This document shows, piece by piece, positions 1 through 64,000 of a stretch of DNA of 64,000 nucleotides. Origin of the DNA: Brucella pseudogrignonensis. GTDB taxonomy: Bacteria > Pseudomonadota > Alphaproteobacteria > Rhizobiales > Rhizobiaceae. Each line of letters starts with the position of its first letter. The stretch's first letter is position 1. The stretch covers positions 1-64,000 of the forward strand of contig NZ_NNRM01000022.1 in NCBI RefSeq assembly GCF_002252525.1, given 5' to 3'. Below the pieces are notes generated by a model that saw only the letters and a list, made by a program, of their open reading frames with translations, did no database searches and had not been told where the DNA came from. The translations under genes were made by a program, and so were the position numbers.

Positions 1-930
1 GCAGGCCCGCGCCACACGATAACGCATCATCACGTCATCAAACGCAGCATCCATGTCGGCAAAGGTGGCGCGCTTCTGTTCGATGATCTCGCGACACCAC
101 AAGACATCGCCGATCTCTTCCCATACCCAGATCACATGAAGGTCATTGCGTCGGCCGATATCGCGCCCGACATAGCAGGCGTTGCCCTGATATCCGTCCG
201 GGCTTCCTGCATTGTCGTCTTCGACCGATGAAATCAATTCGTAGGAGAGCCAGGCGCTCGCCTCATCGAGATACTGCAGCTCATATTCCTGCGCCCAGGC
301 ATCTTCGTCGGCAATACCGGCGCGCAGCTCCTCGATGTTGCGCGGCAAGCCGTCCCTGACCGCCTGATAGATATCGACAACATGCCGTGACCAAGTATCG
401 TCATTGGCGGTGTCCAGCTCGAAGAATTTCCCGCTCTTGCCATTCGGTGTCGATGTGACGCGCAGCTTCCAGTTGGCCGAGATTACCGGAAAGAGCGCTT
501 TCCAGATCGCGCTACTATCTTTGTGGAACGCGAACTCATCGAGAAATACGTTGGCAGAAAAGCCGCGCGCCGTATCGGGATTTGCTGGAAGGGCTGTAAT
601 ACGGGTGCCGTACGGCAATGTCACTTCCAGCGCCTTGTAGCTGCCGGTATCGCCCTGCCAATCAAACTCGTTGGCGTCAAATGCCATGCCGTAAGCCTTG
701 GCATGAGGGTATATACCTTCCAACATGGCTTCACGGGCTTGTCGCTCGCCACGGCTCAATATCACCCACCGTGTACGCTGGCTCTTTACGGCATGCTCAA
801 AACTGTCATCAACACATTCCAGTGTCGTGGTGAACGTCTTGCCGGTTTGGCGTGCAAACTTGCCAAATTTAAAGCGGCTTTTATCGGTGAGCCAGCGGCG
901 CTGATAGCCGTAAAGCAAAGGCTGTGTCAT
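1..930 (-). CDS. Phage terminase large subunit, Mu gp28-like (partial, 3' end beyond window)
   Basis: The packaging motor ATPase that drives phage DNA into the prohead. Reading leftward from ATG at 930 gives 310 residues before the window ends. A Walker A-like motif ARQTGKT lies at residues 26-32 with the lysine at 31, and a Walker B-like VFLDEF at about 128-133, followed by a VTSTPNGKSGKFF coupling-type segment near residue 157, as in terminase ATPases. Residues from about 255 (YVGRDIGRRNDLHVIW) look like the start of the nuclease domain, with an acidic residue after a beta strand. The start overlaps the stop of the gp27 gene by ATGA. The Mu gp28 assignment rests on motif and position; the C-terminus is not visible. 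Confidence 0.85.
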   Translation of the reverse strand, partial: MTQPLLYGYQRRWLTDKSRFKFGKFARQTGKTFTTTLECVDDSFEHAVKSQRTRWVILSRGERQAREAMLEGIYPHAKAYGMAFDANEFDWQGDTGSYKALEVTLPYGTRITALPANPDTARGFSANVFLDEFAFHKDSSAIWKALFPVISANWKLRVTSTPNGKSGKFFELDTANDDTWSRHVVDIYQAVRDGLPRNIEELRAGIADEDAWAQEYELQYLDEASAWLSYELISSVEDDNAGSPDGYQGNACYVGRDIGRRNDLHVIWVWEEIGDVLWCREIIEQKRATFADMDAAFDDVMMRYRVARAC

Positions 931-1505
931 CAAGATGTCCCATAAGCTTCACGGATCATGCGCAGGATTTCTTCGCCATCCACCTTGCGGCCTGCTTTCT
1001 CAACAGCGTCGGTCGCATCACCGACAGCCTTCGCCAGCTTGGCTGTGGCTTCTTCCTCGGCCTTGCGGCGATGTTCGGCAGAATGGCGTTGCGCAACCAC
1101 GGTTTCCTTATAGGCGCGTGCCAGTTCCATGGCGTTTTTGGAATTGAGGCCATCGCCGTCGAGCAGCTCATCAATAAGCGTTTTGAGGAACTCGCCGAGA
1201 ACAATATCGGACTTGCTGATTTCTTCAGGCGTAAGCTTCTCCGCGATGCCAGCATAGATGTAACGGCGTTCCTCCAGCTGAGAGGCGCGGCGGGACAGGC
1301 GCATCGCTTTACGGTTGAAAGCCGACTTCGATATCGGTCCGATGCCCTTGACTTCCAGACGATCGTTCAGCTCAAAAAGAATGTCCGCCTGACTGCGGCG
1401 GCGTTCATTCAGCTGACTGATTGCCCAGACGACGTCGTCCTGGGCATCTTCCGGTAGCAACTCCAGACTGTCCAGCCTGGAACGGCCGCGCCTATCTTCT
1501 GTCAT
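930..1505 (-). CDS. DUF3486 family protein, Mu gp27-like (probable small terminase)
   Basis: A protein of 191 residues. The N-terminal part has the layout of the DUF3486/gp27 family: a basic start, LLPEDAQDDVVWAI near residue 16, an LNERRRSQADILFELNDRL helix and the conserved KGIGPISKSAFNR segment near residue 52, which resembles a helix-turn-helix. The C-terminal third is a charged, alanine-rich helical region. In Mu-type phages this protein precedes the terminase large subunit and is thought to act as the small, DNA-recognising terminase subunit. The stop overlaps the next gene's start; upstream is the gp26-like gene. Confidence 0.82.
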   Translation of the reverse strand: MTEDRRGRSRLDSLELLPEDAQDDVVWAISQLNERRRSQADILFELNDRLEVKGIGPISKSAFNRKAMRLSRRASQLEERRYIYAGIAEKLTPEEISKSDIVLGEFLKTLIDELLDGDGLNSKNAMELARAYKETVVAQRHSAEHRRKAEEEATAKLAKAVGDATDAVEKAGRKVDGEEILRMIREAYGTS

Positions 1506-1511
1506 GGCTCA

Positions 1512-1817
1512 TCACTCCACGTCGCCCGGTCGCTGGACACCTTCGAGAACGATGCGGCGCTCGACATGATCGCGGCCTGTCCTGGTCAAGGTGGCGATAA
1601 GAGCTGTGCCTGCGGTGCTGATGCGAACAGCGCCAGCTTCGGTTTCAAGCCAGCGCATCTGATTGCGCAGATATTCGCGGGTGCGTTTGTAGCCGAACAC
1701 CTCCAGCTCGCGTTCAAGCAGGCTGTCGTTCAGACTGGCATTCGTCTCCATCGCGAGCGCCTTCAGGATGATGAGGCGTACATTCTGATCGACAAAATCC
1801 TTGTAACCCGCCGTCAT
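1512..1817 (-). CDS. VpaChn25_0724-family phage protein (Mu gp26-like position)
   Basis: A protein of 101 residues resembling the small family found before gp27 in Mu-like phages. It begins with a helical segment (FVDQNVRLIILKALAM), followed by SLNDSLLERELEVFGY and a winged-helix-like stretch ending in a beta hairpin (AVRISTAGTALIATLT) and a polar tail with GVQRPGD. The fold suggests DNA binding, but no role has been established to my knowledge. It lies 2 bases from the upstream DUF2730 gene and 6 bases from gp27, so it is translated with the packaging genes. Family identity rests on pattern and gene position. Confidence 0.72.
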   Translation of the reverse strand: MTAGYKDFVDQNVRLIILKALAMETNASLNDSLLERELEVFGYKRTREYLRNQMRWLETEAGAVRISTAGTALIATLTRTGRDHVERRIVLEGVQRPGDVE

Positions 1818-1819
1818 TC

Positions 1820-2137
1820 CTAACGTCCTTTCTGCATCAAAAATTCTTCAACACGGCGTGTCGTCCGTTCGGTCGCCTCTGACGACTTTGCCATTATGCC
1901 CATCTGGCCCTTGATCTCGGTGATCGCGAGCTGGAGCTGATGGACGGTTTCAGTGTTCGGCATGTGCGACAGATCATTCTCGACCTTCGACAGTCGGTGC
2001 TCGTGATCCGAAACCTTGGCCGATATCTCCTTGGCGCCCTTACCGATGTAACCGCTGACCACGCCGAGGAAGGCCGCAGCCGCCAGCAAGAAATTGATGA
2101 GCTGCCCGATCTGGGCGAGTGAGATATTCTCCAGCAT
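1820..2137 (-). CDS. DUF2730 family phage protein
   Basis: A protein of 105 residues with one N-terminal membrane segment (about residues 10-30, LINFLLAAAAFLGVVSGYIG) followed by a long charged, coiled-coil-like region rich in Glu, Lys and Gln. This is the usual architecture of DUF2730, a common neighbour of the terminase and gp26/gp27 genes in Mu-like prophages. Its function is unknown; the layout suggests a small membrane-anchored oligomer. The gene overlaps the upstream zinc-finger gene by one base. Confidence 0.75.
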   Translation of the reverse strand: MLENISLAQIGQLINFLLAAAAFLGVVSGYIGKGAKEISAKVSDHEHRLSKVENDLSHMPNTETVHQLQLAITEIKGQMGIMAKSSEATERTTRRVEEFLMQKGR

Positions 2138-2364
2138 TAACGACGCCCCCTGGACTGCTCGCGTTCAAGTTTGCTCTGACAGTCCACACACCGGCGCGCC
2201 GATGGCAGGGCTGCAAGCCGCTCCGGCTCGATCTCTTCGCCGCAGCGGACGCAGATGTCCGATCCGTCGCCAATCAATGCAGCTGACGCGGCAGCGATTC
2301 CCGCATCCCGCTCTTGCTCGGCGCGCAGATCGGCCAGCTCATGTGCCTTGTTGCCCGCTTCCAT
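2137..2364 (-). CDS. TraR/DksA-type zinc-finger phage protein
   Basis: A protein of 75 residues from ATG at 2364; a GTG one codon earlier is also possible. It has an N-terminal helix with an acidic pair (LRAEQERDAGIAAASAAL) and a four-cysteine zinc finger with CVRC and CVDC knuckles in the C-terminal half. Phage proteins of this TraR/DksA class are thought to bind RNA polymerase through the secondary channel or to be regulators, but no direct role is known here. The start overlaps the Rz1 stop as TGATG, so translation is probably coupled. It lies between the lysis cassette and the packaging genes, as in other Mu-like phages. Confidence 0.8.
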   Translation of the reverse strand: MEAGNKAHELADLRAEQERDAGIAAASAALIGDGSDICVRCGEEIEPERLAALPSARRCVDCQSKLEREQSRGRR

Positions 2365-2666
2365 CACTTCGGCCGCTCAGCAGGAACTGGCACCGCGTCG
2401 ATCGCGGCAATGGCTGCACCGCGCCGCTGCTCGCAGACGGCAAGTGCGGCTCGATCCTTACCCCACAGCGGCGTCAGCTCTTTTGCCGACAATGCGCGAT
2501 CAGGCAGAGTGACAGGCGGATCGCATGGCTTGCGCGCCTCAGACGGCACTTGCCCCCTGACGAATTCAGTACGGAGGATTGGCTTTCCCTCCGAGGAACT
2601 GGTTGTTGAGCAGCCGTGAGCGATCGACATCGATGCCACTGCCAGGAGTGTCAGAAAGTGCCGCAT
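2364..2666 (-). CDS. Rz1-like outer-membrane spanin lipoprotein
   Basis: The outer-membrane half of the two-component spanin that fuses inner and outer membranes at the last step of lysis. The 100-residue protein starts with a short signal sequence and a lipobox-like SIAHGC, giving an acylated N-terminal cysteine, followed by a proline-containing periplasmic tail. The start lies inside the Rz-like gene in another frame (about 100-base overlap), the classic nested Rz/Rz1 layout. The ATG at 2666 is preferred over that at 2672 because a GGAGG lies directly in front of the earlier one and about 6 bases before the later. Confidence 0.7.
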   Translation of the reverse strand: MRHFLTLLAVASMSIAHGCSTTSSSEGKPILRTEFVRGQVPSEARKPCDPPVTLPDRALSAKELTPLWGKDRAALAVCEQRRGAAIAAIDAVPVPAERPK

Positions 2667-2973
2667 TGGCATCCTCCAGTTCTAGGACCTTGTTGTTGAG
2701 ACGGTTGATTTCGGCCTGGGCTTTTTCCTGTGCGGCCTGGGAGGCTTTCATCTGCTCGATGATGTTCTTGGCGGCAGCTTCATTGGCCTCGGCGATCTGT
2801 TGGGACCAATACGCATCACGGGATTTTTCGGCGGTTGCAACCGCATCGCTGATCGTATCGCGGAGCGCGCGGGCAGCACCGAAAGCCAACGTCGCCGCCG
2901 CCAGCAATATGATGGCGGCGACAACAATCTGGGAGGTCCACTTGGCGAACCATGCCGAGAACCATGCGATCAT
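2566..2973 (-). CDS. Rz-like inner-membrane spanin
   Basis: The inner-membrane half of the spanin complex, of 135 residues from ATG at 2973, which overlaps the holin stop as ATGA. A single N-terminal membrane anchor (about residues 14-36, IVVAAIILLAAATLAFGAA) is followed by a long alanine- and glutamate-rich coiled coil reaching into the periplasm, ending near ELEDANAALSD. The in-frame GTG/ATG region further upstream would add about 16 residues but would run into the holin gene. Together with the nested Rz1-like gene it completes a holin-endolysin-spanin lysis module. Confidence 0.72.
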   Translation of the reverse strand: MIAWFSAWFAKWTSQIVVAAIILLAAATLAFGAARALRDTISDAVATAEKSRDAYWSQQIAEANEAAAKNIIEQMKASQAAQEKAQAEINRLNNKVLELEDANAALSDTPGSGIDVDRSRLLNNQFLGGKANPPY

Positions 2974-3236
2974 GGCCGGTCCTCCCGCCGATCGGTGAAT
3001 AGCGTTTTTGCCTGCGCCCAATAATCGACAGACCCGAAGCCGCGATGGACGCCGAGAACGCCGACGATCAGCGCGACCATGGAAGGCACCACGATCGGAG
3101 CAATCGCAACGGCCTGTTCGGAGCCGACAGATGCAGCGCCGACAAGAATGATGATGACAGTCCAGGCGAGATAGAAACTGCCCCAGAGATAGCGGCGGCT
3201 GGAAGTATAGCCCGGTTCCTTGATCGGCTCGCTCAT
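2970..3236 (-). CDS. Phage holin family small membrane protein
   Basis: A protein of 88 residues with two predicted membrane helices (about residues 16-36 and 42-62) and short charged ends, the layout of a class II holin. It lies between the endolysin and the spanin genes, overlapping both by ATGA, so its job is inferred to be timed opening of the inner membrane for endolysin release. Primary sequence alone does not identify the holin family; the call rests on topology, length and position. It could also be a holin-associated membrane protein. Confidence 0.68.
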   Translation of the reverse strand: MSEPIKEPGYTSSRRYLWGSFYLAWTVIIILVGAASVGSEQAVAIAPIVVPSMVALIVGVLGVHRGFGSVDYWAQAKTLFTDRREDRP

Positions 3237-4069
3237 GTCAGATCCTCCGGCATGAAACGCTGAAGGCTCTTCATCGTCTTCGGTCCGACCAGGCCATCGG
3301 CGACCAGACGATGATCACGCTGGAAGGCCTTCACGGCTTGCTCAGTTCCGGGTCCAAAAATCCCGTCGATCGACAGATGGTAAAAACCAGCAGCACGAAG
3401 GCCGCGCTGGAGATCAGCAACGGAAAGCCCCCGCATGCCACGACGCAACACAGTGTCTCCCGGCTCGAAGGCGATAGCGTCGGCGCTGATCTCCGCAACG
3501 ATGTCCTTGGCCTTGGCAAGATATGCTGCGCGGTCGCTCAAACCATTCGTGCCACCGTTGATGCGCTTGGTGATGGCGACAAGATCATCTCGGTCGGCAA
3601 GGTCGTTGAGATTGCGGGTAGACCAGAAATAGAAGACAGCCCATGCAGCCCACGGCCACGTCGCCACCAGTTCGGGCTTTGCCTCGAAACCCGGCGCATC
3701 GGCGACATATTGGCGTATCCACTTGGTGAAGGCGCGATAATTGGCGCGGCCGGTCAACTGGATCGGGCCACGGCCCTTGAAGCGTTTACCGTCACCGGGC
3801 TGTGTATTGCCGAGATCGGCGCGACCTTCATAGGCGGCACCGCTGGCGTATTCTTCCATCGCGCAAAAGCCATCGCTCTCGTGGGCGAGCTGTGCGAGGA
3901 AATGAACGATGCGAAGTGAGGTCGTCACTTGAAACCGCTTCAGCAGTTCCGGCAACAAAGGCCCAAACGATGAAATGATGGATTGCTGTTGTGCGATCTT
4001 TTTGACCGCGACGCGCGGAGCGAGCGCGGCCAGCACCGTGTGATTGATCTGGGATGCAAGGTCGGTCAC
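3233..4069 (-). CDS. Endolysin: GH19 chitinase-like lysozyme with peptidoglycan-binding domain
   Basis: A protein of 278 residues that cleaves cell-wall glycan. The N-terminal two thirds match phage GH19 (chitinase class I) lysozymes: LRIVHFLAQLAHESDG near residue 52 holds the catalytic glutamate, followed by FKGRGPIQLTGRANY near residue 97 and ITKRINGG near residue 166. The C-terminal 70 residues form a PG_binding_1 repeat (GLSVADLQRGLRAAGF, DGIFGPGTEQAVKAFQ). No signal peptide is seen, so release depends on the adjacent holin. The start is GTG at 4069 with GGAGG 7 bases upstream. It is the first gene after the Mor activator and a palindromic leader. Confidence 0.88.
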   Translation of the reverse strand: MTDLASQINHTVLAALAPRVAVKKIAQQQSIISSFGPLLPELLKRFQVTTSLRIVHFLAQLAHESDGFCAMEEYASGAAYEGRADLGNTQPGDGKRFKGRGPIQLTGRANYRAFTKWIRQYVADAPGFEAKPELVATWPWAAWAVFYFWSTRNLNDLADRDDLVAITKRINGGTNGLSDRAAYLAKAKDIVAEISADAIAFEPGDTVLRRGMRGLSVADLQRGLRAAGFYHLSIDGIFGPGTEQAVKAFQRDHRLVADGLVGPKTMKSLQRFMPEDLT

Positions 4070-4084
4070 ATCACGCCCTCCGCG

Positions 4085-4139
4085 AAACTGTCTTCTTTGG
4101 CTGTTGCCGTGGCCAAGATTGGCCGGTTCAAGACAGTTT
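4085..4139 (-). promoter_or_regulatory. Nested inverted repeats in front of the lysis operon (possible Mor-controlled promoter)
   Basis: A perfect 10-base inverted repeat (AAACTGTCTT at 4085-4094, AAGACAGTTT at 4130-4139) encloses a second perfect palindrome GGCCAAGATTGGCC at 4111-4124. The block lies between mor and the GTG of the endolysin. In Mu, Mor binds a dyad in the middle promoter, so one of these dyads may be its target here. A clear -10 hexamer was not found, and a structured leader RNA is an alternative. Confidence 0.5.
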
Positions 4140-4196
4140 TACGTGGGTGCGCGGACGCTAATCATGCCGCACATGTCCGTGGGGCAGACTTAGAAT

Positions 4197-4574
4197 TTAT
4201 TCAGAGGGAAACATTTCTATCTGACGGTCGTCAGTTTTCTTGGTGCGGTATTTGACCGGCGAGCGGTTGAAGAGTTTTTCAACACCGCTTTCAGTGATGC
4301 CTAACCTACGTGCAATTTGCGAATTCGACAAGCCATCCTGATCCCGGTATCGGCGCGCACGAAGATCGCGAACCATGGGCACGCTGATATAGTCTCCGCC
4401 ATAGCGGCGTGAGAGCTTGTTTGCAATATCGATCCCGACAGTATCGATAAGTTGAGAGCGATCAATATTCGATGGCACGTAAAGGCGAATACCTGCATGC
4501 TCTTCGGCAAGGCGGATGAGGCCGTCCTCACCCAGCAAACCAAGCAGCTCTGCTACAAGACGATGATCCTTCAA
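4197..4574 (-). CDS. mor: Mor-type transcription activator
   Basis: A protein of 125 residues of the Mor/C activator family that turns on middle or late phage genes. The N-terminal half (LVPSNIDRSQL... to NKLSRRYGG, about residues 32-62) matches the Mor dimerisation region with the conserved GGDYISVP strand; the C-terminal half has a helix-turn-helix (LSNSQIARRLGITESGVEKLF, about residues 82-102) that reads DNA. It is the last regulator before the lysis genes, and the palindromic block at 4085-4139 lies just downstream as a plausible target. Its start overlaps the stop of a small upstream gene by ATGA. Confidence 0.85.
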   Translation of the reverse strand: MKDHRLVAELLGLLGEDGLIRLAEEHAGIRLYVPSNIDRSQLIDTVGIDIANKLSRRYGGDYISVPMVRDLRARRYRDQDGLSNSQIARRLGITESGVEKLFNRSPVKYRTKKTDDRQIEMFPSE

Positions 4575-4786
4575 TGCTGCCTCCCGATCTCTGCGGAGAG
4601 CGCCAGTTGTTGCGCGGTAATGAGGCGCAAGCGGGCTTCCAGCTCGACACGCTTATGGCAGTGTGGCCGGAGCGCATGGATACGTCGCTGCAGGGTATTG
4701 CGCTCAGTCTGAAGCCGCTCGATCTCGGCCAGTTCAGGCGCTATGAACAGAGGCAGATTAACCAGAGGCGCGGATTGCTGAACCAT
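4571..4786 (-). CDS. Small coiled-coil phage protein, unknown function
   Basis: A protein of 71 residues from ATG at 4786; another ATG lies two codons earlier. GAGG is about 8 bases before 4786, which favours it. After a short hydrophobic N-terminal stretch (APLVNLPLFIAPELAEI) it is a long amphipathic helix rich in Arg, Leu and Glu (ERLQTERNTLQRRIHALRP), suggesting a coiled coil. I do not recognise the family. It is joined to mor by an ATGA overlap and probably belongs to the same transcript; the rightward moron gene starts 69 bases away in the opposite direction. Confidence 0.6.
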   Translation of the reverse strand: MVQQSAPLVNLPLFIAPELAEIERLQTERNTLQRRIHALRPHCHKRVELEARLRLITAQQLALSAEIGRQH

Positions 4787-4854
4787 GATCATGCCCTCAC
4801 CATTGCCAAAACGCGCACGGCGCGCTTTATTGGAGGAAATTTCAGGGGGTTGAT

Positions 4855-5175
4855 ATGAAACTGGCACTGGCTGGATTGGCACTTTTGGCGAGCAGCGCGA
4901 TTGCCTCGTCCGCAAATTTTGACGAACAGAAAGTCGCTAACGACCTCGGTACTGTTCTTGCCGCCGAAGAGGCCTGCGGTCTGAGTTACGACCAAGATGC
5001 GATACAAAAGTACGTCACCGAAATTGTTCCAAGTGACGTGACTAGTTTTCCCGGAACTTTGGGACTGTGGACGCGCACCCGAAAAGATCAGATGCAAACG
5101 ATGACAGGCTCCGAGAAGACTGCGCAATGTGCGTCCATCAAGAGCATCGCAAAGACCTACGGCTTCATTAAATAG
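4855..5175 (+). CDS. Exported phage moron protein, unknown function
   Basis: The only rightward gene inside the leftward prophage block, with 106 residues and a ribosome site (CAGGGGG about 7 bases upstream). The N-terminus is a clear Sec signal peptide (MKLALAGLALLASSAIASSA) with cleavage likely after an ASSA-like motif near residue 20. The mature 86 residues hold two cysteines that could form a periplasmic disulfide, and many charged residues, with no membrane segment. Opposite orientation, own ribosome site and export signal fit a moron expressed from the lysogen. The family is not known to me; a host-surface or fitness role is only a guess. Confidence 0.8.
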   Translation: MKLALAGLALLASSAIASSANFDEQKVANDLGTVLAAEEACGLSYDQDAIQKYVTEIVPSDVTSFPGTLGLWTRTRKDQMQTMTGSEKTAQCASIKSIAKTYGFIK

Positions 5176-5243
5176 CCGCGCCGCCCGCCCGGATTTCTCC
5201 CGGCGAATTGATATCGTTTTTGATATGGCGCGGATCGTGAAAA

Positions 5244-5885
5244 TCATGGCCGCGCCGTTTTTCTGATCTCTGCGCCAAGCGCATTCATGACCGGTTGCCA
5301 GTGCTGCGGCTTCAGCTCTTCAAAATCGAACTGGTCATCAAGGCTGAGAACTGCCCGGACGTATCGGGTGAAGCTACCCGGCTCCGGCAGTCTGCCTTGC
5401 TGAGAAAGCACACTCCATTGCGCTGCCGCAACTTTCGCGCCGTCTGCGCGCCTCCAGCCCTGCATGAACATATCTTCCTGCCAGACCGGACCGACTTCGC
5501 GTTCGATCCACTTCTTGATGCTCTCGATCGCTACGCGCGCATCGGCCCAATCATGAACAAAACGAACATGATCGATTTTCGTCTGGCGCTTTACGAAGGC
5601 CAGCAAAGCTTCATCGGCGGGGTTATCAAAAACCCCAAGGTTCCAGCCTGCGATCCACAGAGCTTGGAGCTTTCCGGCGAACTTGCCTTCAAGGCGCTTT
5701 CGAGACCCTTTTGAAGCGGGCTTGAAGCCCTGGCGACGAAACTCATCAATCAGCTTCAGGCGCTCGCCTTCAGTCATGGCCGCAGACGAATGCTTGCCGG
5801 TGACGCGAATGCAGATCGCGCGATAGGTATCGTCGTCAAGGTCTAGCTGCTTTTTCGCAACGTGTATGGCGGCGGTGGATTTCAT
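5244..5885 (-). CDS. GemA-like regulatory protein (DUF1018, Mu gp16 family)
   Basis: A protein of 213 residues matching GemA/DUF1018 of Mu-like phages. The N-terminal part has the family pattern IHVAKKQLDLDDDTYRAIC, followed by TGKHSSAAMTEGER and LIDEFRRQGFKP (to about residue 56). The middle contains LQALWIAGWNLGVF and a cluster of tryptophans. In Mu, GemA alters host gene expression and DNA supercoiling; in other phages the family is only known by sequence. The C-terminal 80 residues are less conserved. It is the last of the early leftward genes before the moron and mor. Confidence 0.85.
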   Translation of the reverse strand: MKSTAAIHVAKKQLDLDDDTYRAICIRVTGKHSSAAMTEGERLKLIDEFRRQGFKPASKGSRKRLEGKFAGKLQALWIAGWNLGVFDNPADEALLAFVKRQTKIDHVRFVHDWADARVAIESIKKWIEREVGPVWQEDMFMQGWRRADGAKVAAAQWSVLSQQGRLPEPGSFTRYVRAVLSLDDQFDFEELKPQHWQPVMNALGAEIRKTARP

Positions 5886-5886
5886 A

Positions 5887-6264
5887 TCAATTTTCCCTCG
5901 GCGCGATGGGAACTGGACCGGACCCGAACGGATTAAAGGTGTCCGCTTCCCGAATATGCTCTACGGCCTTCAATGGGTCCGCGTGTCTCCAATCCGGCCA
6001 CCGGCGAATGAAGTTGCATGCCTGTTTCGCGACGATGATTTTGATGATCTGTTCGGGCGACAAATCGAGCCGCGCCATGCCGTTAAGTGCCAACAGGACA
6101 ATGTCAGCCCATTCCTTCGGATCAGTTGGATTTGTCTCGATCTCGATCAGTTCTTTGCGGATATGATCGATTGTGCCTTCCGTCCGCCGCCCAGGGCCGA
6201 AGGTGGCAAAATTCCATTTGATGAACTCTTCTAGCCAGACGGCATTAATTACGGGAATAGTCAT
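5887..6264 (-). CDS. DUF550 / dATP-dGTP pyrophosphohydrolase-like protein
   Basis: A protein of 125 residues. The core WNFATFGPGRRTEG, followed by HIRKELIEIE and WADIVLLALNG (residues about 14-60), matches the DUF550 family of all-alpha nucleotide pyrophosphohydrolases; the Glu/Asp residues in the ExxE and D helices are the expected magnesium ligands. Some family members (MazZ type) remove dATP and dGTP in phages that build 2-aminoadenine DNA. No PurZ or DpoZ partner is visible here, so ordinary nucleotide-pool cleaning is more likely. The start ATG at 6264 overlaps the GcrA-like stop; the longer frame upstream is overlap only. Confidence 0.78.
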   Translation of the reverse strand: MTIPVINAVWLEEFIKWNFATFGPGRRTEGTIDHIRKELIEIETNPTDPKEWADIVLLALNGMARLDLSPEQIIKIIVAKQACNFIRRWPDWRHADPLKAVEHIREADTFNPFGSGPVPIAPREN

Positions 6265-6791
6265 GCTGCACCTGCCTTCGTTGGACGCACGAAGACACGG
6301 CGATGATGATGCTCGCAGAAGCTGGAGCCGATTTTCACCGGATGGCCGCAAAACAAATGCTGTTCGCCTTTGGCGGCGTTGTTGACCGCGAACCGGCATT
6401 GGCGAAGGTTTAGGTCCGCTAACGGCAGGCCGAGCGGATCGATCGGCGTTTCGATCGAGGCAACGTCCTCGCAAATGAACACCGGTTCCGGCTTTATAGC
6501 TGCGGCGACCGGCGCGGGCTGTGACTGCCGGGCTGGAGATCGTCGGGCAGCAGTTTTCATGCGGCCGGATTTATAAGGTGACGATTCCGCCTTTGGCTTT
6601 CGTGCGCCACCGACACCGGCTCGAAGCCCGATTTCACTCAGCATCTTGTCGCGGTGAATGACGCTGATGATCGCATTGCGGCTGATACCGAGGCGCTTGC
6701 TCATCTGACCGGCAGAGAGACCTTCGCGCAGCAGCTCGGCTACGACCTGCTTGCGATCGTCAGTCCAGGTCTTTTGAGAATGGTTGCTCAT
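6261..6791 (-). CDS. GcrA-like cell-cycle regulator homologue encoded by the phage
   Basis: A protein of 176 residues related to GcrA, the alphaproteobacterial sigma70-binding regulator that reads CcrM-methylated GANTC sites. The N-terminal helix-turn-helix is intact (GLSAGQMSKRLGISRNAI, about residues 24-41). The C-terminal region has the GcrA signature: a Cys-Arg-Phe segment near residue 130 and CGHPVKIGSSFCEHH near residue 146, which in GcrA contacts sigma70. A basic, proline- and alanine-rich linker separates them. It lies in the early operon with ATGA overlaps at both ends. A role in redirecting host cell-cycle transcription to suit phage replication is inference. Confidence 0.82.
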   Translation of the reverse strand: MSNHSQKTWTDDRKQVVAELLREGLSAGQMSKRLGISRNAIISVIHRDKMLSEIGLRAGVGGARKPKAESSPYKSGRMKTAARRSPARQSQPAPVAAAIKPEPVFICEDVASIETPIDPLGLPLADLNLRQCRFAVNNAAKGEQHLFCGHPVKIGSSFCEHHHRRVFVRPTKAGAA

Positions 6792-7075
6792 TTAAGAATT
6801 ACCTTTCGGCGGAACAATGCCGTCACAGCGGCATGGAGCGTCATCACGAAGCGTGAGAAATTGAATCGGGCCGATTTCGGTGTGGGCCGCTCTGCGGTGT
6901 GAGGGTGAGCGTATCGATCAACCATGTTGCGGCAGAAGGTCGGGCCGTCGATGCCTTCAGGCACGGCATAGAAATCCGTGCCTGAAGGGCTAAACACCAC
7001 ACAAACACCAGACAGCAGAACACCTGATACGCGACCTTGCTGATGGCGAGTACGAGATTTCTGGGTGGTGCTCAT
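6788..7075 (-). CDS. Hypothetical phage early protein
   Basis: A protein of 95 residues with no family I recognise. A basic N-terminus (MSTTQKSRTRHQQGR) is followed by a hydrophobic patch (VLLSGVCVVF) and a region with GTDFYAVPEGIDGPTFC. The C-terminus is basic. There is no signal peptide or clear membrane helix. Coupled ATGA overlaps with both neighbours and the absence of stops support it as real, but composition gives little more. Confidence 0.6.
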   Translation of the reverse strand: MSTTQKSRTRHQQGRVSGVLLSGVCVVFSPSGTDFYAVPEGIDGPTFCRNMVDRYAHPHTAERPTPKSARFNFSRFVMTLHAAVTALFRRKVILK

Positions 7076-7506
7076 GCCGCACCTGCCTTGGCCCGCTGGC
7101 GCTCATGATGTTCTTCGGCCGCAGCTATTATCGCGTCGAAACCGGCATCAATCTCGTCCGCGTACACCCAGATCGTGGCCCGGTAGCCGGGGCCGCTGAC
7201 AAAGGAGCTGTCACTCAAATACCGGCGAATCTCCCAATCGCCGTAAAAGAGGTAACCCTTTTCATCGCCATACTGGATGGCATCAAGAAACTCTTCATCT
7301 GTGGGAAGTTCATCTTGTGCGACCATTTTCCCCAAAACAGGGAGCGCCTGAAAAAGCGGGAAATCGGCCTTGCGATCGATGATGAATTGAATGAATTCTT
7401 CCAACCATTCGGGAACCCGTTCCGTGCTGAGGCCCTTCAATGGATGAATAGAAAGGACGTTTGCCTGAGCATTGAAAAGGCGGTTCTGGCGTTCTGTAAC
7501 CAACAT
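7072..7506 (-). CDS. Hypothetical phage early protein
   Basis: A protein of 144 residues, acidic in the middle, with RVPEWLEEFIQFIIDRKADF near residue 30 and a C-terminal helix rich in Ala, Glu and His. It contains no domain I recognise. Its position between DUF3164 and the GcrA-like gene, with an ATGA junction downstream and a 9-base gap upstream, places it in the early operon. A ribosome site motif (GGTGC-type) is present near the 3' coupling to the following gene. Confidence 0.6.
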   Translation of the reverse strand: MLVTERQNRLFNAQANVLSIHPLKGLSTERVPEWLEEFIQFIIDRKADFPLFQALPVLGKMVAQDELPTDEEFLDAIQYGDEKGYLFYGDWEIRRYLSDSSFVSGPGYRATIWVYADEIDAGFDAIIAAAEEHHERQRAKAGAA

Positions 7507-7515
7507 GTCAGCACC

Positions 7516-8181
7516 TCACGCCTTGGCGATGTCTACGGTAACAGCCGTCCACTCATCCTGAACGGAAGCCCGCTCGTAGAACCGGACGTACTGTTTGGAA
7601 TATTGAACATCGATGGCGTCCTCGATGGCGCGCATAGCGTCCTTCCAACGCTGATCGGAAATATCGAGCTTGGTCAGCTTCTTGATTTCCTTCAGGTTGA
7701 TCTTGCCTTCCTTGTCCGTGTCAAATGCACGTGTGATGATGGCGCGGATTTCGGCGCGCGCCCCATCAGTCCATTCATTCAGGCATTCATCAATGAGGCT
7801 TTTCGCGACCTGAAGTTCGGGACCAGCAACCTCGAAATCATTGATGCTGACCTTGACCATCTTCAAGCCGTCAATGGTCTGATAGGTCCGGTTTCCCTTC
7901 ACGCCGCCTGGGCGGGCGTTGTATTCCTGCTCCAACACTTCATCCAGGCTGTCGAGGTCCGTCATGCTGTGCTTGCGGAACCGGCTGATCTGTGCCGAGA
8001 TGTCCTTCGCGTACCCCATCACCTTGCGGACCGTCTCATCACGAAGCTTGTCGGCTGGCTTCACCAGTTCCAGCGGTACGAGTGCTCCCTTGGCATTAGC
8101 CATATAGGGTTTACCGTTCACCATGGTGATGCCCTGTTCTGGCTGTTCTTCCAGGATGCAGGCTGCAAGTGCTTCGGTCAT
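7516..8181 (-). CDS. DUF3164 family phage protein
   Basis: A protein of 221 residues from ATG at 8181; the frame is open further upstream, but that part is proline- and serine-rich antisense-like sequence. The family pattern is seen in NGKPYMANAKGALVPLELV, KLRDETVRKVMGYAKD and ISRFRKHSMTDLDSL. The C-terminal helical domain has EIRAIITRAFDTDKEGKINL and an RWKDAMRAIEDAI helix. DUF3164 is common in the early region of Mu-like phages and is thought to be linked to replication or host interaction without firm evidence. Confidence 0.8.
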   Translation of the reverse strand: MTEALAACILEEQPEQGITMVNGKPYMANAKGALVPLELVKPADKLRDETVRKVMGYAKDISAQISRFRKHSMTDLDSLDEVLEQEYNARPGGVKGNRTYQTIDGLKMVKVSINDFEVAGPELQVAKSLIDECLNEWTDGARAEIRAIITRAFDTDKEGKINLKEIKKLTKLDISDQRWKDAMRAIEDAIDVQYSKQYVRFYERASVQDEWTAVTVDIAKA

Positions 8182-8206
8182 TGTCGTTTCCTTATGTTCA
8201 GGTGGA

Positions 8207-8506
8207 TCAGGCGCGGTCGGCGCGTAGGGTGAAATCGGGTTTGAAGAGGACGATGTTGGAATCAGGCCGGAAGAGTTCATCCAGGAGGGCCTGCCGTGTC
8301 TTGTCACCGGTGCGGCCCATGCCGTTCCAGCGATGTCGGCTGATTTCATGCTCGCGGTTCATTGCGAGCGCGGCGCAGCCATAAAGAGTGGCGGTAACAG
8401 CACGAACATCAGCCGGAGTGAGGAACACCCCCTGATTTTCGTAGCGGAGGAACTCGCGACGCCATGCGAAAAGGGTGTCGCTGAGTTCGTAAAGATCGGC
8501 ATCCAT
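8207..8506 (-). CDS. Hypothetical phage early protein
   Basis: A protein of 99 residues from ATG at 8506 (MDADLYELSDTLFAWRREF). It is a mainly helical protein with a middle segment VRAVTATLYGCAALAMNREHEISRH and a charged end. No family is recognised. It lies 2 bases downstream of the helix-turn-helix gene and 25 bases upstream of DUF3164, so it belongs to the same operon. The ribosome site GGAG lies a few bases before 8506. Confidence 0.58.
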   Translation of the reverse strand: MDADLYELSDTLFAWRREFLRYENQGVFLTPADVRAVTATLYGCAALAMNREHEISRHRWNGMGRTGDKTRQALLDELFRPDSNIVLFKPDFTLRADRA

Positions 8507-8508
8507 GG

Positions 8509-8892
8509 TTATGCTCCTTCCTTGATAAGGCTGTGTGGGCATCCACTCCGGCATGCCTGAAACATGCGGATGCGATGGGCGTTGGTTGTTGCGAATGGCT
8601 TGCGCTGCCAAAGCACACAGGTGTTCCGTGGCAGATCGCCGAGGACCGGGCAGTCAACGGTCTCAGCCATCAGGGCTCCGCGAACAGCTTGTTCAACGCG
8701 GCCGATATCGCCGTTCTGGTAGCTGTTGGAGAGAACCTGACTGACGGCTGAAGCCGAATAGCCAACCTTGCGAGAAATCGCAGACTGGCTTTCACGATCA
8801 CAGGCTTCCGCCAGAATGACGATCCAGTCCGGGATGATGTCTCCCCAGGCGGTGCGCGCCTTGTCGATGTTGGAAAGCTTGGCGGCGATCAT
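8509..8892 (-). CDS. Helix-turn-helix phage regulator with C-terminal cysteines
   Basis: A protein of 127 residues. A helix-turn-helix with AISRKVGYSASAVSQVL lies at about residues 39-55, followed by a helix GRVEQAVRGAL. The C-terminal half has CPVLGDLP and a later AC...GCP arrangement, a pattern of spaced cysteines seen in a family of Mu-like phage DNA-binding proteins. The role is probably transcriptional or replication control early in infection. It overlaps its upstream neighbour by ATGA (start 8892). Confidence 0.75.
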   Translation of the reverse strand: MIAAKLSNIDKARTAWGDIIPDWIVILAEACDRESQSAISRKVGYSASAVSQVLSNSYQNGDIGRVEQAVRGALMAETVDCPVLGDLPRNTCVLWQRKPFATTNAHRIRMFQACRSGCPHSLIKEGA

Positions 8893-9509
8893 GGTTGCAC
8901 CTCTTCGGTGACAACCGGGCCGACAATCTCATGCCGGTTCTGATCAAAGACGCCCTTGGCGCGCAGGATAATCGGCGGCAGCGGCCCAGTGTTCATGTCC
9001 GGCGAAAGCCGATAAATACCGAGGTTACCGGATTTCCCCTTCTGCATCTCAATCAGGTAGCCTGCTTTGGCCAGAAACTTGATGTAAGATTTCGCCGCCT
9101 CGATGCCGATGCGTGTTTCATCGGTCGAAGCCCAGATGGAAATATCCTGCGCAGTGAAACCTTGTGCACCTGCACTCATGCGCATGTGGTTCCACATGGC
9201 TTTCTGTTTGCTGACGCCTTCGATCACGGTGCCGTCGCGACGTACTTTCGGGGTCATCGACTGGCGGATGGCGACTTTGAATGTCTCACCATCCCGGTCA
9301 GAAACAACTGGCTCGATAAAGCCTGCCTTCACCAGACGCCGCATGAAATCGTTGATGTCGGATTGTGTCGCGTCTGAACGATTGAACACGTCGCGAGCTG
9401 TAAAGCTGCGGTCGGCTACTGCGTAGTCCATCATGACAGTCCAGTAGTGATCGAAGCCACGCTTGGGGCTTTTGCCTTTGACGGCGGTGACCTTGAGAAC
9501 GATGCCCAT
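8889..9509 (-). CDS. Hypothetical phage protein, winged-helix-like
   Basis: A protein of 206 residues from ATG at 9509, which forms a TGATG overlap with the stop of the MuB-like gene. The sequence has repeated helix-turn-strand patterns (FTARDVFNRSDATQSDINDFM near residue 37 and FTAQDISIWASTDETRIGIE near residue 118, each followed by KAGFIEPV or KAGYLIEM), consistent with two tandem winged-helix DNA-binding modules. I do not know the family name. Its position directly after MuB suggests a replication or regulatory helper. Confidence 0.65.
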   Translation of the reverse strand: MGIVLKVTAVKGKSPKRGFDHYWTVMMDYAVADRSFTARDVFNRSDATQSDINDFMRRLVKAGFIEPVVSDRDGETFKVAIRQSMTPKVRRDGTVIEGVSKQKAMWNHMRMSAGAQGFTAQDISIWASTDETRIGIEAAKSYIKFLAKAGYLIEMQKGKSGNLGIYRLSPDMNTGPLPPIILRAKGVFDQNRHEIVGPVVTEEVQP

Positions 9510-10273
9510 CAAGCGGCCCTCCGGTTGCGGGAGGGAACCGCGCCGGTGCAGAAATAACCCGCGCCATGCTCCTGATACTGCGCAAGGCTGATTTCCTTCA
9601 GGCCGAGTTCGTCGGCGGTGTTGGCGATGGAATGGAGGGTGTTACAGATGCGGCGGACGCGGCCGTCACCTTCAATGCGCGCCTGATCGAGAAGATCATC
9701 CCTGACATCGATGTGACGGCAGAACGTTCGGGCAAGCGTGCGCGTGTCGTCCAGGTCGCAAGGCTGCGCATAACCCCATTCCAGAACGAGGTCGCGGAAC
9801 CGATCGACACGCTCCAGCTTCTTCGGGAACAGCTCTTCACCGATCAGCAGCACCGGAACGTTGCTCTTCTTGGCGATCATGCGCACCAGTTCGATCATGT
9901 TCCGATCGACCAGCTTGTCAGATTCATCAATGATGAGCGGACGCTTCGGATCACGGGCCAGGATGCCGATGATGTCGTCCTCCAGATCGGAAAGCGTACC
10001 GCGCGCATCCGGATGGCCAAGCTCCGACAGGATGGCGGTGAGCAGCTTCTTTTTCGTCCAAGTGTCGGAAACCTCGACATAGGCCGCAGCCGTCTTGTTC
10101 ATGGCATAGAGCGCAGCCACGCTCTTGCCATAGCCGGAGAACCCGGCAAAAACGCCGAGGTTGGGCTGCAGCGGGTGGCGGTTCTGCAACGACCGGACCA
10201 GAGTGAGGCATGCAGCCACATTCTTGATCGGTGCAGTATCGCCGCCATTGACAATCGGTTCGTTAGCAGTCAT
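9509..10273 (-). CDS. MuB-type AAA ATPase, transposition target selector
   Basis: A protein of 254 residues from ATG at 10273, the AAA+ partner of the transposase that binds target DNA and controls transposition immunity in Mu. The P-loop GFSGYGKSVAAL is at about residues 47-58 with the lysine near 53; a Walker B segment KRPLIIDESDKLV lies near residue 113, and a sensor-like VPVLLIGEE near residue 140. The C-terminal part ends in a basic region. It follows the transposase after a 59-base gap that contains a hairpin. Mu B itself is about 310 residues, so this is a compact version like those in many prophages. Confidence 0.85.
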   Translation of the reverse strand: MTANEPIVNGGDTAPIKNVAACLTLVRSLQNRHPLQPNLGVFAGFSGYGKSVAALYAMNKTAAAYVEVSDTWTKKKLLTAILSELGHPDARGTLSDLEDDIIGILARDPKRPLIIDESDKLVDRNMIELVRMIAKKSNVPVLLIGEELFPKKLERVDRFRDLVLEWGYAQPCDLDDTRTLARTFCRHIDVRDDLLDQARIEGDGRVRRICNTLHSIANTADELGLKEISLAQYQEHGAGYFCTGAVPSRNRRAA

Positions 10274-10304
10274 TTTTTCCTCATTGTCTTGGAATTTGCA
10301 TTTG

Positions 10305-10326
10305 AAACCCCGCTCCAACGGGGTTT
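10305..10326 (+). terminator. Hairpin between the transposase and MuB genes, with a U-run only on the rightward strand
   Basis: AAACCCCG at 10305-10312 pairs with CGGGGTTT at 10319-10326 around a 6-base loop; the rightward strand continues TTATTTTTTAG. As a rightward element this looks like a rho-independent terminator, although no rightward gene is nearby. On the leftward mRNA the same hairpin lacks a U-run and could act as a stability or translation-spacing element between muA and muB. Confidence 0.55.
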
Positions 10327-10332
10327 TATTTT

Positions 10333-12597
10333 TTAGCGAGCGATCTTCAGCGCTTGCTCCAGTCCAAAATCCTTTGCTGTGTCTTTGATGGTTCGGTATG
10401 CGGCCGTGGCCTGGAAGCGGACGAGCTGCGCGGCAGTGTCTGCATCCAGTTCGACGCCAGCGGCGATCTTGGTTTCGAGGTCCATGGCCCATTTGAAGCG
10501 GCGCGCATTGGCGCTTAGGCCCGCATCGGGATCGAGGTGGACAACCGTCGATACCTTCCGATCCTCAGCTTCGCGTTTGATCGCTTCATGCAACTCTGCC
10601 GCCTTTTCGTTGAGCGGCTTCGGCTGGATACCTGCCTGCGGAAGTGTGGCGGCATCGATGGCGGCGACGATGGCCGGTGTGGTGTGCTGCTCTTCGCGCT
10701 TCGGCAACTGGATGACGTTGGCGGTCTGCCCGGCCTTCTCAGCAGCCTTGCGCTTTGCAAGCCGGATTGTGCGCTCGATGCCCGACGGGCCTTTTTTCAG
10801 CTCGCGTATATCGGCCTTGATCTCGCGTTCACGCTGACGAACGATATCGGCGGCAATGTCCTTCTGCGCCTTGACGTATTCCTGCGGATTGACGCCTGCC
10901 AGCTCTGGGCAGATCGCTACATCGAGGAACTCACCGCCTTCAGCGGAGAATACGTACATCTTGCCCATGTCGAGCGGATCGCGTCGGCAGAACACTTCGG
11001 TTCCAACCATGATCGTACCGGAGACGTAATGCAGGCCGTTGTCCTTGATGCCCTGTTTGGTCATCTTGCGCAGTCCGTTCTTTCCAGCGACTGGCATCAG
11101 CAGGGTATCGAGCGCACGTTCGTCTATGCGGCGGATCGGCGTGGTGGAAGCCTGGGCGACTTCGTTAGGTGTCCGTCCTTTCAGGCCGCTATGGGCGCTT
11201 TCGTGGTAGACGAACTCCAGCCAGTCATCAATGTGCTGCTGGAGCTGCGCGGCCGTAAGTGAAACTTCGAACAGTTCGTGTTCGTCAGCACCAAGGCGCT
11301 GTGCAAAGCTCTTCCGGCCCTCGATTGCCTTACGATCGGCGACAGAGTGCCCGATATAACCCGGCAACTGCGGGCAGACGTTGTGCTGGAATGTCTTGAT
11401 AACGCGCTCAACATGGCCTTTCTGCTCAGGGCTGTAGGCATCCGAAATGTCGGCGGTGATGTCGAGATTGCTGAAAAGGCGCTTGGTCGCGATGGCTACG
11501 AAATCGGAGCCATTGTCCGTCTTGATGACGGTGGCGGCACCCATCTGCAGAATGGCTTTGCGGATCAGCAGGGCAACAGCCGATGCGCGCGGCGTCTTCG
11601 AAAGCGTTATGACCAGACGGCGGGTCGCGATATCAATGCAGGCATACATCGAATAGCGCCCATCCACGCACAAGGCATCAACGGGCGATGCGTCGATCAT
11701 CCAGAGCGCGTTCGGCTCATCAACATGGCGATACGTGCCGGTGCCAGACAGCTTCATCGTGGAGCGGAACTTGTCTGGGTCCGTGATCTTGGTCAGGACC
11801 ACCTTTTCAGCCGCCTTCAGGTTTGCAATAAAATGCTGGAAGGTACGAACTGGCGGCAAAGGCTTCACCTCGCCGTTGCGGTCGGTTAGCTCGGGTCCGA
11901 AATGGTCCTCGCAATATCCACGGATGATATCGGCGGACAGGTGCGGATTGGACGCAAGCCACGCGAGTATGAATGCTCGAACCTCGCCGTTATTGGCGGT
12001 CTCCAGCAAACCTTTGCCCTTGCGGGCCTCAGAACGATCAACGGCAAGCGCATCTTTCGCACCTTTTGCCTTGGTTGCTCGCCAACGGAAAACTGAACGT
12101 TGCGAAATGCGCGGCAGGGTTTCCTTGACCCATGGGTCCACCTGGATCATGCCAACATTGTAGCGGTCGCAGAATACGAACAAAGCGCCTTGAACGCTCA
12201 GATTAAGGCCCTTCAAGAACAGTTCAAAAGCCGCAACTACAGCAAGGCGCGCATCACGCTCACGTTGGGCGCGGTCGCTCAAGGGTGCTGTTGTGTGGCT
12301 GACTGGTTCGACCTGCGGCAGCGCCTCGACACGACCCGTGACCATGTAGCGTTGGACATATGTGATCTGGGCGAGCGTTGGAAACAGACGATAGTTGTAC
12401 TCCAGTCCACCGCCCCGACCTTTTCGGCGGCGAACGCAACCCGGATAGTTGGTCCAACCTTCACGCTCTGCATATATTTGTATTCCACGCTCACTGTCCG
12501 GTAAATCTGGAAGAGCTTCGACCGCGATTTCGCGCGCAGTTAGCCACTCCTTGGGCCGGGCAATTTCGTTTGGTGTGATGCGTATTAGCTCGTTCAT
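10333..12597 (-). CDS. MuA-type DDE transposase
   Basis: The transposase of the prophage, 754 residues, which cuts and joins the phage ends. The N-terminal region resembles a MuA-type end-binding domain (LTAREIAVEALPDLP and a YAEREGWTNYPG segment near residue 42). The catalytic core follows, with the DDE acidic residues at D302 (ALWMIDASP), D361 (IKTDNGSDF) and E397 (GHVERVIKTF). A C-terminal beta-barrel region (HYVSGTIMVGTEVFCRRDPLD) and a charged helical tail that would contact the MuB ATPase complete the layout. The gene overlaps its upstream neighbour by ATGA. All catalytic residues are present, so the enzyme may be active. Confidence 0.93.
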   Translation of the reverse strand: MNELIRITPNEIARPKEWLTAREIAVEALPDLPDSERGIQIYAEREGWTNYPGCVRRRKGRGGGLEYNYRLFPTLAQITYVQRYMVTGRVEALPQVEPVSHTTAPLSDRAQRERDARLAVVAAFELFLKGLNLSVQGALFVFCDRYNVGMIQVDPWVKETLPRISQRSVFRWRATKAKGAKDALAVDRSEARKGKGLLETANNGEVRAFILAWLASNPHLSADIIRGYCEDHFGPELTDRNGEVKPLPPVRTFQHFIANLKAAEKVVLTKITDPDKFRSTMKLSGTGTYRHVDEPNALWMIDASPVDALCVDGRYSMYACIDIATRRLVITLSKTPRASAVALLIRKAILQMGAATVIKTDNGSDFVAIATKRLFSNLDITADISDAYSPEQKGHVERVIKTFQHNVCPQLPGYIGHSVADRKAIEGRKSFAQRLGADEHELFEVSLTAAQLQQHIDDWLEFVYHESAHSGLKGRTPNEVAQASTTPIRRIDERALDTLLMPVAGKNGLRKMTKQGIKDNGLHYVSGTIMVGTEVFCRRDPLDMGKMYVFSAEGGEFLDVAICPELAGVNPQEYVKAQKDIAADIVRQREREIKADIRELKKGPSGIERTIRLAKRKAAEKAGQTANVIQLPKREEQHTTPAIVAAIDAATLPQAGIQPKPLNEKAAELHEAIKREAEDRKVSTVVHLDPDAGLSANARRFKWAMDLETKIAAGVELDADTAAQLVRFQATAAYRTIKDTAKDFGLEQALKIAR

Positions 12598-13058
12598 CGA
12601 CGCGCCTTTCGCTTCGCTGACAGCATCTGCCGCCGCGCCTGCAATTCTTCGATGTGATCTTCAAGCAACCTGTCTTCGATCAGGTCTGCGTATTCGTTTT
12701 CGATAACCGTCAGGCCGAACATGCCAGGCACAAACCCGAGCAGTTCCTTGGCGTCGGTCGCATGCACAAGGGCGATGAAAGCGTCGAGCGGAATACGATG
12801 TTCACCGCTGGCTTCGGACGCCCATTTGTCGAGCATCGTCGTTGAGATTGACCGATCGAGAAACCGCGTCATTGAAGCGGCGATTTCCGACCGTCCCTTG
12901 TTATCGTCACGCGCATCGCGAAGAGCGCGAGCTACAAGGCGCGCAATCTGGTTATCGAGCGAGCCGCGACCGGTCACACCTTCTTCGTAGCGGATTGCCA
13001 CCTGGGGAGGCGTCCACTCGAACAAGTCTTTGGTGAGAGGGTCGCGGCGCTTGGTCAT
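12594..13058 (-). CDS. Early phage protein upstream of the transposase, unknown
   Basis: A protein of 154 residues. The central part (ARLVARALRDARDDNKGRSEIAAS, then TTMLDKWASEASGEHRIPLDAF) looks like a helix-turn-helix DNA-binding fold, and the C-terminal part is a long basic helix (EELQARRQMLSAKRKARR). Proteins of this kind often lie just upstream of muA in alphaproteobacterial Mu-like phages, but I cannot assign a family name. It overlaps the transposase start by ATGA and the ParB-like gene by one base, so it is expressed with the transposition genes. Confidence 0.65.
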   Translation of the reverse strand: MTKRRDPLTKDLFEWTPPQVAIRYEEGVTGRGSLDNQIARLVARALRDARDDNKGRSEIAASMTRFLDRSISTTMLDKWASEASGEHRIPLDAFIALVHATDAKELLGFVPGMFGLTVIENEYADLIEDRLLEDHIEELQARRQMLSAKRKARR

Positions 13059-13921
13059 TAAAGTGCAGCCTGCCGCTCTGCGAACCAGCGCAGCACCGCC
13101 GCTTCATGCAGCGCAAAGAAATGATCCTGCTCAGCAGGCTTCAGCCGTGCGAAACGATCAGCAATCTTTTCCCAACGGGCCGGTACGTTCGGCTTCGGCG
13201 TACCGTCGATCTGGATAATTGCTTCAGTTACGGTCTGCACCTTGCCATCAAGCATCAGCTCAATGATTGCTGATGCGCGCTCATATGGTTCGTTTGCAAT
13301 AGACAGTAGCGCCTGCTGGTTGTCGCAGAGCGGCACGAAGATCGCCATGCGATCCCGCAGGTCCGCCGGAATGCCAGCAATCTTGATGGAGCGGAAAACT
13401 TCGTTGCGACCGATCTTCAGGAAGCGCTGCGCTGCCTCGGAAAAGCTCAGCGCAAACGTCTCGCTTTCTTCCATGATTTCAGCGTCGGTCGAATTAAGTA
13501 CCAAGTTGGTACTAAACTCCGTTTCCGGTTTCGCCTGTGTTTTAGGCCCGCGCTTTACGGGGTGAGCAGCCCGCCAGATCGCGCACCAGTCGGCAACATC
13601 TACACTGCGTTCCAGAACAGTTAGGCTATGGCGATAGAAATTCTCCGCAATACCGGTGAGCCGAATTTCAGCCTGATCGGCAAATTCGTCCGGCTGGCGT
13701 ATCGCCGCGATTACGGTTGTATTTAGCAGCGCGGCAGCTGCAAGACGCTTCGCGCCAAAAACCAGCTGGTAGCGTCCGTTCTTCTGTTCGATCACTTCGA
13801 TTGGTTGGCGTTGGCCGCGAACCTTGAAGTCTTCGGCAATGGCAAAGGAAGCGTCTGGCGACACCTTCTTGTGTTCGGCGGAAACGTCCACGAGCGACGG
13901 GTTAATGTCAGCAATAATCAT
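13058..13921 (-). CDS. ParB N-terminal domain protein
   Basis: A protein of 287 residues. The first 90 residues form a ParB/Srx-like nuclease or CTP-binding fold, with DFKVRGQRQPIEV near residue 32 and the signature YQLVFGAKRLAAAALL near residue 51. It is followed by a helical DNA-binding region (FSEAAQRFLKIGRNEVFRS near residue 160). No ParA partner is visible. In transposable phages such ParB-like proteins sit between ner and the transposase and may bind phage ends or regulate early transcription; that is inference. The leftward transcript starts at the Ner gene just upstream. Confidence 0.8.
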   Translation of the reverse strand: MIIADINPSLVDVSAEHKKVSPDASFAIAEDFKVRGQRQPIEVIEQKNGRYQLVFGAKRLAAAALLNTTVIAAIRQPDEFADQAEIRLTGIAENFYRHSLTVLERSVDVADWCAIWRAAHPVKRGPKTQAKPETEFSTNLVLNSTDAEIMEESETFALSFSEAAQRFLKIGRNEVFRSIKIAGIPADLRDRMAIFVPLCDNQQALLSIANEPYERASAIIELMLDGKVQTVTEAIIQIDGTPKPNVPARWEKIADRFARLKPAEQDHFFALHEAAVLRWFAERQAAL

Positions 13922-13970
13922 GTTGGATGCTTTCGATTGTCAGGATGATGGAAAATGGCTGACGGATTAG

Positions 13971-14276
13971 TCAGGCAGCCGTCTGTGCACCGTCAGCATT
14001 CGCGTGACGTTTTGGCCTTCCGCCGCCAGACTTGTTGCTGCTACTATCCACCCCGTCATGACGACCGCGCGTGTACATGTCGGGAAACATCTCGCGGAAC
14101 GGAACGCCAAGGGCAGCGGCAATCGCTTCCGCTCCAGGCCGACTGGCTCCAATGATCCCGGCCCGGCAAGCTGCGGGATACATGCCAGCATCGCGGGCTA
14201 TTCCGGTCAGAGTTTTATTCTGCCGCAGTAGCTCGTCCTTGATCGCTGCACGGTCCCACTTTTTTGGGTTCGTCAT
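13971..14276 (-). CDS. Ner-like early regulator (helix-turn-helix)
   Basis: A protein of 101 residues from ATG at 14276, with AGGGAG 6 bases upstream. The first 70 residues match the Ner/Nlp fold: KKWDRAAIKDELLRQNKTL, GIARDAGMYPAACRAGI and EAIAAALGVPFREMFP. In Mu, Ner represses both the repressor and the early promoter, allowing a switch to lytic growth. A basic, serine- and glycine-rich tail of 30 residues, which is not needed for the fold, follows. It is the first gene of the early operon and divergent from the repressor across the palindromic control region. Confidence 0.85.
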   Translation of the reverse strand: MTNPKKWDRAAIKDELLRQNKTLTGIARDAGMYPAACRAGIIGASRPGAEAIAAALGVPFREMFPDMYTRGRHDGVDSSSNKSGGGRPKRHANADGAQTAA

Positions 14277-14351
14277 GGTTGCTCCCTGTTTTCTGACCTG
14301 TGCAAGAGGTCGGTTGGCTTGGGTGTAGGTGTTGAAACAGTGTCGCAACGG

Positions 14352-14380
14352 ATATTCGCAATATAGTGCTCATTAGTCAA
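14352..14380 (-). promoter_or_regulatory. Predicted early promoter of the ner-transposase operon
   Basis: On the leftward strand TTGACT (14380-14375) and GAATAT (14357-14352) are 17 bases apart, a good sigma70 spacing. Predicted transcription start is near 14345, giving about 70 bases of leader before ner. The -35 box is one arm (AGTCAA/TTGACT) of an inverted repeat that also includes ATAGTGC at 14363-14369 and GCACTAT at 14422-14428, so repressor or Ner binding could block it. Confidence 0.6.
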
Positions 14381-14443
14381 GCCCTATACGGCGAATTTCG
14401 AGTTCGGAGTTGACTGATCAGGCACTATGGTGCGAAATGCAGT

Positions 14444-14465
14444 ATTATTGTTGAATAACAATAAT
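14444..14465. promoter_or_regulatory. Operator-like perfect palindrome
   Basis: ATTATTGTT (14444-14452) and AACAATAAT (14457-14465) form a perfect 9-base inverted repeat with a 4-base spacer, between the divergent ner and repressor genes. It overlaps a possible rightward promoter (TTGAAT at 14451-14456, TTTACT at 14474-14479, 17-base spacing) and is a likely operator for the repressor or Ner. Confidence 0.6.
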
Positions 14466-14492
14466 TTAGCGCCTTTACTGCCGTGACTTGTT

Positions 14493-14515
14493 AACTCCGA
14501 ACCAATTTCGGAGTT
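14493..14515. promoter_or_regulatory. Second operator-like palindrome, sharing a repeat unit
   Basis: AACTCCGAA (14493-14501) and TTCGGAGTT (14507-14515) form a perfect 9-base inverted repeat with a 5-base spacer, directly in front of the repressor start. A third copy of TTCGGAGTT lies at 14403-14411. The right arm carries GGAG, which is also the ribosome site for the repressor, so operator binding and translation initiation overlap. Confidence 0.6.
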
Positions 14516-14521
14516 CGTACT

Positions 14522-15202
14522 TTGGTGAACGATACGTTCGCAGAGCGCCTTAAAGTGCTTATCGGGAATCAGTCGGCAAATGCGTTCGCACGCGAGGTCG
14601 ATATCGGTGAAAGCTTGATGCGCAAGTATTTGGCAGGCGCGACCCCTGGGATCGATAAGGTGGCGCAAATCGCCAAGGTGAAAGGCGTGGCGCTAGACTG
14701 GCTCATCAATGGCGAAGGCGAAATGAGCACCGTCGAACTCCCTCAGCTTCCGCAGAGGGTCCAAGCTACTGAACTGGAAGCGAAATCAGAGTTTACACTC
14801 GTCCCTCGGCTCGACGTTCAGGCTTCGGCTGGAGCGGGTCGGGTGACGATCGGTGAAGACCCATTGGAATATCTTGCGTTCCAGTCAACCTGGCTGCGCA
14901 GCCGTAATATCAATCCAGCTTTTGCACGGATTTTGACTGCGCGCGGCGACAGTATGGAGGAAACGATTCGAGACGGTGACGTCTTATTGGTCGACACCTC
15001 AGTCAATCGCATCAGAGACAATACTATCTACGTTATTGTTTATGGAGATATGGTTCTCGTTAAGCGCGTCCACGGGCGATTAAATGGCTCTTTACAGCTG
15101 ATAAGTGACAATCCGCGATATCCGGCCGAAGAAGTTTCGGCTGGCGAGATCGAGCAATTGCATGTTGCCGGTCGTGTAATGTGGTTCGGGCGGTCGATTT
15201 AA
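14522..15202 (+). CDS. Phage repressor, LexA/S24-type with helix-turn-helix
   Basis: A protein of 226 residues that keeps the prophage silent. The N-terminal helix-turn-helix spans about residues 18-45 (NAFAREVDIGESLMRKYL). The C-terminal S24 peptidase domain has the catalytic Ser at S144 (GDSMEET) and Lys at K181 (LVKRVH); a candidate Ala-Gly cleavage bond lies at residues 103-104 (ASAGAGR). This layout predicts RecA-stimulated self-cleavage, so DNA damage may induce the prophage. The start is TTG at 14522 with GGAG 8 bases upstream; a GTG one codon later is also possible. The rightward orientation opposite the early operon is the usual c/ner switch arrangement. Confidence 0.88.
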   Translation: MVNDTFAERLKVLIGNQSANAFAREVDIGESLMRKYLAGATPGIDKVAQIAKVKGVALDWLINGEGEMSTVELPQLPQRVQATELEAKSEFTLVPRLDVQASAGAGRVTIGEDPLEYLAFQSTWLRSRNINPAFARILTARGDSMEETIRDGDVLLVDTSVNRIRDNTIYVIVYGDMVLVKRVHGRLNGSLQLISDNPRYPAEEVSAGEIEQLHVAGRVMWFGRSI

Positions 15203-15270
15203 ATTTGATGTCAAAGGCTCGCCCTGCCATTTGATCTTGCGCAGCCGTTTTGCGATAGGCGGTTCGTCGA

Positions 15271-15355
15271 TTTCTCGAAAGTCCCGGATTTTCGGGGTTT
15301 TTCCGTTATAAATCGCGAAATCCCACCTATTCCCGGATAATCCCGGTCACTGCCA
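15271..15355 (-). repeat. Phased direct repeats at the prophage left end (candidate transposase-binding sites) and putative terminus
   Basis: Reading inward on the leftward strand, three related 15-base units occur: GGGATTATCCGGGAA (15344-15330), GGGATTTCGCGATTT (15324-15310) and GGGACTTTCGAGAAA (15285-15271). Their starts are 20 and 39 bases apart, close to two and four helical turns. An inverted related unit lies at about 15282-15296. The stretch ends with a TG-CA type terminus candidate at 15355. Mu transposase binds three such sites at each end, so these are the likely L1-L3. The terminal base is not proved without the other end. Confidence 0.6.
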
Positions 15356-15522
15356 TATGATATTGCGGGTTACAGCACGCAAACTACCGGCGCAGGCCGC
15401 TTCGCACACTCGACGAACTTTGAGAGAAAAACTTTTTAGAGGATTGTTGGTCTACAGGGCCAGGCGAGGTTTATTGAACCTAAAGTAAACTTCATACTTT
15501 CGATCTAAGTGATTGGAAAATA

Positions 15523-15598
<76 letters not shown>

Positions 15599-15626
15599 GA
15601 CTGACTTGTCAGCCGCTGTGAGAGCC

Positions 15627-15654
15627 GTTTAGGCTGTTCGTTTGGAGAGTGCAA
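15627..15654 (-). promoter_or_regulatory. Predicted tRNA-Val promoter
   Basis: On the leftward strand TTGCAC (15654-15649) and CTAAAC (15632-15627) are 16 bases apart, about 30 bases before the tRNA start. The arrangement closely matches the promoter proposed for tRNA-Asp, which shares CTTG-CA and TAAACG elements. Confidence 0.55.
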
Positions 15655-15844
15655 GCGGAAAAATTAGAAAAATGCATTTTTTTAGTTCTCCGGCTAAAAT
15701 CGATAGGCCCGCTGGGGATAACTCAAATCGGCGCTCTTATAAGAACTACGTGTGAGAGCCTGATTCATGCACTTGATCATGCAACGCGATTCTATTTTCC
15801 ATTTAATTTGAATGCGTTCGGGCGATACATGCAGAGATGTGGAT

Positions 15845-15885
15845 AAAAGCTCCCCTATAAGAAAGCCCGCAAAATGGGGGCTTTT
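15845..15885. other. Alternative hairpins with a shared arm between the two tRNA genes
   Basis: GGGGGCTTTT (15876-15885) can pair either with AAAGCCC (15862-15868) or with AAAAGCTCCCC (15845-15855), so two mutually exclusive hairpins are possible. This stretch, part of the gene-free interval 15599-16017, may be a leftward or rightward terminator or a small RNA 3' end. No protein gene was seen in the interval. Confidence 0.4.
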
Positions 15886-15927
15886 AAAATAAAATCGAAT
15901 TTCTTCTTTTTTCTTCAGACCACTCGC

Positions 15928-15956
15928 TTGACACTCGTGAGAGAACCCCTTAAACG
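15928..15956 (+). promoter_or_regulatory. Predicted tRNA-Asp promoter
   Basis: A perfect TTGACA at 15928-15933 is followed after 17 bases by TAAACG at 15951-15956. The tRNA starts at 16018, about 60 bases downstream. The hexamers resemble those of tRNA-Val on the other strand. Confidence 0.55.
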
Positions 15957-16017
15957 ACCGCTCACACCGAACGGAAACGCCGGTGACTACCCAGCCAAAC
16001 GGCTGAAAATGAAATGC

Positions 16018-16094
16018 GCGGGTGTAGCTCAGTTGGTTAGAGTGCCGGCCTGTCACGCCGGAGGTCGCGGGTTCGAGCCCCGTCACTCGCGCCA
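16018..16094 (+). tRNA. tRNA-Asp (anticodon GUC)
   Basis: A 77-base cloverleaf. The acceptor stem GCGGGTG pairs with CACTCGC, followed by discriminator G and an encoded CCA at 16092-16094. The anticodon stem-loop CCGGCCTGTCACGCCGG holds GUC. The T arm GCGGGTTCGAGCCCCG is standard. Confidence 0.96.
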
Positions 16095-16139
16095 TTTTCT
16101 TTCAAGAATTCGATCATAAAATCTTGAAGAAAATGGCGC
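16089..16139 (+). other. Long inverted repeat overlapping the tRNA-Asp 3' end
   Basis: GCGCCATTTTC (16089-16099) plus TTCAAGA (16101-16107) pairs with TCTTGAA (16122-16128) plus GAAAATGGCGC (16129-16139): 18 base pairs with one bulge and a 14-base loop. The left arm includes the tRNA CCA end. It may serve as a terminator or processing signal for the tRNA transcript, or be a mirrored relic of an integration event at the tRNA end. Confidence 0.6.
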
Positions 16140-16272
16140 TTCTCGCGTTTTTATTCCCCATGATGAAACATTCAAATCTTATGCTCAGTCATGCCTGATA
16201 GAGAGCTTTATCTCGCCGCGTGCTTAGCCGCGCAAGCGAATTAGCGTCATCATTCATATTGTCAGGGTGGGG

Positions 16273-16368
16273 CTATTTCGCTTTACGCTTCCAGGAGAGA
16301 TAGGCGACAGACAAAATCCCGGCCAGAATGACCAGAACGTCGCCACTTGTGAGCAGGTATGTGCTCAA
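16273..16368 (-). CDS. Candidate 31-aa membrane protein
   Basis: A short leftward frame with a strong ribosome site (AGGAGAGAGA, the GGAG about 7 bases before the start) and TTG start at 16368. The product begins MSTYLLTSGD, has a hydrophobic helix of about 17 residues (VLVILAGILSVAYLSW) and ends KRKAK, the positive-inside pattern of a single-span membrane peptide. It is too short for statistics. It stands alone between tRNA-Asp and the nuo region; similar-sized subunits (KdpF, CydX) are known, but no partner gene is near. Confidence 0.45.
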   Translation of the reverse strand: MSTYLLTSGDVLVILAGILSVAYLSWKRKAK

Positions 16369-16445
16369 ATCTCTCTCCTTTTATTAAGCTCAGACTTTGA
16401 TGTCGAAGCGATGAGGTGTTCGTACCTGCAGTTTCGTCAGCATTT

Positions 16446-16883
16446 GATTCTTATGCCAATGCGAAAGCGCTACGATCCTGAGGGGCAATTCTAAAAAATA
16501 GTGGCTGATTGCTGAAGGCACGCGAAACCACTCATTGAATCGCTGGCGCTAATTCATTTCAAGAATCGTGGACATGACGATGAGAATTTTCCGCCGGTAG
16601 CGACAGGTCGGCAGAAGTGAGGAGAGGGCTGTTTTGCACTTTATATATAAGTGTGATTTTCACTCTCTATATATAAAGAGTGCTCAGCGACTTTCCTGAA
16701 GCGAAGCTGCGCCTCAATTTATTCCGCATTCGAAAGCAAGCGAGTGAATCGCATCCCGGTTTGCGCTTCGCAATGAATGTGAGCAATAGAAATGAATCGG
16801 AGGCATTTGCGGTGAATGACAGGTGCGAACTTGATTGAAAATCCGCCGTCAGTTTTGTCGCTCGCATCTAAATCGATTGATTC
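16446..16883. other. GANTC-rich, gene-free interval upstream of nuo
   Basis: Six GANTC sites (16446, 16537, 16563, 16746, 16794, 16879) fall in 438 bases, against about 1.7 expected for random sequence. GANTC is the CcrM methylation site in alphaproteobacteria. The interval 16369-17220 contains no convincing protein gene; it also holds an A+T-rich palindrome. It separates the tRNA-Asp region from nuoA and may carry the nuo promoter. Confidence 0.5.
16641..16676. repeat. A+T-rich palindrome
   Basis: TTATATATA plus AGTG on the left mirrors CACT plus CTCTATATATAA on the right around TGATTTT. It lies about 550 bases upstream of nuoA, amid the GANTC cluster. It could be a protein-binding site or a DNA-melting element; no function is known. 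Confidence 0.45.
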
Positions 16884-17220
16884 TATTCGCCTCAAAATGG
16901 CGAAAGACGGTTTGTCTCTAAATACTCACGAAATTATGATGTTTTCGTGCTATACGAAAATAGGGTGGCATATATGGGCTTGATGTTGCCTCTTATTAAG
17001 CATCTTGACCGGACTATACCCGCCTGATCGCGTTGGAGGGCTTGCGCTTGCGCGCATGCTGCGCTAACCGTCCCCGCGAAATGAACTAAGTTCGCACGGC
17101 ATGCCTTTTGAAGCTGCTTGAGGCGACGAGGTCGCAATAGATGCAATGTGTCGCATGGTGGTAAGCTTCAAAAAGCTTATGACAGGCGGCGCAGCCTCGT
17201 ATTCAAGCCGGATAAGGATC

Positions 17221-17586
17221 ATGAACGAGCTTTTAAGTTCCTATTTGCCGATTGTCATCTTTCTCGGCATCGCAATGGTAATCGGTGTAGCCCTTCTGGT
17301 TGCGCCGTTTCTAGTCGCGTACAGACAGCCCGACCCGGAAAAGCTTTCAGCTTACGAGTGCGGCTTCAATGCCTTTGATGACGCCCGTATGAAATTCGAC
17401 ATCCGTTTCTATCTGGTGTCGATTCTCTTTATCATCTTCGATCTCGAAGTCGCCTTCCTGTTCCCGTGGGCAGTGTCCTTCGGTGCAATCGGCTGGTTTG
17501 GTTTCCTGTCGATGATGTTGTTCCTTGGTGTTCTGACCATCGGCTTCATCTATGAATGGAAGAAGGGAGCGCTGGAATGGGATTGA
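17221..17586 (+). CDS. nuoA: NADH-quinone oxidoreductase subunit A
   Basis: A membrane-arm subunit of respiratory complex I, 121 residues with three membrane helices. The start ATG at 17221 ([16 protein letters not shown]) is chosen because it matches the family N-terminus and follows GGATAAGGATC; the frame stays open upstream for 25 codons of non-homologous sequence. The conserved [17 protein letters not shown] loop near residue 46 carries the cysteine involved in active/deactive switching in mitochondria. It begins the 14-gene nuoA-N operon; nuoB starts inside its last codons. Confidence 0.97.
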
Positions 17587-18170
17587 CCGGCACAAATCAG
17601 TCGTCGGGTTCGACGCTCATTGCTCCGCAGCCAAAGGGTATTCTCGACCCTCGCACGGGCAAGCCTGTTGGCTCCGACGATGCGTTTTTCAACGATCTGA
17701 ACAGCGAACTGTCTGACAAGGGTTTCATCGTCACATCTGCTGACGCTCTGATCACCTGGGCACGTACTGGCTCGCTGATGTGGATGACCTTCGGTCTCGC
17801 ATGTTGCGCTGTGGAAATGATGCACATTTCCATGCCGCGCTATGACGCCGAGCGTTTCGGTATCGCGCCGCGCGCATCTCCACGCCAGTCCGATGTTATG
17901 ATCGTAGCAGGTACGCTGACCAACAAGATGGCTCCGGCTCTCCGCAAGGTCTACGACCAGATGCCTGAGCCACGTTACGTCATTTCGATGGGTTCATGCG
18001 CCAACGGCGGCGGCTATTACCACTACTCTTATTCTGTAGTGCGTGGCTGCGACCGCGTTGTTCCGGTCGATATTTATGTTCCAGGCTGCCCGCCAACGGC
18101 GGAAGCTCTGCTCTACGGCATTCTGATGCTGCAGAAGAAAATACGTCGTACAGGTACGATCGAGCGTTAA
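17577..18170 (+). CDS. nuoB: NADH-quinone oxidoreductase subunit B
   Basis: The peripheral-arm subunit of 197 residues that carries the N2 iron-sulfur cluster next to the quinone site. The adjacent cysteine pair is at C76-C77 ([11 protein letters not shown]), with further ligands in [11 protein letters not shown] and the [12 protein letters not shown] motif. The N-terminus ([15 protein letters not shown]) is the usual alphaproteobacterial extension. The start ATG at 17577 overlaps the nuoA end by 10 bases, so translation is coupled. Confidence 0.97.
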
Positions 18171-18266
18171 TAGGGCTTTCGCAGTCCCGTTGGTGCAAGA
18201 GGGTTTATTAGAGTTCGATCCGTTTTCCCAAGGATGGGTCGAAATCTAAAAGAGGAAGTTAGAGAT

Positions 18267-18875
18267 ATGAGCGAAGAAGCTCTTGGTGAACTTTCCGGCT
18301 ATGTAAAAGAACGTCTCGGCGATGCGATCGAAGAGGCGAAGCTGGCCTATGGCGAGCTTACTCTTAATGTTCCGGTTACGAGCCTGATCAGCGTTCTGAC
18401 GTTTCTGCGCGATGACGTGCAGTGCCAGTTCGTGAACCTGACGGATATTTCCGGCGTAGACTATCCGCAGCGCGTTCAGCGCTTCGATGTTGTCTATCAG
18501 CTCATGTCTCCACGCCAGAACCTCCGCATTCGTGTGAAGGTTAAGGCCGATGAAGATACGCTGGTTCCTTCAGCTGTCGGCGTTTACGTCGGTGCTGAGT
18601 GGTTTGAACGTGAAACATACGACATGTATGGCGTTCTGTTCTCTGGCCACCCGGATCTGCGTCGCATTCTGACCGATTACGGTTTTGAAGGTCATCCGCT
18701 GCGCAAAGACTTCCCAACGACTGGTTTTGTTGAAGTTCGCTATAGCGATGAAGCAAAGCGTGTCGTTTATGAGCCTGTCATGCTGCGACAGGAATTCCGC
18801 AATTTTGATTTTCTCTCGCCATGGGAAGGGACGGATTACGTCCTGCCGGGCGATGAGAAAGCCAAGACGAACTGA
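18267..18875 (+). CDS. nuoC: NADH-quinone oxidoreductase subunit C
   Basis: A peripheral-arm scaffold subunit of 202 residues, separate from NuoD as in most alphaproteobacteria. The signature [20 protein letters not shown] lies near residue 113, followed by [17 protein letters not shown]. The start ATG at 18267 follows AGGAAG; the frame is open for 11 further codons upstream without homology. A 96-base gap after nuoB contains no gene. Confidence 0.96.
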
Positions 18876-18892
18876 GCGACAGGAAGCTGAAC

Positions 18893-20086
18893 ATGGCTGA
18901 GACTCAGGTCCGCAACTTTAATATCAACTTTGGTCCGCAGCATCCTGCTGCGCACGGCGTTTTGCGTCTTGTTCTTGAACTCGACGGCGAAGTCGTGGAA
19001 CGCGTCGATCCGCATATCGGTCTGCTGCATCGCGGCACTGAAAAGCTGATGGAAACGAAGACCTATCTTCAGGCACTTCCTTATCTCGACCGCCTCGATT
19101 ACGTAGCGCCGATGAACCAGGAACACGCCTACGCTTTGGCTGTTGAGCGTCTGCTCGGCATCACAGTGCCGAAACGTGGCCAGCTGATCCGCGTTCTTTT
19201 TTCGGAAATCGGCCGTATCCTGAACCACATTCTGAACGTGACCACGCAGGCCATGGACGTCGGCGCACTGACGCCGCCGCTCTGGGGCTTCGAAGAGCGT
19301 GAAAAGCTGATGGTGTTCTACGAGCGCGCTTGTGGCGCCCGTATGCACGCAGCTTACTTCCGTCCAGGTGGCGTTCATCAGGATCTGCCTGATCAGCTCA
19401 TTGAAGATATCGGCAAATGGATTGATCCATTTTTGTCGACGACGCTTACGAACCTCGATGATCTGATTACGCCAAACCGCATTTTCAAGCAGCGTAACGT
19501 CGATATTGGCGTTGTTTCGCTCGAAGATGCATGGGCATGGGGCTTCTCGGGCGTCATGGTTCGCGGTTCGGGTGCAGCATGGGATCTGCGTAAGTCGCAG
19601 CCTTATGAATGCTACAACGAAATGGAATTCGATATTCCTATCGGCAAGAACGGTGACTGCTATGACCGTTACCTGATCCGTATGGAAGAAATGCGCCAGT
19701 CGGCTCGCATCATGCGCCAGTGCGTAGATCTTCTGCTTGGCAAGGAACGCGTCGGTCCTGTTTCGAACACCGACAACAAGATCGTGCCGCCGAAGCGCGG
19801 CGAGATGAAGCGCTCGATGGAAGCGCTCATCCATCACTTCAAACTTTACACGGAAGGCTACCATGTGCCTGCAGGTGAAGTTTACGCAGCAGTTGAAGCA
19901 CCAAAGGGTGAATTTGGCGTCTTCCTCGTATCGGATGGCTCCAACAAGCCTTACCGCTGCAAGCTGCGCGCACCGGGCTTTGCCCATCTTCAGGCTATGG
20001 ATTTCCTGTGCCGCGGCCACATGTTGGCTGACGTGTCGGCAATTCTTGGCTCGCTCGATATCGTGTTTGGTGAGGTTGACCGCTGA
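18893..20086 (+). CDS. nuoD: NADH-quinone oxidoreductase subunit D
   Basis: The 49-kDa-type subunit of 397 residues that forms the quinone-binding site with NuoB. The N-terminal motif [16 protein letters not shown] (about residues 11-26) holds the histidines near the quinone head group; [13 protein letters not shown] and [16 protein letters not shown] follow. It is close in sequence to hydrogenase large subunits but lacks their nickel cysteines. Its stop overlaps the nuoE start as TGATG. Confidence 0.97.
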
Positions 20087-20823
20087 TGTCCGTTCGCCGT
20101 CTCGCAGATGATGCCGTCCAGCCGGCTGGTTTCGCTTTCAACGCGGAAAACCAGGCCTGGGCGCACAAGACGATCGCAAAATATCCGGAAGGCCGTCAGC
20201 AGTCGGCTGTTATTCCGCTGCTCATGCGTGCGCAGGAACAGGATGGCTGGGTCACGAAAGCCGCTATTGAACATGTCGCTGATATGCTCGATATGCCGCT
20301 GATCCGCGTTCTAGAAGTTGCGACTTTCTATACGCAGTTCCAGCTCAAGCCAGTTGGCACTCGCGCGCACATTCAGGTTTGCGGCACCACGCCATGCATG
20401 TTGCGTGGTTCGGAAGCCCTGATGGATGTTTGCCGTCATAAAATCCACCACGATCCTTTCGAGCTTAATGCCGAAGGCACGCTGTCGTGGGAAGAAGTCG
20501 AATGCCAGGGCGCTTGCGTCAATGCACCGATGGTCATGATCTTCAAGGACGCTTATGAAGATCTGACGCCAGAACGCCTGGCTGAAATCATCGATACGTT
20601 CGAAGCAGGCAAGGGCGACACTGTTAAGCCAGGTCCACAGGATGGCCGCATCACGTCTGAGCCTATGGGCGGACTGACGGCTTTGACCGAAGATCTGGAC
20701 TACAGAAAAGTTGGTCTGGAAACCCGTAAGGCATCGGATGCCGCAGTTGCCAAAGCCAAGGCGGAAGCCGAAGCAAAGGCAAAGGCGGAAGCTGAAGCCG
20801 CAACCAAAGACGGAAGCAGGTGA
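20086..20823 (+). CDS. nuoE: NADH-quinone oxidoreductase subunit E
   Basis: A 24-kDa-type subunit of 245 residues carrying a [2Fe-2S] cluster (N1a) next to the flavin subunit. The ligands are C99 and C104 (VCGTTPCMLRG) and C140 and C144 (ECQGACVNAP). The C-terminal 60 residues extend beyond the typical 160-180 residue core and end in a low-complexity Ala/Lys/Glu helix, which is common in Rhizobiales but of no known function. nuoF starts 3 bases after the stop. Confidence 0.97.
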   Translation: MSVRRLADDAVQPAGFAFNAENQAWAHKTIAKYPEGRQQSAVIPLLMRAQEQDGWVTKAAIEHVADMLDMPLIRVLEVATFYTQFQLKPVGTRAHIQVCGTTPCMLRGSEALMDVCRHKIHHDPFELNAEGTLSWEEVECQGACVNAPMVMIFKDAYEDLTPERLAEIIDTFEAGKGDTVKPGPQDGRITSEPMGGLTALTEDLDYRKVGLETRKASDAAVAKAKAEAEAKAKAEAEAATKDGSR

Positions 20824-20826
20824 GAC

Positions 20827-22134
20827 ATGCTGGCTGATAAAGATCGCATCTTCACCAATATTTATGGCTTTAAAGACCAGTCGCTGAAAGGCGCTATGTC
20901 GCGTGGCCATTGGGATAACACCAAGGGCTTCATCGAAAAGGGCCGCGACTGGATCATCAACGAAATGAAGGCTTCCAACCTTCGTGGACGTGGTGGTGCA
21001 GGCTTCCCGACTGGCCTCAAATGGTCATTCATGCCGAAGGAAGTGACGGATCGTCCGCATTACCTCGTCGTGAATGCCGATGAATCAGAGCCGGGCACTT
21101 GTAAGGACCGCGAAATTCTGCGCCACGATCCGCATACGCTGATCGAAGGCTGCGTGATCGCCGGTTGTGCCATGAGCGCCCATACCGCTTACATCTATCT
21201 GCGCGGCGAATTCATGCGTGAGCGTGAAGCGCTGCAGGCAGCAATTGATGAGTGCTATGACGCTGGCCTTCTGGGCAAGAACAATAAGTGCGGCTGGGAT
21301 ATGGATATTTTCCTCCATCACGGCGCTGGCGCTTATATCTGCGGTGAAGAAACAGCTCTTCTCGAAAGCCTTGAAGGCAAGAAGGGCCAGCCACGTCTGA
21401 AGCCTCCGTTCCCTGCGAACATGGGCCTTTATGGCTGCCCAACGACTGTTAACAACGTTGAATCGATTGCTGTTGCTCCGACAATCTTGCGTCGCGGCGG
21501 TGCATGGTTCTCGTCTATTGGTCGTCCGAACAACGTCGGCACCAAGCTGTTCCAGATTTCTGGTCATGTGAACACGCCTTGCACCGTTGAAGAAAGCCTC
21601 GGCATTACTTTCCGCGAGCTGATCGAAAAGCACGCTGGCGGTATCCGTGGTGGCTGGGACAATCTGCTCGGTGTTATTCCTGGCGGTGCTTCCTGCCCGA
21701 TTATCAAGGGCGAAGACATGATGGATGCCATCATGGACTTTGACGGTATGCGCGAAAAGAAATCTTCGTTCGGTACGGGCGGCGTGATCGTCATGGACAA
21801 GTCCACTGACGTGATTAAGGCAATTGCCCGTCTTTCAGCTTTCTTCAAGCATGAAAGCTGCGGCCAGTGCACGCCTTGCCGTGAAGGCACGGGCTGGATG
21901 TGGCGCGTCATGGAACGCATGGTCAAGGGTAACGCGCAGAAGCGCGAAATCGACATGCTTCTCGACGTAACCAAGCAGATTGAAGGTCACACGATCTGCG
22001 CGCTTGGTGATGCTGCTGCATGGCCTATTCAGGGCTTGATCCGCAATTTCCGTCCGGAAATTGAAAAGCGCATTGACGATTATACACGCAACGCTGTTCA
22101 GAGCCGCAACATCCGCCTCGAAGCGGCTGAGTAA
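20827..22134 (+). CDS. nuoF: NADH-quinone oxidoreductase subunit F
   Basis: The flavin subunit of 435 residues, where NADH is oxidised. The FMN/NADH-binding loop [13 protein letters not shown] is near residues 55-67, and the cluster N3 ligands are C345, C348 and C351 ([13 protein letters not shown]) with C391 ([13 protein letters not shown]). It works with NuoE and NuoG as the dehydrogenase module. A 93-base gap with a hairpin separates it from nuoG. Confidence 0.98.
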
Positions 22135-22153
22135 GCGGAAGAATACGTTGTAT

Positions 22154-22174
22154 GTCCGCCCGGGAAGGGCGGAC
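22154..22174 (+). other. Hairpin between nuoF and nuoG
   Basis: GTCCGCCC (22154-22161) and GGGCGGAC (22167-22174) form a perfect 8-base stem with a 5-base loop, followed only by TTTAGAGTTT. It may be a weak attenuator, an RNase processing site or an mRNA stabiliser within the operon. Confidence 0.5.
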
Positions 22175-22227
22175 TTTAGAGTTTGACATCTGGAAGATGC
22201 GGCAAGAGCCGCAGGTTTGGATAAGCG

Positions 22228-24312
22228 ATGGCAAATATTAAGGTTGACGGCACAGAGATCGAAGTACCCGATCACTATACGCTCCTTCAGGCTGCCGAAG
22301 CCGCGGGGGCTGAAGTCCCGCGTTTTTGTTTCCACGAACGGCTTTCCATCGCTGGAAACTGCCGCATGTGCCTTGTTGAAGTGAAGGGTGGACCGCCAAA
22401 GCCGGCAGCATCCTGCGCTATGGGTGTTCGCGATCTGCGTCCTGGCCCGAACGGCGAAGCACCTGAAATTTTCACCAACACGCCTATGGTCAAGAAGGCC
22501 CGCGAAGGCGTGATGGAATTCCTGCTCATCAACCATCCGCTCGATTGCCCGATTTGCGATCAGGCAGGTGAGTGCGATCTGCAGGATCAGGCAATGGCAT
22601 TTGGTACCGATGGCTCGCGCTATCGTGAAAACAAGCGTGCTGTTGAGAACAAGTATATTGGTCCACTCGTCAAGACCGTGATGACACGCTGCATTCACTG
22701 CACGCGCTGCGTCCGCTTCACGACTGAAGTGGCTGGCATTTCTGAGCTCGGCCTTATCGGTCGCGGTGAAGATGCTGAAATCACCACCTATCTTGAACGC
22801 GCAATGACCTCGGAACTGCAGGGCAATGTTATCGACCTTTGCCCGGTTGGTGCTCTGACTTCGCGTCCATATGAATTCCAGGCTCGTCCGTGGGAACTGA
22901 ACAAGACTGAAACCATCGACGTGATGGATGCTGTCGGTTCGAACATCCGCGTTGATACCCGTGGCCGTGAAGTGATGCGCATCATGCCGCGCGTCAATGA
23001 AGCGGTGAACGAAGAGTGGATTTCCGACAAGACCCGCTTCATCTGGGATGGTCTGCGCACCCAGCGCCTTGATCGCCCATATGTTCGCAAGGATGGTCGT
23101 CTTGTTGCAGCATCGTGGCCAGAAGCTTTCGCAGCAATCGCTGCCAAGGTTTCCGCTACTTCCGCTGACAAGATTGGTGCAGTCGCTGGCGATCTGGCTT
23201 CGGTTGAAGAACTCTATGCTCTGAAAAGCCTCATTGCATCGCTCGGCTCGAAGAATATCGATAGCCGTCAGGATGGCGTAGCACTTGATCCAGCTTTGGG
23301 TCGTTCAAGCTATCTCTTTAACACAACGATCGAAGGCATTGAAAATGCTGACGCTCTTCTGATCATCGGCTCCAACCCACGCGTTGAAGCCGCTGTTCTG
23401 AACGCTCGTATTCGCAAGCGTCAGCGCATGGGCCATTTCCCGATCGCTCTGATCGGCGAACAGGCTGAACTGCGTTACGACTACGAATATCTGGGTGCAG
23501 GCGCAGACACACTCGCAGCAGTTGCTTCGGGTAAGAACGCATTCCGCGACGTGCTGGCAAAGGCTGAACGCCCACTGATCATCATTGGTCAGGGCGCACT
23601 CACCGGCGAAAACGGTGCAGCAGTTCTCGCATCCGCTGCAAAACTTGCTCAGGATGTTGGTGCAATCAACGGTGAGTGGAACGGTTTCTCGGTTCTTCAC
23701 ACAGCTGCTTCCCGGGTCGGTGCTCTTGATCTCGGCGTTGTTCCGGGTGAGGGCGGCAAGGCTGCTCGCGATATGTTGGGCAATCTCGATGTTGTGTTCC
23801 TGCTCGGTGCAGACGAACTCGACATGACGACCAAGGGTTCGAGCTTTGTTGTTTATATCGGTACGCATGGCGATGCCGGTGCACATGCCGCTGACGTTAT
23901 CCTCCCAGGTGCAGCTTATACCGAAAAGTCGGGTACATGGCTCAACACTGAAGGTCGCGTACAGCTCGGCAACCGTGCTGGTTTCGCACCGGGCGAAGCA
24001 AAGGAAGATTGGGCAATCCTGCGCGCTCTTTCCGACACGCTCGGCAAGCGTCTGCCATTTGACAGCCTCGCACAGCTTCGCGCCAAGCTCTATGCAGACT
24101 TCCCGCATATGATGGCGATCGACACTATTGCGCCTGCTTCGGCCGACGACATCGTCGCGCTGGCTGCAAAGGCATCCAACATTTCCGGCGGCGCTGCGTT
24201 CGTTTCGCCGGTCAAGGATTTCTACCTGACGAACCCAATCGCGCGTGCTTCCGCTGTCATGGCCGAGTGCTCGGCGCTTGCGGCCGGCAGCTTCCAACAG
24301 GCAGCTGAGTAA
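22228..24312 (+). CDS. nuoG: NADH-quinone oxidoreductase subunit G
   Basis: The 75-kDa-type subunit of 694 residues, carrying three iron-sulfur clusters in its N-terminal 250 residues. The [2Fe-2S] ligands lie in [18 protein letters not shown] near residue 31, the His-ligated [4Fe-4S] in [18 protein letters not shown] near residue 106, and a further cluster in [10 protein letters not shown] near residue 154. The remainder is a molybdopterin-oxidoreductase-like domain without the metal site, as is usual for this subunit. It starts 93 bases after nuoF. Confidence 0.97.
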
Positions 24313-24331
24313 GCGAGAGAGAGACGGAATA

Positions 24332-25375
24332 ATGGACGGAATTTTTGCAGCTTACGTCTTGCCCGCGCTAATCATGGCGCTGAAGTCGGTCGTTCTGCTT
24401 GTCGTATTGCTGATCGTCGTGGCTTACCTGCTGTATGCGGATCGTAAGATCTGGGCAGCTGTTCAGCTTCGCCGCGGACCAAACGTTGTTGGTCCATGGG
24501 GTCTCTTTCAGGCTTTCGCCGATCTTTTGAAGTTCGTCTTCAAGGAACCAATCATTCCTTCGGGCGCAAACAAGGGCGTGTTCCTTCTTGCACCGTTTGT
24601 TTCAGCGGTTCTGGCAATGGCAACCTGGGCAGTCATCCCGGTCAATGAAGGCTGGGCGATTGCTAATATTAATGTCGGCATTCTCTATATCTTCGCCATT
24701 TCTTCGCTTGAAGTTTACGGCGTGATCATGGGCGGCTGGGCCTCGAACTCGAAGTACCCATTCCTCGGGGCACTTCGTTCGGCAGCACAGATGGTCTCTT
24801 ATGAAGTGTCGATCGGTTTCGTGATTGTCACGGTTCTTCTGACGGTTGGCTCGCTCAACCTGACTGATATCGTGCTGTCGCAGAATACGGGTCTCGGTAC
24901 ATCGCTCGGCCTGCCTGCTTCGTTCCTCGACTGGAACTGGCTGGTACTGTTCCCGATGTTCGTGATCTTCTTCATTTCGGCGCTTGCTGAAACGAACCGT
25001 CCGCCATTCGATCTTGTCGAAGCTGAATCTGAACTCGTGGCCGGTCACATGATCGAATATTCGTCCACGCCGTTCCTTCTGTTCTTCCTCGGCGAGTATG
25101 TGGCGATCACGCTGATGTGCGCCCTGATGACCACACTCTTCCTTGGCGGCTGGTTGCCTCCGGTTGACGTATGGTTCCTCAACTGGGTTCCGGGCATCAT
25201 CTGGTTCATGCTCAAGCTCTGCTTCTGCTTCTTCATGTTCGCCATGGTGAAGGCTTTCGTACCGCGTTACCGTTACGACCAGCTGATGCGTCTGGGTTGG
25301 AAAGTGTTCCTGCCGATTTCGCTGGCAATGGTTGTTCTGACCGCGACCGTCATCAAAGTCTTCGATCTGGTGTAA
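24332..25375 (+). CDS. nuoH: NADH-quinone oxidoreductase subunit H
   Basis: The membrane subunit of 347 residues and about eight helices that links the quinone cavity to the proton channels. The start ATG at 24332 ([15 protein letters not shown]) follows GAGAGAGACGG, with non-homologous open frame upstream. Conserved features include [20 protein letters not shown] near residue 39 and the [19 protein letters not shown] loop near residue 222, at the quinone-access site. Confidence 0.97.
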
Positions 25376-25387
25376 GGAGAAAGACAA

Positions 25388-25879
25388 ATGGCTTCATTCG
25401 CACAAGCCGCGAAATCCCTCCTTCTCAAGGAATTCGTCGGTGCTTTCTTCCTCTCCATGCGTCAGTTCTTTGCGCCCAAGGCGACACTGAATTACCCGCA
25501 TGAAAAAGGTCCCGTTTCGCCACGTTTCCGTGGCGAGCACGCGCTGCGCCGTTATCCCAACGGTGAAGAACGCTGCATTGCCTGCAAGCTCTGCGAAGCG
25601 ATCTGCCCGGCGCAGGCAATCACCATTGAGGCGGGTCCACGCCGCAATGACGGCACGCGCCGCACTGTGCGTTACGACATCGATATGGTGAAGTGCATCT
25701 ATTGCGGTTTCTGTCAGGAAGCCTGTCCGGTGGATGCAATCGTTGAAGGTCCGAACTTCGAGTTTGCGACCGAAACCCGCGAAGAGCTGTACTATGACAA
25801 GGACAAACTCCTTGCCAATGGCGATCGCTGGGAACGCGAAATTGCGCGCAACATCGCGATGGATGCGCCATATCGCTGA
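25388..25879 (+). CDS. nuoI: NADH-quinone oxidoreductase subunit I
   Basis: A ferredoxin-type subunit of 163 residues carrying two [4Fe-4S] clusters (N6a, N6b) that pass electrons to NuoB. The ligands are in [15 protein letters not shown] (about residues 61-75) and [15 protein letters not shown] (about residues 100-114). The N-terminal helix ([15 protein letters not shown]) attaches it to the membrane arm. A 168-base gap with hairpins follows before nuoJ. Confidence 0.97.
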
Positions 25880-25923
25880 TTGGTTTTGCTGAAACTTTGT
25901 TTCGGCATCCGGTTTGAAAAGCG

Positions 25924-25953
25924 GCAACAAGAAGGGGCGGCCCGTCTTGTTGC
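25924..25953 (+). other. Hairpin between nuoI and nuoJ
   Basis: GCAACAAGA (25924-25932) pairs with TCTTGTTGC (25945-25953) as a perfect 9-base stem around a G+C-rich 12-base loop. A smaller CGCG stem follows near 25968. This is the longest gap in the nuo operon (168 bases); there is no U-run, so processing or stability rather than termination is likely. Confidence 0.5.
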
Positions 25954-26047
25954 TGGAATTTAAGTTTCGCGATTATTCGCGGCAAACAAAGACTAAAGCG
26001 GATGAAGCAATCAGGCTTTGTCCACGGAAAGGTGTTGGGGGATCCCC

Positions 26048-26665
26048 ATGCTGACAGGTATTGCGGCAGCGTTCTTCTATCTGTTCGCCTTTATCATGAT
26101 CGCAAGCGCGTTCATGGTGATTGCGGCACGCAACCCCGTGCATTCGGTGCTGTTTCTGATCCTCGCTTTCTTCAATGCAGCGGCGCTGTTCCTGCTGACG
26201 GGGGCCGAGTTCCTCGCCATGATCCTGCTCGTCGTTTATGTCGGTGCTGTGGCGGTTCTCTTCCTCTTCGTTGTCATGATGCTGGATGTTGACTTCTCCG
26301 AATTGAAGCGCGGTGCGCTGCAATATGCGCCGGTTGGCGCTCTGGTCGGTCTCATTCTTTTGGGCGAGCTGATTGTTGTTTTTGCGGGTTCGATGTTCAC
26401 GCCTAAGCTGGGGCAGGGCGCCGTTCCGATACCTGATCTTGCTGAACGCACCAACACCGCAGCCCTCGGTGATATTCTTTACACCGACTTCGTCTTCCAC
26501 TTCCAGATTGCAGGATTGGTCCTTCTCGTAGCCATGATTGGCGCGATCGTTCTGACGCTGCGGCACAAGCCGAATGTTAAGCGCCAGTCGATCCCGGATC
26601 AGGTCGCTCGTACGCCTGAGACGGCGATCGAGATCAAGAAGGTCGAACCGGGCAAGGGCATCTGA
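26048..26665 (+). CDS. nuoJ: NADH-quinone oxidoreductase subunit J
   Basis: A membrane-arm subunit of 205 residues and five helices. The start ATG at 26048 ([15 protein letters not shown]) has a GGGGG ribosome site close upstream and matches the family N-terminus. The family segment [20 protein letters not shown] near residue 29 and [21 protein letters not shown], with the pi-bulge region of helix 3, are present. The C-terminus is a charged cytoplasmic tail. Confidence 0.95.
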
Positions 26666-26675
26666 GGATAAGAAT

Positions 26676-26984
26676 ATGGAAATCGGTATTTCTCATTATC
26701 TGACCGTTTCGGCCATCCTGTTCACCCTTGGCGTTTTCGGTATCTTCTTAAACCGTAAGAACGTCATCGTTATCCTGATGTCTGTCGAATTGATCCTTCT
26801 CTCGGTCAATCTCAATTTCGTGGCGTTTTCTTCTGTGCTTGGCGATATGGTCGGACAGGTTTTCGCGCTCTTCGTTCTGACTGTTGCGGCTGCTGAAGCA
26901 GCTATCGGTCTGGCAATCCTCGTTGTTTTCTTCCGTAATCGCGGCTCCATCGCGGTGGAAGACGTCAATGTTATGAAAGGTTGA
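26676..26984 (+). CDS. nuoK: NADH-quinone oxidoreductase subunit K
   Basis: A membrane subunit of 102 residues and three helices ([19 protein letters not shown]), homologous to the MrpC antiporter subunit. Conserved glutamates in [17 protein letters not shown] and [13 protein letters not shown] (near residues 36 and 72) are part of the central proton path. The start ATG at 26676 follows GAGGATAAGAAT. Confidence 0.96.
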
Positions 26985-26991
26985 CGGGCAA

Positions 26992-28986
26992 ATGCTCTAC
27001 TACGCGATCGTCTTCCTTCCGCTTATCGGCTTTCTTGTTGCTGGCCTGTTCGGCAACAAGATCGGAGCCAAAGCGAGTGAATACATCACTTCCGGCCTGA
27101 TGGTGATCGTCGCGATCCTGTCATGGGTCGTGTTCTTCAAGATCCCACTTGGCCACGATGCCGAAACAATTCGTATCCCTGTTCTTCACTGGGTTACGTC
27201 CGGTTCGCTGTCGTTTGATTGGGCTCTGCGTGTTGATACGCTGACTGGCGTTATGCTCGTCGTGATCAACTCGGTGTCGGCATTGGTGCATATTTATTCG
27301 ATCGGATACATGCACCACGATCCACATCGTCCGCGCTTCTTTGCTTATCTTTCGCTCTTCACCTTTGCCATGCTCATGCTGGTAACGTCGGACAATCTGA
27401 TCCAGATGTTCTTCGGCTGGGAAGGCGTTGGTCTCGCATCCTACCTTCTGATCGGTTTCTGGTTCCAGAAGCCATCGGCAAATGCTGCTGCAATGAAGGC
27501 ATTCGTGGTCAACCGCGTTGGTGACTTCGGCTTCCTGCTCGGCATCTTCGGTCTGTTCGCGCTGTTCCAGTCGGTTGATTACAACACGATCTTCTCAGCT
27601 GCAGCGACCTATCTGCCAGCTGAAGGTGCGAGCGATGCCGGTTCGGTTGTTCTTAACTTCCTCGGCTATGAGCTGCACAAGGAAACCGCTCTGACGGTTG
27701 TCTGCCTTCTGCTCTTCATGGGTGCTATGGGTAAGTCCGCGCAGTTCCTGCTGCACACCTGGCTTCCTGACGCGATGGAAGGCCCGACACCTGTTTCCGC
27801 GCTTATTCACGCGGCAACGATGGTGACCGCGGGTGTGTTCATGGTTGCGCGCCTGTCGCCGATCTTCGAACTCTCGCACACTGCTCTGCTGATCGTGACG
27901 ATCATCGGTGCAACAACAGCTTTCTTCGCTGCAACAGTTGCTCTGGTTCAGAACGACATCAAGCGCGTTATCGCTTACTCGACCTGTTCGCAGCTTGGTT
28001 ACATGTTTGCGGCTCTGGGTGTTGGCGCTTACGGTGCTGCTGTATTCCACCTGTTCACGCACGCTTTCTTCAAGGCTCTTCTGTTCCTTTGCGCAGGCTC
28101 GGTTATCCATGCCGTGTCTGAAGAACAGGACATGCGTCGCATGGGTGGTCTGCGTAAGCTGATCCCGATCACCTACTGGATGATGATGATTGGTACTGTT
28201 GCGATTACGGGTCTGGGTGTACCAGGCACGATCATCGGTACCGCTGGCTTCTTCTCGAAGGATGCCATCATCGAGTCGGTCTTTGCATCGCACAGCCTCG
28301 CATCGGGCTACGCTTTCACGCTCCTCGTGATCGCGGCAATGTTCACCAGCTTCTACTCATGGCGTCTGATTTTCATGACCTTCTATGGCAAGCCACGCGC
28401 TTCCGCTGAAGTCATGCATCACGTCCATGAATCGCCTCCGGTGATGCTGGTACCGTTGCTGATCCTCGCTGTTGGCGCTCTGCTTGCAGGTGTCGTATTC
28501 AAGGAATTCTTCTTCGGTCACGAATATGCCGAGTTCTGGAAGGGTGCGCTCTTCACGTTGCCAAGCAACGAAATCCTGGAGCATTATCACCATGTTCCAC
28601 TGTGGGTTAAGTTGTCGCCGTTCATCGCTATGCTGATCGGTCTGGTAACGGCTTGGATTTTCTATATCCGTGCGCCGCACATTCCAAAGGCACTCGCAGA
28701 ACGTCATCGTGGTCTGTACCAGTTCCTTCTCAACAAGTGGTACTTCGACGAATTGTATGACTTTATCTTCGTGCGTCCTGCTCGTTTCCTCGGCCGCTTC
28801 TTCTGGAAGGTCGGTGATGGCAAGATTATCGATGGATACGGTCCTAATGGTGTCGCCGCACGCGTTCTTGATGTTACGGGTCGCGTTGTGAAGATGCAGT
28901 CGGGTTACCTTTATCACTACGCATTCGCGATGCTTATCGGCGTCGCCGCGCTCGTCACCTGGATGATGCTCGGGAGCTCTTTCTGA
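26992..28986 (+). CDS. nuoL: NADH-quinone oxidoreductase subunit L
   Basis: The distal antiporter-like proton pump subunit of 664 residues. It has the MrpA/D-like core with [15 protein letters not shown] near residue 143 (the conserved glutamate), [20 protein letters not shown] near residue 257 and the broken-helix lysines, and then a long lateral helix in the C-terminal 150 residues that braces the membrane arm. It overlaps nuoM by one base. Confidence 0.97.
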
Positions 28987-30494
28987 TGACCGATTGGCCA
29001 ATTCTTTCTACGGTCACATTCCTGCCGCTCGTCGGCGCCTTGTTGATCCTTCTCATCAAGGATGACAGCGAAGCCTCGCGTCGCAACATCAAGAATGTTG
29101 CGCTGCTGACCACGGTTTTCGTCTTCATTCTATCCCTGGTTATCTGGGCCGGATTTGATAATTCAAATCCAGGCTTCCAGATGGTCGAGCAGATTGACTG
29201 GCTCGGTGGTGGCATTTCCTACCACATGGGCGTTGACGGCATTTCCATGCTGTTTGTCGTGCTCTCCGCTTTCCTCATGCCGTTCTGCATCTTGGCAAGC
29301 TGGTTGGCTATCGACAAGCGCGTCAAGGAATACATGATCGCTTTCCTTATTCTGGAAACGCTCATGATCGGCGTGTTCTGCGCGCTCGATCTGTTCCTGT
29401 TCTACGTGTTCTTTGAAGCAAGCCTTATCCCGATGTTCATCATCATCGGTGTTTGGGGTGGCAAGCGCCGCGTTTATGCAAGCTTCAAGTTCTTCCTCTA
29501 CACGTTGCTCGGCTCCGTGCTGATGCTGATCGCGATCATGGCAATGTACTGGCAGGCCGGTACGCTCAATATCGTCGAACTGCTGAAGTACGACTTCCCG
29601 GCAGGTATGCAGACGTGGCTGTGGCTGGCGTTCTTCGCGTCCTTCGCGGTCAAGATGCCAATGTGGCCGGTTCATACCTGGTTGCCTGATGCGCACGTTG
29701 AAGCGCCGACGGCAGGCTCGGTCATTCTGGCTGGTATTCTTCTGAAGCTCGGCGGCTACGGCTTCCTGCGCTTCTCGCTGCCGATGTTCCCGCTTGCATC
29801 TGCCGATTTTGCACCATTCGTCTTTGCATTATCTGCAATTGCTATCGTCTACACCTCGCTCGTGGCGTTGGTGCAGGAAGATATCAAGAAGTTGATTGCT
29901 TACTCGTCGGTTGCGCACATGGGATATGTGACCATGGGTATCTTTGCCGCCAACGAGCAGGGCGTGCAGGGTGCAATCTTCCAGATGCTCTCGCATGGTA
30001 TTGTTTCGGGCGCGCTCTTCCTTTGCGTAGGCGTCATCTATGACCGTATGCATACCCGTGAGATTTCGGCCTTTGGCGGTCTCGTCAACAACATGCCGAA
30101 ATATGCGGTTGCCTTCCTCATCTTGACAATGGCGAATGTGGGTCTTCCGGGTACTTCGGGCTTTGTGGGTGAATTCCTCACGCTGTTCGGTGTCTTCCGC
30201 GTCAATACGTGGGTTGCACTGTTCGCGACATCGGGTGTGATCCTGTCGGCAGCTTATGCGCTGTGGCTCTATCGCAACGTGGTGTTTGGTGCGCTGACCA
30301 AGGAAAGCCTCAAGGGCCTTCTCGACCTCAGCCCGCGTGAAAAGCTGATCCTGTATCCGCTTGTGATCCTCACTATCTTCTTCGGTGTGTATCCGGTTCC
30401 GGTCTTTGATGCGACCGCAAGCGCCGTGCATGCACTGGTTACTAATTACGACGCAGCGCTGGCAAATGCCGCTAGCGCTACGCTGGCGCAGTAA
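28986..30494 (+). CDS. nuoM: NADH-quinone oxidoreductase subunit M
   Basis: The middle antiporter-like proton pump subunit of 502 residues and about fourteen helices. The conserved glutamate is in [17 protein letters not shown] near residue 144, the lysine in [19 protein letters not shown] near residue 223, and [17 protein letters not shown] lies near residue 298. The start overlaps the nuoL stop. Confidence 0.97.
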
Positions 30495-30511
30495 GTAAAG
30501 GCGTAGGCTTG

Positions 30512-31948
30512 ATGCAAACCGACCTGATTGCTTCCCTGTCTCTCGCAGCTCCCGAGGTTCTCCTCGCGCTGAGCGGACTGGCATTGCTCATGATCGGCGT
30601 GTTCTCCGGAGAGCGCGCCTCAACCCTCGTCAATGGACTTGCAGTCGCTGTTTTGATTGCAGCACTGGCTCTTGTCGTGATCTTCCCGCACAACGGCACT
30701 GCTTTCGGCGGTGGCTTTGTAAGCGATGGCTTCGCACGTTTCATGAAGGCGCTGACACTGATTGGCTCCATCGTGACACTCGTTATGTCCGTTGGCTTTG
30801 CGCGTGAAGAGAAGTTCGACAAGTTCGAATTCCCAGTGCTGATCGTGCTTTCGACGCTCGGCATGCTCATCATGGTGTCGGCATCGAACATGCTGACGCT
30901 TTATATGGGGCTCGAACTGCAGTCGCTTGCACTCTATGTGCTTGCTGCCTTCAACCGTGACAGCGTTCGTTCGACAGAAGCTGGCCTCAAGTACTTCGTA
31001 CTGGGTGCGCTTTCGTCGGGTATGCTGCTCTACGGTATCAGCCTTGTTTACGGTTACACCGGCCATATCGGCTTTGCCGAAATCGCAACCGCAATCAGCG
31101 GCGGCGAGCGTCAGCTTGGTCTGGTCTTCGGTCTGGTGTTCATTCTGGCAGGTCTCTGCTTCAAGATTTCCGCTGTTCCATTCCATATGTGGACGCCGGA
31201 CGTTTATGAAGGTTCGCCAACGCCTGTAACCGCATTCTTTGCAGCCGCTCCAAAGATGGCAGCGATGGCTCTGATCGTTCGTGTTGTTGAAGGCGCATTT
31301 GCTCCTGTGACTCACGACTGGCAGCAGGTTATCACTTTCGTCGCGATCGCTTCGATGGTGCTGGGTGCTTTTGCCGCTATCGGTCAGCGCAACATCAAGC
31401 GCCTGATGGCCTACTCGTCGATCAGCCACATGGGCTATGCTCTCGTTGGTCTGGCTGCCGGTACGGTTGTTGGTGTTAAGGGTGTCGCTCTTTACATGGC
31501 GATCTATCTCGTCATGACGCTGGGTAGCTTTGCCTTCATCCTGTCCATGCGGACCAAGGACGGCAATGTTGAGCAGATCGAAGATCTTGCTGGTCTGTCG
31601 CGCACCAATCCGGTGATGGCAACCATCATGACCATGATGCTGTTCTCGCTTGCTGGTATTCCGCCGCTCGCTGGCTTCTTCGGTAAGTGGTACACCTTCG
31701 TTGCGGCCGTTGAAGTGGGTCTTTATCCGCTGGCAATCATCGGTATCGTCGCTTCGGTTGTTGGTGCATTCTACTACCTGCGCATGATCAAGATCATGTG
31801 GTTCGATGAGCCAACAACGACTTTCGTTCCAGCAGCAATTGAGCTGCGTCTGGTACTGCTCGTTTCGGGTGCTTTCGTTCTGTTCTATGGACTGATCGGT
31901 GGCTGGCTCGGCGGCTTGGCTGAAACTGCAGCGAAGACGTTCTTCTGA
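30512..31948 (+). CDS. nuoN: NADH-quinone oxidoreductase subunit N
   Basis: The proximal antiporter-like subunit of 478 residues and about fourteen helices. Features include [20 protein letters not shown] near residue 129, [18 protein letters not shown] near residue 219 and [18 protein letters not shown] near residue 291. The ATG at 30512 is preferred over the preceding TTG. It closes the nuo genes; birA starts 3 bases after its stop, so complex I is co-transcribed with biotin ligase. Confidence 0.97.
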
Positions 31949-31950
31949 GC

Positions 31951-32781
31951 ATGACAATGAATAAGGCCGCAGGTGATGGCATGGGTTTCACGCTGGCACC
32001 TGCGGCTTTAGCAGACGAATACCGACTGGAGTTTTTTCCGGTCGTTGGTTCTACCAATGCAGAGGCGCTTGCACAGGCTAATGCCGGGGATGCTGGGCGC
32101 CTCTGGTTCGTTTCTCCCAAACAGGAGAGCGGACGAGGGCGTCGTGGCCGTACGTGGACCGCGCCCGAAGGCAATCTTGCCGCCACTCTGCTTCTCGTTG
32201 AACGTTTTGATCCCAAAACTGCCGCCACACTCGGTTTTGTCGCAGGTCTCGCCTTGGCGGATGCTGTTGACGCCGTTTTGCCAGAAGCTGTAGCTGCCCG
32301 CGTCAATGTCGCGCTCAAATGGCCGAATGATGTGCTGGTTGATGGCGCAAAGCTTTCCGGGATTCTGCTTGAATCAACCATGCTCTCGGATGGACGTTTC
32401 GGAATAGCGATTGGCATGGGCACGAATGTCGTTGCAGCGCCTGAGGGCTTGCCTTACGCCGCAACCTCGATCAACGGATTGGGCGGCAATACGGATGCTG
32501 CTACGCTGTTTCTGGCACTTTCCGATGCATGGTGCCAATATTACCGCATCTGGGATCAAGGGCGGGGATTGAACAATATTCGCGAACTTTGGCTCAAGCG
32601 CGCGCATGGTCTCGGCCAGCCTGTTGCTATGCAGCTCAATGGCCGGATTGTTGAAGGCGTTTTTGAAACTATCGATTCGGAGTGTCGGCTGGTCATCCGT
32701 GAGGACGATGGAACACGCGTGCCTGTGACCGCTGGCGATGTCTATTTTGGAACGGCAGCATCTGTTAAAGCCGTTTCCTGA
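31951..32781 (+). CDS. birA: Biotin-[acetyl-CoA-carboxylase] ligase
   Basis: A protein of 276 residues that attaches biotin to acetyl-CoA carboxylase and other carboxylases. The biotin/ATP loop SGRGRRGRTWTAPEGNL is near residue 61, and LKWPNDVLVDGAKLSGILLE near residue 122 holds the catalytic lysine. There is no N-terminal helix-turn-helix, so it is the group I enzyme without repressor function. It lies 2 bases after nuoN, an arrangement typical of Rhizobiales. The propionyl-CoA pathway gene mce nearby fits biotin-dependent carboxylation, though the link is only positional. Confidence 0.94.
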   Translation: MTMNKAAGDGMGFTLAPAALADEYRLEFFPVVGSTNAEALAQANAGDAGRLWFVSPKQESGRGRRGRTWTAPEGNLAATLLLVERFDPKTAATLGFVAGLALADAVDAVLPEAVAARVNVALKWPNDVLVDGAKLSGILLESTMLSDGRFGIAIGMGTNVVAAPEGLPYAATSINGLGGNTDAATLFLALSDAWCQYYRIWDQGRGLNNIRELWLKRAHGLGQPVAMQLNGRIVEGVFETIDSECRLVIREDDGTRVPVTAGDVYFGTAASVKAVS

Positions 32782-32865
32782 AGCAATATATGTGCACAAT
32801 AGGCCTCAGTTTGCGCCGTTCCGGGCTTGCAAACTATCGGTAGTCGGTTCAACAGAGGCATAATC

Positions 32866-32970
32866 AGAGCATCTTCGGTGAAGAATTGTTTTCTCTTCCG
32901 GAACAGGATGCGCATTATATCAAAAAGTTAGAGTGTTAAGCTGAATCAATTTGCTAAGAAGACACTCTAA
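32866..32970. repeat. Dispersed palindromic repeat, copy 1 (RIME/Bru-RS-like)
   Basis: A 105-base element of two parts: a GAGCATCTTCGG...TTCCGG hairpin with a GATGCGC segment, then a perfect TTAGAGTGT (32928-32936) / ACACTCTAA (32962-32970) inverted repeat around a 25-base loop containing TGAATCAATT. The same plan recurs at 47114 and 58895. It lies just upstream of rnj and could be transcribed into its leader. Confidence 0.6.
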
Positions 32971-32995
32971 AACGAAGTTAGAACAGGGAGGCATT

Positions 32996-34672
32996 ATGCC
33001 CCGCTCACCATCGACGCAATTTGTCTTCCTGCCGCTCGGCGGTGTCGGCGAAATCGGCATGAACCTCGCCATGTATGGCTTTGGTCCTGAAGACAATCGT
33101 GAATGGATCGTGGTTGACATGGGCGTAAGCTTTGCCGGACCGGAACATCCGGGCGCGGACCTTATTCTCCCTGACATTCGTTTTCTCGAAGCTGAAAAGC
33201 ACAATCTGCGCGGCATCGTCATCACGCATGCGCACGAAGACCACTACGGCGCATTGCTTGATCTGTGGCCGCGCCTGAAGGCACCCGTCTATGCAACGCC
33301 ATTCACGGCTGGCCTGCTCGAAGCCAAGCGCCAGTCTGAATTCGGTGCGCCGGAAATCCCGATGAATATTTTCAAGGCGGGTGAAAGCTTTGAAATCGGC
33401 CCGTTCAAGTTGGAAGCGATTGCAGTTACGCACTCGATCCCTGAACCTGTTTCGCTGGCGATTACCACGCCACTTGGCACGGTCGTTCATACCGGCGACT
33501 GGAAGATGGATCCGGACCCTTCAATGGGGCCGTTGATTGATGAAGCACGTTTCCGTGCGCTTGGTGATCAGGGTGTTCTGGCGCTCGTCTGCGACTCCAC
33601 CAATGCGATGCGCGAAGGGGAATCTCCATCCGAGCGTCAAGTCGGCGAAAGCCTGCGCGAACTCATTGAAAACGCGCGTGGACGCGTTGCCATTACGACT
33701 TTCTCGTCGAATGTTGGGCGTATTCGCTCGATCACCGAAGCCGCACGCGATGCGGGTCGTCAGGTGCTGGTGGTTGGTCGTTCCATGAAACGCACAATCG
33801 CTGTGGCGACCGAGCTTGGCTATATGGAAGGCCTGCCTGAGTTCCTCAGCGAAGACGATTATGGCTATATCCCGCGTGAAAACGTCGTGATGATCCTCAC
33901 GGGCAGTCAGGGCGAGCCGCGTGCAGCGCTTGCGAAGCTGGCACGTGATGAAATGCGCAGCATTGCGCTTTCGGCTGGCGATACAGTTATTTTCTCGTCG
34001 CGTCCAATTCCGGGCAATGAAAAGGCCATTCTAGACATCAAGAACAAGCTTATCGATCAGGGTATCAAGCTGATCAGCGATGATGATGCGCTTGTGCATG
34101 TTTCAGGCCATCCGCGAAGAGCTGAGTTGAAGCGCATGTATTCATGGGTGCGCCCGAAGATTCTTGTGCCTGTTCATGGAGAAGCCGCGCATCTGGTTGC
34201 TCAGGGTTCGCTTGGTGCAATGGAAGGCATCGAAGAGATTGCGCAGGTGCGCGACGGCGATATGCTGCGCCTTGCTCCCGGCAAGGCTGAAATCATCGAT
34301 GAAGCCCCGATTGGTCGTATATACAAGGACGGCAAGCTGATCGGTGACGAAGACGAAATCGGTATGGTTGAGCGTCGCAAGCTTGCCTATGTCGGTCATG
34401 TTGCTGTTTCCGTGCTGCTTGATCGCGATTTCAAGATCATGGACGAGCCTGATCTCGTGGCTTTCGGTCTGCCGGAAGAAGATGCGCAGGGCGATCTGAT
34501 GGAAGATATTCTGCTCGATTCCGCAATCGAAGCTATCGACAGCATTCCGCGCGCCCGCCGCAAGGATCTGGAAGTCGTCCGTGAATCTGTTCGCCGCGCT
34601 GTTCGCGCTGCGACAAATGAGGCATGGGGCAAAAAGCCGGTAGTGACGGTGTTTATCAACCGGATAAAGTAG
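32996..34672 (+). CDS. rnj: Ribonuclease J
   Basis: A metallo-beta-lactamase/beta-CASP nuclease of 558 residues with 5'-3' exonuclease and endonuclease activity on RNA, important in rRNA maturation and mRNA decay in alphaproteobacteria. The zinc motif THAHEDHYGALLDLWP lies near residue 74. Later metal ligands include HTGDWKMDPDP and SGHPRRAELKRMY, with the beta-CASP domain between. The start ATG at 32996 follows GGGAGGC. It is separated from birA by a dispersed repeat and so may have its own promoter. Confidence 0.93.
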   Translation: MPRSPSTQFVFLPLGGVGEIGMNLAMYGFGPEDNREWIVVDMGVSFAGPEHPGADLILPDIRFLEAEKHNLRGIVITHAHEDHYGALLDLWPRLKAPVYATPFTAGLLEAKRQSEFGAPEIPMNIFKAGESFEIGPFKLEAIAVTHSIPEPVSLAITTPLGTVVHTGDWKMDPDPSMGPLIDEARFRALGDQGVLALVCDSTNAMREGESPSERQVGESLRELIENARGRVAITTFSSNVGRIRSITEAARDAGRQVLVVGRSMKRTIAVATELGYMEGLPEFLSEDDYGYIPRENVVMILTGSQGEPRAALAKLARDEMRSIALSAGDTVIFSSRPIPGNEKAILDIKNKLIDQGIKLISDDDALVHVSGHPRRAELKRMYSWVRPKILVPVHGEAAHLVAQGSLGAMEGIEEIAQVRDGDMLRLAPGKAEIIDEAPIGRIYKDGKLIGDEDEIGMVERRKLAYVGHVAVSVLLDRDFKIMDEPDLVAFGLPEEDAQGDLMEDILLDSAIEAIDSIPRARRKDLEVVRESVRRAVRAATNEAWGKKPVVTVFINRIK

Positions 34673-34699
34673 GCTTCAGTTTTCGGGAGGAGGACACTG

Positions 34700-35104
34700 A
34701 TGCTTGAACGCCTGAACCATGTCGCAATCGCGGTTCCGGATATAAAGACCGCGTCTGCGCTCTATAGCGGGCAGCTGGGCGCGAAAGTTACCGCGCCACA
34801 GGCTTTGCCTGAACATGGTGTGACTGTGGTTTTCATCGACGTCGGCAATACCAAGATCGAGTTGCTTGAGCCTTTGGGCGAGAGATCGCCCATCGCAAGC
34901 TTCTTGGAAAAGAACCCTTCCGGCGGTATGCATCATCTTTGCTATGAAGTTGCAGATATTATCGCCGCTCGTGACCATCTTAAAGCGGAAGGCGCACGCA
35001 TTCTCGGTAACGGCGAGCCAAAGATCGGTGCTCACGGAAAGCCCGTACTATTTTTGCATCCCAAGGACTTCAATGGGACACTGATCGAGCTTGAGGAGGC
35101 ATGA
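34700..35104 (+). CDS. mce: Methylmalonyl-CoA epimerase
   Basis: A protein of 134 residues of the VOC superfamily, interconverting (R)- and (S)-methylmalonyl-CoA in propionate and odd-chain fatty acid metabolism. The fold pattern is LNHVAIAVPDI at the N-terminus, VVFIDVGNTKIELLEP in the middle and GGMHHLCYEVADI near residue 75, with metal ligands His, Gln/Glu and His. It has a strong ribosome site (GGGAGGAGG) and starts 27 bases after rnj. The DUF1467 gene starts 1 base after it. Confidence 0.93.
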   Translation: MLERLNHVAIAVPDIKTASALYSGQLGAKVTAPQALPEHGVTVVFIDVGNTKIELLEPLGERSPIASFLEKNPSGGMHHLCYEVADIIAARDHLKAEGARILGNGEPKIGAHGKPVLFLHPKDFNGTLIELEEA

Positions 35105-35105
35105 A

Positions 35106-35375
35106 ATGACCATCGTTTCCGGCGTCGCAATGTATTTTATCTTCTGGTGGATAACGTTGTTTGCCCTTCTACCAGTTGGTTTGCGCACACAGGCTGAAGA
35201 AAAAGAAGTCACATTGGGCACCGTTGCCAGTGCTCCTGCAAAGCCACGCATCGGTCTCGCCTTTCTGCGTACGACATTTGTCGCGACCGCTATCTTCTGC
35301 CTCTATTATTACATGACGCAGGTCCAGGGTTTTGGGCTTGATGATATTCCGCACTTCTTTCCCGATCTGAAGTAA
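35106..35375 (+). CDS. DUF1467 family membrane protein
   Basis: A protein of 89 residues with two membrane helices (about residues 5-25, VSGVAMYFIFWWITLFALLPVGL, and residues 50-70). The loop between contains a charged stretch (QAEEKEVTLGTV). The DUF1467 family is conserved in alphaproteobacteria, frequently next to mce or proS, but its function is unknown. The start ATG at 35106 follows GAGGAGG; it is coupled to mce and likely shares its transcript. The interval up to proS contains an unrelated small leftward gene. Confidence 0.9.
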   Translation: MTIVSGVAMYFIFWWITLFALLPVGLRTQAEEKEVTLGTVASAPAKPRIGLAFLRTTFVATAIFCLYYYMTQVQGFGLDDIPHFFPDLK

Positions 35376-35410
35376 AAGCGGACACTCTATTTTCAGAGAT
35401 TTGTAAGATG

Positions 35411-35444
35411 AAAAAACCAAATGCCTATTTTTTAGGCATTTGGT
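35411..35444. terminator. Perfect 12-base hairpin after the DUF1467 gene
   Basis: ACCAAATGCCTA (35416-35427) and TAGGCATTTGGT (35433-35444) pair perfectly around a 5-base T loop. A run of six A lies on the left, so on the leftward strand the hairpin is followed by six U. On the rightward strand it would be a U-poor terminator for the mce-DUF1467 transcripts. The rest of 35376-35706 shows no gene I can support. Confidence 0.6.
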
Positions 35445-35706
35445 TCACGCTAGGCATTTTCGCGGCTGTTGCTGCCTACAGGCTATGAATCTAAAACTCA
35501 TCAATTCTTTATAACTGTTTGAATCGATAGAAAATTAGCGCTTAGAGAAACTCGCTCTACGATGAAAATCGGCTGTCGATATCATGGTGTTCAAGTCAAT
35601 AAAAAAGAGCACCCGACGCTGCGTTTTGCAGTCAGAGAAATAATAAAACTATCAATGGGTTAATTCTGCGGGAGTTGGCTTTTTGTATTGTGAGTTAAGT
35701 AAAGCC

Positions 35707-35734
35707 AAAAAAAAAGCAAGGCTTTCGCCTTGCT
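35707..35734 (-). terminator. Rho-independent terminator of the 52-codon leftward gene
   Basis: On the leftward strand AGCAAGGC and GCCTTGCT pair with a 4-base loop and are followed by nine U (A-run at 35707-35715). The stem begins within the stop codon region of the small gene at 35733, which argues that this gene is transcribed as a unit. Confidence 0.8.
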
Positions 35735-35891
35735 AGTCGAATACGCGTTCGACCCGTTTCCATTTTACTGGCGGCAGCGAGTAATCGCGCCTGGATCCAT
35801 CCTCCCAAGACTTTGACCGCGTGAACCAACGGTTAATTCCGTTGTTAGGCTTATTGATGAAAAAAATAGCGGACTGCACAGCTTTTGTCAC
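35733..35891 (-). CDS. Candidate 52-aa basic protein with its own terminator
   Basis: A leftward frame of 53 codons from GTG at 35891; a TTG one codon upstream is also possible, then a stop. The product starts MTKAVQSAIFFINK and ends SLPPVKWKRVERVFD, with many Arg, Lys and Trp residues and no membrane helix. A strong rho-independent terminator begins at the stop codon. I do not recognise it. The coupling of a clean frame to a terminator argues for a real small gene; the weak ribosome site (GAAAGA) argues for caution. It lies opposite to and between DUF1467 and proS. Confidence 0.5.
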   Translation of the reverse strand: MTKAVQSAIFFINKPNNGINRWFTRSKSWEDGSRRDYSLPPVKWKRVERVFD

Positions 35892-36185
35892 CAAAAATCT
35901 TTCACAATGTCATATTTCGTTCGTAATTTTTCCCAGAAGGATGTGCAGTTTAATTAATGTATTGAAATTGAATATAAATCTCGCTGTGTATAGTTTCTTG
36001 CGATCTACTTTCATGTTTAGGTGATGTTTGTGGATGGCAAAAACCCATATCAGCAAAGCGGAGGCGGGCGGGTTTTCAACAGCGGCATAACCCGTTATGA
36101 AACCGGCAAGTTTGCTTAATTTTTGCCTGATTCTACACGCACTCAGTTGATATTCAGGCAATCTCTCTCTTGATCGGTGGTCACG

Positions 36186-37508
36186 ATGCGTCTGTCGCAG
36201 TATTTTTTGCCCATTCTGAAGGAAAACCCAAAAGAGGCAGAAATTGTCTCTCATAGGTTGATGCTGCGCGCGGGTATGATCCGTCAGCAGTCGGCAGGCA
36301 TTTATTCATGGCTTCCGCTTGGTCTGAAAGTGCTCAACAAGGTTTGCAACATCATTCGTGAAGAGCAGAACCGTGCTGGCGCGAATGAAATTCTTATGCC
36401 GACGATCCAGTCCGCCGACCTTTGGCGTGAAAGCGGTCGTTATGATGCATACGGCAAAGAAATGCTGCGCATTCAGGACCGTCAGGAGCGTGAAATGCTC
36501 TTCGGACCGACGAATGAGGAAATGGTCACGGATATTTTCCGTTCCTACGTGCGTTCCTATAAGGATCTGCCGCTTAACCTCTACCACATTCAGTGGAAAT
36601 TCCGCGACGAAGTGCGCCCGCGTTTCGGCGTGATGCGCTCGCGTGAGTTCCTTATGAAAGACGCCTATTCGTTCGACCTCGATTATGAGGGCGCGAAGAT
36701 GGCTTACTACCGCATGTTCGTCTCATATCTGCGCACCTTTGCTCGCGTTGGTCTGCAGGCAATTCCGATGCGTGCCGATACCGGCCCGATCGGTGGTGAT
36801 CTCAGCCACGAATTCATCATTCTGGCTGAAACCGGCGAAAGCCAGGTTTATTGCGATAAAGCCTATCTCGATCTCGCCGTTCCGGGCGCAGATACGGATT
36901 TCCGAAATGACGAACAGCTGACGGATATCGTCACTCGCTGGACGACGCCTTACGCGGCAACTGACGAAATGCATGATGAAGCGGAATGGTCAGCGGTGAA
37001 AGCCGGCGATCAGGTTTCCGCGCGTGGCATTGAAGTCGGCCATATCTTCCATTTTGGCACCAAGTATTCCGAGCCAATGGGCGCAAAAGTGCAGGGCCCA
37101 GATGGCAAGGAACACCTTGTTTCGATGGGCTCTTACGGTATCGGTCCTTCGCGTCTGGTGGCGGCTGCTATTGAAGCGTCCCACGACGAAGCAGGCATCA
37201 TCTGGCCAAAGGCGATTGCGCCTTTCGGTGTTGGCATTGTCAACATGAAGCCGGGCGATGAAGGCTGCGATGGCGTGAGCGAAAAGCTTTATGAAGCATT
37301 CACCAATGCTGGGATCGATCCGCTTCTCGACGACACGGATAACCGTCCGGGTTCCAAGTTTGCGACAATGGATCTGATCGGCTTGCCTTATCAGGTTATC
37401 GTCGGCCCGCGTGGCGTTGCGGCTGGCGAAGTCGAGGTCAAGGACCGTAAGACCGGTGAGCGTCAGAATCTCACCGTCGAAGCAGCAATCAACCTTTTGA
37501 CGGCTTAA
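36186..37508 (+). CDS. proS: Prolyl-tRNA synthetase (short type without the INS domain)
   Basis: A class II aminoacyl-tRNA synthetase of 440 residues charging tRNA-Pro. Motif 1 lies near residue 60, motif 2 in [19 protein letters not shown] near residue 139, and motif 3 in [13 protein letters not shown] near residue 317. The 180-residue INS editing domain of the Escherichia coli type is missing, as in other alphaproteobacteria, so mischarged alanine must be cleared in trans if at all. The start ATG at 36186 ([19 protein letters not shown]) matches the family; GTG at 36177 is less likely. lolC starts 3 bases later. Confidence 0.96.
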
Positions 37509-37510
37509 AC

Positions 37511-38827
37511 ATGAGCAGTGCGGCGGCAGCAAAATCTGATGGTAAGCAGAAGGCGTCTGATAAGGCACCTTCTTCTGGCCCATTCTCAGCCTTTGAGCGG
37601 ATGATCGCATGGCGCTATCTGCGAGCGCGCCGCCGCGAAACGTTTATTTCGGTGATTGCCGGTTTCTCGTTCACCGGTATCATGCTCGGCGTCGCTACAC
37701 TCATCATCGTTATGGCGGTGATGAATGGTTTCCGCGCTGAGCTTCTGAATAGAATTCTGGGCATCAACGGACATCTCATCATGCAGCCGATAGATCGGCC
37801 ACTTGATGATTATGCCAGCCTGATTACCCGCATTGACGGCATTTCCGGTGTGAAATTTGCTATTCCTGTCGTCGAAGGACAGGCTTTGGTGCAGGGCAAT
37901 ATCGGCGCAGGCACTGGTGCTCTGGTTCGTGGTCTTCGTGAGGAAGATCTTGCCAAGCTCAAGCTCGTTTCTGACAATATCAAGCAAGGCACTTTGCAGG
38001 GCTTTGATCAGGGCGGCGGCGTGGCAATTGGCACACGTATGGCTGAAAACCTTGGCCTTTCTATTGGCGATACGCTGCGCGTTATCTCACCCGATGGCGA
38101 TGTGACGCCATTTGGCGTCAACCCGCGCGTCAAAGCCTACCCGATTGTCGCGATTTTTGAGATCGGTATGTCGGAATATGATGCGTCCATCGTCATGATG
38201 CCGCTATCGGAAGCGCAGCTTTTCTTCAATCAGGAAGGCAAAGTTCAGTCGCTGGAAATCTTTGTCGATAATCCTGATAAAGTAGACGCCATGCGCGCAC
38301 CTGTTGAGGAAGTTGCAGCGCGTCAAATCTCCATGGTCGATTGGCGTCAGCGCAACCAGACGTTCTTCTCTGCCTTGCAGGTTGAGCGTAACGTCATGTT
38401 CATGATCCTGACGCTGATCGTGCTTGTGGCCGCACTCAATATCATTTCCGGCCTTATCATGCTGGTGAAGGATAAAGGGCGCGACATTGCTATCCTTCGA
38501 ACCATGGGGGCAACGCGTGGCGCGGTCATGCGAATATTCCTGATGACGGGTGCCGCGATTGGCGTGACGGGTACGCTTGCAGGCGTGGTTCTCGGTGTCG
38601 TCGTATGTCTCAATGTAGAGCGGATTCGCCAGTTTTTCTCGTGGCTTTCGGGCACGACCCTGTTTAATCCGGAGCTTTATTTCCTGAGCACGCTGCCCGC
38701 GAAGATGGATGTTGGTGAAACATTCTCCGTTATAGCAATGGCTTTGGTCCTTTCTTTTATTGCCACCATTTTGCCGGCATGGCGCGCTGCCAAGCTCGAT
38801 CCGGTCGAAGCCCTGAGGTATGAATAA
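37511..38827 (+). CDS. lolC: Lipoprotein-releasing ABC transporter permease LolC/E type
   Basis: A protein of 438 residues, the membrane subunit that extracts lipoproteins from the inner membrane for the periplasmic carrier LolA. It has the FtsX-like layout: an N-terminal membrane helix (about residues 45-70, [20 protein letters not shown]), a large periplasmic domain, and three helices near the C-terminus from [20 protein letters not shown] onward. Only one permease gene is present, so it may act as a homodimer with LolD. Its stop overlaps the lolD start. Confidence 0.92.
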
Positions 38828-39510
38828 TGGCGGCTGAAGTCATTCTGCGTCTGGAAAATGTCAGCCGTGCCTATAAGGAAGCTGATCGCGAACTCGTTAT
38901 TCTGAAGGACGCGAACTTTACACTGCGTCGCGGAGAGATGGTGGCACTTGTTGCGCCGTCTGGCGCTGGCAAGTCGACCCTGCTGCACACGGCGGGTCTG
39001 CTTGAGCGTCCGGATGCAGGCGACGTCATTCTTGATGGCCGTTCATGTGGCGGCCTGTCGGAAGACGAGCGAACTGCTGTTCGTCGCAACGATGTCGGCT
39101 TTGTTTATCAGTTTCATCACCTGCTGCCGGAGTTCTCGGCTCTGGAAAACGTGATGATGCCACAGATGATCCGCGGCCTTCCACCGAAGGCTGCAACTGT
39201 GCGTGCGCAACAGTTGCTCGACTATATGAAGATCGGCAAACGTGCGTCGCATCGTCCTGCCGAGCTTTCTGGTGGTGAGCAGCAACGTGTTGCAATTGCG
39301 CGTGCGGTGGCTAACGCACCGCTGGTTCTGCTGGCGGATGAACCGACAGGCAACCTTGACCCGACCACGTCGTCCTACGTCTTTGGGGCGCTTGAGGCGC
39401 TCGTGCGGCAGTCGGGACTGGCAGCTCTGATCGCGACCCATAACCATGAGCTCGCTCGTCGTATGGATCGTCGCGTCACCCTTAAAGAGGGCAAGGTCGT
39501 CGATGTCTGA
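38827..39510 (+). CDS. lolD: Lipoprotein-releasing ABC transporter ATPase LolD
   Basis: The ATPase of the Lol transporter, 227 residues. The Walker A motif is [12 protein letters not shown] near residue 43, the Q-loop [19 protein letters not shown] near residue 95, the signature [14 protein letters not shown] near residue 147 and the Walker [13 protein letters not shown] near residue 167, followed by the H-loop. The Lol-specific features match. It is coupled by a 1-base overlap to lolC and closes this operon before a repeat-rich gap. Confidence 0.95.
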
Positions 39511-39532
39511 TGTCCAAAGGGAAGTTTAAAAG

Positions 39533-39674
39533 TATTTCCAGCAAAAGTGCGAAGCGCCTCTGCATGGAAATCAGTTCGTCGGACTGATTTCTTTTCCTGC
39601 TGCGATGCGTCGGATAATACATAAAGCCAAATAGTTGCAGCGGTTCCAACGTTCATTCTCAACTGGAACCGCTG
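39533..39674. repeat. Dispersed palindromic repeat, copy 2 (degenerate)
   Basis: The stretch contains the recognisable CAAAAGTGCGAAGCG and ATGCGTCGGATAAT elements of the repeat, ending in a perfect inverted repeat CAGCGGTTCCA (39638-39648) / TGGAACCGCTG (39664-39674). Part of the left hairpin is replaced by a GAAATCAGT...ACTGATTTC inverted repeat. It lies in the gap after lolD (39511-39922), in which no gene was seen. Confidence 0.5.
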
Positions 39675-39860
39675 TAAAAGCAGCTATAGATCGCATTTCC
39701 AATGGTTCAGTTTAAACCGTGGATGCTTTAGCATTCTGCGTCAGCTGTTCTCCGCATGACATCTCATATTGTTGATCATTGAACGCCGGTGGCCATGCTG
39801 CCGGCGATTGCATGTTTATTTTTCATAAACCTTAAATACATGACTGCAGCAGAACGGGTG

Positions 39861-39884
39861 TTGACTTTAGAACAAAAATGGAAC
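39861..39884 (+). promoter_or_regulatory. LexA (SOS) box in a promoter: GAAC-N7-GAAC
   Basis: GAAC at 39870-39873 and GAAC at 39881-39884 are separated by exactly 7 bases (AAAAATG). This direct repeat is the alphaproteobacterial LexA box. It overlaps the spacer of a promoter whose -35 is TTGACT at 39861-39866, so LexA would block RNA polymerase. The small membrane-peptide gene starts 38 bases downstream. Confidence 0.75.
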
Positions 39885-39922
39885 AAAAAATAAACATACG
39901 TGAACAAAGAGGAGTTATTCCA

Positions 39923-40009
39923 ATGACCGATCTCGTCTACGACGTTTTGTCTTTCGTCTCCGTCAGCCTGTTCGTTGCTACCTTTGCTATCTGGGTAAGC
40001 GTAATCTGA
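39923..40009 (+). CDS. 28-aa single-span membrane peptide, candidate SidA-like SOS division inhibitor
   Basis: A 29-codon frame from ATG at 39923, with GAGGAG ideally placed 7-12 bases upstream. The product starts MTDLVYDVLS and has one hydrophobic helix of about 20 residues to its end at WVSVI, with an acidic N-terminus. In Caulobacter crescentus SidA is a 29-residue inner-membrane peptide under LexA control that blocks division after DNA damage. Here the same three features co-occur: tiny size, one helix and a LexA box in the promoter. Sequence similarity to SidA cannot be judged from here. It lies directly upstream of dnaE and is followed by a GGGTTC/GAACCC hairpin. Confidence 0.7.
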   Translation: MTDLVYDVLSFVSVSLFVATFAIWVSVI

Positions 40010-40228
40010 AAGCGTAATGCGGGTTCTTCTGTGAACCCCGATGATAGTAGCGACCGTCACGCTGGACATCGTTGCGGTATTCCCCGAAACTGCCTAAATG
40101 GGCGATAAGAGTCGCCCGTTAGAGTGTGCAAATCCATATAGTGATTGGCACGCGGATGGCGCTGAAGGCATGATGTCGTTGTCATGATATTGCAGTGCGT
40201 TTAGCTCTGCAAAGATCGGGGAAATAGT

Positions 40229-43200
40229 ATGAATGATAAAGCAAGCATTTTAGCGGGCGGGGGCAAGTCGTCACCTCGTTTCGTTCATCTGCGAGTTCAT
40301 TCTGCTTACTCCTTGTTGGAAGGCGCGCTGCCTGTCGGCAAGATCATCAAACAGGCGATTGCCGATCAAGCACCGGCCATCGCGATAACTGACAGCAACA
40401 ACCTTTTCGGCGCTCTCGAGTTTGCACAAAAGGCGTCAAAGGATGGTTTGCAGCCAATCATAGGCTGCCAGCTGGATGTTGCTTTTGGCGATCACAACGA
40501 TAACAGCCGCAGTGCAAACCGGCGATTGGTTCTCGATCTTGCACCTCTGGTTTTCCTCGCTTCGACTGAGGAAGGTTATGCGAACGTTGTAAGGCTCGTC
40601 AGCCGTGCGTTTCTTGATACGCAATCGGGAGACCCAGTGCATGTCGATGCAAGCTGGTTATCTGATCTGTCAGAAGACGTGATTGTTCTTTCAGGCGGCC
40701 CTCTGGGGCCAATCGGACGCGCATTTGCTGCTGATCGTCCCGATCGCGCTGAAAGCCGTTTGGCCTTTTTGAAAGAAGCATTCGGTGATCGGCTTTATGT
40801 CGAGTTGCAGCGGCAGGCGGGCTATGATCGCGCGCTTGAGGCAAAGACCGTCGAGTTAGCATATGCGATGGAACTGCCGCTCGTCGCGACCAATGAAGCT
40901 TTCTTTTTGAAAGCCGAGGATTTTGAAGCGCACGACGCGCTTCTTGCCATCGCTGAAGGTCAAATTCTATCCAATGATGATCGGCGTCGTTTGACGCCGG
41001 ATCATCATTTGAAAAGCCGTTCGGAAATGGCTGCCCTGTTTGCAGACCTGCCCGAAGCGCTCGAAAACACGATTGAAATCGCCGAGCGGTGCAGCTGGTT
41101 CACGCAGACACGTCAGCCGATCCTACCGCGTTTCACCGGCGAATCTGACGATCCTGAAGCAGCCATTCAGGCGGAAGCTGACGAGCTGGCACGTCAGGCG
41201 CGTGAAGGCCTGCAGATGCGGTTGGAAACAGCAGGTCTTGCTGAAGGCTATACAGAAGAACAATATGCCGAACGTCTCGATTACGAGATCGGCATTATTA
41301 CCCGCATGAAATTCCCGGGTTACTTCCTGATCGTTGCGGACTTTATCAAATGGGCCAAACAACAGGGTATTCCTGTAGGACCGGGGCGTGGTTCTGGTGC
41401 GGGTTCGCTCGTCGCTTATGCTTTGACGATTACAGACGTTGATCCGCTGCGCTTCTCGCTTCTGTTCGAACGCTTCCTCAATCCAGATCGCGTATCGATG
41501 CCCGACTTCGATATCGACTTCTGTCAGGATCGCCGCGAAGAAGTTATTCGCTACGTTCAGGAGAAATACGGGCGCGATCAGGTCGCGCAGATCATCACCT
41601 TCGGTACTTTGCAGGCGCGTGCTGTGCTACGCGACGTGGGCCGTGTTCTCGAAATGCCATACGGTCAGGTTGATCGTCTCTGTAAGCTTGTACCGCAGAA
41701 CCCGGCCAATCCGGTGTCTCTGGCACAAGCCATCGAGACTGAGCCAAAGATCAATGAAGAGCGCGAGAAGGAGCCCGTTGTTGGCCGTCTTCTTGATATG
41801 GCGCTGAAGCTTGAAGGACTGTATCGCCACGCCTCGACCCACGCCGCCGGTATCGTCATCGGCGATCGTCCGCTTTCTGAACTCGTGCCGATGTATCGCG
41901 ATCCACGTTCCGATATGCCGGTCACTCAGTTCAATATGAAATGGGTCGAGCAAGCCGGGTTGGTCAAGTTCGACTTTCTGGGTCTGAAAACACTGACGGT
42001 TCTCGAAACAGCCGTAAAGCTCGTTGCACGCAAGGGCATCGATATAGACCTGTCGCGCCTGCCGCTCGATGATGAACTCACCTATGAAATGCTGTCGCGC
42101 GGCGAAACGGTCGGCGTGTTCCAGGTGGAAAGTGCCGGTATGCGTAAGGCGTTGCTTGGTATGCGTCCCGACCGTATCGAAGATATTATTGCGCTTGTTG
42201 CGCTTTATCGCCCTGGTCCGATGGAAAACATCCCGACCTATAATGCGCGCAAGAACGGTGAGGAGGAAATCGCCTCCATTCATCCAAAAATCGACGACCT
42301 GATCAAGGAAACGCAAGGCGTTATCGTTTATCAGGAACAGGTGATGCAGATCGCACAGGTGCTTTCCGGCTATTCGCTCGGTGAAGCTGATCTTCTGCGC
42401 CGCGCGATGGGTAAAAAAATCCGCGAAGAAATGGACAAGCAGCGTGTCCGTTTTGTTGATGGTGCGATCGAAGGTGGTGTTGATAAGGCTCAGGCGAATA
42501 TGATTTTCGACCTGTTGGCTAAGTTCGCTGACTACGGCTTCAACAAGTCGCACGCTGCCGCCTATGCGATTGTCTCCTACCAAACTGCCTATATGAAGGC
42601 GCATTATCCAGTTGAGTTTCTAGCGGCATCGATGACCTATGATATGTCGAACGCAGATAAGCTCAATGATTTCCGTCGTGATGCAAATCGTTTGGCAATC
42701 GATGTTGTGACACCTTCCGTCATGACATCGTTCCGTCCTTTCGAGGTGGGCGAGAAGAAGATTTTCTATTCTTTGGCAGCAATCAAGGGCGTGGGCGAAG
42801 CTGCCGTTGATCATATCGTCAGTGTGCGGTCCGAAAAGCCGTTTGAAAGCCTTGAGGATTTCTGTGAGCGGATCGATCCGAAAATCGTCAATCGCCGCGT
42901 AACGGAAAGCCTGATCAATGCAGGCGCACTTGATTGCTTTGGTCGCGACCGTGCTGCAATGAGCGCGGGTATGGACCGCATTATGGGCTTCGCGCAGCGC
43001 ACGCAGGAAAATGCGGCCAGCGGCCAGTCCGATATTTTTGGGCTTTCAGGCGCTCCGAAAGAAACACTGATTCTTCCGCAGGCAGCGCCATGGCTCCCTT
43101 CGGAAAAGTTGCATCGCGAGTTTCAGGCAGTTGGCTTTTATTTGTCCGCCCATCCGCTCGATGAATATCGTCAGGTCCTTGACCGGATGCGTGTGCAGAG

Positions 43201-43717
43201 CTGGGCCGATTTCTCGGCGGCGGTGAAGCGTGGTGCAAATGCAGGTCGTCTTGCCGGAACAATAACCACCAGACAGGAGCGTAAGACGCGCACAGGCAAC
43301 AAAATGGGCATTGTGCAGCTGTCGGATGCCACCGGCCAGTTTGAAGCGGTACTTTTCTCGGAAGGTCTCGCGCAGTACCGCGATCTGCTTGAAAGCGGTA
43401 AATCGGTGGTGATCACAGTTGCCGCGGAAAACCGTCCAGAAGGGATTGGCCTCAGAATTCAGACGGTGCAGTCGCTCGAGGACGAAGCCTGCCGGATGCA
43501 GAAGGCACTCCGGCTCTATCTTCGTTCAGCGGAAGCGGTGAAGCATATTGTTCCGCATTTCAACACGCGCGGCGACGGTCAGGTGAGCCTGATTGTCATT
43601 AAGGAAGAAGGTCAGCGCGAAGTCGAGATTGAGCTTCCCCATCGCTATCGTGTCAGTCCGCAAATTGCGAGCGCGATGAAGGCAATTCCAGGTGTCGTTG
43701 AAGTTGAACTGGTCTAA
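40229..43717 (+). CDS. dnaE: DNA polymerase III alpha subunit
   Basis: The replicative polymerase of 1162 residues. The N-terminal PHP domain begins FVHLRVHSAYSLLEGALP near residue 18 with the metal-type histidines partly changed, as is usual in proteobacterial DnaE. The polymerase core has GRGSGAGSLVAYAL near residue 388, catalytic aspartates D426 and D428 in MPDFDIDFCQDRREE, and RPGPMENIP near residue 662. The C-terminal part holds a helix-hairpin-helix and an OB fold near residue 1030. It has its own upstream region after the SOS peptide gene and ends in a bidirectional terminator. Confidence 0.97.
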   Translation: MNDKASILAGGGKSSPRFVHLRVHSAYSLLEGALPVGKIIKQAIADQAPAIAITDSNNLFGALEFAQKASKDGLQPIIGCQLDVAFGDHNDNSRSANRRLVLDLAPLVFLASTEEGYANVVRLVSRAFLDTQSGDPVHVDASWLSDLSEDVIVLSGGPLGPIGRAFAADRPDRAESRLAFLKEAFGDRLYVELQRQAGYDRALEAKTVELAYAMELPLVATNEAFFLKAEDFEAHDALLAIAEGQILSNDDRRRLTPDHHLKSRSEMAALFADLPEALENTIEIAERCSWFTQTRQPILPRFTGESDDPEAAIQAEADELARQAREGLQMRLETAGLAEGYTEEQYAERLDYEIGIITRMKFPGYFLIVADFIKWAKQQGIPVGPGRGSGAGSLVAYALTITDVDPLRFSLLFERFLNPDRVSMPDFDIDFCQDRREEVIRYVQEKYGRDQVAQIITFGTLQARAVLRDVGRVLEMPYGQVDRLCKLVPQNPANPVSLAQAIETEPKINEEREKEPVVGRLLDMALKLEGLYRHASTHAAGIVIGDRPLSELVPMYRDPRSDMPVTQFNMKWVEQAGLVKFDFLGLKTLTVLETAVKLVARKGIDIDLSRLPLDDELTYEMLSRGETVGVFQVESAGMRKALLGMRPDRIEDIIALVALYRPGPMENIPTYNARKNGEEEIASIHPKIDDLIKETQGVIVYQEQVMQIAQVLSGYSLGEADLLRRAMGKKIREEMDKQRVRFVDGAIEGGVDKAQANMIFDLLAKFADYGFNKSHAAAYAIVSYQTAYMKAHYPVEFLAASMTYDMSNADKLNDFRRDANRLAIDVVTPSVMTSFRPFEVGEKKIFYSLAAIKGVGEAAVDHIVSVRSEKPFESLEDFCERIDPKIVNRRVTESLINAGALDCFGRDRAAMSAGMDRIMGFAQRTQENAASGQSDIFGLSGAPKETLILPQAAPWLPSEKLHREFQAVGFYLSAHPLDEYRQVLDRMRVQSWADFSAAVKRGANAGRLAGTITTRQERKTRTGNKMGIVQLSDATGQFEAVLFSEGLAQYRDLLESGKSVVITVAAENRPEGIGLRIQTVQSLEDEACRMQKALRLYLRSAEAVKHIVPHFNTRGDGQVSLIVIKEEGQREVEIELPHRYRVSPQIASAMKAIPGVVEVELV

Positions 43718-43722
43718 TAAAA

Positions 43723-43754
43723 AAAAGCCGGCTGGGAATATCCCGCCGGCTTTT
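43723..43754. terminator. Bidirectional terminator between dnaE and the LLM oxidoreductase gene
   Basis: AAAAGCCGGC (43723-43732) and GCCGGCTTTT (43745-43754) form a 10-base stem around a 12-base loop with U-runs on both strands. The two converging genes end 6 bases before and 4 bases after it. Confidence 0.9.
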
Positions 43755-43757
43755 GTT

Positions 43758-44804
43758 TTAAGCGGGTGTTCGCATGCTCAAGGCCTTGCGGACTTCCGGC
43801 GCAACCTTGGTCCCGAACAGCTCAATTGATTTCATCGTATTTTTGTGCGGCAGATTGCCGAGGGCTGTCTGCAGCAAGAACCGGTCATGCTTGAAATAGC
43901 TATGCTGGCTCAAGATTTTGTCGACGATCTGTTGCGGGCTTCCGACGAGCAATGATCCTCGTGGTTGGCACATTGCATCAAATTGCTCACGGGTGGTCGG
44001 CGGCCAGCCACGCTCACGCCCGAGTTTGCTCATGACATAGGCGTATGAACTGTAGAATTCGTCGCCAGCTTGTTGAGAGTTTTCCGCAATATAGCCGTGA
44101 GAGTTGATTCCAACTTTGAGCTTTTCTGGTGCGTGTCCGGCTTTAAGACCTGCTTCGCGATAGAAATCGGTCAATTGTGCGAAACGCTCCGGATACCCTC
44201 CGATAATCGCGATGGCGAGAGGCAGGCCAAGAAGTGCTGCTCGCCCCACTGAGGCGGGCGTACCACCCACTGCGAGCCAGATGGGTAAGGAATCCGGTAG
44301 TGCGCGCGGATAGACACCACGTCCGTCAATTGCTGCGCGCATGGTGCCAGTCCAACTAACCCGCTCATTCTCGCGAATATTAAGCAACAGGTCGAGTTTT
44401 TCGGCAAAAAGCGTGTCGTAATCGTCGAGATTATAACCAAAAAGGGGGAAGGACTCGATGAACGAGCCGCGACCTGCCATGATTTCAGCACGCCCGTTGG
44501 AGATGAGATCAAGCGTTGAAAATTGCTGATACACCCGCACCGGATCGTCAGACGAAAGAACCGTCACCGCACTGGTCAGCTTAATGTTTTTCGTGCGTGA
44601 TGCTGCCGCTGCCAGCACGACAGGCGGTGCAGAAATCGCGTAATCCGGGCGATGATGCTCGCCTACGCCGAATACATCGAGGCCGACCTGATCGGCGAGT
44701 TCAATCTCTTCTATGAGATTGCTGAGCCGTTGTTGCGGCGAAAGGGGGCGACTGGTTTCGGGATCAGGCCCGATATCGCCGAAAGTATAAATACCGAGTT
44801 CCAT
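43758..44804 (-). CDS. LLM-class flavin-dependent oxidoreductase (luciferase-like)
   Basis: A protein of 348 residues of the bacterial luciferase-like monooxygenase superfamily, FMN- or F420-type TIM barrel. Signature parts are [20 protein letters not shown] near residue 45, [20 protein letters not shown] near residue 76 and the [12 protein letters not shown] segment near residue 103. The physiological substrate cannot be read from the sequence; family members oxidise diverse organics. It stands alone, leftward, with the dnaE terminator at its end and 130 bases to the next gene. Confidence 0.88.
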
Positions 44805-44934
44805 GGCGTTCCATCGATCTGTTGGCTGTTGCGCTTTAATTAAGGCGCTTCATGCCGCTTGTTAAGAACGCACTGAAAGGTGATCGGATTACCTTGAGGA
44901 AACCGGGCGGTTGCCCGCCCGGCAATCGATTGCC

Positions 44935-45576
44935 TTAGTATGCAGCGGTGAAACGCTTGCCGATGTGCTTGCCCTGTTCTGCTTCATCAACAATCGCAAC
45001 AGCCAAATCTTCGACGGAGATTTTGCTTTCGCCATTGTCATCAAACACAGGCTCGTCAGCACCAAGACGATATTTTCCGGTGCGTTCGCCCGGCTGAAGA
45101 ATGATCGCAGGCGAAACGAACGTCCAATCGAGGTCTTTTTCATCACGCAATTCGTGCAATGCCTGACGTGCGCCAAGTGCGCCTTCTTTCCACTCGGCCG
45201 GAAATTCGGGTGAATCCACCAGCTGATGGCCATTGATAGCAAGGCTGCCTGCACCGCCGACTGCGATGAGACGCTTAACGCCAGCCTTTTTGGCAGCTTC
45301 GTTGATGGAGCGGCTGCCCTTGATATGGTTTTCGCGAATGTTGGCATCGGTCCAGCCGGGGTTGAAGGCTGAAATAACGATGTCGTGGCCTGCAAGTTGT
45401 TTGGCGAGCGCGTCAGTGTCGAATACGTCTGTCTTCACTGCTGTAACATTATCAAGTTTCTCAACCTTGTCCGTGTTGCGGACGAGGGCCGTTACGGTAT
45501 GGCCGCGAGATACGGCTTCCTTGAGGACAGCTGCGCCTACAAAGCCGGTAGCGCCGATCAGTGCAATTTTAGCCAT
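44935..45576 (-). CDS. NAD(P)-binding oxidoreductase, NmrA/SDR-like
   Basis: A protein of 213 residues with a Rossmann fold. The N-terminal dinucleotide motif is IALIGATGFVGAAVLKEA (about residues 4-21), followed by VTALVRN and the DIVISAFNPGW strand. Residues SISVED-like near 180 close the fold. It resembles the NAD(P)H-binding YwnB/NmrA-type proteins often linked to HxlR regulators that sense electrophiles or quinones. The divergent HxlR gene 296 bases away suggests it is the regulated target; substrate unknown. Confidence 0.88.
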   Translation of the reverse strand: MAKIALIGATGFVGAAVLKEAVSRGHTVTALVRNTDKVEKLDNVTAVKTDVFDTDALAKQLAGHDIVISAFNPGWTDANIRENHIKGSRSINEAAKKAGVKRLIAVGGAGSLAINGHQLVDSPEFPAEWKEGALGARQALHELRDEKDLDWTFVSPAIILQPGERTGKYRLGADEPVFDDNGESKISVEDLAVAIVDEAEQGKHIGKRFTAAY

Positions 45577-45638
45577 GACATTTTCCTTTTCAGTTAAACC
45601 TAGAGAAGTGATGTTTAATAATCAGGTTCTTTATGGTA

Positions 45639-45648
45639 ACTAGGTAGT
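45639..45648. promoter_or_regulatory. Possible HxlR operator
   Basis: ACTAGGTAGT at 45639-45648 is a short palindrome (ACTA-GG-TAGT) in the 296-base gap between the divergent oxidoreductase and HxlR genes. HxlR-family sites often have TAC/GTA-rich dyads. GGTACATGGAAGTAACC near 45692 is a second, imperfect candidate. No other feature is supported in this gap. Confidence 0.3.
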
Positions 45649-45872
45649 CGAGATGAGAAGCCTTGTGAAGAACGCACTTTTTCATGTTTAAGGTACATGG
45701 AAGTAACCGCGTTGCTGGCAAGAGCAGAAATCGCCGATAAAAACTGTAGGCTTTGGCGCGCGTACGACTTCCCCAAGTGCAAAACGTCTTTGGGGAAAGA
45801 GGTGTCTGGAAGCGATGATTTAAAGCGTGCCGCCTGAACTCGATTAAGCGCGATGCGCTTTAAGGAGTAAGA

Positions 45873-46295
45873 ATGAAAAATACGACCGAGCCAAATGCGA
45901 GCTCGCCCTTATTGTCTTCAACACCCGCTTTTCAGGCCGATCCCGAAGGTGAGGGCTCATGCCCTATTCGCGAGGTGCTGGATCGCGTCGGTGATACCTG
46001 GAGCATTCTCGTGGTTTTCAATCTGCAAACGGGTTCATTGCGTTTCAACGCTTTACGTCGCGCGATTGAGGGCATTTCCCAGCGAATGCTGACCGTTACC
46101 CTGCGATCTCTCGAACGCGATGGATTGGTCGCGCGTCATGTACGTCCAACATCTCCACCGGAAGTGACTTATTCACTTACCGAGCTTGGTCATTCGCTGG
46201 CCGTGCCGATTGATGTGTTGGGCCAGTGGGCGGTTAAAAATCGCGAGGAAATGCGTAGCGCCCGTTCACGCTTTGATGCAGCTACGGAAGATTAA
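45873..46295 (+). CDS. HxlR-family transcriptional regulator
   Basis: A winged-helix regulator of 140 residues. The HxlR core runs from CPIREVLDRVGDTWSILVVF (near residue 30, with the sensing-type cysteine at its start) through LRFNALRRAIEGISQRML and LERDGLVARHVRPTSPPEV to a C-terminal helix. Members with this N-terminal Cys respond to reactive electrophiles. It is divergent from the NmrA-like oxidoreductase, the probable target. The ribosome site AAGGAG lies 7 bases before ATG. Confidence 0.9.
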   Translation: MKNTTEPNASSPLLSSTPAFQADPEGEGSCPIREVLDRVGDTWSILVVFNLQTGSLRFNALRRAIEGISQRMLTVTLRSLERDGLVARHVRPTSPPEVTYSLTELGHSLAVPIDVLGQWAVKNREEMRSARSRFDAATED

Positions 46296-46347
46296 GGAAC
46301 CTGATATCGGCGCGCTCGTTGTTCTCTTGAAAAAGGGAGTAAGGATC

Positions 46348-46545
46348 ATGCCAGCAAAATCACAGGCGCAGCAAAAAGCTGCCGGTGCAGCACTCGCTGC
46401 CAAGCGCGGTGAAATCAAAAAGAGTGAGCTGATCGGTGCATCGAAAGAAATGTATGAGTCGATGACCGAGAAGGAACTGGAAGAATTTGCGGAAACCAAA
46501 CGCAAGGGCTTGCCGGAGCATGTTTCAGACAAGAAGAGCAGCTGA
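46348..46545 (+). CDS. DUF3008 family small protein
   Basis: A protein of 65 residues (MPAKSQAQQKAAGAALAAKR...), highly charged and helical, matching the DUF3008 family found widely in alphaproteobacteria as small cytoplasmic proteins of unknown function, sometimes induced by stress. The segment SKEMYESMTEKELEEFAETK near residue 33 is the family core. The start ATG at 46348 follows AGGATC. A hairpin AGAGCAGCTG/CAGCTGCTCT overlaps the stop codon. Confidence 0.85.
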   Translation: MPAKSQAQQKAAGAALAAKRGEIKKSELIGASKEMYESMTEKELEEFAETKRKGLPEHVSDKKSS

Positions 46546-46563
46546 CTTTTAATCAGCTGCTCT
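46535..46563 (+). terminator. Hairpin overlapping the DUF3008 stop codon
   Basis: AGAGCAGCTG (46535-46544) and CAGCTGCTCT (46554-46563) form a perfect 10-base stem with an ACTTTTAAT loop. There is no U-run after it, so termination may be weak. Confidence 0.5.
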
Positions 46564-46584
46564 CCAAGATTACAAAACTATAGC

Positions 46585-47007
46585 CTATTTTGCGCCTTTT
46601 CCGGGCGCAAGCTCAATAGCTTTCAGCTTGCCGCCGGTAATTCCACAGCGCAAAGTGATTGTATCCCACTGCGCACCGCTTCTATTGCGCGCTTCTCCCG
46701 GAACGGAAATCACCGCAGAAACCTTGCTTGCGTCTTTCGCGCTGAATTTCGATGATTTGTCATTCGTAGTGGCTGCTGCAATGTCCGCTTTGGTGAAGCC
46801 AAGGCGGTCGTATTTCTTGCTTTTCTTCACATAGTCATAGGCGCTTGCAATGCAGTCGGCCACCTGCGGCGATGCCTGCTGATCTTTTGCGAGCGTTTGG
46901 TAGTTTCCGGTAAAATCTTGCGAGCGCTTAGGTACCGCATCTGCATGGGCTGCGCCCGCAATTCCAAGTGTAAAAATTGCAGAAAGTATAAGTTGGGTCG
47001 ATTTCAT
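46585..47007 (-). CDS. Conserved exported protein, possibly BspC-like
   Basis: A protein of 140 residues from ATG at 47007, which begins with a Sec signal peptide (MKSTQLILSAIFTLGIAGA) cleaved near an AHA-D site. The mature part has a C-terminal strand pattern (WDTITLRCGITGGKLKAIEL) and two cysteines, one in VADCIASAY and one in LRCG, likely a disulfide. The layout resembles small Brucella exported proteins of the BspC type, but that name is uncertain. The frame is open upstream but without homology. AAGGAAGC lies before the start. Confidence 0.7.
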   Translation of the reverse strand: MKSTQLILSAIFTLGIAGAAHADAVPKRSQDFTGNYQTLAKDQQASPQVADCIASAYDYVKKSKKYDRLGFTKADIAAATTNDKSSKFSAKDASKVSAVISVPGEARNRSGAQWDTITLRCGITGGKLKAIELAPGKGAK

Positions 47008-47113
47008 GGATCGCTTCCTTTGAACAGCTACCGCGCAAAGTGCGGTAAGCAAATCGATAATGACGATGCTATTAGAAACGCAGATTGGATTTTTTTGTGT
47101 TTTCCCCGTCACC

Positions 47114-47219
47114 TAGAGCGCATCCCGAAAAGTGCGAAGCGGTTTTCGGAAAAAGATGCGCGTAGAAACAAATGGATAGAGCATTTCCAATAATTCAATC
47201 AAAACAGGAAATGCTCTAG
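47114..47219. repeat. Dispersed palindromic repeat, copy 3
   Basis: The best-preserved copy: CGCATCCCGAAAAGTGCG with AAGCGGTTTTCGG and GATGCGCG, then GTAGAAACAAA and a perfect 12-base inverted repeat TAGAGCATTTCC (47177-47188) / GGAAATGCTCTA (47207-47218). It lies between two leftward genes. Confidence 0.75.
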
Positions 47220-47228
47220 CAGAATATC

Positions 47229-48227
47229 TTACTGGCAGATTCGAGCAAGGCAGGATTTGCCGTGACAGCCCTGATCCAGATGCATGTTTGTGCGATGCGC
47301 AGCATCGCCGTCGGGCCCGATCACAGTCATGAAAAGCTTGCAGCTCGCACCATGCACCGCGCGCCAGAAAGTTTTCTCTTTTTCAGACCCATTCCAACCG
47401 CTTTCGAGCTCCGTCTTCGAGCCATCTGAAAACTTAAATGACATGATATCAAGCGCATTGGCGAAAGCGTGTTCTGACACTCGCCCCGTCGAAGCACCAT
47501 TGACCTTGCGGCACTGGTAATCCGAACCGGTGCCGATTTCAGTGATCTTGATGCTGTCGCCGTACACTTTCTTCGCGGCGTCACTGACATCTTTCGACCA
47601 CTCAGCAAGCGTCACAGCCATGGCGCAATTTGTCGTGACTGCGGTGGCGAATTTCAGCGGCTCGGTTTTTCCTATAGCTGTGAGCGATAGAGGCGAACGA
47701 GCGCTGCATTGCGGGCCGTCTTCAATCGGTGACAACAGTTTGCCCTCTACGTCTCCAGCCATCAGCGCAGGACATGACACTTGATAGACACGTTCGGGCT
47801 TTGCAGGGGGTGCTGGTGCGGGGGGTGGTTCAGCGCTTTCTACCGGTTGTTCTGGTTTTTTATCGGGAAGTGGAGCCTTTTCAGTAGGAGGTGTTTGAGT
47901 GGGCTCCGATTGTTCAGGCTGCTTTGCTGTTTCCTCTTCGCGGCGAGGTGATGGCGTCGGTAACGGAATAACCACGGGTGCGGGGGTAGCTGATGGGCTA
48001 GGCGCAGCAGGCAATGCTTTTGATTGCTTTTGTTTGGCTATACGCTTTTTCTTCGGTCGCTTGTGGGAAGATGTGTGTCTGGCGTTACCGTTTAACATCC
48101 TTTCGATAAGGTTCTGCGCGTTAGCGCTCGAAAGACTGCCCCAGTTCTCTTGCGGAAACACCACAATCGCGAAAGTAGCGAAGGCGATAATCATCGGCCT
48201 TTGAAGGAAAGCGAAGGAAACGGCCAT
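47229..48227 (-). CDS. Extensin-like C-terminal domain protein, exported
   Basis: A protein of 332 residues from ATG at 48227, which has AGAGG 7 bases upstream; a GTG two codons earlier lacks that spacing. It has an N-terminal membrane anchor or signal (FLQRPMIIAFATFAIVVF), a 100-residue Pro/Lys/Glu-rich linker that would span the periplasm, and a C-terminal extensin-like domain of about 180 residues with paired cysteines (SCPALMAG, TTNCAMAV, YQCRKVNG) and a histidine/aspartate cluster (SEHAFANALDI, NMHLDQGCHGKSC). The domain resembles D-Ala-D-Ala carboxypeptidase-like hydrolases. A cell-wall role is inferred. Confidence 0.85.
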   Translation of the reverse strand: MAVSFAFLQRPMIIAFATFAIVVFPQENWGSLSSANAQNLIERMLNGNARHTSSHKRPKKKRIAKQKQSKALPAAPSPSATPAPVVIPLPTPSPRREEETAKQPEQSEPTQTPPTEKAPLPDKKPEQPVESAEPPPAPAPPAKPERVYQVSCPALMAGDVEGKLLSPIEDGPQCSARSPLSLTAIGKTEPLKFATAVTTNCAMAVTLAEWSKDVSDAAKKVYGDSIKITEIGTGSDYQCRKVNGASTGRVSEHAFANALDIMSFKFSDGSKTELESGWNGSEKEKTFWRAVHGASCKLFMTVIGPDGDAAHRTNMHLDQGCHGKSCLARICQ

Positions 48228-48421
48228 ATTCACCTCTTTTGATATCGGGCGCTAACGAGTAATGTTGAAAGGTGATATGTCGTTCCTTCACGCTTGATGG
48301 CAGAACGTTGCAATTGGCCTCGATCAGACCCAGTTCGACGTGCTTCTTCTATAAATGATGCCTTGTGCCATTTAAGATCCGCTTTGAACTAGCCAAATGG
48401 CTTAAAATCAGGGCTTCAGCC

Positions 48422-48450
48422 TTGACAAGATGACACTCCAATGACTAAAA
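48422..48450 (+). promoter_or_regulatory. Possible rpsD promoter
   Basis: A perfect TTGACA at 48422-48427 is followed after 17 bases by CTAAAA at 48445-48450, within the 389-base gap between the extensin gene and rpsD. Transcription would start near 48457, giving a leader of about 160 bases, long enough for S4 or other translational control. A GGAGC/GCTCC hairpin lies just after. Confidence 0.5.
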
Positions 48451-48616
48451 GCCGCCATCGCTGGAGCCTAAACGCTCCGGCGTTTCATTTGACGTGTCCC
48501 GTGGATGAGGATCGCAGCTGCGCGCTTCATTCTGTCAGTCCTTGAAACCCAAGGGCAGAGGAGGGCGCGTTTCCTGTCTGCGCCGTAAGGTGCACTAACT
48601 TTTTAAAGGAAATGCG

Positions 48617-49234
48617 ATGAGCAAGCGCGAATCCGCTAAGTACAAAATTGATCGCCGCCTTGGCGAAAACATCTGGGGCCGTCCGAAGTCCCCTGTAAAC
48701 CGTCGTGAATATGGCCCAGGCCAGCACGGTCAGCGCCGTAAGGGCAAGCTGTCCGACTTCGGTGTACAGCTCCGCGCAAAGCAGAAGCTCAAGGGCTTCT
48801 ACGGCGATATCTCGGAAAAGCAGTTCCGCAAGACCTATGACGAAGCAGCTCGCCGCAAGGGCGATACCGGTGAAAACCTCATCGGCCTGCTCGAATCGCG
48901 TCTGGACGCTGTTGTGTACCGCGCAAAGTTCGTTCCAACGATCTTCGCTGCACGCCAGTTCATCAACCACGGTCACGTCAACGTAAACGGCCGCCGCGTC
49001 AACATTCAGTCCTACCGCCTGAAGGCTGGTGACGTTGTTGAAGTTCGCGAAAAGTCGAAGCAGCTCGTTGTTGTTCTCGAAGCTGTTGCGCTCGCAGAAC
49101 GCGATGTTCCTGACTACGTTGAAGTCGATCACAACAAGATGGTTGCGACCTTCGCACGCGTTCCAGTTCTCGGCGACGTTCCATACGCCGTTCAGATGGA
49201 ACCAAACCTCGTCGTCGAATTCTATTCGCGTTAA
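48617..49234 (+). CDS. rpsD: 30S ribosomal protein S4
   Basis: A primary rRNA-binding protein of 205 residues that starts assembly of the small subunit and forms part of the mRNA entry tunnel. The S4 N-terminal domain ([20 protein letters not shown]) is followed by [20 protein letters not shown] and the S4 RNA-binding fold [20 protein letters not shown] near residue 94. The zinc-finger cysteines of some S4 proteins are absent. It is monocistronic, not in the alpha operon, as in other Rhizobiales. AAAGGAAA precedes the start and a strong terminator follows. Confidence 0.97.
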
Positions 49235-49269
49235 TTTTGAGCCTCTGGCTCATTTAGCTGAAATAAATG

Positions 49270-49300
49270 GCCGCCCTCGGTTTTCCCGAGGGCGGCTTTT
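49270..49300 (+). terminator. Terminator of rpsD
   Basis: GCCGCCCTCGG (49270-49280) and CCGAGGGCGGC (49286-49296) form a perfect 11-base stem followed by TTTTCTGT. Confidence 0.93.
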
Positions 49301-49340
49301 CTGTATGTAAACATAATCTCTCTTATTCGCAGGAAGCATC

Positions 49341-50231
49341 ATGAACGCTTTTGATCCTAACATCGGGTCAGATATCGCAGACGAAAACGGAGGCGATGGC
49401 TGCCACCCACTTTTCCGCGATGTGCCAGCCTCGGTTGAGTTCAACAAGCTGCGTAAACGTCTCCTGCGTCATACGCGCCAGGCTATCGAAGACTTTGCCA
49501 TGGTAAAGCCCGGTGAGCGTTGGATGGTTTGCCTTTCCGGAGGTAAGGATTCCTACGGTCTGTTGGCGCTTCTGCTCGATCTCAAATGGCGCGGTGTGCT
49601 GCCGGTGGAATTGCTGGCGGTCAATCTCGATCAGGGCCAGCCAAATTTTCCGAAGCACATTCTGCCGGATTTCCTGAACAGCTACGGTATTAAGCATCGC
49701 ATCGAGTATCAGGACACCTATTCCATTGTTACTGAAAAGCTGCCTGAAAACAGCACCTATTGCTCCCTTTGCTCGCGTTTGCGCCGCGGCAATCTATATC
49801 GCATAGCGCGAGAAGAAGGCTGCTCGGCCGTTGTTCTCGGCCATCATCGCGAAGACATTCTCGAAACCTTCTTCATGAATCTTTTCCATGGTGGCCGTCT
49901 TGCCGCCATGCCGCCGAAGCTTCTCAATGACGAAGGTGATCTCATGGTTTTCCGTCCGCTCGCCTATGCGGCGGAAGAGGATATGGAAAAGTTTGCGACT
50001 GCGATGCAGTTTCCGATCATTCCTTGCGATCTCTGCGGTAGCCAGGAAGGTCTGCAGCGCAATGCAATGAAGGCGATGCTGACCGATATCGAAAAGCGTA
50101 TGCCGGGCCGTAAGGACACGATGATCCGCGCCATGACCAATGTGCGCCCGAGCCATCTTCTCGACCGCAAACTGTTCGATTTCGCAGGCCTGATGGCAAA
50201 TTCCGACGTGGAGAATGATAGTGCAGTTTGA
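49341..50231 (+). CDS. ttcA: tRNA 2-thiocytidine(32) synthetase
   Basis: An ATP-dependent sulfur-transfer enzyme of 296 residues that makes 2-thiocytidine at position 32 of some tRNAs. The PP-loop is [14 protein letters not shown] near residue 64. An iron-sulfur cluster is held by cysteines in [12 protein letters not shown] near residue 139 and CDLCGSQEG near residue 230. [18 protein letters not shown] near residue 165 is a family motif. The grxD-bolA iron-sulfur genes lie 2 kb away, but link only by position. The next gene starts inside its last codons. Confidence 0.95.
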
Positions 50232-51048
50232 TGAAAAGCAGATTGATTGGCTGGCCGATCTTCTGGCAGACGCAGCCAACGAAGAAATCATGCCTCGCTT
50301 TCGCCAGCTGGGGCAGGGCGATATTCGCCAAAAGACCTCTGCTGCCGATCTCGTCACAGAAGCCGATGTGAATGCCGAGCGCTATATCACGGCGCGCCTC
50401 AATGAACGCTTTCCCAACGCGCTGATCGTGGGGGAAGAGGCTTGTTCTGATGATGAGGCTTTGCTTGATGGGCTCGGTGATGCGGATCTTGCATTCACGA
50501 TCGATCCAGTCGATGGCACCTTCAATTTTGCTTCAGGTGTTCCCCTTTTCGGCGTAATGCTGGCGGTTGTTGCCAAAGGCGAGACAGTTGCCGGCATTAT
50601 CTACGACCCAGTCGGCAAGGACTGGATTCTTGCTTCAAAGGGTAGTGGCGCGCATATTCGCCATGCCAATGGTTCAACGAGCCGCGTGAGTGTGGCTGAG
50701 CCTGTTGATATTTCGCAGATGACCGGTGCGGTTTCCTGGCAATATACTGTCGATCCGATCCGTTCGCGCCTTGCACGCAACCAGACGAAGTTTCTCTCCA
50801 AGATCGGCTATCGCTGTGCGGCACATGAATATCGTATTATCGCGACGGGTGGCGCGCATTTCGCAGTCTATAACAAGCTGATGCCGTGGGATCATTTGCC
50901 CGGTGCGCTTATCCATCAGGAAGCGGGTGGGTATCTCGCACGCTGGGATGAAAGCGACTATCTGCCGTCGCACACCGGCGGTGGGCTGCTGATTGCACCT
51001 GACAAGGAAAGCTGGAAAGCCATTCAGGCCGCTCTTTGGGAAGAATAA
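50215..51048 (+). CDS. Inositol-monophosphatase-family phosphatase
   Basis: A metal-dependent phosphatase of 277 residues. Motifs are [10 protein letters not shown] with GEEAC downstream, the metal-binding [15 protein letters not shown] near residue 94 and [16 protein letters not shown] near residue 226. The family includes inositol-1-phosphatase, CysQ and fructose-1,6-bisphosphatase-like enzymes; the substrate cannot be settled from sequence alone. It overlaps the ttcA end by 17 bases, so expression is coupled to tRNA thiolation, and it ends at a bidirectional terminator. Confidence 0.9.
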
Positions 51049-51049
51049 G

Positions 51050-51075
51050 AAAAGCCCGCCATTTGGCGGGCTTTT
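51050..51075. terminator. Bidirectional terminator
   Basis: AAAAGCCCGCC (51050-51060) and GGCGGGCTTTT (51065-51075) form a perfect 11-base stem with an ATTT loop. It separates the converging phosphatase and efflux genes, with U-runs on both strands. Confidence 0.93.
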
Positions 51076-51085
51076 CAGTTTCTAC

Positions 51086-52339
51086 TCAGATTGGCTTGTT
51101 GTGCGGCTTGAACATCTTGCCGCGCTCTGCAATCAAAACGCAGATGAATGCGATGAAGCCCAGCACACAATAGCCTGCGGCGACCGGTGTTGTCGTTCCA
51201 TCGAATGCCTGACCGATGACTGCGCCGAGTGCTGCGCCGATGACTGTCTGTGCAAAGCCCAAAACGGAAGATGCCGTACCGGCGACTTCGCCCAGAGGCT
51301 CCATAGCCAGCGCATTGAAGTTAGCCGTTACAAGGCTGAACGAGAACATGATGGTCATATAGATCGTCATCAGCATCCAGAATGGCACGGGACCGCTGAA
51401 CGTCACAGAAAGCACGACCCAAAGCAGGCTGAAGCCGACAAATACCAGCAGCATCGTCTGTGAAATGCGGCGCATACCGTAGCGACCGACAAGGCGGGAG
51501 TTGAGGAACGATGCGAGAGCAAGCGTCATGGCGACGGCAGCAAAGGCCAGCGGAAACAGCGATCCAAGCTTGTAGATATCAACAAAGATCTGCTGCGCCG
51601 AGTTGATGTAGCCGAACAGCGCTCCAAGAATGAACGAGGTGCCGAGCATGTAGAAGAGCGCCACGCGGTTGGACAGAACGATGCCAAAACCACCGATTAC
51701 ACTCTTGACTGTCAAAGGACGACGATGGCTGACGGGCAGCGTTTCGGGCAGGCGCAAATATGCCCATACACCGATTATAACAGCCATAAGCGCCATAGAC
51801 AGAAAGATCAGATGCCATTCACCGAACAGCATAATCAGCTGACCGGTTGCTGGAGCGACCACTGGCAGGATCATGAAGACCATCATGACGAGCGACATGA
51901 CTTCAGCCATCTGGCGCCCGGCAAACTTATCGCGAACAACTGAAACGGCAATTACACGCGTTGCTGCGGCACCCAGTCCCTGCAATACGCGCAGAACAAT
52001 AAGTGTTGTGAAATCCGTTGCAACGGCTGCACCAAGTGCTGCGAGTATATAGATCAGCAAACCGCCAAAGAGAGGTAATCTTCTGCCGAAACGGTCGCTC
52101 AGCGGACCATAGAACAGTTGCGATACGCCAAAGCCGAGCAGATAGGCCGTAATGACAAACTGTGCGTGATTTTCTGAGAGCACGCCAAGGCTGGCACCAA
52201 TTTGCGGCAGACCAGGCAGCATAATATCCACTGCCAACGCATTGATTGCCATGATCGCTGCAATGAGAGCGATGAACTCGCCGCGCCCGCGCATGGAAGT
52301 CTTCTGGTCCGGAGAACCATTTTGAATGTCGATTGGCAT
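51086..52339 (-). CDS. Bcr/CflA-family multidrug efflux MFS transporter
   Basis: A protein of 417 residues with twelve membrane helices, a drug/proton antiporter. The DHA1 motifs are present: motif D1 (DIMLPGLPQIGASLGV) in helix 1, motif A GPLSDRFGRRLPLFGG near residue 79 and motif C-like GLGAAATRVIAVSVVRD near residue 120. The start ATG at 52339 (MPIDIQNGSPDQ) follows GAGGAC about 8 bases upstream; the longer frame is less likely. Its substrates cannot be told from sequence; chloramphenicol and bicyclomycin are classic ones. It stands between two terminators. Confidence 0.9.
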   Translation of the reverse strand: MPIDIQNGSPDQKTSMRGRGEFIALIAAIMAINALAVDIMLPGLPQIGASLGVLSENHAQFVITAYLLGFGVSQLFYGPLSDRFGRRLPLFGGLLIYILAALGAAVATDFTTLIVLRVLQGLGAAATRVIAVSVVRDKFAGRQMAEVMSLVMMVFMILPVVAPATGQLIMLFGEWHLIFLSMALMAVIIGVWAYLRLPETLPVSHRRPLTVKSVIGGFGIVLSNRVALFYMLGTSFILGALFGYINSAQQIFVDIYKLGSLFPLAFAAVAMTLALASFLNSRLVGRYGMRRISQTMLLVFVGFSLLWVVLSVTFSGPVPFWMLMTIYMTIMFSFSLVTANFNALAMEPLGEVAGTASSVLGFAQTVIGAALGAVIGQAFDGTTTPVAAGYCVLGFIAFICVLIAERGKMFKPHNKPI

Positions 52340-52458
52340 TTGGGTAGTCCTCGATAAACGGCACACCGGTCAGGGGAGTGCCGGTGTAGTAGTCAGAATT
52401 TAGAAAACAGCGGCCCGGCAGCAGATGCTGCCTATGATGGCTATGCATCGGGCAATAG

Positions 52459-52485
52459 AAAAGGCGCCATGAAACGGCGCCTTTT
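52459..52485. terminator. Terminator of the bolA-grxD transcript
   Basis: AAAAGGCGCC (52459-52468) and GGCGCCTTTT (52476-52485) form a 10-base stem with a 7-base loop and U-runs on both strands, 44 bases after the grxD stop. Confidence 0.88.
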
Positions 52486-52528
52486 AGAAAAGGTGAGCTT
52501 TAAAAGCCGTATGAGGGGTAATTAATCC

Positions 52529-52861
52529 TCAAGCGGCCTTGGTTGCAATACCCTTATCGGTAAAAAGTGCCTGTAGTTCGCTGGACTGGAACATTTCGCG
52601 GATGATGTCGCAACCGCCAACAAATTCGCCCTTTACATAGAGCTGAGGAATGGTTGGCCAGTTGGAGTAATCCTTGATGCCCTGACGGATTTCGTCGGAA
52701 GCAAGAACGTTCACGCCCTTATAATCGACGCCGATATAGTCGAGAATCTGAACGACCTGACCGGAGAAACCGCACTGTGGGAAACCTGGTGTGCCCTTCA
52801 TGAACAGCACGACGTCGTTGGTCTTCACTTCATTGTCGATGAAATCGTTGATTCCGGTCAT
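52529..52861 (-). CDS. grxD: Monothiol glutaredoxin, Grx4 type
   Basis: An iron-sulfur-cluster-carrying glutaredoxin of 110 residues. The monothiol CGFS active site is in [16 protein letters not shown] at about residues 20-35; the glutathione-binding [19 protein letters not shown] follows near residue 68. With BolA it forms the Grx4-BolA complex that senses and delivers [2Fe-2S] clusters. The bolA gene is upstream on the same strand, and purL precedes that, an order known in Rhizobiales. Confidence 0.96.
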
Positions 52862-53028
52862 TTTAGTTCCTTTCAGGATGCCGGTTCAAATCCCGGCCCG
52901 CGTAGGGAGAGGTTCTACCCCAATATAGTAAGCTGAGCTTTGGTAATCACCCTCTAAAGGTGAAAGCAAGTCAAATTAGCGCGAAATCAGGCTGTTTTGG
53001 GGGCAACATCTTGCCGCAGGAAGAAAAT

Positions 53029-53112
53029 CACCGCCCGGATTGTCGTTTCCAAGTGCCAATGCGTGTATTTCAACACTTGGCTAAAGGCTGGAAAGCTCAA
53101 CCGAGGGCGGTG
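53029..53112 (-). other. Nested inverted repeats between bolA and grxD
   Basis: CACCGCCC (53029-53036) and GGGCGGTG (53105-53112) enclose CCAAGTG (53049-53055) and CACTTGG (53074-53080). Both pairs are perfect and properly nested, so the 84-base segment of the bolA-grxD transcript can fold into a compact structure. No family of structured RNA is recognised. Confidence 0.4.
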
Positions 53113-53122
53113 TTGGATTAGT

Positions 53123-53356
53123 TTATTCTGGTACGCTGGTCTGGAGGGCAAGGGCGTGAAGCACGCCGCCCATGTTGCCCTTGAGGGCGTCATAGACCAT
53201 CTGGTGCTGCTGCACGCGTGACTTGCCACGGAAACTTTCCGCAACAACTTCCGCCGCATAATGATCTCCGTCTCCGGCAAGGTCGCGGATCGTAACCTTT
53301 GCGCCGGGAATACCTTCGCGTATCAGTTTTTCGATCTCATGAGCGTCCATAGCCAT
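53123..53356 (-). CDS. bolA: BolA-family protein
   Basis: A protein of 77 residues, the partner of Grx4 in iron-sulfur and iron regulation. The BolA fold is visible: an N-terminal helix (HEIEKLIREGIPGAKVTIRD), the central DHYAAEVVAESFRGKSRVQQHQMVYDAL with the conserved histidine, and a C-terminal helix. It lies between purL and grxD on the leftward strand, 261 bases before grxD with a structured gap. Confidence 0.93.
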   Translation of the reverse strand: MAMDAHEIEKLIREGIPGAKVTIRDLAGDGDHYAAEVVAESFRGKSRVQQHQMVYDALKGNMGGVLHALALQTSVPE

Positions 53357-53523
53357 GCAAAATCTCCTGCCTTTTAGGGCTTCTTCTTGTTCGTTTCGAA
53401 TCGTAACGCATCATCGTGATACGTCAATATTCAACTGTCTAACGTTTAAATTGCCGACAAGCAAACGCCCGGCGCGGTGTTCCCGGCCGGGCGTCAATTG
53501 GTAACAGTTCTAACCAATAACGA

Positions 53524-55746
53524 TTAGTTGTCGACTGCAGCTTCTCCACTCATGAAGCCTGGGAACCAGCCTTCAAAAGCATTGTTAAGCTCTGCAACTG
53601 CGACATCAACCGTTGCACCGAACTTCAGGCGGTCGCCGCCGACCGTGCCGAGTACACGGAACGGAACGCCAGCACCTTCTGCATTGAGCGCAATGAGTTT
53701 CGCCATTTCAGGTGTTGCTGCAACAACATAACGCGACTGATCTTCGCCAAACAGCGCGGCATGTGGCAGGCCGTCGCCCGCATCAAGAACCGCACCCTTG
53801 CCGGATTTGATTGCCATTTCAGCAACAGCAACGGCAAGACCACCATCGGAGAGGTCGTGACAGGCTGTCACCTGGCCATTGCGGATCGCCGAACGGACGA
53901 ACTCGCCGTTACGCTTTTCAAGCGCAAGATCAACCGTTGGAGCAGGGCCATCAGCACGATCAAAAAGATCGCGCAGATAGACTGACTGACCCAAATGGGT
54001 GCCGTCGCCGCCCAGCAGAACCAGCGTGTCGCCATCCTGCATTCCGCCGATCTTGGCCATCTGCGACCAGTCAGGAATGAGGCCGACGCCGGCAATGGTC
54101 GGAGTTGGCAGGATCGCCTGACCGTTGGTTTCGTTGTAGAGCGATACGTTGCCCGAAACGATTGGGAAATCGAGCGCACGGCAAGCTTCGCCGATACCTT
54201 CAATTGCCTTGACCAGCTGGCCCATGATTTCCGGCTTTTCAGGATTGCCGAAGTTGAGGTTGTCGGTCGATGCAAGCGGCTCAGCACCGGTTGCGGTAAT
54301 GTTGCGCCAGCATTCGGCAACAGCCTGCTTGCCGCCTTCAAACGGATCAGCTTCGCAATAGCGTGGCGTTACGTCAGACGAGAAAGCGAGTGCCTTGGTG
54401 GCGTGACCTTCAACGCGGATCACACCAGCATCGCCACCCGGGAGCTGCAGCGAGTTGCCCTGAATGAGTGTGTCATACTGTTCGTAAACCCAGCGGCGCG
54501 ATGAACCATCCGGCGAGCCAACGAGCTTGAGCAGCGCATCCGAATAGTCTTCAACCTGTGGCACATTGCTGGCAGGCAGCGGTGCATGCTTGCCCGGTTC
54601 CATCCATGGACGATCATACTCAGGAGCTTCGTCACCGAGTTCCTTGATCGGAAGGTTTGCAACTTCTTCGCCCTGATGGATGACGCGGAAGCGCAGATCA
54701 TCAGTAGTCTTGCCGACGATTGCGAAATCAAGACCCCACTTACGGAAGATCGCCTGTGCTTCTTCTTCCATTTCTGGCTTGAGAACCATGAGCATACGCT
54801 CCTGGCTTTCCGACAGCATCATTTCGTAAGCTGTCATGTTTACTTCGCGAACCGGAACATGGTCGAGAATGAGCTCGATACCGAGATCGCCCTTCGCACC
54901 CATTTCAACGGCAGAACAGGTGAGACCTGCAGCACCCATATCCTGAATGGCGATAACCGCACCCGAAGCCATCAGCTCAAGGCAGGCTTCCAGAAGGCAC
55001 TTCTCAGTGAATGGATCGCCAACCTGAACGGTTGGGCGCTTTTCTTCAATCGATTCGTCAAATTCAGCCGATGCCATCGTTGCACCGCCAACGCCATCAC
55101 GGCCCGTCTTGGCACCGAGATAGACAACCGGGAGGCCAACGCCCTTGGCTTCGGACAGGAAGATGCCGTCATGCTTGGCAAGGCCAGCCGCGAATGCATT
55201 GACGAGGATATTGCCGTTATAGCGCTTGTCGAAGTTCACTTCGCCGCCAACGGTCGGAACGCCGAAAGCATTGCCATAACCGCCAACGCCAGACACGACG
55301 CCCGATACGAGGTGGCGGGTCTTTGGATGGTCAGGCTCACCGAAACGCAGGGCATTCATGGCTGCAATTGGACGAGCACCCATTGTGAAAACGTCGCGCA
55401 GAATGCCACCAACGCCTGTCGCCGCGCCCTGATAAGGCTCGATATACGACGGGTGGTTATGGCTTTCCATCTTGAAGACGACGCAGTCGCCATCGCCAAT
55501 GTCAACAACGCCAGCGTTTTCACCCGGACCCTGGATAACGCGTGAGCCGGTTGTCGGGAGAGTACGCAGCCACTTCTTCGACGATTTGTAGGAACAATGT
55601 TCATTCCACATGGCCGAGAAAATGCCGAGCTCCGTGAAGCTCGGTTCGCGTCCGATCAGATCGAGAATACGCTGATATTCGTCCGGCTTGAGGCCGTGAG
55701 CAGAGATAAGTTCCGGCGTGATGTCGCGCTTATTGGAAATAGTCAT
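53524..55746 (-). CDS. purL: Phosphoribosylformylglycinamidine synthase subunit PurL
   Basis: The ATPase/synthase subunit of FGAM synthase, 740 residues, which converts FGAR to FGAM in purine synthesis with PurQ and PurS. It is the small type, without the fused glutaminase. Motifs include [18 protein letters not shown] near residue 48 and [19 protein letters not shown] near residue 83, and repeated AIRS-like ATP-binding folds. PurQ, PurS and PurC are 3.5-7 kb upstream on the same strand, so the three-subunit enzyme is complete. A 130-base leader with a CCGCAG/CTGCG hairpin precedes it. Confidence 0.97.
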
Positions 55747-55877
55747 GGAGATGAGGGACCCCGTCGCAGGCTGCGGTACCCGGAAACTTCTGCCGAAGGG
55801 CGGACACCTAAGGTTTCAAGGGGCCTCTTTAACCTAACTCTGTTGGAAGCGCGACAGGAAAATGCCGATTTCCCGGC

Positions 55878-57293
55878 TCAAATGCTGCCTTCATAGCCTA
55901 CTTGTTCATTTTCCAGCAATTGCCGCAAAGTTGCGAAGCCATTTTCGACCAGATTCCGATCCGTCGGTGAGGAAAAAGCAATGCGAACCCGGTGGTACGT
56001 TCGATCAATGCGACCGGCTTTGAACTCGTCTTCATCGTCGATCAGTAGTCCGTTTTCATAGGCGGCTGCTTTGAATGTACTGGCAAGCCATGGTTCCGGC
56101 AGTTTCAGCCAGAGGATCGGAACATGCGGTGAAGAAACAAAGTCGTAACCGGCGAAGACCTTGCGCGCCAATTGCTCGCGCCATTCGATTTCAGCCGAGC
56201 ACTTGTCCAGCAGGGCATTCGCCTGACCTGAAAGTACCATCTGTGCGGTAGTTTCAGCGAGCAGAAACGAAACGCCGCCCGTCATCAGCTTGTGGGTCAC
56301 GCGTAAACGTTGCGCGCAATGCGGCGGGCAGGCCACCCAACCGCAGCGCAGGCCAGCCGTTACGGCCTTTGAAAGACTGCCGAGAAGAAATGTGCGTTCC
56401 GGTGCAATATCGGCAATCTTCGGGATATTTGACCGGGTCATAACCCCGTATGTGTCATCTTCAATGAGCCAGACATTGTGTCGAGCCGCGATATTGGCAA
56501 TCGCCACTCGGCGCTCATAGGGCATGGTCGCAAGCGTCGGATTGTGGATGCTTGGCATGAGAAACGCCATTGTCGGGTGCTGCTGGTTGCAGACCCGCTC
56601 GAATTCTTCCGGGATCATGCCATATTCATCGCTCGCGGCAATCGCGACGCGGCGTCCGGCAATTTTCACGGACCGGCTCACTTGTGTGTAAGTGAGATCT
56701 TCAAAAACAATCCTGTCGCCGGGCGAGGTGAAAGCCGTAATCGCCGCAATTGCACCAGCATGTGCGCCGTTGGTGATAACAATATTGCTCGCATCGGCAG
56801 GAGCGTTTTCCTGATTGAGCCATTGACGTCCGGCTTCAAGCCAGTGTTGCGGGAAATGTCGCGTGTAGTTGACAACTTCATGCGGGAAATTGCGTATGAC
56901 AGACGCAATCAGAGGCTCAAGTATCGTATTTTGTCCGACGTCAGGAGCTGCCGTCGTATCGAAGCGTCCCTTGTCGAGTGGTGCGTCCTGAATACGTGTG
57001 CCAGCAATGCCATCGCTCGAATAGGCAGGTGGCGCATTCTTGCCGTCGGCCCTGCCAAGCACATAAGTTCCGCGACCAACTTCGCCGGTTACAAGTCCAC
57101 GCTCATGCGCGAGAGCATAGGCGCGCCCGATTGTACCGATTGTCACCTTCAGATCATAAGCCAGATTGCGTTGCGGCGGTAGCTTCTGTCCCGCAGGCAA
57201 AGTTCCAAGGGCGATCGCTTCTTCAATTGCGTCAGCGAGTTGAAGATAGAGTGGGCCGGATTTTCCGGTGAGGTCGGGAAGCCAATTTGTCAT
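55878..57293 (-). CDS. MocR-type regulator (GntR helix-turn-helix fused to PLP aminotransferase fold)
   Basis: A protein of 471 residues from ATG at 57293; a GTG two codons earlier is possible. The first 80 residues form a GntR-like winged helix (GPLYLQLADAIEEAIALGTL, then GTIGRAYALAHERGLV), and the rest is an aminotransferase-like domain with the PLP lysine near residue 309 (GSLSKAVTAGLRCGW) and DDTYG before it. MocR proteins sense PLP or an amino compound and control a divergent gene, here the DUF1127 gene 108 bases away. The promoter ends at the start codon, suggesting a leaderless mRNA. The target and ligand are unknown. Confidence 0.9.
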   Translation of the reverse strand: MTNWLPDLTGKSGPLYLQLADAIEEAIALGTLPAGQKLPPQRNLAYDLKVTIGTIGRAYALAHERGLVTGEVGRGTYVLGRADGKNAPPAYSSDGIAGTRIQDAPLDKGRFDTTAAPDVGQNTILEPLIASVIRNFPHEVVNYTRHFPQHWLEAGRQWLNQENAPADASNIVITNGAHAGAIAAITAFTSPGDRIVFEDLTYTQVSRSVKIAGRRVAIAASDEYGMIPEEFERVCNQQHPTMAFLMPSIHNPTLATMPYERRVAIANIAARHNVWLIEDDTYGVMTRSNIPKIADIAPERTFLLGSLSKAVTAGLRCGWVACPPHCAQRLRVTHKLMTGGVSFLLAETTAQMVLSGQANALLDKCSAEIEWREQLARKVFAGYDFVSSPHVPILWLKLPEPWLASTFKAAAYENGLLIDDEDEFKAGRIDRTYHRVRIAFSSPTDRNLVENGFATLRQLLENEQVGYEGSI

Positions 57294-57300
57294 GGTCACA

Positions 57301-57335
57301 ATATAAGCATTGTACCGATATTTGAGTCAATTGTA
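57301..57335 (-). promoter_or_regulatory. MocR promoter with direct repeats; leaderless start
   Basis: On the leftward strand TTGACT (57330-57325) and TTATAT (57306-57301) are 18 bases apart, placing transcription start at or within a few bases of the start codon at 57293. Two ATTGTA copies on the rightward strand (57309-57314, 57330-57335) are 21 bases apart, two helical turns, as expected for a dimeric MocR operator. One copy overlaps the -35 box and the other lies in the spacer. Confidence 0.6.
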
Positions 57336-57400
57336 TTTACGTTTCACGCATCAGATTGATGCATAATATCGGCTAAGCCCAGTTTAAAAGGCTCTTTGCT

Positions 57401-57649
57401 ATGACATATACGTCAGTTAAGCACGATGAGATAGATACAATTGATACAATCCAGACAAGGGAAAGCGATTTTTGTTACGCTTCTCGTTCTGTCTGGCAGC
57501 GTTTCATTGAATGGTGCTCTCTGCGTCTCATGCTGCGCCGCAGCCGCATTGAATTGATTGATCTGACGGACGAGCAGCTTCGCGATATAGGTATTACACG
57601 GAACGAGGCAGATGTGGAATCGCGCAAGGTCCGTTTCCACATCCGTTAA
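57401..57649 (+). CDS. DUF1127 family small protein
   Basis: A protein of 82 residues. The C-terminal half matches DUF1127 (RLMLRRSRIELIDLTDEQLR, then DIGITRNEA), a basic domain shared by small proteins of alpha- and gammaproteobacteria that act in RNA turnover, phosphate and stress responses. The N-terminal half is variable. It is divergent from the MocR gene, which likely controls it; this pairing is frequent in Rhizobiales. AAGG lies about 10 bases before the ATG. Confidence 0.9.
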   Translation: MTYTSVKHDEIDTIDTIQTRESDFCYASRSVWQRFIEWCSLRLMLRRSRIELIDLTDEQLRDIGITRNEADVESRKVRFHIR

Positions 57650-57658
57650 ATTTGAACG

Positions 57659-58066
57659 TCAGCAGCCTTTTTGGCCCGATGCCCAACGATTAATGTCAGC
57701 ACTTATACGGCTGCTATGACCCTGCTGCATCATCGGGCCAAAGGCTTCAATGCGTGCTGGATTGCCTTCTGCCTGCACAACCAGGAGCGGGCGTCCCGCC
57801 AGATTTCGAGCAGGAACCACCAACATACGTGGACGCCCTGAAAAAGAATTAAGTTCCGGCGCAAATGCATAGCCGCGAAAATCCTTATCATTGGATTTGA
57901 ACCAACAGCTATTCGCTCCCACAGCGATCCGCTCCATGGTTGCCAAGGCTGCTTTGCTAACACTTGTGGGAGTAGGAGGCGTCGGTTTCGGCGTGCAGGC
58001 TGCAAAGAGTGCCAGAGCAGGCAGTGCAACGAGCGCAATGGTCTTGTTCTTCAAGGAAGGCTCCAT
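57659..58066 (-). CDS. Putative lipoprotein, unknown function
   Basis: A protein of 135 residues from ATG at 58066, with a signal sequence (IALVALPALALFAA) ending in the lipobox LFAAC, so the cysteine near residue 24 would be acylated. The mature part is small and has two more cysteines (SCWF and the C-terminal KGC), possibly a disulfide. I recognise no family. The start is chosen over the frame open upstream because the lipobox fits a standard signal-peptide length; no clear ribosome site was seen. Confidence 0.78.
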   Translation of the reverse strand: MEPSLKNKTIALVALPALALFAACTPKPTPPTPTSVSKAALATMERIAVGANSCWFKSNDKDFRGYAFAPELNSFSGRPRMLVVPARNLAGRPLLVVQAEGNPARIEAFGPMMQQGHSSRISADINRWASGQKGC

Positions 58067-58131
58067 AAGAACGTTTTCGGCAAGACCAACAAAAGAGTGG
58101 CTTGCCGATAAACGCATAGAAACAATGTGTT

Positions 58132-58157
58132 AAAGCGCATTTTCAGAAATGCGCTTT
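58132..58157 (-). terminator. Terminator after the glutathione transferase gene
   Basis: AAAGCGCATTT (58132-58142) and AAATGCGCTTT (58147-58157) form a perfect 11-base stem with a TCAG loop, 18 bases after the leftward gene that ends at 58175. Confidence 0.8.
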
Positions 58158-58174
58158 CTATTGGACGGGATAAT

Positions 58175-58822
58175 TCAGGCAAGCTGCGGCATGAAAGCCT
58201 TTAACCCGTCACTCATCTCATTCCATATGAGTTCGAACGCAGGGTCCTGCTTTGCTTTCACCGCATATGTGTCGAATTTTGGGTAAGCAGCCAGCAAATC
58301 GTCTTTCCCCGAAAGCTTCTTGAGCGGCTCCATGAGGAAGCGTACTGGCAGCAGCCATGCATCAGCAAGTGTCGGCGCATCGTTGAGTGCAAAATCGTGA
58401 TCGGTGAGACGTGATTCAACCACGCTCAAGCCTTTGTGGAGCTTGGTAAACAGCCGCTCGATAGTGGCCTCGTCCCTTTCAGGTTTGCTCTGAAGAATGA
58501 AGAGTTTCATCGCAGGGCCGAGAACTTCCAGCTCCGTCACACGCGCCAGAAGGCGGATCAGAGCACGCTCGCGCGGGCTGCCGGGCAGAACGGGAGTGTC
58601 CGGAAAATGGTCTTCCAGATATTCCGCAATGACAGCTGCTTCAAACAATGTCTCGCCAGAGCCGGTAATCAGCACCGGGACACGCTTTAAAGGTGTCACA
58701 TGAATGAAGTCTTCGGGAAATGGATAGGGGAGGTTAATAGGTTTGAACGGCAGTTCCTTGAGATAAAGAACACCGCGCACAAAAGCGGAATAGGGGGAGA
58801 GTGGGCGTGAATATAACTGCAT
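58175..58822 (-). CDS. Glutathione S-transferase family protein
   Basis: A protein of 215 residues from ATG at 58822. The N-terminal thioredoxin-like domain has LYSRPLSPYSAFVRG with a catalytic-type Ser/Tyr, the cis-proline strand KRVPVLITGSGETLFEA near residue 49 and the glutathione-binding TLFEAAVIAEYLEDHFP. The C-terminal helical domain carries the substrate pocket. It is a beta- or zeta-type bacterial GST; the substrate cannot be told. GGGGAACG is upstream of the start. A dispersed repeat lies in the gap beyond. Confidence 0.9.
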   Translation of the reverse strand: MQLYSRPLSPYSAFVRGVLYLKELPFKPINLPYPFPEDFIHVTPLKRVPVLITGSGETLFEAAVIAEYLEDHFPDTPVLPGSPRERALIRLLARVTELEVLGPAMKLFILQSKPERDEATIERLFTKLHKGLSVVESRLTDHDFALNDAPTLADAWLLPVRFLMEPLKKLSGKDDLLAAYPKFDTYAVKAKQDPAFELIWNEMSDGLKAFMPQLA

Positions 58823-58894
58823 CGATATCGTTCCCCGATTCGGTTTACTCAGGAAGTATCTATCGATCAAGCTGCCACGATTTTGTGCGTGGCG

Positions 58895-59001
58895 CTAGAG
58901 CGCATTCCGAAAAGTGGGATCGGTTTTCGAAACCAGATGCGCGTAGAAACAAAAATATCGAGAGGTTTCAACGCTTCGATATCAACTGGAACTGCTCCAG
59001 A
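58895..59001. repeat. Dispersed palindromic repeat, copy 4
   Basis: TAGAGCGCATTCCGAAAAG with TCGGTTTTCGA and GATGCGCGTAGAAACAAA as in copy 3, followed by a diverged right arm (GAGAGGTTTCAACGC... AACTGGAACTGCTCC). It lies in the 58823-59218 interval between the transferase and purQ genes; nothing else was recognised there apart from the terminator at 59161. Confidence 0.7.
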
Positions 59002-59160
59002 GTGTCGTGTGCCTTATTGGATCAGAAAGATCGCTCTAAAACTCTGTTTTTACAGCATAATTTATCTTAGATCGAGTCGATTTTAAGGAACTATGCTCTA
59101 GGTCCTGAAAGGACTGTTCTCTTTTGCGGCCCCAATTGTGCATCTCGTTTGTGCAATAAA

Positions 59161-59192
59161 AAATGGCCTCCGTTATTCAACGAAGGCCATTT
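59161..59192 (-). terminator. Terminator of the purS-purQ transcript
   Basis: AAATGGCCT...GTT (59161-59174) and AACG...AGGCCATTT (59179-59192) form a 14-base stem with one mismatch, followed on the leftward strand by TTTATT. It lies 27 bases after the purQ stop. Confidence 0.85.
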
Positions 59193-59218
59193 AATCTGCT
59201 TGGTCGAGCTTTAAAGCT

Positions 59219-59890
59219 TTAAGCTGCGATACCCAATGCGCCTGCAAAAAGTGCACGGCCGTCATCGCCGCCATGTGCACCTTCGATCAGGTTTTCAGGA
59301 TGTGGCATCATGCCGAGAACATTGCCGCGCGCATTGACGATGCCGGCAATGTCATTGACCGAACCGTTCGGATTGGTGCTGTCTGCATAACGGAACACAA
59401 CTTGGCCTTCGCCTTCGACGCGCTTCAGTGTTTCTGCATCAGCAAAATAGTTGCCGTCATGATGGGCAACCGGGCAACGGATGATCTGGCCTGGCTGATA
59501 ACCGCGTGTGAACGAGGTATTCGCATTGCTGACTTCGAGCTTCACTTCGCGGCAGACGAACTTCAGCGACGTGTTGCGCATCAGCGCACCTGGCAGCATT
59601 CCTGCTTCGACGAGAATCTGGAAGCCGTTGCAGACGCCAATAACCATGACACCCTTGTCGGCCTTCTCGCGAATGGCCTGCATTACCGGCATACGCGCTG
59701 CAATTGCACCGCAACGCAGGTAATCGCCATAAGAGAAACCGCCGGGAATCAGGATCAGATCAACATCATCGGGGATGCTCGTGTCTGTCTGCCATACGGT
59801 GATTGGTGCCTGACCGGAAATCTTAGTGATGGCCGCAATCATGTCGCGGTCACGGTTGAGGCCCGGAAGAAGAACGACTGCTGCTTTCAT
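59219..59890 (-). CDS. purQ: Phosphoribosylformylglycinamidine synthase subunit PurQ
   Basis: The glutaminase subunit of FGAM synthase, 223 residues. It is a class I amidotransferase: the nucleophile cysteine is in [16 protein letters not shown] at about residues 81-96, and the C-terminal His/Glu pair is in [15 protein letters not shown] near residue 195. It supplies ammonia to PurL via PurS. It lies between purS and a terminator. Confidence 0.97.
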
Positions 59891-59983
59891 GGCGTTTTAC
59901 GTCTCTTTGAATTTGAGTGCCCTTCAAACCCGCTGTGAAGCGGTGTGAAGGCGCGCAAAAAACTATACTTAAGCCGCAGCGCG

Positions 59984-60226
59984 TCAGGCGATGACGATTG
60001 CGTAATCTTCAATAACCGTGTTGGCGAGCAGCTTCTCGCACATGGCCTTGATTTCGGCTTCAGCTTTCGCCTTGTCCGAGCCTCCGAGTTCGAGATCGAA
60101 GACCTTGCCCTGACGGGCGGAATTGATGCCTTCGAAGCCCAGGCTGCCGAGCGCGCCGACAATAGCTTTGCCCTGCGGGTCGAGAACGCCGTTTTTCAGT
60201 GTAACGGTGACGCGTGCCTTGATCAC
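59984..60226 (-). CDS. purS: Phosphoribosylformylglycinamidine synthase subunit PurS
   Basis: A bridging subunit of 80 residues that joins PurQ to PurL. The PurS pattern is complete: IKARVTVTLKNGVLDPQGKA at the N-terminus, the SLGFEGINSARQGKVFDLEL middle and a C-terminal helix-strand with ANTVIEDYAI. The 93-base gap to purQ holds nothing else recognised. The presence of PurS confirms the three-subunit enzyme. Confidence 0.96.
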   Translation of the reverse strand: MIKARVTVTLKNGVLDPQGKAIVGALGSLGFEGINSARQGKVFDLELGGSDKAKAEAEIKAMCEKLLANTVIEDYAIVIA

Positions 60227-60264
60227 TCTGTAGTTCCTGCTGATTTAATTTAACAACAATGAAA

Positions 60265-60293
60265 ACAGCCCGGAACGCGAGTTACCGGGCTGT
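60265..60293 (-). terminator. Terminator between purC and purS
   Basis: ACAGCCCGG (60265-60273) and CCGGGCTGT (60285-60293) form a 9-base stem followed on the leftward strand by TTTTC. It lies 8 bases after the purC stop and may attenuate read-through into purS. Confidence 0.8.
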
Positions 60294-60301
60294 GCGGATC
60301 T

Positions 60302-61066
60302 TTACTTCACAAGCGTAGGGCCGGAAGGACGGGGCGTGTCGTTCTCGTTCATGATGCCGAGACGGCGCGCTACTTCCTGATAGGCCTCAACCAGCCCGCC
60401 CATATCGCGGCGGAAACGGTCCTTATCGAGCTTGTCATTTGTGTTGACATCCCAAAGGCGCGCCGAGTCTGGCGAAATTTCGTCGGCAACGACGATGCGC
60501 ATCATGTCGCCTTCAAACAGACGTCCGCATTCCATCTTGAAATCAACAAGCTGGATGCCGATGCCCAGGAACAGACCGGTGAGGAAGTCGTTGACGCGGA
60601 TGGCGAGAGCCATGATGTCGTCGATTTCCTGCGGGCTGGCCCAGCCGAAAGCGGTGATGTGTTCTTCGGTGACCATTGGGTCATCGAGGGCGTCTGCCTT
60701 GTAATAGAACTCGATGATCGAGCGGGGCAGAACCGTGCCTTCTTCGAGGCCCAGACGCTTGGACATCGAGCCTGCGGCGACGTTGCGAACAACGACTTCA
60801 AGCGGGATGATCTCAACTTCCTTGATCAGCTGCTCACGCATGTTGAGGCGGCGGATGAAGTGGGTTGGAATACCAATGCGGTTCAGCTGGGTGAAAATGT
60901 GCTCGGAGATGCGGTTGTTCAACACGCCTTTTCCGTCAACAACTTCATGCTTCTTCGCGTTGAACGCGGTTGCGTCATCTTTGAAGAACTGGACAAGAGT
61001 ACCGGGTTCAGGGCCTTCATAAAGAATCTTGGCCTTGCCCTCGTAAATACGGCGGCGACGGTTCAT
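60302..61066 (-). CDS. purC: Phosphoribosylaminoimidazole-succinocarboxamide synthase
   Basis: The SAICAR synthetase of 254 residues, which joins aspartate to CAIR in purine synthesis. Motifs are the N-terminal [39 protein letters not shown] near residue 93 and the [21 protein letters not shown] segment near residue 172. It starts the leftward purCSQ block. The divergent zeta-inhibitor gene has a TATAAT on the other side. Confidence 0.97.
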
Positions 61067-61310
61067 GGCTTTTCTCGGATTTCCAAAAATGTGATGATCG
61101 GCTTTTGCCGCTATTCTCGCGGGCTACGTATAGCAATTGTGGGCTTTTAACAATCCTGCTTTGTACCCGTTCCCCCGTTTTAAGCGTTTCAGAGCCAGAT
61201 AAATCAATAAAGTGACTTTTGGCTCTTGTATAATCTTGCGCCCCTTGCCAGCTTTAGGCAAGAGAACGGTTGACGATCTCACATAACTTAAAGTCTTGGG
61301 AGTTGTATGA

Positions 61311-61634
61311 ATGGCCACTGGCATGGATGATCGCCGCAACGCATTTGAAAGCAAATTCGCACTGGATGCAGAACTTCGCTTCAAGGCAGAGGCCCGCCGT
61401 AACAAGATCCTCGGCCTCTGGGCTGCACAGCTTCTTGGCAAGCACGATGCAGACGCTGATGCCTATGCTCGTGAAGTTGTTGCTGCTGACTTTGAAGAAG
61501 CTGGCGATGAAGACGTTTTCCGCAAACTACGCGCCGATTTTGATGCGGCAGATGTGAAGGTAACGGACGAAACTATTCGCGAGAAAATGTTTGCTTTCCT
61601 TGAGGAAGCGATCCAGCAGGTTCAGAAAGACTAA
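61311..61634 (+). CDS. F1-ATPase zeta-type inhibitor (DUF1476)
   Basis: A protein of 107 residues. DUF1476 is the family of the alphaproteobacterial zeta subunit, which inhibits ATP hydrolysis by F1-ATPase through its N-terminal segment. The N-terminus here (MATGMDDRRNAFESKFALDA) and the conserved FKAEARRNKILGLWAAQLLG near residue 30 fit the family; a four-helix bundle follows. GGGAG lies 13 bases before the ATG; a possible -10 TATAAT is at 61229-61234. It stands alone between purC and the aldolase, each separated by a terminator. Confidence 0.9.
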   Translation: MATGMDDRRNAFESKFALDAELRFKAEARRNKILGLWAAQLLGKHDADADAYAREVVAADFEEAGDEDVFRKLRADFDAADVKVTDETIREKMFAFLEEAIQQVQKD

Positions 61635-61645
61635 CTCGTAGTATA

Positions 61646-61686
61646 AAGGGCGGAAATGCAAAATGCGTTTCCGCCCTTAGTTTTTT
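61646..61686 (+). terminator. Terminator of the zeta-inhibitor gene
   Basis: AAGGGCGGAAA (61646-61656) and TTTCCGCCCTT (61668-61678) form an 11-base stem followed by AGTTTTTT. Confidence 0.9.
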
Positions 61687-61705
61687 GTAATGCAGGGGAA
61701 TAAGC

Positions 61706-62467
61706 ATGTCTTTGTCTTCGCGTCTTCGTGCCGGAGAAACAGTTCTTTCCGCGTGGTCATCTCTACCGGAAGCACTGACAGTTGAAGTTCTGGCGCACAG
61801 CTCCTTTGAAGCAGTTACGCTTGATATGCAGCATGGCGGCCATGATGAGCAGAGCGTGTTGCGCAGTCTCGGATTGATCCTCAATGCTGGTAAGCCGCCA
61901 GTCGTTCGTATTCCGGTTGGTCGCTTCGATATGGCAAGCCGCGCACTCGATTTTGGCGCGCAGGCCGTGATTGCGCCAATGATCAACTCGGTTGAAGACG
62001 CGCGTAAGTTTGCAGCCGCAATGAAGTACCCGCCGATTGGCGAGCGTTCATGGGGTGTTTTCCGCGCCAATGCTGATTACGGAGCGCCGGGCTCGAACGA
62101 TTATCTCGTAACTGCCAATCAGGATACGCTGGCTTTCGCCATGATCGAAACACGCGATGCCTATGATGCGCTGGATGCGATTCTTGACGTGCGCGGTATC
62201 GATGGCGTTTTCGTGGGTCCTGCCGACTTCTCGATTGCCTGGAGCAATGGCCGTGAAGCCAATCCGGATTCCGAAGTGATCATCGAGCCAGTGAGCACCA
62301 TCGCTCGTAAGGCCGCAGCTGCTGGAAAATTCGCTGGCATTTATTCGCCGTCAGCAGAGTTCGCACGGCGCTACATCCCGCTTGGCTTCCAGTTCCTGAC
62401 ACTTGGAAACGATAGCGGCTATCTGCGCCTCGGCGCAAAAACGCTCGTTGACGCTGTCCGGGCTTAA
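61706..62467 (+). CDS. HpcH/HpaI-family aldolase
   Basis: A class II metal-dependent aldolase of 253 residues, (beta/alpha)8 barrel. Motifs are VTLDMQHGGHDEQSVLRSL near residue 38 (general base His), VRIPVGRFDMASRALDFGAQ and the metal ligands in FAMIETRDAYDALDAILDV near residue 144 and GVFVGPADFSIAW. Family members cleave 4-hydroxy-2-oxo acids such as 4-hydroxy-2-oxoheptanedioate, but no aromatic catabolism genes lie here, so the physiological substrate is unknown. GGGGAAT precedes the start; a terminator follows. Confidence 0.9.
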   Translation: MSLSSRLRAGETVLSAWSSLPEALTVEVLAHSSFEAVTLDMQHGGHDEQSVLRSLGLILNAGKPPVVRIPVGRFDMASRALDFGAQAVIAPMINSVEDARKFAAAMKYPPIGERSWGVFRANADYGAPGSNDYLVTANQDTLAFAMIETRDAYDALDAILDVRGIDGVFVGPADFSIAWSNGREANPDSEVIIEPVSTIARKAAAAGKFAGIYSPSAEFARRYIPLGFQFLTLGNDSGYLRLGAKTLVDAVRA

Positions 62468-62474
62468 ATAAATA

Positions 62475-62500
62475 AGCGGCAGATCATTCAATCTGCCGCT
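62475..62500 (+). terminator. Terminator after the aldolase gene
   Basis: AGCGGCAGAT (62475-62484) and ATCTGCCGCT (62491-62500) form a perfect 10-base stem with a 6-base loop, followed by TTC. Confidence 0.85.
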
Positions 62501-62551
62501 TTCAAAACTGTTCTGAATCTATTTAATCAGAAAATTAGATAACTCTTTGAT

Positions 62552-63118
62552 TCAATGCATTTTTGGCGGCTGAAGATTGGTCATAAATTCAGCAAAAACC
62601 ATAGAGCCTTCCGGCCACGGACCATGTCCGGATTCCGAATTGATATGCCCTGCATCGCCTGCATCGATGAGCAGCGCACCCCAGTCCTTCACGATATCTT
62701 CTGCGGCTTCAAAGCTTGAGAAGGGATCATTGCGGCTGACGACGGTAATCGTCGGAAATGGCAGGCGCTCACGCGGATAAGGGCCGAATGTCATCAGGTG
62801 CTTTGGCCGGATCTTTTCGTTCGACACATCGGGAGGCGCTACAAAGAAAGCACCGGCTACCTTGTGCTGAATTTGCGGAAGAGCGTGAAGCGCAGTTGCA
62901 ACGCCAAGCGAATGAGCAACAAGCACGATCGGCTTCGTCGTCTCATTGGCTGCTTTGACCAGCTGTGCCACCCAATCGTCTTTGACTGGCTTCGACCATT
63001 CGGCCTGTTCGACACGTCGTGCCGTCGAGAGTTTATTCTCCCAGCGCGTCTGCCAATGATCAGGTCCGGAATTGGTGTAGCCGGGGATGATAAGAATATC
63101 TGCGTCTTTGACTTTCAT
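62552..63118 (-). CDS. RBBP9/YdeN-family alpha/beta hydrolase
   Basis: A serine hydrolase of 188 residues. The family N-terminus ILIIPGYTNSGPDHWQTRWE near residue 8 is diagnostic; the nucleophile elbow IVLVAHSLGVATALHALP has the serine near residue 70, the acid is in VVSRNDPFSSFEAA near residue 130, and the catalytic histidine in AGHINSESGHGPWPEG near residue 157. The substrate is unknown. It is leftward and divergent from the VOC gene. Confidence 0.92.
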   Translation of the reverse strand: MKVKDADILIIPGYTNSGPDHWQTRWENKLSTARRVEQAEWSKPVKDDWVAQLVKAANETTKPIVLVAHSLGVATALHALPQIQHKVAGAFFVAPPDVSNEKIRPKHLMTFGPYPRERLPFPTITVVSRNDPFSSFEAAEDIVKDWGALLIDAGDAGHINSESGHGPWPEGSMVFAEFMTNLQPPKMH

Positions 63119-63289
63119 GCCCCCTATTTAGAGCCGTTTCAACGCATCTTCAAGCTCAGCTATAGCGCGTCAAAAAGAACTTAGATGTCGCAAATGATGA
63201 ACAGCTTGTTCGCTGATCGCTATCTTGTGAAACACTCGCTAAATTGTGATCTTTAGCGGGAAGATAATTACGGAGAGGATTTGACGGCC

Positions 63290-64000
63290 ATGACGATAAG
63301 CAGAAGAACGATACTTGGTTCTGCAGGTGCTGCCGTCATGAGCAATATTCTTTCCGCGCGCGCAGAAATGCCGCCGAAGGAGAATGAAATGACTGAAACA
63401 CTGAAGATGGCCGCTGCTGATAAGGGTGGTTCGACCGCTGCCACTGTAAAGAGCGCTCCTTTGCCTTTTGCTATGACGACACCGGTACGTGTGGCGCGCA
63501 TTGGCTTAAAGGCGCGCGATGCAGAAACTCTGGCTGAGTATTATCGTGATGTCGTAGGCTTGCGTGAAATGACGCGTCGTGGCGCTTCCATTGTATTGGG
63601 TGCGGGCGACCGTGAACTGATGGAAATCGAGCAGTTTTCGGCTGCTAAGCCTGATGATCCACGCAGCGCTGGTCTCTACCACACGGCTTTCTTGCTGCCG
63701 ACTCGTGGCGATCTCGCCCGCTGGTCGCGCCGCGCCATCGACAAGCAGCTGCCTGTTGCCGGTGCGTCGGATCATAATGTCAGCGAAGCGATCTACCTGA
63801 CAGATCCTGAAGGCAACGGCATTGAGATCTATTCCGACCGTCCACACAATACGTGGCAGTGGAATGGTGATCGCGTGAAGATGGGCACCGAGGCGCTCGA
63901 CGTGAAGAACCTTCTCGACCTTATTGATCGTGAAGGTGGTGAATGGAACGGCGCACCGCAAAACACGGTTGTTGGTCACGTTCACTTGCGCGTTGGCAAC
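63290..64000 (+). CDS. Glyoxalase/bleomycin-resistance (VOC) protein, CatE-like, with Tat-type signal (partial)
   Basis: A rightward gene of at least 237 residues, cut by the window edge. The N-terminus is twin-arginine-like: ISRRTILGSAGAAVM, ending in an SARA-E cleavage motif near residue 26. A VOC domain begins at about residue 66 (RVARIGLKARDAETLAEYY), with metal-type residues in YHTAFLLPTR and IYLTDPEGNGIEIYSDRP; a second domain starts as the window ends. GGAGAGGA precedes ATG 63290. A second start, ATG 63389 in the same frame, has AAGGAG 6 bases upstream and would give a cytoplasmic form. The role and metal are unknown. Confidence 0.85.
   Translation, partial: MTISRRTILGSAGAAVMSNILSARAEMPPKENEMTETLKMAAADKGGSTAATVKSAPLPFAMTTPVRVARIGLKARDAETLAEYYRDVVGLREMTRRGASIVLGAGDRELMEIEQFSAAKPDDPRSAGLYHTAFLLPTRGDLARWSRRAIDKQLPVAGASDHNVSEAIYLTDPEGNGIEIYSDRPHNTWQWNGDRVKMGTEALDVKNLLDLIDREGGEWNGAPQNTVVGHVHLRVGN

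What the first reader, a model, noticed from the sequence alone, without database searches (positions are those of the whole stretch)
39861..40009. SidA-like SOS checkpoint peptide directly upstream of dnaE
A 28-codon gene for a single-helix membrane peptide has a strong ribosome site and a promoter whose -35/-10 spacer carries GAAC-N7-GAAC, the alphaproteobacterial LexA box. In Caulobacter crescentus the 29-residue membrane peptide SidA is LexA-controlled and blocks division after DNA damage; division inhibitors of this class are poorly known in Brucellaceae because genes this short are skipped by annotation. The gene lies just upstream of the replicative polymerase dnaE. A LexA box, membrane topology and size together make coincidence unlikely, but identity with SidA is not shown.
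Basis: partly seen in the sequence, partly recalled or inferred. Interest (0 to 1): 0.85.

Follow-up and report, generated by a model that had tools for sequence, protein, structure and literature searches.

The report
Hidden SOS cell-division brake peptide
A 28-amino-acid membrane peptide next to the gene for the main DNA polymerase looks like the Brucella-group counterpart of SidA, the Caulobacter peptide that stops cells dividing while their DNA is damaged; its relatives keep the same type of damage-response switch across the family, and some phages carry the peptide without it.

Summary
Window 39923-40009 (+) encodes a 28-aa single-helix peptide behind TTGAC, GAACAAAAATGGAAC and AGAGGAG, 219 bp before dnaE. 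The box alone is no better than chance, but the unit is conserved: 58 of 58 confirmed named loci have an exact box upstream, 35 of 35 genomes of the genus have the peptide, and pN/pS is 0.10 against L061-L090.

Caulobacteraceae have a 29-aa peptide at the same place that matches the curated SidA model NF033228. The window peptide does not, yet profiles of the two groups align in one register (E 1.1e-7; 0 of 300 scrambled controls).

In 27 examined copies away from dnaE, 26 keep an exact box and 18 keep lolD upstream, so the box goes with the peptide, not with dnaE. Best reading: a divergent SidA-type gene, released by LexA cleavage, blocking division at FtsW. LexA control and division block are inferred, not shown.

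Unexpected: copies without a box sit in phage RecE/RecT early regions, including 12 IMG/VR contigs.

The parts
39861..39865 (+). TTGAC, -35-like element
   Evidence: within 80 bp of the start in 57 of 58 named loci, missing in L072; no -10 consensus found
39870..39884 (+). LexA-box-type operator GAAC-N7-GAAC
   Evidence: exact box upstream in 58 of 58 named loci, 56 at -52 to -54 and 2 at -32/-33; kept in 26 of 27 examined copies away from dnaE
39908..39914 (+). Shine-Dalgarno region AGAGGAG
   Evidence: similar in relatives
39923..40009 (+). 28-codon gene for a SidA-type single-helix peptide, stop codon included
   Evidence: 35 of 35 genomes of the genus; pN/pS 0.10 against L061-L090; profile match to Caulobacteraceae SidA
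38827..39510 (+). lolD-like ABC ATPase gene, upstream neighbour
   Evidence: best NCBIfam match LolD, 252.6 bits, under that model's cut-off of 307.75
40229..43717 (+). dnaE, DNA polymerase III alpha, downstream neighbour
   Evidence: NF004226, 1521.3 bits, over its cut-off of 1002

Best explanation
The gene is the Brucella/Ochrobactrum representative of a SidA-type SOS division inhibitor. In undamaged cells LexA sits on GAACAAAAATGGAAC at the promoter and keeps the gene off (inferred from the operator). After DNA damage, RecA-stimulated LexA cleavage frees the promoter; a 28-residue peptide is made, inserts in the inner membrane as one helix and, as in Caulobacter, acts on the FtsW/FtsI/FtsN complex so that septal wall synthesis waits until repair is done. 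Shown here: a selected gene, an operator-like box that stays with it, homology with SidA by profile. Inferred: LexA binding, induction, membrane insertion, FtsW as target, division arrest.
For: Named loci (found by the peptide, so the box is the independent part): 58 of 58 with a 28-aa ATG ORF and an exact box; dnaE motif downstream in 57 and lolD motif upstream in 55. Peptide in 35 of 35 genus genomes and a match at E 0.02 or better in 88 of 101 family genomes. Selection: variable columns by codon position 18, 8, 26 of 28; pN/pS 0.10 against L061-L090, 0.18 against all 58; CDS identity 0.86 against 0.35 and 0.40 in the outer flanks, 30 loci. Spacer control before dnaE: box plus short hydrophobic ORF in 46 of 90 family, 29 of 50 Caulobacteraceae and 17 of 89 other class regions at N7, against 0-2 at each of six other spacers. 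Caulobacteraceae: SidA-like ORF before dnaE in 48 of 50 regions; L306 matches NF033228 at 70.8 bits, cut-off 35; all 22 members of A4 match that model at E up to 10, best 2e-20. Profile against profile: E 1.1e-7 (one comparison), score 28.4; 300 column-permuted controls reach at most 20.6. Literature: SidA, 29 aa, LexA-controlled, interacts with FtsW and FtsN (passages of PMC4211646 and PMC12700426).
Against: The curated SidA model does not recognise the window peptide or any of 18 members of A2, and only 1 of 24 members of A3, at E 0.038. Only 7 of 28 residues equal those of L306; Trp19 and Met20, common in the Caulobacteraceae set, are replaced; the window peptide has no Lys or Arg. Of 51 family regions with the peptide before dnaE, 6 have no exact box within 800 bp; of 48 Caulobacteraceae regions, 19 have none (near the ORF: 17 with one mismatch, 3 with none). 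In the other class families the profile hits only 5 of 89 regions. No -10 was found. Function after such divergence is untested.
Confidence: 0.82

Rival explanations
1. The box regulates dnaE and the peptide is an upstream ORF that tunes dnaE translation.
For: Published comparative genomics counts dnaE among SOS-regulated genes of alphaproteobacteria, citing Caulobacter (PMC3323433, section 8 read; its figures were not seen). A Sinorhizobium meliloti Ribo-seq study places a translated sORF25 in the dnaE1 5'-UTR and suggests that some such ORFs act as upstream ORFs (PMC10117765, passages).
Against: Box and peptide stay together away from dnaE: 26 of 27 examined copies. Of 39 family regions without a recognised peptide before dnaE only 1, L209, has a box within 800 bp, and it holds a diverged short hydrophobic ORF. 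The residues are under selection.
Confidence: 0.06
2. A TisB/DinQ-like SOS peptide that depolarises the membrane rather than binding a division protein.
For: Same size class and SOS-type control; DinQ and TisB are small toxic inner-membrane peptides (PMC3567139, passages).
Against: Profile homology is to SidA. TisB and DinQ come with antisense RNAs; the Rfam scan of 39400-40400 lists no such family, though an undescribed RNA is not excluded. Residues 8-28 hold no charge.
Confidence: 0.08
3. Chance ORF beside a chance box.
For: The box alone is as common as chance.
Against: Codon-position pattern, conserved box, spacer control and copies away from dnaE.
Confidence: 0.01

Closest known systems
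SidA of Caulobacter (NCBIfam NF033228, div_inhib_SidA)
   Same: 28 against 29 aa, one hydrophobic stretch, GAAC-N7-GAAC-type box, place directly before dnaE, ungapped register with acidic residue 7, Ala/Ser 10, Phe/Leu 11, Ser 13, Phe 17.
   Different: Not recognised by the curated model; 7 of 28 identities to L306; no Trp19/Met20; no basic residue.
Phage-type copies found here (alignment A5; L385-L394, L396, L398, L402, L405-L416)
   Same: 15 of 28 identities with L385; A5 against A3 E 5.6e-15.
   Different: Start MRD or VKD, often a C-terminal AEKV; no box in the stretch searched; phage early regions.
DidA of Caulobacter
   Same: Damage-induced membrane division inhibitor.
   Different: 71 aa, induced by DriD and not by SOS, binds FtsN (PMC4211646, passages).
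SulA, YneA, ChiZ, SosA
   Same: Damage-induced division inhibitors.
   Different: SulA acts on FtsZ; the others are membrane proteins with other domains or extensions (PMC4211646 and PMC13396833, passages). Homology with them was not tested.

Membership tests
SidA | Match to the curated model NF033228 (cut-off 35 bits) | tested here: not met
   no match for the window peptide, 0 of 18 in A2, 1 of 24 in A3 at E 0.038; for comparison 22 of 22 in A4 at E up to 10
SidA | Homology to SidA by profile | tested here: met
   hhalign A3 against A4, E 1.1e-7 over 21 columns; 0 of 300 permuted controls reach the score
SidA | About 29 aa with one hydrophobic helix | tested here: met
   28 aa; Kyte-Doolittle maximum 2.16 over 19 residues; insertion itself not tested
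SidA | LexA-box-type operator upstream | tested here: met
   LexA binding not tested
SidA | Gene directly before dnaE | tested here: met
   219 bp before dnaE; SidA-like ORF before dnaE in 48 of 50 Caulobacteraceae regions
SidA | RecA-dependent induction by DNA damage | not testable with these tools
   needs expression data
SidA | Blocks division through FtsW/FtsN | not testable with these tools
   needs genetics or interaction assays
DidA | 71 aa, DriD-controlled, not SOS | tested here: not met
   28 aa with a LexA-type box
TisB/DinQ type I toxin | Antisense RNA at the locus | tested here: inconclusive
   no such Rfam family in 39400-40400; an undescribed one cannot be excluded

The most novel reading that the evidence does not exclude
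SidA is an old checkpoint peptide shared by at least two distant alphaproteobacterial families, and in diverged form by more, that annotation missed outside Caulobacteraceae; and temperate phages of Brucella/Ochrobactrum relatives have captured it, taken it off LexA control and placed it in their RecE/RecT early region, so that they can halt host division at FtsW on their own schedule.
Probability: 0.45. Interest if true: 0.8.

Novelty: new variant of a known kind. Interest (0 to 1): 0.68.

Why it matters
My searches found no described SOS division inhibitor for Brucella, Ochrobactrum or rhizobia (open-licence library only); this names one gene that can be tested in laboratory rhizobia. It moves a LexA box that the literature attached to dnaE to a different gene, offers a function for a translated small ORF of Sinorhizobium meliloti that may be the same gene, shows that the curated SidA model does not reach this family, and gives many natural variants, phage ones included, for finding which residues meet FtsW.

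Tried and rejected
Rejected: significance of the box alone; the longer start at 39878 (spacer not conserved); chance ORF; dnaE as target of the box. The seven-row profile A1 gave 109 of 385 class genomes at E 1 or better, but apart from G000 (9.4e-17) nothing better than 2.5e-4, so it showed no relatives outside the family; the wider A3 was used. No promoter consensus at the gene and no terminator were found; the 3' flank folds better than shuffles by z -2.22, not interpreted. Pfam (window peptide only), PHROGs and PADLOC gave nothing for the peptides; NCBIfam gave nothing for the window, phage-type and one A3-type peptide. tblastn of a phage-type peptide in 50,697 phage records found nothing, perhaps because of its length and BLAST's filter. 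A1 in viral contigs gave 61 stretches, none confirmed. Modell et al. 2011 is not held, so what it says on SidA homologues is unknown to me. Searches with SidA as a term (one search was swamped by the plant genus Sida, 30 of 11,608 listed) showed no listing or passage that reports SidA outside Caulobacter; that is no proof of absence.

Errors on the way: one search did not reverse minus-strand loci and reversed only some, redone; one search missed dnaE in many loci by too strict a motif, redone. Not examined before dnaE: 9 of 99 family genomes with a match, 5 of 55 Caulobacteraceae, 270 of 359 other class genomes, mostly weaker matches or poorer assemblies.

Full report
What is there. The window has, in order, lolD (38827-39510), TTGAC at 39861, GAACAAAAATGGAAC at 39870-39884, AGAGGAG at 39908-39914, a 28-codon ORF at 39923-40009 (MTDLVYDVLSFVSVSLFVATFAIWVSVI) and dnaE from 40229. 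The box by itself proves nothing (2 seen, 2.13 expected; genome 106 and 94 against 79 and 87 for the reversed pattern). TTGAC-N1-9-box occurs at two places in the genome, control 0. No -10 consensus was found at the gene.

It is a real gene. A scan of named genomes with a seven-peptide alignment confirmed 58 loci among 117 pattern matches: Brucella and Ochrobactrum, Falsochrobactrum, Paenochrobactrum, Pseudochrobactrum, Phyllobacterium, Paramesorhizobium, Zhengella and others. All 58 have a 28-aa ORF with ATG and an exact box upstream, 56 at -52 to -54 and 2 at -32/-33; the dnaE motif is downstream in 57 and the lolD motif upstream in 55; TTGAC lies within 80 bp in 57. The loci were found by the peptide, so the box, not the peptide, is the independent observation. 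With the window there are 59 sequences, 52 distinct CDS and 26 distinct proteins; variable columns by codon position are 18, 8 and 26 of 28; pN/pS is 0.10 against L061-L090 and 0.18 against all 58; mean ungapped identity over L061-L090 is 0.86 in the CDS, 0.83 in -65 to -1, 0.59 in -110 to -66, and 0.35 and 0.40 in the outer flanks. All 35 genomes of the genus that are held have the peptide.

How far it reaches. In the window's family 88 of 101 genomes have a match to profile A3 at E 0.02 or better somewhere (the profile holds members from this set). Of the 13 without, six have genomes of 2.0 Mb or less; no match need not mean no gene, as L209 shows. Before dnaE I examined 90 of 99 family genomes, 50 of 55 Caulobacteraceae and 89 of 359 others of the class (loci; regions). 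Box plus short hydrophobic ORF: 46 of 90, 29 of 50 and 17 of 89 with spacer N7, against 0-2 with each of the spacers 4, 5, 6, 8, 9 and 10, and 0-1 on the reverse strand with spacers 6-8. A profile of both groups on 2,097 short ORFs of both strands gave 104 hits at E 0.01, all on the dnaE strand, in 51 of 90, 48 of 50 and 5 of 89 regions (the profile contains members of the first two groups, so those two counts are partly by construction). Near the ORF the box is exact, one-off or absent in 43, 5 and 3 family regions, 28, 17 and 3 Caulobacteraceae regions, and 5, 0 and 0 others. Twelve further class regions have a box without a profile hit, several with a diverged hydrophobic short ORF.

It is SidA-like. 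Family f66 gave 76-82% identity and G517 98%; I call f66 Caulobacteraceae on that ground. Before dnaE in G517 stands MIRVARESLALVSVASFVWMMCSVAQLVA, 29 aa, with a box. It matches NCBIfam NF033228, cell division inhibitor SidA, at 70.8 bits against a cut-off of 35; all 22 members of A4 match that model at E up to 10, best 2e-20 (bits were shown for the first member only). In the literature SidA is a 29-aa inner-membrane protein that interacts with FtsW and FtsN (passages of PMC4211646) and is LexA-controlled (passages of PMC12700426); sidA is CCNA_02004 (passage of PMC10769358) and dnaE is CC1926 (table row of PMC1839093). That these two numbers are neighbours is recalled; the place before dnaE was seen in 48 of 50 regions.

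The window peptide does not match NF033228, nor does any of 18 members of A2; 1 of 24 of A3 does, at E 0.038. Profile against profile, A3 and A4 align without gaps over columns 1-21, E 1.1e-7 for this one comparison, score 28.4; 150 shuffles of all columns but the first and 150 of the hydrophobic block alone reach at most 20.6, and the reversed profile gives 7.0. Shared columns: acidic 7, Ala/Ser 10, Phe/Leu 11, Ser 13, Val/Ile 14, Phe 17. So it is not a member of the family as curated, but a homologue by profile, place, operator type and size.

The box goes with the peptide. Published work counts dnaE among SOS-regulated genes (PMC3323433, section 8 read), and a Ribo-seq study of Sinorhizobium meliloti reports a translated sORF25 in the dnaE1 5'-UTR (PMC10117765, passages; its sequence was not seen, so that it is the same gene is a guess). 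I examined 27 copies away from dnaE (7 loci and 20 regions): 26 keep an exact box and 18 have the lolD motif within 1.5 kb upstream; the exception L432 starts MRD like the phage type. Conversely, of 51 family regions with the peptide before dnaE 45 have a box within 800 bp, against 1 of 39 without, and that one, L209, holds a diverged ORF of the kind. In Caulobacteraceae the figures are 29 of 48 and 0 of 2. The ancestral order was probably lolD - sidA - dnaE; dnaE parted from it in some lineages and the box stayed (inference).

Phage copies. Twenty further regions, mostly second copies, were read. Thirteen of 20 encode an MRD-type peptide without the box in 120 bp; four (L397, L399, L403, L404) are of the host type with a box; L395, L400 and L401 are neither. 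Some are near-duplicates (L389 and L390). Of seven neighbour proteins scanned, two match exonuclease VIII, one SSB, two exonuclease families, one phage repressors, one nothing. A viral-contig scan confirmed 12 of 86 stretches, on contigs of 22.6-97.4 kb: all 12 encode 32-33 aa, 10 with ATG and 2 with GTG; none has the box in either orientation within 300 bp; in 9 an open frame before it ends 4-8 bases inside the start. RecT-like proteins (L405, L411) and repressors (L408, L411, L412) lie nearby. L405 and L385 come from contigs of the same length, 42,186, so the two sets overlap. The phage profile A5 matches A3 (score 54.5, E 5.6e-15) much better than A4 (20.7, E 4.2e-5; block-shuffled controls reach 20.0, so this last is thin), as capture from a host of this order would give.

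Mechanism, by step. Gene and box: shown. LexA binding and RecA-dependent release: inferred from the box and from Caulobacter. One inner-membrane helix: predicted from hydropathy (2.16). Target FtsW/FtsI/FtsN and division block: inferred from SidA. Rivals are an upstream ORF for dnaE, weakened, and a TisB/DinQ-like depolarising peptide, not excluded by experiment.

Verdict. This is a divergent SidA-type gene in a group for which I saw none described, in a library that lacks the 2011 SidA paper, with an unexpected phage branch.

Noticed in passing
L385-L394, L396, L398, L402; viral loci L405-L416: SidA-like peptides of 28-33 aa without a LexA-type box, in phage early regions near RecE/RecT-like, SSB and repressor genes.
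   Followed up: partly
window 39530-39685 (+): Rfam RF02604 (Brucella sRNA CI153) match, 67.7 bits, E 3.9e-15, below its gathering score of 137, between lolD and the peptide gene.
   Followed up: no
L081; L345, L347, L417, L418, L420, L421, L426, L403: Two overlapping boxes (GAAC-N7-GAAC-N7-GAAC) before the peptide, a tandem operator; the window has AAAC at the third place.
   Followed up: no
G005, G006, G044, G076, G091, G093: Six of the 13 family genomes without a profile match have genomes of 2.0 Mb or less, which suggests loss in reduced genomes; G072 (1.9 Mb) keeps a match.
   Followed up: no
L106: Record titled Bacillus subtilis SK6B4 carries a Pseudochrobactrum-like peptide - dnaE locus: mislabelled or contaminated.
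   Followed up: no
window 40000-40120: Possible hairpins between the peptide gene and dnaE (fold z -2.22); no terminator by the scan.
   Followed up: no
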